A stretch of DNA of 25,802 nt from a virus, in IMG/VR virus record IMGVR_UViG_3300038441_000501, positions 1 through 25,802 of that record. One strand, 5' to 3'. Position numbers and translations under genes: made by a program. Positions 1 through 25,802 of this stretch are shown here, in pieces (the first letter of the stretch is position 1; each line of letters begins with the position of its first letter). Under the pieces are notes generated by a model, which saw nothing but the letters and a program-made list of their open reading frames with translations, did not search any database and was not told the DNA's origin.

Positions 1-171
1 GACGCGCCGGGGCACATCTGTGGCGCCTGGCCACCGGTCGGTGACTTCCAGCGTGAAGCTGCGCGCCTGGCGCTCGATGCCGGCCTCGATTCGCACCGAC
101 TTCCAGCCACCGTACTCGGTGCCGTTCACGAGCAGGCGAACGGAGTTGGCAGGGTCCAGTGGGGCGGTCAT
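1..171 (-). CDS. Mu gpP-like baseplate hub protein, partial
   Basis: Only the first 57 codons are present; the rest lies beyond the left edge. The protein starts MTAPLDPANSVRLLVNGTEY and continues with a GGWKSVRIEAGIERQARSFT stretch. This matches the N-terminal beta domain of Mu gpP, the gp27-like hub of contractile tail baseplates (short polar start, then VxLxVNGxxYxGWxSVxIxxxIExxxxxFxLEVTDRWPG). The start is the ATG at 171-169, which overlaps the TGA of the preceding gpN-like gene (ATGA), so the two are probably translationally coupled. In Mu the order is also tape measure, N, P. The family call rests on a short fragment but is well supported by position. Confidence 0.8.
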   Translation of the reverse strand, partial: MTAPLDPANSVRLLVNGTEYGGWKSVRIEAGIERQARSFTLEVTDRWPGATDVPRRV

Positions 172-1385
172 CGCGTGAGCACTCGCAGGGGGCGGGGAGG
201 CACGAAGCCAGGGTGGGTGACGCGGTTGCGGTTGACGATCTCGGTGTCGCGGCCCGCGTCTTCGTAAAGGTCGTAGGCCAGTACCAGGGCGGGCATGGCC
301 CCGAGCGGCGTGATGGACGTCAGGCGGGCGCTGTCGCGAGAACGTGTGGTCATGTCGCCCCACACTCGGCTGCGCGCGGCCTGGAGGGCGTCGAAGGCGT
401 CGTCATCCGTCGTGAGCTGCAGGGCCTCGTTGTCGATGGCCGCAATGAGGTTGTTCCGCGTTGCGAGCTGGTCGTCATAGGCCATCGTCTTCGAAGAATC
501 CGCCGAACTGCCCACGAAGCTGGATGCACCGACAGCCTGCGCGATCAATCCTTGGCGCATGAGCGCGCGCACGGCTTGACTGTTGGCATTCACCGTCGCG
601 CGCGTTGGGGTTGTAAATGACGCGAGTCCGAAGGGCTGCAGGCCCGCGCTGTCCAGCAGGCGAAGTACCGAACGAGCGATGTCGCTCCACTGCTGCACGC
701 CGCCGCTGAGATCCGAGAGGCGCAGGTAGTCCAGGACGACATGGGCGAGGCCAAGCGGGTTGGACATCAACCCACGTGCCCGGCTCAGCGCGCTGCTCGC
801 GGTGTTGACATACCCTTTCACCTGCGTGCCAGTCTGCCCCATCGCTCCTGTGATGGTGCCGAAGACCGATCCCAGCTCGCTGCTGGCCGCGTCGCCCACG
901 AAGTCTGGCTGACCGTCGATGGTGAACGTGCTGGCGAACGACTTGGCGGCCGCGTCCTCGACGCCCTGGGCCGCGAGCCGCGATTGGGATTGCGTGGAAC
1001 TGTCAGCCGTCGGAAACGTGAGCTCACCAGCCTCCACGAAGGAAAGCTGCACCCGGGCCAGGCCCAGGTTCTTGTCGAAGGTGACCCGCACCTTGTTGAT
1101 GAGCGTGACGCGCATGCTCCCGAGCCAAGGGTGCACCAGGGTGCCTGGGCCCGGCTCCTCGGCCGCTGCCAACAGGCGATTGGCGCGCTCAACGTAGTCC
1201 GCCCCCACCATGAACGCCTGCACCGAGATTTCGCGCGCGTCTCGGCCGAGATCCTCGGGGAGCGACTTGTCCCGCTTGGGGTACTTGTGAAGCTCGACGC
1301 GGCGCCCTGCCTCGATCTCGCCGACGTCGACCTCGAACGGCACGCCGCGAAAGCTCGCGGGGCGCAATTGTTCGCTGAGTGCCAT
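168..1385 (-). CDS. Mu gpN-like DNA circularisation/tail protein
   Basis: A 405-aa protein with a DNA circulation N-terminal domain at about residues 8-95 (RPASFRGVPFEVDVGEIEAG, then HKYPKRDKSLPEDLGRDARE and a VQLSFVEAG strand). This family includes Mu gpN, a baseplate component placed between the tape measure protein and hub gpP. The rest of the protein (about 130-400) is mostly helical and low in conserved motifs. It follows the tape measure gene by 18 bp and overlaps gpP by 4 bp. No good Shine-Dalgarno sequence is seen before the ATG at 1385, so translation may depend on reading from upstream. The old name 'DNA circulation protein' comes from the family and does not prove that function here. 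Confidence 0.85.
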   Translation of the reverse strand: MALSEQLRPASFRGVPFEVDVGEIEAGRRVELHKYPKRDKSLPEDLGRDAREISVQAFMVGADYVERANRLLAAAEEPGPGTLVHPWLGSMRVTLINKVRVTFDKNLGLARVQLSFVEAGELTFPTADSSTQSQSRLAAQGVEDAAAKSFASTFTIDGQPDFVGDAASSELGSVFGTITGAMGQTGTQVKGYVNTASSALSRARGLMSNPLGLAHVVLDYLRLSDLSGGVQQWSDIARSVLRLLDSAGLQPFGLASFTTPTRATVNANSQAVRALMRQGLIAQAVGASSFVGSSADSSKTMAYDDQLATRNNLIAAIDNEALQLTTDDDAFDALQAARSRVWGDMTTRSRDSARLTSITPLGAMPALVLAYDLYEDAGRDTEIVNRNRVTHPGFVPPRPLRVLTR

Positions 1386-1403
1386 GGTGGTGGTTTTTCG
1401 TTG

Positions 1404-2894
1404 TTACGGGATGCCGAGGGCTGCGCTGCTGTAGCCCACGTTTACCTGCGCGGGGGCAGCTGCGCCGCCACGGGTCTGCTGCACTCGCATGCCGGCCGGG
1501 GCGTTGTTGAAGTCGATCACCAGCTTGTCGTCACGGGCCTTCGAAGGCGGTGCGACGATGGAGCGCGTGCTCGTGCCCGCCATCGGATCCTTGTTGAACA
1601 TGTCGTAGAGCGCGGTGCCGAGGGTGGCGTCCTTGTCGCCAGTGAGCATCTTGGCGAGCGGGTTGATCGCCCAGTCGTTGAGGCGCTTACCGATCTCCCA
1701 ACCGACGAAGCCTGCGGCGCCTACCGCCGCGACCTTTCCGAGCAGGCCGAGCAGCGTTCCCGCGCTGACGCCCGCCAGACCCATCGCGGTGCCGAGCTTT
1801 CCAACGGCTCCGATCGCGGCCGGGATTGATGTGGCGGTCATGACGCCGAGGCTCCAAGTCACCCGCATCACTGCACCTGCCAGGCTCAGCGTTGCAAGGA
1901 TGGCGCTGGCATTCATGAAGAGCACCAAGCCGATGAGCGCATTGCGCGCTCCACCCACGAACTGCACCAGGTCGCGCGCTTCGCGCACCAGGCTGTTTGC
2001 GCCCTGCACGATCCCGTTCCAGTCGATCATCGAGACATGGCGCGCGAACTCGCCGATGAAGTTCGACACCCGGGTTGTGATCAGCTCGCGGTTGGCAGCG
2101 GCCCACTGTATGGTGCGCTCGATCAACGGACCCATCACGGGCAACAGCTTGGCGGAGATCTGCAGGCCGTAGCTGTCAACCACCATGCGGAGGTCGTCGA
2201 GCTGGTCGCCGAACTCGGCACCTTGCTTGATGGCGTCCTCGCTGATGCCCAGGCCCAACTGCTTGTAGCGCTGGGTGAGCTTGTTGATTCCCTCCGACCC
2301 ATCGTTGAGCAGTGGCGCAAGGCTCTGCCAGCTCTTGCCGAAGACCACATTCCCCATGCGGGCCTGCACGGCAGCGTTGCCGTTGCGGGCAAACAGATCC
2401 GCCACCTGAGGCAGCAGCTCCGAGCCGCTGCGCAGCTGCCCGTTGGCATCACGCAGGCTGATGCCCGCGCGCTTGAAGAGGCCGGCCAGATCCTTGTTCT
2501 TCCCCGCAGCGGCCAGGGCGATGCCCTTGTTGAGGCGGCCGATGCTCGCCGTCATCTCTTCAGCCGAGACGCCGCCCATCTTGGCGAAGTAGCTGAGGCG
2601 CTGGAATTCGACTCCAGACACGCCAATGCCCCGCGCGGTGTCGTCGATCTGTCCGGCCAGGTCTGCGAAGCCACGAACGGCCTGAGTGATGCCGGCAATG
2701 GAAAATCCACCCAGTACGCCGCTGATCAGGCCGAGGGGCACGCCCACGCGGCCGGCGAGATTGGCCGCGCTGCTGCCGACGTCGCCCAGGTACTTGCGCG
2801 TGGTGCGCGTGGCCTGGTTGACCTGCTTGAGCGTCTTCATCAGACCGCCAGCCGACGCCGACAGGACTGCCTTGAGAGAGAACTTGTCTGCCAT
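1404..2894 (-). CDS. Tail tape measure protein
   Basis: A 496-aa protein starting MADKFSLKAVLSASAGGLMK. It has an N-terminal TMP-like segment with a helical 'GFADLAGQIDDTARGIGVSG' motif at about residues 75-95. A long run of hydrophobic helices lies at about 318-402 and a low-complexity tail follows. The start at 2894 is preferred over an in-frame ATG at 2951, because that one lies inside the upstream chaperone extension frame, whose stop is at 2905-2907. At the usual 1.5 angstrom per residue the protein predicts a tail of about 70-75 nm, shorter than that of Mu; this is inference. It lies directly after the frameshifted tail chaperone pair, as in most long-tailed phages. Confidence 0.9.
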   Translation of the reverse strand: MADKFSLKAVLSASAGGLMKTLKQVNQATRTTRKYLGDVGSSAANLAGRVGVPLGLISGVLGGFSIAGITQAVRGFADLAGQIDDTARGIGVSGVEFQRLSYFAKMGGVSAEEMTASIGRLNKGIALAAAGKNKDLAGLFKRAGISLRDANGQLRSGSELLPQVADLFARNGNAAVQARMGNVVFGKSWQSLAPLLNDGSEGINKLTQRYKQLGLGISEDAIKQGAEFGDQLDDLRMVVDSYGLQISAKLLPVMGPLIERTIQWAAANRELITTRVSNFIGEFARHVSMIDWNGIVQGANSLVREARDLVQFVGGARNALIGLVLFMNASAILATLSLAGAVMRVTWSLGVMTATSIPAAIGAVGKLGTAMGLAGVSAGTLLGLLGKVAAVGAAGFVGWEIGKRLNDWAINPLAKMLTGDKDATLGTALYDMFNKDPMAGTSTRSIVAPPSKARDDKLVIDFNNAPAGMRVQQTRGGAAAPAQVNVGYSSAALGIP

Positions 2895-2904
2895 GATGAT
2901 TCGT

Positions 2905-3081
2905 TCAGGTAGGGTTGAGGATGGCTGCGATGCGCTCGGCCTGCTCTGCATAGAGCAAGAATTCGTCCACGCTGAGCGCCATCACAGCGGCGGGGTCCAG
3001 GCGCCAGAAGTAGGCGACATCGAAGACGTCGCGGGTCAGTCGCTCGATGGCGCGTTCGTCTCCTCGCCACCGCCCATGTCG
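2905..3081 (-). CDS. Tail assembly chaperone, -1 frame extension
   Basis: This frame lacks a convincing start of its own; a GTG at 3108 exists inside the zero-frame gene but has no Shine-Dalgarno sequence. It is best read as the C-terminal part of a frameshift fusion with the upstream 106-aa chaperone gene. After the slip at 3081-3087 it adds 58 residues, starting RHGRWRGDERAIERLTRDVF and ending with a helical LLYAEQAERIAAILNPT segment. The fused product would be 150 aa, the counterpart of the lambda GT protein or P2 E+E'. It binds the tape measure protein during tail assembly in the known systems. It ends 11 bp before the tape measure start. Confidence 0.8.
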   Translation of the reverse strand, partial: RHGRWRGDERAIERLTRDVFDVAYFWRLDPAAVMALSVDEFLLYAEQAERIAAILNPT

Positions 3082-3356
3082 AAAAAACTCATGCACCAGG
3101 CCTGGCACTTTCCCCAGTCCGCCAGTTCCATCGCTTCAAGGCTGGAGCGCTGGACCTGCCCCTTGCGAATCACGTATTGAGCAATGAGGGATTGGCGGAT
3201 TTCCAAGCCAGCGCTCTTGCCGTCGGCACTCGGAATGATCAGGGTCGGCAGCCCCAACTCCATGATGTCTTTCGTGACGATGTCGCCGAGGGTGATCTCA
3301 GAGACCTCTGCACCATGAACCTTGATGGGCTTGATCAGTTGGATGACAGTGCTCAT
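3036..3356 (-). CDS. Tail assembly chaperone (Mu gp41-like)
   Basis: A 106-aa protein starting MSTVIQLIKPIKVHGAEVSE, with the ITLGDIVTKDIMELGLPT pattern of the FluMu/Mu gp41 tail chaperone family. The ATG at 3356 is chosen over the ATG at 3362: it overlaps the stop of the tube gene (ATGA), and the AAGG of the Shine-Dalgarno is 9 bases from it but only 3 from the other. The gene carries T_TTT_TTC near its 3' end, where ribosomes can move to the -1 frame. Zero-frame translation ends 45 bp later. The short form is expected to be in excess over the 150-aa fusion, and both should help load tube protein around the tape measure. Confidence 0.88.
   Translation of the reverse strand: MSTVIQLIKPIKVHGAEVSEITLGDIVTKDIMELGLPTLIIPSADGKSAGLEIRQSLIAQYVIRKGQVQRSSLEAMELADWGKCQAWCMSFFDMGGGEETNAPSSD
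3081..3087 (-). promoter_or_regulatory. Programmed -1 ribosomal frameshift site
   Basis: On the minus strand the heptamer T_TTT_TTC is in the correct phase: 3087 is the third base of an AGT codon, followed by TTT and TTC. It fits X_XXY_YYZ exactly. A -1 slip moves translation into the frame that stays open to 2905. The sequence after it is G-rich (ATGGGCGGTGGCGAGGAG) but I did not find a clear pseudoknot. The position, between tube and tape measure genes, is where nearly all long-tailed phages have such a site. Confidence 0.8.
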
Positions 3357-3709
3357 TGCCATTGGCCTTTCTTGCCGTCGAATTCCAGCTCGGTGATGCC
3401 GTCATCCGCCTTTGCGGTCGGCTCCCCCACCAGGTAGGCGCCCGACAGCGTGTAGACCTTGCCATTGGGCATTTCCGTGGTCACCGTCATGTCGGTACCT
3501 TTGGTGACCTTGTCCATCGGAAAGTCCTCGGTGAAAACGGCCGATACTTTCACGAACTGCCGCTGGGCAGTTTCCTTGTGGCCGGCCGGGCCATTGGTGC
3601 CCATGACGGTCTCGCGGGTCACCTCCATGAGCGGGCACTCGACGCCGCCCGAGACTTCGAGCTGCTCGCCGTCGACCTTGATGTAGCAAATACCTGCAAC
3701 GCGTCCCAT
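3353..3709 (-). CDS. Tail tube protein (Mu gpM-like)
   Basis: A 118-aa protein, about the size of Mu gpM. It begins MGRVAGICYIKVDGEQLEVS and contains the tube-family features VTRETVMGTNGPAGHKET, DMTVTTEMPNGKVYTLSGAY and a C-terminal beta strand (ELEFDGKKGQW). It polymerises into the inner tube of the contractile tail. A strong Shine-Dalgarno (AAGGA) lies 7 bases before the ATG at 3709, in line with the high output needed for a tube subunit. It follows the sheath gene by 18 bp and overlaps the chaperone by 4 bp. Confidence 0.9.
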   Translation of the reverse strand: MGRVAGICYIKVDGEQLEVSGGVECPLMEVTRETVMGTNGPAGHKETAQRQFVKVSAVFTEDFPMDKVTKGTDMTVTTEMPNGKVYTLSGAYLVGEPTAKADDGITELEFDGKKGQWQ

Positions 3710-3727
3710 GTTGAGTTCCTTTCAGGT

Positions 3728-5224
3728 TCAGTACTGCAGGCGGAACTGGTTGAGCATCGCGAAGATGCGCAACTGGTTCACATAGTCGGGCGGCAGCAGC
3801 ACGTCGACCCGGTTCGGGTTGGTGGCACTTCGCTCGACGATGAGGTTTTCGCGGAAAGCGTCGCCGTTCTCGACGATGCCTTCGAGCTCCAGCTCGGCGT
3901 AGGCGGCGATCAGCTCACCTTTGATGACCGAGGGGGTGACGATGGCCTGTCCGGCGCCAAAACGCGTGCCGTCGTCGGCCAGCTTGTGGCGCGGGTACTT
4001 CTGCGTGATCTTGCTGCGCATGTAGCGGATCACGTGTGCAGACGTGTGCAAGGTCTCGCTGTCCAGATAACTGGCGTCGGCAAAGCCGAAGCTGTTCTTC
4101 TGGTAGGTGGTGATCGCGCGCTCAACCCGAACGACGTTGCCGGCGACGTAGCTGGTGGCGATGCCGTAGTTCAGCAGGGTCTGGCGCTCGTTGAAGATGA
4201 AGCGCTTGCCTGGCCTTGGCGGCAGGATGCCATTGAGCGGAAGCGTCTGAGTAGGCCGAGCCACATCGACATTGAGCGCTGCTGCATTCTGCCCCGCATA
4301 AGCACAGGCGAATTCCCAGTTGGGGTTCGGAATGTCCAATTCGAAACCGGGAATGCAGTGGTGCTGACCGTTGCGCAGCACACCCGCAGCTTGCAGGGTG
4401 GCCAAGCTGCCTCGCAGTGCGCTGTAGGCGTGACCATAGATCTGCCGGTTGTACGCCCAGCGGCCAGTGCTGTCGTTGAGCTCCAGGTCGATGGCATCAA
4501 GGCTGGCGGCATCGGTGTAGGGGTGCACGATGTAGTCGTACTCCTCATCGCCCATGGCGATGATCGGCGCGCCGGTCAGCGTGGGGTTGGTTGCGCCGGC
4601 GGTGAGGAAGCCGCTGCCCGTGTAGGCCAGAGCGACACCGGCCGGCAGCGCTTCGCCACCAGCCTGACCACGAAAGCTGTCGCCGATCCCGATGTCGTTG
4701 CCGGTGGCACCTTTCCAGCGGCAAGTGAGCGTGACGACGTTCGTCGCCACAGTGCTCGTGACGGGCAGCGTGGCGGCGGCGTTGATCGCGGCGTTGATGG
4801 ATGCCGCGATGACATTGGCGGCGTCCGTTGGACCCACACCGACCTGCACGCGCTGGCCGGCGATGTACAGGTTGATCGTGCCGGCGCCGGTGGCCGGACC
4901 GGTCACCGTGATGGTACCCGTGGCGGCAGCGCCGGCGCCGGCGTCCGCCACCGCGAGGCACCAGACCTCGCCCGAGGTGTCTTGCTGGCGGTAGATCTCG
5001 TGCATGCGCGCCAGCATGGAGCCCACCCCGAAGAGCTGTTTGGCCTGGTCGCTGGTGCTCACCAGCAGCGGCGTGTTGAAGGCACCGGTGCCGGCTGCGA
5101 GCTTCTGGCCGATCAGCAAGGTGCGCTTGTTCTGCGTGAAGTAGCCGGCCTGACTGTTGTCCATCTCCGCATAGAAGAGCGGGACGCGCAGGTTGGCGGG
5201 GACGCTGTTGAAGGAAATCGACAT
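3728..5224 (-). CDS. Tail sheath protein (Mu gpL-like)
   Basis: A 498-aa protein starting MSISFNSVPANLRVPLFYAE, the conserved N-terminus of Mu gpL-type contractile sheath proteins, followed by RTLLIGQKLAAGTGAFNTPL. The central insertion, about residues 95-230, is Gly/Ala/Thr rich with a beta-rich look (TGTITVTGPATGAGTINLYI). The C-terminal part (LDSETLHTSAHVIRYMRSKI to PPDYVNQLRIFAMLNQFRLQ) is the conserved sheath core. Its presence shows that the phage is a myovirus. A GGGG-type ribosome site lies about 9 bases upstream of the ATG at 5224. One member of the scattered 16-bp palindrome family lies in its coding sequence at 4036-4051. Confidence 0.93.
   Translation of the reverse strand: MSISFNSVPANLRVPLFYAEMDNSQAGYFTQNKRTLLIGQKLAAGTGAFNTPLLVSTSDQAKQLFGVGSMLARMHEIYRQQDTSGEVWCLAVADAGAGAAATGTITVTGPATGAGTINLYIAGQRVQVGVGPTDAANVIAASINAAINAAATLPVTSTVATNVVTLTCRWKGATGNDIGIGDSFRGQAGGEALPAGVALAYTGSGFLTAGATNPTLTGAPIIAMGDEEYDYIVHPYTDAASLDAIDLELNDSTGRWAYNRQIYGHAYSALRGSLATLQAAGVLRNGQHHCIPGFELDIPNPNWEFACAYAGQNAAALNVDVARPTQTLPLNGILPPRPGKRFIFNERQTLLNYGIATSYVAGNVVRVERAITTYQKNSFGFADASYLDSETLHTSAHVIRYMRSKITQKYPRHKLADDGTRFGAGQAIVTPSVIKGELIAAYAELELEGIVENGDAFRENLIVERSATNPNRVDVLLPPDYVNQLRIFAMLNQFRLQY
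4036..4051. repeat. Scattered palindrome family, site E
   Basis: GTGCAGACGTGTGCAA, a member of the family best represented by the perfect copies at 7519-7534 and 17377-17392. On the minus strand it reads as a core CGTCTGCACACG. It falls inside the sheath gene (codons for TLHTSAHV) and differs from site D at 24972-24987 by one base. It could be chance in coding DNA if considered alone. Confidence 0.4.
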
Positions 5225-5230
5225 GGTGGC

Positions 5231-5410
5231 TTACCCCTGGGTTGCGTTGGAGGCGTCAGGCTCGGTTTCGGGCTGGCCCTCGACCACATCGCCGTCGGCG
5301 ATGCGGCGCTGCCAGTACTGCGTGAGAGGGACCTCGCGCCCACCTGCGGGCAGCTCGTCGCCTCGATCGGGATCCGCGACGGGGCGGCCCTGGACGGGTT
5401 TCAGGAACAT
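5231..5410 (-). CDS. DUF2635 small tail-operon protein
   Basis: A 59-aa protein starting MFLKPVQGRPVADPDRGDEL, then LPAGGREVPLTQYWQRRIAD and DGDVVEG. This is the DUF2635 pattern (MfVKPa.gr.vrdP..g..LP..G.eVP...YW.RRl.dGdV) of small proteins found just before the sheath gene in Mu-like tails. The ATG at 5410 is preferred over the ATG at 5416: GAGGAG lies 6 bases before the first but touches the second. The function is not established. Being lodged between tail terminator and sheath, it is probably a minor tail assembly factor. Confidence 0.8.
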   Translation of the reverse strand: MFLKPVQGRPVADPDRGDELPAGGREVPLTQYWQRRIADGDVVEGQPETEPDASNATQG

Positions 5411-5435
5411 GGACATCTCCTCGGGTTAAAAAAAT

Positions 5436-5999
5436 TCAGGGCAGATCGCCCGTTCGCGGCACGGGCACGTCGTGCTGGATCTGGCCGTCGCCTGGCTCGG
5501 CGATGACGAAGCGCAGATTGGCGCCATGGAATGCAGGGAGGGCCTGCAGGGCGCCCTCCTCGTAGCCGTCCTTTGGATTGAGTTCCATGCCGGCGCTGAA
5601 CTCGAAGCGCCACCAAAGCCTGGCGCGGTCGATGGACATCAGGCTGCCTCCCTCGTAGGCGATCCCGTTGTAGCGCTTCTCCGGCCGCCACCCGAGCAGG
5701 GCCTTCCACAGTTCTGCGCGAACGTCGTGGATCTCGATCCCTGAGGCTTGGCCGCGCTCATCCGACCGGTTGTCCAAGGCCACGACAACCCCGAAGGTCT
5801 CGTCGATCGGCTGGCGCACAGCGTTCTGAGCCATTGACTCAGCTGGGCTGTCATCCAGCGGAATGACGAACGCACATGGCGACAAGAGCGCTGTGTTTTC
5901 CTGCACCTTGGCGAAGTCGGCCGCACCGGCGATGCGCTCGCCAAACGTCGGGCAGAACGCCCGCATCTGGGCAATGATCAGGTCGAGCTTCAAGGTCAC
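5436..5999 (-). CDS. Tail terminator protein (gp37/gpU-like)
   Basis: A 187-aa protein starting with GTG at 5999 (TLKLDLIIAQMRAFCPTFGE, then RIAGAADFAKVQENTALLSP). The N-terminal helix 'IiaqlRa.cP.f..rVaGAadfa' followed by 'PcAfVipl' and 'dqr......a......l...L.GWrP' is typical of the tail terminator protein of Mu-like tails (FluMu gp37 group). It should cap the growing tail and form the tail side of the neck. The GTG overlaps the TGA of the preceding gene (GTGA). A longer open frame to 6224 exists, but it runs inside the previous gene in another frame and has no family features. Confidence 0.82.
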   Translation of the reverse strand: MTLKLDLIIAQMRAFCPTFGERIAGAADFAKVQENTALLSPCAFVIPLDDSPAESMAQNAVRQPIDETFGVVVALDNRSDERGQASGIEIHDVRAELWKALLGWRPEKRYNGIAYEGGSLMSIDRARLWWRFEFSAGMELNPKDGYEEGALQALPAFHGANLRFVIAEPGDGQIQHDVPVPRTGDLP

Positions 6000-6448
6000 C
6001 TCGGTATGAGTGCGCCCCGCAGGGCTTCGCGTGCTTCTGCGCGGACGGAAGAGGCCTTGTTCTGCAGCGCCTCCTCCATGTAGTTCCCGCGTGGCTCCAG
6101 GCCGGTTTTCTTGCTGCCGTAGAAGAGGAATGCCGGGTAGAAGGTGCGGCCGCGAATGCTCTTCGGGCCAACCTTCAACCAGCCGCCCTTGCTGCCCTTG
6201 CTGACCACGCCGATCGCGCGCCACAGCCCTCCGCTCACGCGACCTGGCATCTCGCCAGGGCGGGACACCGCGCGGCGGCTGAGCAGGCGGCGGGCTTCCT
6301 TGCGGACTGTGCCGGCGCCACGAACCAGCGCGGCGCGCATCTTCTTCCGGTCGTAGTCAATGACCTTGTGGAACTCCAGGCCGACTTCGAGCTGCAGGCC
6401 GCCCAGGGCGTTGCCGCTGATGTGACGCGACTTGGACGTGCGGCTCAT
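5996..6448 (-). CDS. HK97 gp10-like tail completion protein
   Basis: A 150-aa protein. Residues 27-80 (FHKVIDYDRKKMRAALVRGA, SRRAVSRPGEMPGRVSGGLW) match the HK97 gp10/neck family pattern of a long helix followed by 'R.Ge.PG..sG.L..ai'. The next part, KVGPKSIRGRTFYPAFLFYG, is the conserved beta region with the YPaFl.yGs core. It is expected to join the head-tail interface between head closure and tail terminator proteins. It overlaps its neighbours by 4 bp on both sides (ATGA at 6445-6448, GTGA at 5996-5999). Confidence 0.82.
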   Translation of the reverse strand: MSRTSKSRHISGNALGGLQLEVGLEFHKVIDYDRKKMRAALVRGAGTVRKEARRLLSRRAVSRPGEMPGRVSGGLWRAIGVVSKGSKGGWLKVGPKSIRGRTFYPAFLFYGSKKTGLEPRGNYMEEALQNKASSVRAEAREALRGALIPR

Positions 6449-6786
6449 TCGATTGCCCCGATGTCTTTGGCGGTGACGCGGACGAACTCGCGCGCGTCAT
6501 CCACGTTGATGGCGTCGATGACGCGATACCGCCGGCCGACCACTTCCACCACATGGGTCTCGGTGATCAGTTCGGCGCGAACCTGTTGGGAGTAGCGCAT
6601 CCAGATGAAGTGCGTGGGCTGCTCGCCGACCTGTTCGCCAGCGCGCACAGCCAGGCCGCGGATCGGGTCAACCTTCATCCAGCGCTCGATGCCGGCATCG
6701 AAGGTCCGATCGAGGCCCAGCATGATGTTGGGCTGGTCAGTCCAGACTTTCAGCTTGCCAGGCCTGTTGAGTTCGCCCGGGTCCAT
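6445..6786 (-). CDS. Head closure / head-tail joining protein
   Basis: A 113-aa protein starting MDPGELNRPGKLKVWTDQPN. It has an SPP1 gp16-like joining-protein pattern: 'mdpGeLn...' start, WMKVDPIRGLAVRAGEQVGE around residue 35, then THFIWMRYSQQV, and a final VVGRRYRVIDAINVDDAREF. It closes the portal ring after packaging. The start at 6786 shares bases with the TGA of the connector gene (TGATG). An upstream in-frame ATG at 6906 lies within the connector gene and would add 40 Arg-rich residues unlike the family, so it is rejected. Confidence 0.85.
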   Translation of the reverse strand: MDPGELNRPGKLKVWTDQPNIMLGLDRTFDAGIERWMKVDPIRGLAVRAGEQVGEQPTHFIWMRYSQQVRAELITETHVVEVVGRRYRVIDAINVDDAREFVRVTAKDIGAIE

Positions 6787-7358
6787 CAGACGCCCCACAT
6801 GCGGTAGTAGTCCAGGAGGCCGTCGACGAAGTCGTGCCGCACCTTCGGCTTTTCGCCGCTGGCGCTTCGCGTTCCATACATCTCGGTGATCGCCAACCTC
6901 ATCCACTGTTTCAGAGGCGCTGGCACGTCGCTGGGCGAGTCACCATACCCGGCGGTGTAGTTCACCACCACGGCGTTTTGCATGTTGCGCGTGGCCGGCC
7001 AGGACTTGCCATATGCAGGCAGCAGGAAGCCTGGCTCGCTGATGTTGTCGAGCATGTAGTCCTGCGGATCCAGCGTCCTCTGCACGCCCGCTTCGTCGAG
7101 GAAAAGCACGCTTTGCACCGCGATGACCGGTGGCTGCAGCAGCTTGAACGCTTCGGGAAACGCATCGACTGTCAATCGCCAGGGCGTGCGGATCAGCGTT
7201 CGCTCGATGCGGCTCTCGCAGGCTTCTCGGGCCACCCGAATGAGGCTGGTCACCAGGTCGTCGTTGACGCCTGCGTTCTCGTTCAGGTGCACCAGCGTCT
7301 CGGCCAAGGTCAGCGGTTCCGCTACCGGTGCGCCAGCGCGTCGGGGAAATGCTGTCAT
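6786..7358 (-). CDS. Head-tail connector protein (phiE125 gp8 family)
   Basis: A 190-aa protein with the gp6/phiE125 gp8 connector pattern: LTLAETLVHLNENAGVNDDL, 'IraAReaCE.rt.R.Li...W', then PPVIAVQSVLFLDEAGVQRT, VVNYTAGYGDSPSDVPAPLK and a final 'W...itemYg.R' helix. It forms the first ring beneath the portal. It overlaps the LamG-domain gene by 4 bp (ATGA). This marks the return to ordinary head-tail genes after three capsid-region genes. Confidence 0.88.
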   Translation of the reverse strand: MTAFPRRAGAPVAEPLTLAETLVHLNENAGVNDDLVTSLIRVAREACESRIERTLIRTPWRLTVDAFPEAFKLLQPPVIAVQSVLFLDEAGVQRTLDPQDYMLDNISEPGFLLPAYGKSWPATRNMQNAVVVNYTAGYGDSPSDVPAPLKQWMRLAITEMYGTRSASGEKPKVRHDFVDGLLDYYRMWGV

Positions 7359-10300
7359 CGTGAAGGTCTCTGTGTTGTCATGGATCTGGACGGTCGCCCG
7401 CCCGCCTGGGCGCGCACAGGGCGCACCACGTCGTACCGTCCGGATCCGCCCGCTGGCGCCCTCGCGTACTCCCCCACCACCTGCAGAACGGCCGACGCCG
7501 ACGCGATGGCCGCACCGTGTGCAGACATCTGCACAGTGGGCTGAAACTGCGCCGTGGCGCTGGCCTGAGCGAAAGCGCTGGCGGACAGCGGCACCGTGAG
7601 CTGCAGCGAGCCGCCGGCGATCGCCTCGGCAAGGGCTTGGGCGGTCAACGGCACGGTCAGCTGCAGCGACGCCGATGCGCTGGCCTGCGCCGCGCCGGAA
7701 GCCAGCAGGTCGACAGCGTTGCCGACCTGCAGCCCTGCGCTGGCCAGTGCCTGCGCGAACGCTGCGGCTGCCAGCCGCTTCTGCAGCTGCAGCGCTGCCG
7801 TGGCCGAGGCCTGGGCGGCGCCGTGCGCCGACAGTTCGTTGCCCGCCGTCACCTGAAGGCCTGCCGCGCCGGTTGCCTGCGAGGATCCCGCCGCGCTGAG
7901 CGGCTTGCCAGTCGCCAGGGCAGCGCTGGCCAGGGCCTGCGCAATCGCCACGGCACCGAGCCGCACGGAGATGGACAGGACAGCGGTAGCCGAGGCTTGC
8001 GCCGTGCCTGCCGCCGACAGCTCGGCGCCGGAGGAAACCTGCAGCTCAGCCGAGCCTGCAGCCTGCGCGGCGCCGGCAGCTGAGAGCGGCTTGCCCACGC
8101 TGACGCCGGCCGAGGCCAGGGCCGCAGCCAGGCCGCTGGCGCTCAACTGCACCGACAAGGCGAGTTGAGCGCCGGCAACGGCGACCGCAGCGGCCGAGGC
8201 CTGCAGTGGCACGCCGTGGCTGATGCTTGCGCTGCCGCCTGCGTTCGCGATGCCCGCAGCGGTCAGCTGCACGGCCTTGAGCAGGGACGCGCCTGCAGTA
8301 GCCTGCGCGGCGCCGCTGGCAGCCAGACTCTTCGCCAAGGCCAATGCGGCCGTGCCGCTGGCCTGAGCGGCCGCAGCAGCTGCCAAGGTGACACCCGGCG
8401 TCGCGGGCTTGCGGATGATGTAGCCGCCCGTGGCCCAGGAGTCGGACTGGATGCGCCAGTCACCTGCGGCGAGAGCCTCGTTGTTGCTCACCTCCAGGTT
8501 GCGCGCGGCCAGGGTGCCCGAGATCGCGCCGCGATCGATGCTGCTGAGCGTCGACCAGGCGGTGGCGCTCGCGAGCACAGGGTCGTCGTCAACCACACCG
8601 AACATCACAAGGCGTCCACCGCCGTCCGTGGCACCTGCGTTGTACGCCGGCGACAGCATGCTGGTCTCCGCCGTGCCCGCGCTGGATCGTGTTGCCGTGG
8701 CGCCGATGGGCGTAGTGGCATCGAACTCGCCAGCCAGTACCTTGAGCACGTCCGCCGTCCATTGCTCGGACGCGCTCGGCGTGAAGTTGCGGTTGGCGGC
8801 CGCCCAGGTGCCGGTAGCGATGTAGCGCCAGACGGCCAGACGGGCTTCGGTGCCGTTGCTGGCCACAGGGCCGAGCACGAGCGTGGCCGCCTCACCGTTC
8901 GGACCAGCTGGTGGGGTAACCGCCGTCACGTCTGTGCTGTCGTCCCAGCCGATGTGAACGAGGAGCATGTCCCCGGCGACCATGGCCGGGCAGGCCACGC
9001 CCCAAGACGTGCTGGCCGTGTTGTTGCCGCTGGCCGTCACGTCGCCCGCCACGGGAAACGCCACGGCGGGCGCCACAGTGGCGAGGCTGGCAGGCGCCCA
9101 CGTGGCGAGCGTGATCGGGCCCGCGTAGGTGTTCTGAGTCGTCGCCGTCTCGGTTCCGTTGGCCGTGATGCGCTTCGAGCGCAGCAACGAGCATGTCCAA
9201 TAGCCGATGGAGCCGGTGGATTCGCCTTGGAGCACGGACTCCCATCCGGCTTCATTGCCAGGAAACGCGCCGGATGCGGCGTTCAATCGGGTATCCAGTG
9301 CCACGGCCAAGCCATCGGCGACGCCCGTCGCGCTGGCCACCCCTGCAGTCGTGCCGTCACCGGTGGCTTGCCCATAGCCGCGCGCCGTCACCCCCGTGGT
9401 GTCCTGCACGAAGTAGACGAAGGCATGCGCACCTGAGAGCGAGTTGGCCTGCGTGAACGCGATCGTGACGCTGCGGCCCGCCGCCCAGTTCGCCACCGGA
9501 GCGGTGCACACCCAGCCGCCTGCGCTGGTCGCTATCGCCGCGTTGCCGGTGTTACTGAACGCGGCCGAGAAGTCCGAAGCGATCGAAGCGAGGTCGGTGT
9601 AGGGCGCCACCGTGTCGTCGCTGCCGACGATGTGCACTGCGGCGTACTGAGCCCACTCTGGCACGTTCACTGTGCGAACGCCCGGCGTCGCTGTACTTCC
9701 CAGGTCGACAAGCTGCGGCGTGCCCAGGATGCTGGGACGGTAGATGAAGGCAGCGCCATCGCCGCAAGGCACCAGCGGGTTGTCGACCAGGTCAGGCTCC
9801 CCGGCCACGGTATCGTCAAAGCGGCCGCTGCCGGCCTCCATTGGCCAGTTGTGAAGCAGATTGCGGGTGCGCACCGGCACCGTCGAACGGTACTCGCGGC
9901 GGTGCTCTGCTTCGGTCAGGAGTGCCGACCACATGCGCCAGCGGGCAATCGTGCAGTCGGTGTAGTTCTCCAGCTCGCCGTACCCGCCCCATTGGAGGCT
10001 GCGCTCGCCCGGTCGGTCAGCTTCGTGCGTCGTCGTGGGCGTGAACGCCATGGACAGAACCTGCACTCCATCCACCAGGCAGCGGACGGTGCCGGCGCCG
10101 TTGTAGTCGATCGCGAGGTTGTACTCGCGACCTTCGACCATCGTGAAGTTGCTGCCGCTGGTGACGATCGCGCTCGGTGTGCCGTTCCAGCCCTCCAGGC
10201 GGCAGCTGGTGCCGTCGTCGTTCATGTACAGGCCGACCCACGAGCGGGCGTCGGTCGTGCTGTACAGGGCAACGATCAGGGTGTTGCGCAGCCCACTGGC

Positions 10301-10423
10301 GACAAGGGCGTCGCGTCGGTAGAGGCCAGCGACCGTCCACACGCTCGCCAGCGAGGGAACGGAGTGCCCCAGCGGTTGGTGCATGTAGGCCGCTTGCCAC
10401 CCCGCATTGAACTTCAAGGCCAC
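7355..10423 (-). CDS. Large LamG-domain protein with 15 tandem 20-aa repeats; probable virion surface fibre
   Basis: A 1022-aa protein from a GTG at 10423 (MALKFNAGWQAAYMHQPLGH), with GGGG six bases upstream. Residues about 25-215 look like a concanavalin A/laminin G beta-sandwich (LIVALYSTTDARSWVGLYMN, TMVEGREYNLAIDYNGAGTV, NYTDCTIARWRMWSALLTEA). Residues about 235-460 and 460-675 are beta-rich, with Thr/Ser/Gly/Ala-rich segments. Residues 678-984 are 15 tandem Ala-rich repeats of 20-22 residues, and a 38-residue basic tail ends the protein. LamG domains commonly bind carbohydrate. The gene lies between capsid and connector genes rather than with tail-fibre genes, so a head decoration fibre is a real possibility; this is inference. 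No catalytic motif was seen. Confidence 0.75.
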   Translation of the reverse strand: MALKFNAGWQAAYMHQPLGHSVPSLASVWTVAGLYRRDALVASGLRNTLIVALYSTTDARSWVGLYMNDDGTSCRLEGWNGTPSAIVTSGSNFTMVEGREYNLAIDYNGAGTVRCLVDGVQVLSMAFTPTTTHEADRPGERSLQWGGYGELENYTDCTIARWRMWSALLTEAEHRREYRSTVPVRTRNLLHNWPMEAGSGRFDDTVAGEPDLVDNPLVPCGDGAAFIYRPSILGTPQLVDLGSTATPGVRTVNVPEWAQYAAVHIVGSDDTVAPYTDLASIASDFSAAFSNTGNAAIATSAGGWVCTAPVANWAAGRSVTIAFTQANSLSGAHAFVYFVQDTTGVTARGYGQATGDGTTAGVASATGVADGLAVALDTRLNAASGAFPGNEAGWESVLQGESTGSIGYWTCSLLRSKRITANGTETATTQNTYAGPITLATWAPASLATVAPAVAFPVAGDVTASGNNTASTSWGVACPAMVAGDMLLVHIGWDDSTDVTAVTPPAGPNGEAATLVLGPVASNGTEARLAVWRYIATGTWAAANRNFTPSASEQWTADVLKVLAGEFDATTPIGATATRSSAGTAETSMLSPAYNAGATDGGGRLVMFGVVDDDPVLASATAWSTLSSIDRGAISGTLAARNLEVSNNEALAAGDWRIQSDSWATGGYIIRKPATPGVTLAAAAAAQASGTAALALAKSLAASGAAQATAGASLLKAVQLTAAGIANAGGSASISHGVPLQASAAAVAVAGAQLALSVQLSASGLAAALASAGVSVGKPLSAAGAAQAAGSAELQVSSGAELSAAGTAQASATAVLSISVRLGAVAIAQALASAALATGKPLSAAGSSQATGAAGLQVTAGNELSAHGAAQASATAALQLQKRLAAAAFAQALASAGLQVGNAVDLLASGAAQASASASLQLTVPLTAQALAEAIAGGSLQLTVPLSASAFAQASATAQFQPTVQMSAHGAAIASASAVLQVVGEYARAPAGGSGRYDVVRPVRAQAGGRPSRSMTTQRPSR
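7472..8392 (-). repeat. 15 coding tandem repeats of 20-22 codons
   Basis: Residues 678-984 of the LamG protein. The consensus is about xLSASGAAQASASASLQLxV, with a charged or Pro residue starting each unit (PL, QL, EL, RL). Eleven or so copies keep the 'AxAxASAxL' alternation expected of a beta-type solenoid or a fibrous stalk. A longer unit of three repeats (PLSAAG..., ELSA.G..., RL.A.A...) occurs twice in a row at about residues 779-840 and 841-904, a sign of recent duplication or a source of length variation. Confidence 0.85.
7519..7534. repeat. Scattered palindrome family, site A (perfect)
   Basis: GTGCAGACATCTGCAC, whose arms GTGCAGA/TCTGCAC are perfectly complementary. Its reverse complement is identical to site B at 17377-17392, and the identity extends to 18 bases on the minus strand (ending CACAC). 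It lies in the last of the 15 coding repeats of the LamG protein (codons for TVQMSAHG). Confidence 0.6.
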
Positions 10424-10477
10424 GCGTTACCCCACGTCCTGGTCGGTATGGAACATGCGCGGCCAGGCCGCGCGGGA

Positions 10478-10990
10478 TCAGTTGTCGAGCTGGAAGGTGA
10501 GCGCTGCAGCGGGGAACGTGACGTTGTCGCCGATGTTGATGGTCTTGCTCACACCGAGCGGCACGCAGATCCAGGCATTCCCACCCGTGGAAAGGTCCCA
10601 CCAGCGCATGGAAACCACCGTCCCCCAACCGGCTGTAGGCGTGGCGTAGGTCACCACGATGTTGTTGCTCGTGGTGCCACTGGTCCCCGTGCTTGCCGTC
10701 GTGCTGCCCGCCGACTGCGTGCCCGCGAAGTTCGCCATGGAGGCGGTGACCGCCACCCGCGCGTAGGAGCCACCGGTCACCTCGGTGCCGCCACCCGTTT
10801 CGCCGCAGGCGGCGGTGTCGAGGCCGATGTACCAGGTAGCCGGCGCGCCGAGGGTCTGCGCGCGGATGACCGCGTCGACGATCTTGTTTTCGGCGTAGTC
10901 AGTGAGTGCGCCAGCCCGGGCGGGACTCGCCAGGACGGAGACGGCAGAAAGGGCGAGGCCGGCAAGGAAGCGGCGGCGCAACATCTTCAT
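10478..10990 (-). CDS. Capsid-region structural protein with Tat-like signal peptide
   Basis: A 170-aa protein. Residues 27-170 (GALTDYAENKIVDAVIRAQT, TWYIGLDTAACGETGGGTEV, SYARVAVTASMANFAGTQSA, final PAAALTFQLDN) belong to a phage family I know from genomes as a small protein of about 140 aa usually starting 'MALTDYAENkl'. Here it is preceded by a signal-peptide-like leader: residues 1-26, twin arginines R5-R6-R7-F-L, a hydrophobic core AGLALSAVSVLA and a cleavage-like ARA|G site. The start at 10990 has GGAG at 8 bases' distance. The upstream in-frame ATG at 11038 is inside a hairpin and has no ribosome site. The role is not known; head or fibre decoration is inference. Confidence 0.7.
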   Translation of the reverse strand: MKMLRRRFLAGLALSAVSVLASPARAGALTDYAENKIVDAVIRAQTLGAPATWYIGLDTAACGETGGGTEVTGGSYARVAVTASMANFAGTQSAGSTTASTGTSGTTSNNIVVTYATPTAGWGTVVSMRWWDLSTGGNAWICVPLGVSKTINIGDNVTFPAAALTFQLDN

Positions 10991-11037
10991 GGTGATGGCT
11001 CCAAAGGGTTGATGGAAAGCGAACTGCACGCTCTGCA

Positions 11038-11077
11038 ATGCGCCCGAGTGCAGGGCGCATCACGCAGCGGACTGCGT
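11038..11077. other. Two adjacent hairpins
   Basis: ATGCGCCC (11038-11045) pairs with GGGCGCAT (11053-11060) across a 7-base loop. ACGCAG (11062-11067) pairs with CTGCGT (11072-11077) across a 4-base loop. They lie between the stop of the 140-aa gene and the start of the 170-aa gene. No U-tract follows on the minus strand, so this is not a standard terminator. They could act as an mRNA stability or attenuation element. Confidence 0.5.
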
Positions 11078-11082
11078 TTGGA

Positions 11083-11505
11083 TCAGACGGGCGGGTTGGG
11101 GGTGGGAGCGAGGGCCGGGCTGGCGAGCACGGCCAAGGCGCTCAGCAGGCTGGCGCTGGCGTTGTTGACCGGCGTGATGGTCAGGCGCGTGTAGCGCTTG
11201 TCGCCCTTGTAGCCCAGCTTGCGGCATTCGTTGTCGTCATCGAACTGGAAGCCGGCCTGCAGCTCGGTGCCGATCAGGTCCACGTCGGGCACGGCAGCGG
11301 CGTCGGCGAGGTTGGCCGCATCGCCATGCTCCAGCAGCACGGTGAAGGTGGCATCCGCGTCCGGCAGCGCGCCGATCGCGATCAGGTAGGTGAGTGAATC
11401 GAAGCCCTTGCGGTCCACGATCTGGCCCACCTGGGCGGTGTTGTCTGCGACGGAAACGGGGCTGATGGCCCGCTTCACGTCGATGAGATTCATCAGGTCT
11501 TTCAT
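11083..11505 (-). CDS. Conserved phage protein next to the capsid gene
   Basis: A 140-aa protein (MKDLMNLIDVKRAISPVSVA, then QIVDRKGFDSLTYLIAIGAL, DADATFTVLLEHGDAANLAD, KRYTRLTITPVNNASASLLS). It is beta-rich with no signal or membrane segment and a Pro/Ala-rich end. I recognise its pattern (DrkGf.slt..i.iG...d....f.v.le..d..n....a.v.......G.KRYvrl.vt...n..a....aavavLg.pa..P) as a common but uncharacterised family just after HK97-like capsid genes. A role on the capsid is inferred from position only. AGGA lies 8 bases before the ATG at 11505. Confidence 0.7.
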   Translation of the reverse strand: MKDLMNLIDVKRAISPVSVADNTAQVGQIVDRKGFDSLTYLIAIGALPDADATFTVLLEHGDAANLADAAAVPDVDLIGTELQAGFQFDDDNECRKLGYKGDKRYTRLTITPVNNASASLLSALAVLASPALAPTPNPPV

Positions 11506-11531
11506 GATGGCGTTCCTAAAGAATGGGGACG

Positions 11532-11561
11532 AAAAAAAGCCGCCGGTGGAGGCCGGCGGCT
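11532..11561 (-). terminator. Intrinsic terminator after the major capsid gene
   Basis: On the minus strand a perfect 9-bp G+C-rich stem (AGCCGCCGG/CCGGCGGCT, 6-base loop) is followed by TTTTTTT then CG. It lies 22 bp after the capsid stop and 27 bp before the next start. It is the strongest terminator I see in the late operon. It would lower expression of downstream genes relative to capsid unless antitermination is active. Confidence 0.88.
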
Positions 11562-11582
11562 CGCGCGCTTCAGATCAGCGCA

Positions 11583-13037
11583 TCAGGCTTCGCACTTCAG
11601 CAGCTTGATCGCTTCGAAGTTCTGCACGCCGCCACCGGTGCGGCGCCGGGCCAGGAACCGCACCGCCGGGAACGCCGTGGCAGGGTCGCGCAGGATCGAC
11701 ACGCCCTTGCGGTCGACAATGACGTAGCCGCGCTGGAAGTCGCCGAAGGCCACCGGCGAAGCGTTCGCGCCGAGGTCGGGCATGAAGTCGTCGGTGTTGA
11801 CGCTGTGACCGAGCAGTTGGCCCACGGCACCCTGCATCAAGTTGGACGGTGCCCACAGGTAAATGCCGTTGCCGTCCTTGAACTTGCGGATGGTGCCCAG
11901 CGTGGCATCGTTCATGTTCCACACAGCGTTGCCGCGATACTGGCGCTTGAGCGAGTGCTGCAGGTCGATCAGCGCGTCGGACGGACTGGCGTTCGCCCAA
12001 CCAGCGGCGCCGCCGCTCTTCACATAGCCCAGCTTGCCCCACTCATAGTTCGCGTTGGGCACGATGTCGTAGGACAGCAGGCCGCGCGGGCCGTTGAGCC
12101 CGTCGCCGAAGATGACGTCGTAGCCCTCCATCTCGGCGAACTCGATGCCGATTTCCTCTTCGAGGTCGGCGCCGATGTCCTGCACGATGTCCTCCAGCGA
12201 CTCGCTGGTGAGGCGCTGCTCGGAGACGTAGGTGCCGGGCTTAAACTCTAGTTCGGCCCAGCGGGGCGAGGTGCCCTCGGCGGGCTGGGTGCTCTCGCCG
12301 CCGCGCTTGGCGCCGCCCGTGCCGGAGATCTTCACCAGCTTCTTGTAGGTGGCCTGGCCGAGAGGGCGGACACGCGCGATCTGGCGCATGCCGCTGTAGC
12401 GGTGCACCACGCGGTCGATGCCCGATTCCATTTCCTCGCCCACCAGGAAGCCGCCCTGCGAGGAGGTGCCGACGTTGATGGCCTTGAGCTGGTCGGGCGT
12501 CATGCCCTTTTCGCCGTAGCGGATGTGAGCGTCGATCGCGGACTTGTAGGCCGCGTATTGCTCGGAGTCCATGGGCGTGAAGGACTTGCCACCTTCGATC
12601 GCGGCGGCTTTCGCCTTCGCGTTGAACCGCTCCAGCTCTTTCGCGGCCTTCTCGGCCATATCGCCAGAGACGACAGGGCGGTTGGCCTTGAGGGCGATCT
12701 CCTTCAGTTCCTTGCCGGCTTCGGTCAACGCCAGGTCCATCTTCGCGAGCTTTTGCTCCAGCTCGGAAACCGACTCGCCCTTGGCGAGTTTGGCGATGCG
12801 TTCGTCGTTCGTCTTCTTGTACTCCTCCCAGGTGGTGCCCTGCTTTTCAACCAGACCCTTGATGTCCTGGAGGGTGGTTTCGCCGGCCGCGAACGGCATG
12901 GCGCCAAGGGCGCCGAGGCCTGCGAGCGCCTCGGGCGGGAGGTAGCTGGTTGCTGGGTAGCCGGCGAAGGCGGCGATGCACGCCACTGCGAGGACGGCCA
13001 CAAAGGCCAGGGTCATGTTGCGACGAGTGAGTTTCAC
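11583..13037 (-). CDS. HK97-family major capsid protein with N-terminal hydrophobic leader
   Basis: A 484-aa protein from a GTG at 13037. AAAAGGA lies 7 bases upstream, a clear ribosome site, and the gene follows the protease by 13 bp. Residues 1-26 form a leader: basic KLTRRN, then about 18 hydrophobic residues. A Pro/Gly/Ala linker follows, then a charged coiled-coil delta region at about 53-150 (DIKGLVEKQGTTWEEYKKTN). The HK97 core begins near residue 185 (SSQGGFLVGEEMESGIDRVV) and includes YVSEQRLTSESLEDIVQDIG, FGDGLNGPRGLLSYDIV and a C-terminal VDRKGVSILRDPATA.FPAVRF..RRR. The delta domain is normally a scaffold removed by the protease. A start further in (M47) has no ribosome site. The hydrophobic leader is unusual for this family. 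Confidence 0.92.
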   Translation of the reverse strand: MKLTRRNMTLAFVAVLAVACIAAFAGYPATSYLPPEALAGLGALGAMPFAAGETTLQDIKGLVEKQGTTWEEYKKTNDERIAKLAKGESVSELEQKLAKMDLALTEAGKELKEIALKANRPVVSGDMAEKAAKELERFNAKAKAAAIEGGKSFTPMDSEQYAAYKSAIDAHIRYGEKGMTPDQLKAINVGTSSQGGFLVGEEMESGIDRVVHRYSGMRQIARVRPLGQATYKKLVKISGTGGAKRGGESTQPAEGTSPRWAELEFKPGTYVSEQRLTSESLEDIVQDIGADLEEEIGIEFAEMEGYDVIFGDGLNGPRGLLSYDIVPNANYEWGKLGYVKSGGAAGWANASPSDALIDLQHSLKRQYRGNAVWNMNDATLGTIRKFKDGNGIYLWAPSNLMQGAVGQLLGHSVNTDDFMPDLGANASPVAFGDFQRGYVIVDRKGVSILRDPATAFPAVRFLARRRTGGGVQNFEAIKLLKCEA

Positions 13038-13050
13038 GTCTGTTTCCTTT

Positions 13051-13713
13051 TCAGAGTTGAGATTGGATTGCGGCACCGCGCTTCTTCAACGCAGCGACCA
13101 GATCGCCCAGCTCGTCAGACTCCCTCTGACCCGACAGGGACTTGAAGCGGCTGATGAAGGCCGCGGCCTGCGCGTTCGAAAGCCCACCCACATCCCGTAG
13201 GAAGGCCTCCGCACCACGCACGGTTTCGATGGCGTCAATTGCGCTCTTGACGCTGCTGACGCCTGCCATGTTGTTCATTGGGAAGGTCACGAGGCTGCCT
13301 TCCCACAAGTCGACCTTCTTGAGCGTTCGAACGCCGGTGACCCGGTCCCAGCTGTCATCGCGGGAGACGTAGCCAATACTCATCCCCTTGATGGCTTTCG
13401 CCTTCAGGAGAGCGCGTGCTTCCTTTGCACGAGGAATGTCGTCGACCAGCAGGCGGCCCTTGACCCAGAGACCGATGCTGTCCTCGCGCATTTCCAAGAA
13501 CGGGCCAATCGGCTCACCTGCACGGTGCTGCCACAACACTGGCGGCAGTTCTCCCTTCGACTTCCATGCTTCGAGGTTTTCCGTGAAGGCACCAGGCACA
13601 ACGATGTCGCCGCCTTGATCGACGTTGTTGAACACGCTCAGATAGCCACTGAACGTACCGTCCTCCTCCACAGCTTTCACCTCGAAGGGGCGCTCGACGT
13701 AGCGAAGTTCCAT
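13051..13713 (-). CDS. HK97-family prohead protease
   Basis: A 220-aa protein starting MELRYVERPFEVKAVEEDGT. It has the herpesvirus-like prohead protease fold pattern: 'F.GYlSVFnn.D..gDiv.pGAF' at 21-45, the catalytic histidine H63 in LPPVLWQHRAGEPIG, and the catalytic serine S112 in IKGMSIGYVSRDD. The C-terminal helical tail (about 165-220) resembles a self-cleaved scaffold-like region. It removes the capsid delta domain during maturation. It follows the portal stop by 10 bp; an AAAGAG site lies 5 bases before the ATG at 13713. An upstream ATG at 13791 lies in the portal gene and is rejected. Confidence 0.93.
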   Translation of the reverse strand: MELRYVERPFEVKAVEEDGTFSGYLSVFNNVDQGGDIVVPGAFTENLEAWKSKGELPPVLWQHRAGEPIGPFLEMREDSIGLWVKGRLLVDDIPRAKEARALLKAKAIKGMSIGYVSRDDSWDRVTGVRTLKKVDLWEGSLVTFPMNNMAGVSSVKSAIDAIETVRGAEAFLRDVGGLSNAQAAAFISRFKSLSGQRESDELGDLVAALKKRGAAIQSQL

Positions 13714-13723
13714 GATTTCTCTT

Positions 13724-14935
13724 TCAGGGATTTGGCGCGGGCGCCGGTGTTTTGCTGGTGATGGGCGGAAGCTTTGCTGCATCGCCGCCAAACGGGTTCA
13801 TCTCGAAGAGCGCGCGCGCTTCGTCCTGGGTCATCCAGGCTGGCGCTCCGCCCGATCCCAGCGCGCGCGAAATGAACTCGCCCTGATCCTGGGTCGACGC
13901 GAGCATCAGCGCAGGCGTGATGAACTTGAAGTAGTAGCCGGCGGCGCGTTCGGCGTCCGTCAGCAGGTTGATGTCCGCCGACTCCTGAATCCGCACGTAC
14001 TCAGGCGCCAGCGTGTACGCCTTGTGCGCGCCGAGCATGGCTTCTGTGCTCGCGAAGGTGTTGGCCTTGTCGCCGGTGTGGCCGATCACGGTTGGGAGCA
14101 CGTTGAAGAAGCGGCACACCTCGGCAACCTGCTGGTCGCGCATCTCGCGGTGCTGTGCGTCAACGCTGCTCATCACAGTGGAATGCCACTTTGCGCCGTT
14201 GTCCAGGATCAGCGGGTCACCTTTGGCCAGCGCCTCCGTTTTGACCCACTTGAGCAGCGCCGCATGCTGTTCCTTGCTCAGAGGCTTGTCCACCGAGTAC
14301 AGGCCAGCCGGCTGGATGCCATTGGCGTGCAGCGCTGCCGCACTCTCGTCGAGTGCCATGGTCAAACCCAGCGCCTCGGTGGCCATCGAGAGCACGTCCA
14401 TGCCCATGAAGCCGTCCCAGCTCAGCCCTCGCAAGTGCCAGATGTTCTCCGCCGGCACCTCGCGCTCCACGCCCGACTTGCCTCGTACGAAGTATTGAGC
14501 TGTCATGTCCTCGCGTTGGACCGCGCGCACGCTGTTCAGAATGAACATCTCCTCGACGCGGCCGCGATAGAAGTTCTTGAACACGAACGCATTGCCCAGG
14601 CAGAGGCGAAGTTCCAGCTGCTCGCGAAACTCGAACGACGTCTGCCAGCCGTTTGGCTTGGACGCGATCTTGTCGTAGATCGGATGGTCGCGAGCCACAC
14701 GAATGTGATCGAGACCATCCTTCTGAGTGGTCTGGAACAGTTTGAACGGGACCTGCGCAACGCCGAGCGCCCGCTTCTGCATACAGGCCAACGCGGTCGA
14801 GACCTTCCAGACGTTTTGCTGGGTGACGGTCGGGCCAGCCTTGGATTTTCGGGAGTCCGCAAGCAGCTCAATCCAGCGCTGATAGACAGTGTCGGCTCCC
14901 TTGACCTGCAGCACCCCTCGTGCCAGTCGGCCCAT
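13724..14935 (-). CDS. HK97-family portal protein
   Basis: A 403-aa protein with the HK97 portal pattern: VWKVSTALACMQKRALGVAQ and VPFKLF, 'DHPIYDKIASKPNGWQTSFEFREQ', LCLGNAFVFKNFYRGRVEEM, NIWHLRGLSWDGFMGMDVLS, and GAKWHSTVMSSVDAQHREMR followed by 'QVAEVCRFFNVLPTVIG'. It forms the dodecameric gate at one capsid vertex and the docking site for the terminase. The C-terminal end is Pro-rich (PITSKTPAPAPNP). The ATG at 14935 shares its A with the TAA of the 57-aa gene (TAATG), which points to coupling. Confidence 0.95.
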   Translation of the reverse strand: MGRLARGVLQVKGADTVYQRWIELLADSRKSKAGPTVTQQNVWKVSTALACMQKRALGVAQVPFKLFQTTQKDGLDHIRVARDHPIYDKIASKPNGWQTSFEFREQLELRLCLGNAFVFKNFYRGRVEEMFILNSVRAVQREDMTAQYFVRGKSGVEREVPAENIWHLRGLSWDGFMGMDVLSMATEALGLTMALDESAAALHANGIQPAGLYSVDKPLSKEQHAALLKWVKTEALAKGDPLILDNGAKWHSTVMSSVDAQHREMRDQQVAEVCRFFNVLPTVIGHTGDKANTFASTEAMLGAHKAYTLAPEYVRIQESADINLLTDAERAAGYYFKFITPALMLASTQDQGEFISRALGSGGAPAWMTQDEARALFEMNPFGGDAAKLPPITSKTPAPAPNP

Positions 14936-15108
14936 TACGAGGCCCCCCGCGCGATCAGCCAGCCTGCCGCCATCGAGATCATTCCCCCGACGATGAACCC
15001 GGCAGGTGGATACACCATACCGGCACCGACCGCGATGGCGATGCCGCCGCCCGCGAGGAGCACGTCGGGCAAGTTTGCGCCCGAGCGGCTGATGAAGTTC
15101 TTGAACAT
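14935..15108 (-). CDS. 57-aa two-helix membrane protein between terminase and portal
   Basis: A small gene with a sound setting: ATG at 15108 five bases after the terminase stop, GGGA about 8 bases upstream, and a TAA overlapping the portal ATG. The protein starts MFKNFISRSGANLPDVLLAG. Two hydrophobic stretches (about residues 15-33 and 37-54) are separated by a YPPAG turn, which suggests a helical hairpin in the membrane. The end is LIARGAS. I recognise no family. Small membrane ORFs at this place occur in some HK97-like phages, but the function is not known. It is one of three membrane-directed products in this head module. Confidence 0.75.
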   Translation of the reverse strand: MFKNFISRSGANLPDVLLAGGGIAIAVGAGMVYPPAGFIVGGMISMAAGWLIARGAS

Positions 15109-15112
15109 CAGA

Positions 15113-16810
15113 TCATTCCCAAAAGGATTTTTCGGTCTCGGCGCCGCACATCGCGCGGTTCATTGCGTTGATCAGGGCCACAGCCGCGTCGATCTTGTTG
15201 CTCTTGCGCGCCTTTCGCGGGAACACGTTTTCGTTTCGGTCTTCCTTGACTTCGACGTTGCTGAGCTGCCAGACGAAGCAAGGGTTGTCGTCGTGGTGGA
15301 ACTTCTCAGCGTCCACGCGCGCTTCGATCTCCTTCATCGGCTCGCTCAGGAATCGCACCTGCTGCGGTATGTCCACCACCTCAACGCCCGCACCCTGCAG
15401 GTTTGCGCCCAGCTGCTGGCCGCCCCACGGATCCTTTGCCACCTCCCTAACTGGCGCCTCCTGGGTCAGCGAGAGCACGTCTTCCTGGATCTGCTCCAGT
15501 GAAATCATGTTGCCCGGAGTGACGATCAGGTAGCCGTCCTCGACCCATGCCGCGTAGTGCGCGTTCTCGGGCTTCTCCAGCGCAGCCTCAGGCACATAGT
15601 TCCGCGAAAACGCCCAGTACTCGCGCTCGTCGCCGTCGCCGATCCAGCAGAGCAACACCGCGCTGGCGATGTCCTGCTTGCTCGCCAGGTCGAGGCCGAC
15701 GATGGCCCCATCCCAGACGCGGCTGCCCAGCGTCAGCGAGCTGTCGCCGGCCCGCTGCAGGGACGTCAGGTTGAGCCACGGGGAGGCAGCTGCCACCCAG
15801 ATGTTTAAGTGCTTGGTCTTGAAGACGTTCTGCTTGCGGGCGTCAGTGACGGCGGTGCGCTGCTGCTCGCGGAGGAAGTCAGCGTCGACCGAGATACCAA
15901 AGTTCGGATTCGCCTTGCGCAGCGCTTCCTCGGAGGTCCAGTCATCGTCCTTGTCCAGCGTGAAGATGATCCCGAAGCGACGCTCATTGACGATGAGCCC
16001 TTCGAGGATCTTCTGCAGCTCGACCTGGTGGAGATAGCAGGGACCCGAGATGTCGGACCCCGCGGTGGTGATCACGAGCAAGATCGGTTGAGATCGAGCA
16101 CCCATGCCCGTCTCCATCGTGTCGAACAGCTCGCTGGTCTTGTGCTCGTGGTACTCGTCCACGATCGAACACGAGGGCGACGCTCCGTCGCCCGGCTTGC
16201 CGATAACAGGCTCGAATTTCGAATTGTTGTCGCTGATCGACAGATTCGAGACGTTGACCGTGACGCTGTATAGCTGGCAGTAGCGAGGCGTGGCACGGGC
16301 CATCAGTCGCGCAGGCCGGAAGACCTCCATTGCCTGGTCTTCCGATGTGGCGCCGGAATACACCTCGGCACCAAACTCGCCGTCGGCCGCGAGCATGTAC
16401 AGGCCGATCACGGCCGCGAGCGTCGACTTCGCGTTCTTGCGCGGAACAATCACGTCCGCCGCCTTGAAGCGGCGCTTGCCGGTGTCCACGTGCACCCAGC
16501 CGAAGATGCTGGCCAGGATGAACACCTGCCAAGGCTCCAGCTTGATAAGCTGACCGCGTGCGGCCCAGTCGCCCTTGATGTGGGGCATCAGCTCCGCGAA
16601 CTTGCAGATGCGTTCGGCCGGGAAGTAAGCCCGGCCCTTCACGTCTGTCAGCTCGGGGTTCCACACATAGGGGAACAGGCCCTGCTTCGCGCGCTGCAGG
16701 TCCTTCAGGTGCCGCTCGCATGCGAGACGGTGCCACTTGCACGAGATGATCTTTCCCGAGGCGACGTCCTCGGCGTACTGTGTCGCGATGTCGGCAAACG
16801 ACAGGGTCAC
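15113..16810 (-). CDS. terL: Terminase large subunit (Terminase_1, P27/HK97-like)
   Basis: A 565-aa packaging ATPase-nuclease. Walker A is at P123-RKNAKST-130, in the form usual for this family, and Walker B at IVDEY (D218-E219). Coupling segment VITTAGSD is near 247-254. The nuclease domain starts near 365, with its first acidic residue in AIVGLDLASKQD (D374), and ends with the NKIDAAVALINAMNRA helix. It pumps DNA through the portal and cuts the concatemer. The GTG start at 16810 overlaps the TGA of terS (GTGA). The open frame extends upstream to 17431, but that part is antiphase to terS and has no family features. Confidence 0.95.
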   Translation of the reverse strand: MTLSFADIATQYAEDVASGKIISCKWHRLACERHLKDLQRAKQGLFPYVWNPELTDVKGRAYFPAERICKFAELMPHIKGDWAARGQLIKLEPWQVFILASIFGWVHVDTGKRRFKAADVIVPRKNAKSTLAAVIGLYMLAADGEFGAEVYSGATSEDQAMEVFRPARLMARATPRYCQLYSVTVNVSNLSISDNNSKFEPVIGKPGDGASPSCSIVDEYHEHKTSELFDTMETGMGARSQPILLVITTAGSDISGPCYLHQVELQKILEGLIVNERRFGIIFTLDKDDDWTSEEALRKANPNFGISVDADFLREQQRTAVTDARKQNVFKTKHLNIWVAAASPWLNLTSLQRAGDSSLTLGSRVWDGAIVGLDLASKQDIASAVLLCWIGDGDEREYWAFSRNYVPEAALEKPENAHYAAWVEDGYLIVTPGNMISLEQIQEDVLSLTQEAPVREVAKDPWGGQQLGANLQGAGVEVVDIPQQVRFLSEPMKEIEARVDAEKFHHDDNPCFVWQLSNVEVKEDRNENVFPRKARKSNKIDAAVALINAMNRAMCGAETEKSFWE

Positions 16811-17355
16811 AGCTGATTCCACTCGTCCTCCGAACCCTCCTCGAAGAGGCTGCCCTGCCGGTTGTCGCTGGTGGTCACGCGTGAGCGAGATGCGGGCGAA
16901 AGCCCGAACATGTCCAGGTAGCGGCGCACCTGCTCCGAGGCCTGCTTGCCGACCACCCAATGGTGCGAATAGGTGAAGTTGCCGCCAGCAGTCTTGACCA
17001 TGAGGCCATCGCCGCCGGTGTACTGCTCGCCCTTGTCCTCTGCCGCCTGGCGCGCTTCCTCGGCGAGCTTCATCGCCCGGGTCAGAGCGCGCTCGGCCCA
17101 GACCATCTTCGCCCAGGCCTGGCAGTACAGCACCAGCGCTGCCCGGTCCAGCTTGGACACCAGGCCGTAGCGGTACAGCTCGGCGGAGATCCTCTTCCAT
17201 TCCTTTTTGGCCTCGGGCCAGATCCAGGACGGGAAGTCGGGGATCTCCACCTCTGGCTTGAACTCCCCGAGGAGTTCTGCGGTCGGCTTCTTGCTGGCGT
17301 TGCCGCGCAGCATGTGCACGTTTGCCGGCAGCGGCTTCGGTCCGCGCAGGCCCAT
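16807..17355 (-). CDS. terS: Terminase small subunit (P27 family)
   Basis: A 182-aa protein starting MGLRGPKPLPANVHMLRGNA, the signature N-terminus of P27-type small terminases, followed by 'P...ELLGEFKPEVEIPDFPSW', PEAKKEWKRISAELYRYGLV, DRAALVLYCQAWAKMVWAER and a C-terminal 'R..SRSRVTTSDNRQGSLFEE'. It recognises the packaging site and stimulates the large subunit. The ATG at 17355 has GGAG 6 bases upstream; an earlier ATG at 17442 would start inside the candidate cos region and is rejected. A perfect 16-bp palindrome lies 22-37 bp upstream of the start. Confidence 0.93.
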   Translation of the reverse strand: MGLRGPKPLPANVHMLRGNASKKPTAELLGEFKPEVEIPDFPSWIWPEAKKEWKRISAELYRYGLVSKLDRAALVLYCQAWAKMVWAERALTRAMKLAEEARQAAEDKGEQYTGGDGLMVKTAGGNFTYSHHWVVGKQASEQVRRYLDMFGLSPASRSRVTTSDNRQGSLFEEGSEDEWNQL

Positions 17356-17376
17356 GTTCGTCTCCAGAATTGTTGA

Positions 17377-17392
17377 GTGCAGATGTCTGCAC
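17377..17392. repeat. Scattered palindrome family, site B (perfect)
   Basis: GTGCAGATGTCTGCAC, perfectly palindromic apart from the central two bases. It sits between the HNH gene and terS, 37-22 bp before the terS start. It is identical to site A on the other strand and similar to site C at 19131-19146. Its place suggests a protein-binding site, for example for terminase or a host factor, but nothing proves it. Confidence 0.65.
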
Positions 17393-17405
17393 ACCGCAGA
17401 CTGGC

Positions 17406-17440
17406 GCGGGAGGGGTACCCCCCCTCCCCAAAACTCCCGC
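17406..17440. other. Candidate cos / packaging region with nested inverted repeats
   Basis: The outer arms GCGGGAG (17406-17412) and CTCCCGC (17434-17440) are perfectly complementary. The inner arms GGGAGGGG (17408-17415) and CCCCTCCC (17421-17428) compete with them. The stretch has an extreme strand bias of G then C runs and is flanked by AAAAAATTT at 17444-17452. It lies between HNH endonuclease and terS, where cos sites occur in HK97-like phages that carry an HNH packaging cofactor. The exact cut cannot be read from the sequence. Confidence 0.45.
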
Positions 17441-17454
17441 ACGAAAAAATTTCC

Positions 17455-17940
17455 CTAAGCGGTCGGTCTAGACCGGGTCGGCTCCATAGATTGACCCCCC
17501 GGGGGGTCCAGCAGGCCGGCCACCTCACCGGCTGGCACTTCACGTGCGTCCACCTCGATGACAGGCTCACGACGCGCACGCCCAAAGCCACCGTCCTCCG
17601 TAGCAGTCTTGAAGTCGTGGCAAGGCTTGCACAGCGACTGCCAGTTGCTTCGTCGCCAGAACAATGTCTGGTCCCCGCAATGCGGCACGATGTGGTCAAC
17701 CACCGTCGCGGGAACGACTTCATTCCGCTCGCCGTGTTTGCGACAGAGTGGCTGCTCGCGCAAGAACTTCTCGCGCGCCATCTGCCACTTGTAGCCATAG
17801 CCACGCTGCGTCGATGATTCACGACGGGTCTCGACCTCCCGAGCCACAGTGCGCTGGTGCTTTGGGCAACGGCCCGTTCCATCACGCACCAGGACGCCGC
17901 AGCCTGGATGACTGCAGGGCTTAGGTGGAGCGCTGGGCAC
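17455..17940 (-). CDS. HNH endonuclease, packaging-associated (HK97 gp74-like)
   Basis: A 161-aa protein. An N-terminal zinc-binding-like region (C9...C14, C25, H28) is followed by the HNH core: V81-D82-H83-I84-V-P, then RRSNWQSLCKPCHDFKT with N99, C104, C107 and H108. This is the DHI...N..C..CH..K form of phage HNH proteins next to terminases, which in HK97-like phages stimulate terminase cutting at cos. The start is a GTG at 17940, 20 bp inside the preceding gene, with only a weak ribosome site. Its place directly before terS matches the packaging role. The C-terminal 40 residues are low complexity. Confidence 0.88.
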   Translation of the reverse strand: MPSAPPKPCSHPGCGVLVRDGTGRCPKHQRTVAREVETRRESSTQRGYGYKWQMAREKFLREQPLCRKHGERNEVVPATVVDHIVPHCGDQTLFWRRSNWQSLCKPCHDFKTATEDGGFGRARREPVIEVDAREVPAGEVAGLLDPPGGQSMEPTRSRPTA

Positions 17941-18226
17941 GTAGGAACTTTTCGATCCGCGCGCGACGCCTCGACGACTCAGTCAACCGCAGGAGGTCCG
18001 CGATCGACACCGCAGCGCACTGGAGCCATGCCCATGGTCCTCGCACGATGCTGCAGTCTGAGTCGGCGATGCCACCGCATACGCTGCTGCCGATGTTCTC
18101 CCAGCGGGTGGCGATCACACGGGGGAAGTCGGCGTACTGGCGAACGAAGTGCCTCTCGCCCCTCCGATACCAGGTGCCTTTCCACGACACGTCGTCGTTC
18201 GTGACTTCAACCAGCTTGATCTGCAT
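17921..18226 (-). CDS. Uncharacterised 101-aa protein, first gene of the late operon
   Basis: It starts MQIKLVEVTNDDVSWKGTWY with GGAG 7 bases before the ATG at 18226. The N-terminal half is beta-rich and polar (RRGERHFVRQYADFPRVIAT), the middle has a Cys pair (SSVCGGIADSDCS), and the end is basic and helical (TESSRRRARIEKFLRAQRST). I do not recognise a family. It is the first gene after the terminator at 18241-18277, so its expression should depend on late antitermination. It overlaps the HNH gene by 20 bp. Confidence 0.65.
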   Translation of the reverse strand: MQIKLVEVTNDDVSWKGTWYRRGERHFVRQYADFPRVIATRWENIGSSVCGGIADSDCSIVRGPWAWLQCAAVSIADLLRLTESSRRRARIEKFLRAQRST

Positions 18227-18240
18227 GAGGTGTCTCCAGA

Positions 18241-18277
18241 AAAGGAAAACCCCGCAAGGGTGGATGCCTGCGGGGTT
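18241..18277 (-). terminator. Intrinsic terminator before the late genes (tR'-like)
   Basis: On the minus strand a perfect 9-bp stem (AACCCCGCA/TGCGGGGTT, 12-base loop) is followed by TTTTCCTTT, the U-tract overlapping the stem end. It lies between the Q-like gene and the first late gene, just after a promoter-like sequence. This is the place of the lambda terminator tR', which Q-modified polymerase reads through. Confidence 0.8.
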
Positions 18278-18325
18278 CGGGCCTATCAGCGATGTCCGGT
18301 GACACGATCGCTGCAGCTTGCCTGA

Positions 18326-18353
18326 AATGTATCGAAAAAGTCTATGTTGTAAA
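18326..18353 (-). promoter_or_regulatory. Candidate late promoter (PR'-like)
   Basis: On the minus strand TTTACA (18353-18348), a 16-base spacer, and TACATT (18331-18326) fit a sigma-70 promoter at 5/6 and 4/6 positions. Transcription would start near 18319, immediately after the Q-like gene, and reach the terminator stem after about 40-70 bases. This gives a short leader RNA in the absence of Q. Confidence 0.6.
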
Positions 18354-18355
18354 AC

Positions 18356-18754
18356 TCATTTCGACGCAGCTGCAGCACGCTCACGGTCCTCTTCCTTGTG
18401 CCGCAAGTAGGTTTGAATCTCGAAGTCCGCCTTCTCCAGGTTGGCCTTGATGGTGGACTCCGCCTTGCACATCGCCTCGGCCGTGCGCCTGATGCTCTCG
18501 CCGCGCAGGTAGATCAGTTCGATGGTGCGATGTAGATGCGGCTTGGAGCCGAGCAGCGACGTCACTGCCTCATCGGTCTTGAGCGCCTCGATCTCATCGA
18601 CCGTCGAGAGCAGAGGGTCACCGCCCGAGCTGCAGTCCACCGCGATGCGCAGGAACGACGACGAGGTGTAGAAGCCCAGCCCGCCACGCCCGTCGCGTTC
18701 CTTCCACAGCGCCCAGTTCTCCAGCCGCTGCTTGATGCGCTCAATGCGTGCCAT
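18356..18754 (-). CDS. Putative late-gene antiterminator (Q-like)
   Basis: A 132-aa protein. The N-terminus MARIERIKQRLENWALWKER, followed by GGLGFYTSSSFLR, resembles the phage antiterminator Q group with its 'RL..W..W......LG.p..Ss..R' pattern. The C-terminal half (LHRTIELIYLRGESIRRTAE, MCKAESTIKANLEKAD) is a helix-turn-helix like sigma region 4. In relatives such proteins load on polymerase at the late promoter and let it pass terminators. The position supports this: last gene of the early-right block, followed by a promoter, an intrinsic terminator and the late operon. It overlaps the preceding gene by 14 bp. The exact Q family is not certain. Confidence 0.75.
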   Translation of the reverse strand: MARIERIKQRLENWALWKERDGRGGLGFYTSSSFLRIAVDCSSGGDPLLSTVDEIEALKTDEAVTSLLGSKPHLHRTIELIYLRGESIRRTAEAMCKAESTIKANLEKADFEIQTYLRHKEEDRERAAAASK

Positions 18755-19076
18755 CGGCCTTGCCCTTCTGCGCCTCCGGCGCCCACATGATCAGGAACTC
18801 GCAGCCGAACTGGACGACGATGCGCGCCACCTCATCGCTCACTCCGGGCAGATCGAACGGCGTGCCAACCACACGCCCGCGCTCCACCGCATAGAACTTG
18901 TTGGCCTGGCCGGACACGCCATGGCGCACGTAGCGGAATGCGTCGTTGCCGATCGCCTTCGCCTTGTCCTGGATCTCCCGATAGGTCATGGGCATGTGTG
19001 CCTTGATCTCGTTCAACCGGGCCTGAACATCGACCGCCGGCCCTTGCTCTGCTGTCCTTGTGTCCATGGTGTCCAT
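18741..19076 (-). CDS. Uncharacterised 111-aa protein upstream of Q
   Basis: It starts MDTMDTRTAEQGPAVDVQAR; a second ATG three codons on (19067) is also possible and neither has a clear ribosome site. The middle (HMPMTYREIQDKAKAIGNDA, FRYVRHGVSGQANKFYAVER) and end (VARIVVQFGCEFLIMWAPEA) look like a folded small protein. I do not recognise the family with certainty. It is found between the primase-helicase and the antiterminator, a slot that in lambda-like phages holds nin-type accessory genes. Confidence 0.65.
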   Translation of the reverse strand: MDTMDTRTAEQGPAVDVQARLNEIKAHMPMTYREIQDKAKAIGNDAFRYVRHGVSGQANKFYAVERGRVVGTPFDLPGVSDEVARIVVQFGCEFLIMWAPEAQKGKADGTH

Positions 19077-19276
19077 TGCTTTCTATAGAAGGAATGCGGG
19101 AATCGGGAGGGCTTGCGAGCGCGTGCCTGTGTGCATGCGTCTGCACACGCCCGCCCGCCTTGTGAATTCGTGATGGACACGGCAGGCAATGCAGCAGCTT
19201 CACCTCGGAAATCCAGGCAAAGATGCAACTCAGTGGTCTCCAGGGAAACCGCTGGCCACCGTGGACACTTGGACAC
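19077..19276. other. Gap between replication and Q blocks
   Basis: No convincing gene. A minus-strand open frame runs through it but has unlikely composition and no ribosome site. It holds site C of the scattered palindrome family (GTGCATGCGTCTGCAC at 19131-19146, flanked by GT and AC to give longer arms). It is bracketed by tandem TGGACAC pairs facing opposite ways: 19060-19075, inside the next gene's start, and 19262-19276. No strong terminator or promoter was seen. Confidence 0.5.
19131..19146. repeat. Scattered palindrome family, site C
   Basis: GTGCATGCGTCTGCAC lies in a non-coding gap, with arms extended by flanking bases to GTGTGCA/TGCACAC. It shares the GTCTGCACAC core with sites A and B. 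It differs from the perfect form at three central positions. Confidence 0.5.
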
Positions 19277-19420
19277 CTACGTCATGGGCCCGTGCGCCGA
19301 CTTCCCCGCTACCGCACCGCAGTGAAGGCGCAGCACTATCTGCTCCTCCAGCCCTTCGGACACACCGCTGCCAATCTTGCGTCTGGCGGTGTCATTGGCA
19401 CGACGCGTTTCCTGCGCCAT
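19277..19420 (-). CDS. Small basic ORF after the primase-helicase, doubtful
   Basis: A 47-aa frame from the ATG at 19420, 11 bp after the primase-helicase stop: MAQETRRANDTARRKIGSGV, then SEGLEEQIVLRLHCGAVAGK. It has a basic helical look. An AGG is only 2 bases from the ATG, so initiation would be weak unless coupled. It could be a real small protein of the replication block or chance. I know of no family. Confidence 0.35.
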   Translation of the reverse strand: MAQETRRANDTARRKIGSGVSEGLEEQIVLRLHCGAVAGKSAHGPMT

Positions 19421-19430
19421 GACCTGGTGG

Positions 19431-22055
19431 TCAGAACGGCGCATCGTCGGCTTCCTGTGTTGGCCCCGCTTCCGCCGAGGGCGGCGACGGCGGGGATGGT
19501 GGTGTTTCGTCGAAGCCCTCGGGCTCCTCATCGGTGGGCCACTTGGCCGGCCGTTCGTATCCCCAGGCCCTGACCCCGCCGACCTGGCGCTTCACGCGCT
19601 CCCAGCCCTCGTGATCCATCCAGCTGCGGATCTGCGCCTCAAGGGCCGGCGTGCTCTTCGCGGCGTCGACGCCAAGCGCGGTGGTGAGCTGCGAGATCGT
19701 GACGAAGTTCGTCAGCTCATTGACCACTGACCCGATCCCGGTGTCTTTGGGCGGGCGTGTCAGCAGCATCATCAGCTCGCTGAGCACGGCCGTCTCCACG
19801 AGGCGTTTGTCCTGCATGGGAACGAACAGCCTCCGCTCCTCATCGGGCGTGGGCGTGTAGCGCTCCTGGGCCTGGTACAGCACGAAGGCCTCGGCGAGCA
19901 GCTGCTCACGAAAGCGCGTCAACCAGGGAATGTTCACTCGCTTGCGCACCGGCACCGGCCAGAAACGCCGGTTGCCCGTGCGGTCGCGCAGGTAGGTGTT
20001 CTCGTTGGTGGTGCCCACCAGCAAGCATTGCCGCGAGTAGCTCTCCACCACCCGCCCATAGCTCGGCCGGTACCGGTCGACCTTGGCCGAGATGAAGGCC
20101 TTGATCACGCCGATCTCGGCTTTGCTGAAGTTGGCCAGCTCGGCGATTTCGTACACCCACAGGCCTTGAACCTGTTCCTGGCCTTCCTTCCCTCGACTGG
20201 GGTCGAAGTGCGTGTCGCTGAACCACTCGCTGCCGCAAAGCGTCTCCACCAGCGTGCTCTTGCCCAGGCCGCCGGGCCCTTCGAGCACGGGGCAGTAATC
20301 GAACTTGCAGCCAGGCTCCATGACGCGGTTCACCATGCCCAGCAGCCAGAAGCGGCCGACCAGGCGCAGGTAGTCAGCGAGCGATGGCGGCAGATCCTTC
20401 GGGTTCTCTCCAATCACGAAGATCAGCCACTTGTCGATGCGGCTCTCGCCATCGTGCTTGATTCGCTGCAGCAGTTCCTGCACAGGGTGGAAGGGCGAGG
20501 CCTGCGCCACCGTCTCGATCGCCTCCATGAGCGCCGAGCGCGGGATGGCGGGCAGGCCGTAGGTGTCGCTGAGGTACTTCCCCAGCATCAGGTCGACGGA
20601 GCCCGTGATTGGCCCCGGCTTGCTGTGCGCCCACGGCCACTTGCGCCGCGCATCGATGTTGTTGCTCAGCAGGTTGAGGCCGAGCACGTCCTTGAGGCCT
20701 TCGTCGTGCTGCAGCGCCTTGATCACCAGCTTGCGCGACGTGCGCCAGAACTGCTTTTTGACATCCCAGTAGGGCTCAAGCCACCAGGGCGCGCCGGATC
20801 CGGCGGGTTCGGCGTCAGCGGGAGGATCGATTTTTTTTCCGCCATCACCTCCACCACCACCCGCTGCGCTTGACGGAGGTGAGCCTGCAGGCGCATCAAC
20901 GAAAGGCTGCGCCTGCCCAAAGAACGCGAGCACACGCTCGCCACCCCATCCATCGGTCTCGATCGCATCAGCACAATCCCAACCATCGTCCACCTCCCCC
21001 GGCGCGGGTATGGGCAAGATCTGAACCGTGCAGCCATGGGAGTCGCGCAGGAGCGCGCCGATGCCCACCATGGCCACGATACCGACCTGCTTGTGGGCCG
21101 GCAAGAGCGGCTTGCTCTGCTGCAGCACGAGCTGGACGGCCTTGTCAGGGTTGTCCTTCTTTTCCGCGTTGGTTAACTGCTCGCGCTTGCCATCGCAGTC
21201 GGGCCACAGGATCACGGTGCACCCGGCAACCCACGACCAGTCGGCCTTCTTCCAGGCCTTGGAGCCACCCGGCCACCCGACCACGCAATAGATGCCCGGC
21301 GCGATCGTGTCGAGCAGCTGCTGCAAGACGTCGGCCTTGCGTTCACCCTCGACCACCACCACCGTGCGCCCGCCTGGCAGCGCGTAACTCGGGAGGTAGA
21401 GCGGCCGAGGTTCGTCGAACTGCTTCCACTTCCAAGCGCAAGCGCCATCTCTTTCGCTCACGCACCAGGTGTGCGGCAACGGGTCCTTTCCCCCGTCCGA
21501 CTTCCGATAGCGCATGACATACCCGTGAAGGTCGTCGCCTACGCGGTATTCGGCCTTGTGATCGAGATCTTCCAGCTTGCGGTGCGGATGCTTGAAAGTC
21601 GGCTCCACGATCCGAGGCACTGGCCGCACCGTGCTCCACCCCTCATCGTCACGTGGCTTCGGCGGTGGCGCCGGCGGTGCCGGAGGCCGCTCGGGTCGCT
21701 GGTGCGTGTTGCTGCGCATCACACCCGCCACGTCCTCGAGGCCCTCATCGCGAGCCACCATCACGGCGGCCATGCCGTTGTCAAGGCCGTGGAGCTTGGC
21801 GTACAAGCTAATCAGGTCCTTACCACGGTAGTCTCCACCGAAGTCACCCCAAGAGCCAGCCTCCTTCCCCGTGAGGCGAATGCTAAGACTGGGCGTCTTC
21901 TCGGAACGCCAGGGCGAGTGCACAACATACTCGTTTCTGCCGCTGTTGATGGTCCCTCCAGGGAGCCACGCATGCAGCAATGTTGTAATGCGGCTCAACA
22001 ACGCATCGGCGAGTTCGGCAAATCTGATCGGCGGCAGCGGTGCGCGGTCCGTCAT
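19431..22055 (-). CDS. Primase-helicase: Toprim primase fused to VapE/D5-like P-loop ATPase
   Basis: An 874-aa protein with two halves. Residues 1-390 form a primase: an N-terminal region (INSGRNEYVVHSPWRSEKTP, GSWGDFGGDYRGKDLISLYA), then a Toprim domain with VVVVEGERKADVLQ (E236) and ILWPDCDGKR (D286, D288). A low-complexity linker at 388-422 (Gly/Pro/Ala) follows. The helicase half has Walker A GPGGLGKST (593-601), Walker B-type WVYEIAEL (633-640), and the VapE signature KAFISAKVDRYRPSYGR, VGTTNENTYLRDRTGNRRFW (679-699). It should prime and unwind DNA at the phage origin. The C-terminus is acidic and Pro-rich. Its ATG overlaps the stop of a 26-aa ORF. An A8 run in the linker may cause frameshifting. 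Confidence 0.9.
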   Translation of the reverse strand: MTDRAPLPPIRFAELADALLSRITTLLHAWLPGGTINSGRNEYVVHSPWRSEKTPSLSIRLTGKEAGSWGDFGGDYRGKDLISLYAKLHGLDNGMAAVMVARDEGLEDVAGVMRSNTHQRPERPPAPPAPPPKPRDDEGWSTVRPVPRIVEPTFKHPHRKLEDLDHKAEYRVGDDLHGYVMRYRKSDGGKDPLPHTWCVSERDGACAWKWKQFDEPRPLYLPSYALPGGRTVVVVEGERKADVLQQLLDTIAPGIYCVVGWPGGSKAWKKADWSWVAGCTVILWPDCDGKREQLTNAEKKDNPDKAVQLVLQQSKPLLPAHKQVGIVAMVGIGALLRDSHGCTVQILPIPAPGEVDDGWDCADAIETDGWGGERVLAFFGQAQPFVDAPAGSPPSSAAGGGGGDGGKKIDPPADAEPAGSGAPWWLEPYWDVKKQFWRTSRKLVIKALQHDEGLKDVLGLNLLSNNIDARRKWPWAHSKPGPITGSVDLMLGKYLSDTYGLPAIPRSALMEAIETVAQASPFHPVQELLQRIKHDGESRIDKWLIFVIGENPKDLPPSLADYLRLVGRFWLLGMVNRVMEPGCKFDYCPVLEGPGGLGKSTLVETLCGSEWFSDTHFDPSRGKEGQEQVQGLWVYEIAELANFSKAEIGVIKAFISAKVDRYRPSYGRVVESYSRQCLLVGTTNENTYLRDRTGNRRFWPVPVRKRVNIPWLTRFREQLLAEAFVLYQAQERYTPTPDEERRLFVPMQDKRLVETAVLSELMMLLTRPPKDTGIGSVVNELTNFVTISQLTTALGVDAAKSTPALEAQIRSWMDHEGWERVKRQVGGVRAWGYERPAKWPTDEEPEGFDETPPSPPSPPSAEAGPTQEADDAPF
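20831..20838 (-). promoter_or_regulatory. A8 slip site in the primase-helicase linker
   Basis: On the minus strand codons 406-409 are GGA AAA AAA ATC, so the in-phase heptamer A_AAA_AAA is present within a run of eight A. A -1 slip, or one extra A added by the polymerase, gives Asn-Arg-Ser-Ser-Arg-stop (TGA at 20817-20815). The product would be a 413-aa protein ending exactly between primase and helicase. Loss of one A gives a stop about 30 codons on. Confidence 0.5.
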
Positions 22056-22132
22056 CTGGCGGCACCCTGCAGGCGGGCGGTATCTATCCCAGCCGGCGTA
22101 TCCACCACCGGCAGCTGGTTAAAAAATGGCAC
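22052..22132 (-). CDS. 26-aa coupled ORF before the primase-helicase
   Basis: It runs from a GTG at 22132 (MPFFNQLPVVDTPAGIDTAR, then LQGAAR) to a TGA that overlaps the primase-helicase ATG (ATGA). AAGGGG stands 8 bases before the GTG, while the primase ATG has only a distant AGGG. It may act as a leader peptide that feeds ribosomes to the primase gene, or may be a tiny protein. No family is known to me. Confidence 0.5.
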   Translation of the reverse strand: MPFFNQLPVVDTPAGIDTARLQGAAR

Positions 22133-22144
22133 GTGCCGTGCCCC

Positions 22145-22435
22145 TTACGTGGTCTGCGCAGGCCACACGGCCGCGAGATCGACGAAGCCGTGTGTCTCCT
22201 GCGCCATGTCGGCAGGCACGTACTCGTAGACAGGCCGGTTGCGGTACCCCACCCGGCGCTCCCGCGCCTTAAGGATGATCTCGTGCCGCATCATGTTCGC
22301 AATGGTTTGGCGCGCGGCATCGGCGCCGACCTGGGCGTGGGCTGCCAGCTCGGAGAGCGTGGGCGCCTGGTGAGGTGTCACCAGCGCGCGGCACGAGTTG
22401 AGCAAGGCCTCGCGGATCTCGCCGGCCGGCCTCAT
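22145..22435 (-). CDS. Small winged-helix DNA-binding protein
   Basis: A 96-aa protein. Residues 1-60 (MRPAGEIREALLNSCRALVT, TLSELAAHAQVGADAARQTI, ANMMRHEIILKARERRV) form a helix-turn-helix with the 't.sELa..a.vg...a..ti.nm.r.g.l...' pattern of small winged-helix regulators seen in phage replication blocks. The rest (YRNRPVYEYVPADMAQE) is the wing and a short tail. The ATG overlaps the CII-like stop (ATGA). It may assist origin recognition or regulate the operon; this is inference. Confidence 0.7.
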   Translation of the reverse strand: MRPAGEIREALLNSCRALVTPHQAPTLSELAAHAQVGADAARQTIANMMRHEIILKARERRVGYRNRPVYEYVPADMAQETHGFVDLAAVWPAQTT

Positions 22436-22899
22436 GGTGCTCGCTCCTGCGGCATGCCCGCCTCGTGCTTGGCGGCCAGCTGGCTCACCATCGCCTGGCC
22501 TGCAGCCACCAGCTCGCTCCAGGCCGCCTTCACGGTCTGCAGCTCGTTGCCGGTGATGCGCCCGTCAGCCGCCGCCTGGGTGACGGTGCCCATCAGCTCA
22601 CCGAACTCGCGCGCCAATTCCGACACGCTGCGGATGGTGGACTCGTCGCACACCCCCTCCACTGAAGGAAGTCGGAAGGCGACATAGCCCGCCTCGGCGT
22701 TGAATGCGTTGAGGATGCGCGGATCGCCCGACATGACGGTGGCCATCACCGCGTCGTCGAGCCCGAATTTGGCCGTGCCGGTGCCGCGCACCTCATGGCT
22801 CAACGTGGTGGGGTTCTTCCCCATCCTGGCCCCCAGCGCGGCCGCGCCGCCAGGGTAGGCGTGAACCAGCTGGTACGCCGCATCAATTACTGCGCTCAT
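22432..22899 (-). CDS. CII-like regulator (Phage_CP76 family)
   Basis: A 155-aa protein starting MSAVIDAAYQLVHAYPGGAA. It continues with ALGARMGKNPTTLSHEVRGT, a helix-turn-helix, then LDDAVMATVMSGDPRILNAF and a C-terminal helical domain (SELAREFGELMGTVTQAAAD, NELQTVKAAWSELVAAGQ). This is the CP76/CII family of phage regulators in proteobacteria, which act at the lysis-lysogeny decision. GGGGG stands 7 bases before the ATG at 22899. The longer frame to 23127 is rejected, since it lies antisense to a plus-strand gene and has no ribosome site. Confidence 0.88.
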   Translation of the reverse strand: MSAVIDAAYQLVHAYPGGAAALGARMGKNPTTLSHEVRGTGTAKFGLDDAVMATVMSGDPRILNAFNAEAGYVAFRLPSVEGVCDESTIRSVSELAREFGELMGTVTQAAADGRITGNELQTVKAAWSELVAAGQAMVSQLAAKHEAGMPQERAP

Positions 22900-22939
22900 C
22901 ACGAAACCCCCGAAACTCTGTAATGGAAATTTTTCTAGC

Positions 22940-22958
22940 GGCCGCTCACACTGCGGCC
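22940..22958. other. Hairpin upstream of the CII-like gene
   Basis: GGCCGC and GCGGCC form a perfect 6-bp stem over the 7-base loop TCACACT. It lies in the minus-strand leader 41-59 bp before the CII-like start. There is no U-tract, so it is not a plain terminator. In lambda this is the region of nutR and tR1, but I see no matching boxA. Confidence 0.35.
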
Positions 22959-22979
22959 ATGCACACATCGAGAAAGGGC

Positions 22980-23046
22980 GGGTCCCTCCAGCCGGGTAGA
23001 GTTGATGGCCCCACGCCCCCAACCCGTACCCAAAAAAGAGGGACCC
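22980..23046. repeat. Inverted repeat that can mask a ribosome site
   Basis: GGGTCCCTC (22980-22988) and GAGGGACCC (23038-23046) are perfectly complementary across 49 bases. The second arm contains the Shine-Dalgarno of the plus-strand gene at 23047 and abuts its ATG. In a plus-strand transcript starting before 22980 the ribosome site would be paired. Confidence 0.5.
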
Positions 23047-23319
23047 ATGACCAAGAACAGCTTCACGTTCAATGCCAAGACGGGCGATCTGACCGCCGTC
23101 TCCTTCGTGCGCGCCTCGAGGGACCACACGTGCGAATGCGGAACGCAGCTGTCATTCACGACGGACTGGCCGGAGGGGCTGACATCGCAGGGGAGCGTGG
23201 ATATCAAGGGAGTCTCCTGCCCGAGCTGCCATGCCCCTGTGGTGCTGCCGCGCGCTCGCTACTGGGTCGAGAACCATCAACTGCTATCTGCCCCCCTACC
23301 TGCAGAGCGACCGAGCTGA
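23047..23319 (+). CDS. Small zinc-ribbon-like protein, antisense to the early-right operon
   Basis: A 90-aa protein starting MTKNSFTFNAKTGDLTAVSF. It has a Cys pair HTCECGTQLSF and a second pair VSCPSCHAPVV, spaced as in a zinc ribbon, then YWVENHQLL. GAGG lies 5 bases before the ATG at 23047. It lies on the plus strand between the CII-like and Cro genes, so a PR transcript running to CII would be antisense to it. I know no named family. No clear promoter is visible. A 9-bp inverted repeat may hide its ribosome site. Confidence 0.65.
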   Translation: MTKNSFTFNAKTGDLTAVSFVRASRDHTCECGTQLSFTTDWPEGLTSQGSVDIKGVSCPSCHAPVVLPRARYWVENHQLLSAPLPAERPS

Positions 23320-23452
23320 CCAGCTCAAGCGTCTCGGTGGTCACAGAGATGTGCCATTGGGGTGATGTGAACGTAGCCTTGATGGCGCTCACGCCACGAG
23401 CACGAGCCTCCTGGCGGCGCCGCCATGCAATCGGTTGGCGCGGCTCAGCCAT
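23204..23452 (-). CDS. Possible 82-aa ORF after Cro, doubtful
   Basis: It starts with an ATG at 23452 overlapping the Cro stop by 8 bp, with GAGG 6 bases upstream, which suits coupling to Cro. The protein is MAEPRQPIAWRRRQEARARG, then a beta-rich middle (ATFTSPQWHISVTTETLELV) and a low-complexity end. It overlaps the plus-strand zinc-ribbon gene by 116 bp; both may not be real, and the zinc-ribbon gene has the better protein. No family is recognised. Confidence 0.35.
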   Translation of the reverse strand: MAEPRQPIAWRRRQEARARGVSAIKATFTSPQWHISVTTETLELVSSVALQVGGQIAVDGSRPSSERAAAPQGHGSSGRRLP

Positions 23453-23711
23453 GGGCCACCTCGCCCAGCGGCTCAGCGCTGGGTGCGCCGATGTGGTGGA
23501 CCTGCTTGGCCTCGGGATCGGGGTTCGCCTCGCCCTCCCCTATCAGGCCCGGGTCCAAGTGTCGGCGGGCCAACGCTGCGAGTACACGATCGGTGATGCG
23601 AGGAGGCAAGTCCTCGGGCCATTGGCTCACAGCAGAGCGACTAACGCGAGCCTGGAGGGCAGCGGAGGCTACCGTCCCACCCAGCAGATCGATGGCTTTG
23701 GACTTTTTCAT
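23445..23711 (-). CDS. cro: Cro-like repressor
   Basis: An 88-aa protein starting MKKSKAIDLLGGTVASAALQ, then ARVSRSAVSQWPEDLPPRIT and DRVLAALARRHL. This is the Cro/YdaS-like pattern of a short protein with a helix-turn-helix at about 12-35 and a 'lP.RitdRVlAAlarr' helix. It shuts off the repressor and early promoters during lytic growth. It has no Shine-Dalgarno; its promoter -10 box is only 8 bases before the ATG, which suggests a leaderless mRNA. The tail (PDPEAKQVHHIGAPSAEPLG) is low complexity. Confidence 0.85.
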   Translation of the reverse strand: MKKSKAIDLLGGTVASAALQARVSRSAVSQWPEDLPPRITDRVLAALARRHLDPGLIGEGEANPDPEAKQVHHIGAPSAEPLGEVAHG

Positions 23712-23719
23712 GAGTGCGT

Positions 23720-23766
23720 AGTTTAGCACTCTAACCGCCGATTGCAACCTCGCTAAACTGTTTAGC
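23720..23766. promoter_or_regulatory. Operator/promoter region between cro and cI (OR/PR-like)
   Basis: Minus strand: -35 TTGCAA (23747-23742), 16-base spacer, -10 TAAACT (23725-23720), 8 bases to the cro ATG. The palindrome GCTAAACTGTTTAGC is at 23752-23766. A second operator, GCGGTTAGAGTGCTAAACT on the minus strand (23738-23720), covers the -10. On the plus strand a -10-like TTAATT at 23771-23776 is 5 bases from the cI ATG. The half-site GCTAAAC recurs at the second region at 24455-24494. Confidence 0.75.
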
Positions 23767-23781
23767 TGGCTTAATTCTCGT

Positions 23782-24255
23782 ATGCCAACACTGCAAGAGC
23801 GGCTAACCGAAATCATGGAAGCCAAGAGCTGGGACTACGCCGAGCTCGTGCGCGTCTCGGGTGAGTCGCGCAGTGTCGTATCGCAGTGGCTCGGCCGCAG
23901 CACCAAGACCATCAAGTCAATCGGGAAGCTGCAGGCCGCCGAGCGGATTGAGCGGGAGTCAGGCTACGCAGCTCTGTGGGTAGCCAAGGGTCTCGGCCCG
24001 AAGCTGGCGAATGAGACCAGCGCTCCAGGCGGTCCCGCAACCGCCTTGATTCCATCGAACCCCGGACCTCGTTACCTGGTTCAGCGGCTGGGAGAGCTAC
24101 TCGCCCCTCTCGACTCGACGGACAGAAAGTCTGCAGGGGCCATCCTGCATGATCTGGCGATTGCTCCCGAGTACGCCTCGACGATGGCCGACAAGCTCGA
24201 GCGCCTGTTGGGGGGAGCAGCACCCCAAGCGGACCTGCTGACTCGAAAAATATAG
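23782..24255 (+). CDS. cI-like repressor without peptidase domain
   Basis: A 157-aa protein starting MPTLQERLTEIMEAKSWDYA, then ELVRVSGESRSVVSQWLGRS, a helix-turn-helix of the XRE type at about 18-40. The rest is linker (about 80-98) and an all-helical C-terminal part (RYLVQRLGELLAPLDSTDRK, APEYASTMADKLERLLGG). There is no LexA/CI-type S24 domain, no Ala-Gly cleavage site and no Ser/Lys pair. It is divergent from cro across a shared operator and flanked by a second matching operator. The start has no ribosome site and may be translated leaderless, as lambda cI is from PRM. Confidence 0.82.
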   Translation: MPTLQERLTEIMEAKSWDYAELVRVSGESRSVVSQWLGRSTKTIKSIGKLQAAERIERESGYAALWVAKGLGPKLANETSAPGGPATALIPSNPGPRYLVQRLGELLAPLDSTDRKSAGAILHDLAIAPEYASTMADKLERLLGGAAPQADLLTRKI

Positions 24256-24454
24256 CAGGCGGCCTAGGCCCTGCAAGACTTTACGCGGTGATCCGCCAGC
24301 CCCGGAGTGGGGAAAACACCAAGATTCAAGCGATCGCGGGCGTATGCACCAAAGATCTCACGTTCTGGTGTGCAAGCGATGCTGACTCTGTTTTTGGAGC
24401 CCTCCCTGACACGTGTGGCAGCTCATGCGCTCGTTAGCGCGTTGACGCTCGAGT

Positions 24455-24494
24455 GTTTAGCATGCTTGCTCTTTTGCGGTTAGCTTGCTAAACT
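24455..24494 (+). promoter_or_regulatory. Second operator/promoter (OL/PL-like) for the rightward early operon
   Basis: Plus strand: GTTTAGC (24455-24461), -35 TTGCTC (24466-24471), 17-base spacer, -10 TAAACT (24489-24494). The -10 lies in the operator GCGGTTAGCTTGCTAAACT (24476-24494), which matches the cro operator at 17 of 19 positions. The upstream GTTTAGC is also kept, 14 bases before the operator against 13 at the cro side. The start point would be about 30 bases before the first gene. The 200 bp between the cI stop and this unit hold no gene that I can support. Confidence 0.72.
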
Positions 24495-24531
24495 GCCGCT
24501 CCACGAACCATCCCGGTTCGAGGAGCAGCAC

Positions 24532-24957
24532 ATGCCAAACCCCACGCCCGGTGCGGCCAGCACCAAATCCCGCCGCAGCAAAACGCCGCCAGCGGTGTCT
24601 GCAGCAGTCGCCAAGTTGATCGCACAGGTGCAGGCGGAGGCCGAAGCGGCAACGCTGGCCGCGCTGAGTGCGAAGGACGGCATCCTGGTGCTGCAACCAC
24701 TCGACGCGAAGACTGCGCGCCTCCGCTGGAGTGGCGACGATCTGTACATCAATGACGGCGCCGGCGGCAGGGTCCGCTGGTATCGCCAACGCACTTGCCC
24801 GGAATCCTGGGTGGGCAGTGAGCTCGAAGGGCGCTGGCATCCATCACACCATGACGTGTACGCCACCCGGGTCGACGGCCTCGGCCGCGAGTGGGACACG
24901 TGCTTGGGAACGTTCATCACAGATGACTTCGGCTACCTGGTCGAGGTGCAGCGATGA
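24532..24957 (+). CDS. Uncharacterised 141-aa protein, first gene of the rightward early operon
   Basis: It starts MPNPTPGAASTKSRRSKTPP; AGGAG stands 6 bases before the ATG. An N-terminal basic Pro/Ser/Lys tail (1-20) and a helix (AVSAAVAKLIAQVQAEAEAA) are followed by a beta-rich domain (GILVLQPLDAKTARLRWSGD, DGAGGRVRWYRQRTCPESWV, HHDVYATRVDGLGREWDTCL). No family is known to me. It is under the PL-like promoter, so it is probably an early gene repressed in the lysogen. Confidence 0.75.
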   Translation: MPNPTPGAASTKSRRSKTPPAVSAAVAKLIAQVQAEAEAATLAALSAKDGILVLQPLDAKTARLRWSGDDLYINDGAGGRVRWYRQRTCPESWVGSELEGRWHPSHHDVYATRVDGLGREWDTCLGTFITDDFGYLVEVQR

Positions 24958-25244
24958 AGCGCCGCACCCTTGTGCAGACGTGTGCACGCTGGCTCCTCGT
25001 GCCGCTGCTTTTCCTGGCGCTGCTCGCCCTAGGCGCCGTGCTCGACGACCCGCGCGCGGCCCAAGCCAGCGCCGACGACGCCGTCCAGGCCGTGCGCGAT
25101 GCCCAGTTGCAGGCCGACGATGACACGTACTGGCTGCGGATCTGTCGACATGAGTTTGGCCCGGGCGCGCAGCTGCTGCGCACCCACGACGGCGATGTGG
25201 TGTGCAGGCCTGCCATGCACGTCGCGAAGGGCGGTGCCCTGTGA
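24954..25244 (+). CDS. Small membrane-anchored or secreted protein
   Basis: A 96-aa protein. Basic start MKRRTLVQTCAR, then a hydrophobic segment (WLLVPLLFLALLALGAVL, about 13-30) that is a signal anchor or signal peptide. The rest is periplasmic-looking: DDAVQAVRDAQLQADDDTYW, then ICRHEFGPGAQLLRTHDGDV and VCRPA with two Cys that could form a disulfide. The ATG overlaps the previous stop (ATGA). The CR..GP.a......DG..vC pattern reminds me of small unnamed prophage proteins; function unknown. Site D of the palindrome family lies in its signal segment. Confidence 0.7.
   Translation: MKRRTLVQTCARWLLVPLLFLALLALGAVLDDPRAAQASADDAVQAVRDAQLQADDDTYWLRICRHEFGPGAQLLRTHDGDVVCRPAMHVAKGGAL
24972..24987. 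repeat. Scattered palindrome family, site D
   Basis: GTGCAGACGTGTGCAC. On the minus strand it reads GTGCACACGTCTGCAC, so it carries the same CGTCTGCACA core as sites A, C and E. It lies in the start of the 96-aa membrane protein gene. Confidence 0.45.
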
Positions 25245-25372
25245 ACGACGACGACAACGACATGGGCGGCAACTTCAGCCGCGATGTTTTCACGGTCAGC
25301 GTCATCGCGTTTGGCGGCCCGTGCCTTCTGATCGCCATAGCGCTGGCGGCGTGGTTCTGGAGTGCCTCATGA
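25241..25372 (+). CDS. 43-aa single-helix membrane protein
   Basis: It runs from a GTG at 25241 overlapping the previous stop (GTGA) to a TGA overlapping the next ATG. The protein starts MNDDDNDMGGNFSRDVFTVS, an acidic N-terminus, followed by one transmembrane helix (VIAFGGPCLLIAIALAAWFW) and a three-residue tail. The tight overlap on both sides supports it as a gene. Function unknown. Confidence 0.6.
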   Translation: MNDDDNDMGGNFSRDVFTVSVIAFGGPCLLIAIALAAWFWSAS

Positions 25373-25593
25373 AGCCCGGCACGCCGAGCGAGGGCCACTA
25401 CAGCGCGCTGGACCTGCTCACGGCCATCGGAGCGCTGCACGGCAGCGAGCGGCCAGACGTGAGCCTGAGCCCCTACCTGCTGGAGCAGCACCGCTTCGCA
25501 CGCATTGACACCGGCTTCACCCGCTGTGGCGGCATGGCCGTGAGCAACGCGCACACGATGCCCCTGGGCCACCAGGCGCAGGCACGACCATGA
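25369..25593 (+). CDS. Uncharacterised 74-aa early protein
   Basis: It starts MKPGTPSEGHYSALDLLTAI at the ATG that overlaps the previous stop (ATGA). The rest (GALHGSERPDVSLSPYLLEQ, HRFARIDTGFTRCGGMAVSN) is a soluble-looking mixed fold with His and one Cys. The open frame extends to 25099 but overlaps two genes without reason. No family recognised. Confidence 0.6.
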   Translation: MKPGTPSEGHYSALDLLTAIGALHGSERPDVSLSPYLLEQHRFARIDTGFTRCGGMAVSNAHTMPLGHQAQARP

Positions 25594-25802
25594 TCCCGCG
25601 CGACGTCGTCCTGCCCGAGGTCACCGACGCCCACCGGCGCGCGGCCTTCGAGGCCATGCACTGGGAAGGCTGGACCTTCGAGCGCGCCATGGCCGACGAC
25701 ACGCGCCGCCGCAGCGTCGAAGCCTACGCCCATCACCTGCGCACCAGGGAGGCCTGCGGCCGCTCCTGGATGCCTACCCCTTCGCTCCCCGCTGCGCGGC
25801 CG
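25590..25802 (+). CDS. Early protein of unknown function, cut by the right edge
   Basis: It starts with the ATG at 25590 overlapping the previous stop (ATGA): MIPRDVVLPEVTDAHRRAAF, then EAMHWEGWTFERAMADDTRR. The 71 codons in the window are open to the edge. The helical, charged sequence has no motif that I know; the end cannot be judged. Confidence 0.55.
   Translation, partial: MIPRDVVLPEVTDAHRRAAFEAMHWEGWTFERAMADDTRRRSVEAYAHHLRTREACGRSWMPTPSLPAARP

Follow-up and report, generated by a model that had tools for sequence, protein, structure and literature searches.

The major capsid protein encoded in a 25,802-nucleotide stretch of viral DNA (hereafter, the window) carries, ahead of its scaffolding domain, a hydrophobic leader that is real, translated, under constraint and recurrent among related capsids. 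The leader is a 54-codon module with the ribosome site on one side and the delta domain on the other. There is about an even chance, in our estimate, that this module anchors the capsid precursor in the inner membrane, where the subunits would be concentrated until the prohead is proteolyzed; we consider this the best reading of the leader, and it is the one that explains the charge pattern best.

The capsid gene spans positions 11583-13037, as the original prediction had it, and lies on the minus strand, as do all other features described below, with the GTG start at 13037 and the stop at 11583. The 484-aa product passes the cut-offs of both families of HK97-type capsids by a wide margin (TIGR01554, 1e-82, 278 bits vs 27.5; PF05065, 8e-58, 196 vs 24.2), and its top PDB match, both by sequence and by fold, is the RcGTA capsid. 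An S78 prohead protease gene (13051-13713; PF04586, 5e-33; TIGR01543, 3e-36) lies directly upstream, separated from the capsid gene by 13 bases, and a coiled-coil delta domain is fused to the capsid, both of which are features of the HK97 type. The TIGR01554 match begins only at residue 57, and therefore some 54 residues at the N-terminus lie outside the family model. The GTG start with a ribosome site, which had been predicted, is borne out by a Shine-Dalgarno (SD) sequence, AAGGA (13045-13049), located 7 nt from the GTG. Two relatives, L001 and L053, have this element equally placed with respect to the start of the leader, and their capsids, like that of the window, begin at the same point behind the stop of the protease gene. 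No SD-like sequence precedes the ATG/GTG codons 8, 13, 18 and 47, the last of which (M47) had been correctly described as an alternative start devoid of a ribosome site.

The leader also evolves as a coding sequence. Between the window and L001 (94% identical), it has changed synonymously 17 times and nonsynonymously 8 times (dN/dS 0.13; Fisher p 4e-6), and the constraint is weaker in more distant pairs (dN/dS 0.4; p about 0.02). Judging from these substitutions, the leader is translated and is subject to purifying selection. The ribosome site, the constraint and the conserved arrangement in relatives jointly rule out a misread capsid start.

The N-terminus of the capsid protein is MKLTRRNMTLAFVAVLAVACIAAFAGYPATSYLPPEALAGLGALGAMPFAAGE, followed by the coiled-coil delta domain, and the leader itself reads MKLTRRN / MTLAFVAVLAVACIAAFAG / YPATSYLP / PEALAGLGALGAMPFAAGE. 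Residues 1-9 (13011-13037) form a basic tail (K2, R5, R6), and residues 10-26 (12960-13010) a TM-grade hydrophobic helix with a KD17 of 2.65, compared to 0.84 for the best 17-mer elsewhere in the protein, in agreement with the predicted succession of a basic and a hydrophobic segment before the coiled coil. Among full-length shuffles, 106 of 11,200 (~1%) reach 2.0 in the first 45 residues. Next comes the turn YPATSYLP (residues 27-34; 12936-12959), represented by (A)GHPxxxP in the alignments of relatives, and then PEALAGLGALGAMPFA, a second hydrophobic stretch that is shorter than the first and has AGE after it (residues 35-50; 12888-12935; KD13 1.58), a pattern that is kept in relatives. AF2 models of the leader with the delta domain (25 rows, pLDDT 62) contain helices at residues 5-25 (low confidence), 35-45, 53-86 and 91-118; these models, as well as that of the full-length capsid (17 rows, pLDDT 55), are weak and are used for secondary structure only. 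The helix at 35-45 is short and is modeled with a pLDDT of about 55; as modeled, it appears too short for a membrane span, so that two full spans fit less well than a hairpin of the re-entrant or interfacial type.

The delta (scaffolding) domain occupies residues 55 to 185, approximately (12483-12875), and the homology with leaderless relatives begins at residue 54-58, that is, at its N-terminal end. The HK97 cleavage site K103/S104 aligns with K185/A186, and the aligned lysine is widely kept in the capsid subfamily of the window, so that the predicted mature capsid protein consists of residues 186-484 (299 aa; 11586-12482). This site is downstream of the leader, and therefore the leader and the delta domain should leave together; the proposal that the prohead protease removes both is thus supported, as a prediction from the alignment with HK97.

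To characterize the spread of the leader, we assembled 153 non-identical relatives of the window capsid, which were collected by similarity and do not represent a random sample. Among these, 28 have a strong hydrophobic N-terminus, defined as a KD15 of at least 2.0 within the first 45 residues, and 15 have a weaker one. HK97 gp5 resembles the window protein in the capsid fold, the neighboring S78 protease, the coiled-coil pro-region and the aligned cut position but differs in that hydrophobic N-termini are absent from its family (0 of 59 non-identical capsids). In a control family, around Burkholderia phage Bcep176, 1 of the 64 capsids has a strong hydrophobic N-terminus and 27 have weaker, Ala-rich ones, hence hydrophobic starts are not unique to the subfamily of the window. 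All 28 strong leaders combine a basic tail (+1 to +3) with a first helix, TM1, of KD17 2.0-2.95, and in 25 of them the segment from TM1 to the delta domain contains 0-1 K/R; a TM-grade helix (KD17 of at least 2.0) with such charge asymmetry is the signature sought for an uncleaved inner-membrane anchor. Most share a common layout, namely, a basic tail, a 17-residue hydrophobic helix, an (A)GHP..P turn, a short second hydrophobic stretch, GE/GD and the delta domain. The leader persists in relatives that are only 33-40% identical, with capsids of several core types; in these distant relatives, the pattern is kept from the basic tail and the hydrophobic helix through the turn and the second stretch to the acidic end, but the twin arginine is not.

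The distribution of the leader is patchy. Four sisters with 66-77% identity, L004 (77% identical to the window capsid), L003, L046 and L043, lack it and are translated from an SD and a start codon of their own that lie at the delta domain. Relatives without the hydrophobic stretch but with the same ribosome site had been named as evidence against a genuine leader, and these four literally match that description. However, given that the SD and start of the sisters are at the delta domain and that far relatives have the leader, the pattern reflects gain and loss of a module rather than a misread start. In a tree built by a quick method from 122 rows of nothing but the capsid core, ~18 changes are required for the strong-leader state, at least 13 of these forced by starred branches, vs 24.1 with shuffled labels; these counts are approximate because the leader-bearing L041 was scored as leaderless and some rows in the weaker class were mislabelled. 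On this tree, the strong-leader state is clustered yet repeatedly gained or lost. In HK97-type capsid precursors, the N-terminus is a hot spot at which hydrophobic leaders occur as modules. Homology-based annotation passes over these leaders because the family models begin at the delta domain.

Two other types of leaders were observed. A second, weaker and Ala-rich class (MKK...AxA, followed by VPRGI.SVRAD or YEKREDP) is found in Burkholderiales prophage capsids, namely, L264-L336 (the Bcep176 family, in about 40% of its members) and L015-L033. The Bcep176-type capsids of Burkholderia phages (MSKKLLIAVLTAALTG...VPRGI) are similar to the window protein in having a short basic and hydrophobic N-terminus before the delta domain, but their leader is shorter, weaker and Ala-rich, and lacks the GHP..MPF module. 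A third leader type, MKIFQILAIAVVIALVLTVGNASADPLML..., occurs on capsids of a related clade, L150 and L156.

We infer membrane insertion, topology, a role in assembly and release by proteolysis along the following lines. The basic tail and the hydrophobic helix would send the nascent capsid precursor to the inner membrane, after which the conserved Gly-His-Pro...Pro turn and the second short hydrophobic stretch would return the chain toward the cytoplasm. The lysine-rich delta domain and the capsid domain would remain cytoplasmic, with the leader acting as a hairpin or re-entrant anchor, and the precursor subunits would thereby be concentrated at the membrane in early assembly. The prohead protease would then cut at about K185/A186, so that the delta domain and the leader are lost together and the mature capsids are anchor-free. 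The anchor would remain uncleaved by signal peptidase and would probably be a hairpin. Under the positive-inside rule, a single span would place the capsid domain in the periplasm, which counts against an anchor, whereas with a hairpin that has both ends in the cytoplasm, the capsid domain need not be exported. The shortness of the second stretch, which leaves a full hairpin doubtful, and the leaderless close sisters, which manage without the leader, count against the anchor as well. So do the top phage-collection matches to four leader-bearing capsids, none of which aligns through the leader and most of which begin at or near the delta domain. The annotated capsid start of Bradyrhizobium phage ppBeUSDA76-1 carries a hydrophobic leader, MKQFVLGRGAFAVGMLALVTVAAVLVLGF..., and the host of this prophage (denoted ppUSDA76Be-1 in the respective paper), Bradyrhizobium elkanii USDA 76, spontaneously sheds siphophage particles (PMC10127595). 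This case suggests that a leader of this kind does not preclude the formation of particles.

A broader version of the anchor proposal is more tentative, and we consider it possible rather than probable: a mobile anchor module would be swapped on and off the HK97-type capsid precursors of temperate proteobacterial phages, shell assembly would start at the inner membrane via the capsid protein, not the portal, and the maturation protease would destroy the module. In the strongest form, if true, proheads would transiently hold the anchors inside the shell, with lipid or as a hydrophobic core. The site of shell assembly and the factor that holds the shell at the membrane are known for few tailed phages. 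There are precedents for membrane-associated proheads: those of T4 are assembled on the inner membrane (PMC3185693), and those of SPN3US remain there without the prohead protease, their release being protease-dependent (PMC7411985). In T4, the role of the anchor belongs to a connector chaperone located at the portal vertex rather than to the capsid protein. A self-carried, removable anchor on the capsid protein, if true, would be a simple genetic handle, and natural pairs with and without the leader exist (the window vs L004).

The only direct case of a published capsid leader with a signal peptide or TM helices that searches of the open-licence literature gave is gp9 of Gordonia phage EpicDab (MK660712), a capsid-protease fusion with two TM helices predicted in the first 62 residues, in an N-in/C-in orientation, for which a delta-like or holin-like role and removal like that of the delta domain were considered (PMC9671378). 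As in the window, predicted TM helices precede the coiled coil of a capsid precursor, but the protease is part of the same chain, whereas in the window it is a separate gene. The two leaders match at 36% over 39 aa, a score that block shuffles reach in 24 of 1000 cases, so that at the sequence level, homology between them is only suggestive. The annotated ATG of EpicDab gp9 (L374:1023) has no evident strong SD directly upstream.

The delta domains lie inside closed HK97 proheads, pointing inward, and therefore the leaders could hold only free subunits or open shells, and hardly a closed prohead. Accordingly restricted, membrane tethering of early proheads by the leader, as originally proposed, appears plausible in the light of this analysis, but tethering of finished, closed proheads is doubtful. 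The same geometry makes a hydrophobic core within the prohead a serious rival, albeit one that we consider rather unlikely. Several hundred hydrophobic N-termini of delta domains would pack together, or on the portal or protease, into a membrane-free scaffold core that is digested along with the delta domain. The position of the leader at the N-terminal end of a domain that itself is inside the HK97 prohead fits such a role, as do the weaker Ala-rich leaders of other families, which are short for a membrane span, and the AF2 leader helix, which resembles the delta coils. A buried core, however, does not need the membrane-topology signature that consists of the constant positive tail and the near absence of K/R from the helix to the delta domain, and TM-grade hydrophobicity would be expected to draw SRP/Sec in the cell.

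An improbable alternative sees in the leader an N-terminal extension that is neutral or of slight use, either a by-product of frequent recombination at the 5' end of the capsid gene or a device that tunes translation or chaperonin capture. The roughly 18 state changes on the capsid tree and the lack of a leader in sisters at 66-77% identity are compatible with such an origin, but the protein-level constraint and the motif common across large divergence argue against it.

That the leader directs secretion via Tat or Sec, with part of the capsid protein exported, is very unlikely. The general n-h-c layout, the AFA that precedes G26 in the window leader and the convincing Sec signal of the neighboring Gp80-like protein could be taken to favor this interpretation, but DNA packaging is cytoplasmic, and neither type of signal is shared by the leaders. 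The twin arginine highlighted by the original prediction is real in the window sequence but is not a family feature: the window alone among the 28 strong leaders has RR, the counterparts being, among others, RH in L001, RK in L053, RS in L041 and QRK in L010. With RR in 1 of 28 leaders and no conserved RRxF-like motif, a Tat substrate is ruled out. Only about half of the leaders with the G-x-P turn carry at -1 a residue that signal peptidase (SPase) would accept, the others having M, L, I or V, so that cleavage is not a shared property of the leaders; given that the small residues at -3/-1 expected of Sec/SPase I substrates where the hydrophobic region ends are not conserved, it is ruled out in this capacity.

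Least probable of the alternatives, and very unlikely, is a holin-like lysis peptide that the prohead protease sets free, a role like that suggested for EpicDab gp9 (PMC9671378), a notion in keeping with the two hydrophobic stretches in an N-in/C-in style but at odds with the expected origin of the leader-delta product within proheads and with the two dedicated holin genes (PF16931 and PF05449) of the leader-bearing phage of L082, in which the leader is therefore not the only holin candidate.

The Gp80-like virion-associated protein (10478-10990; PF23140, 1e-36 from residue 29) is encoded in the same operon as the capsid and begins with a Sec-type signal peptide (residues 1-26; 10913-10990), the cleavage site of which, unlike any in the capsid leaders, is conserved. 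In about a dozen Gp80-like relatives, the leader sequence varies freely, with an AxA-type site directly before an (A/S)LTDYAENK-like domain start, and other relatives are leaderless, beginning directly with MAAWTDYAENK. Sec-type signal peptides with this constant AxA-type site are found in Gp80 family members from the L001 contig, L338-L346, L357, L361 and L135; at most Gp80 loci, the capsids are unrelated to the query capsids. Periplasmic export of a virion protein of this family would be odd. The 1022-aa product of positions 7355-10423 contains, in the C-terminal half, an extended repeat region rich in Ala and Ser; at some of the other loci (L342, L346), the protein after Gp80 is an Ala-rich repeat protein of a similar kind.
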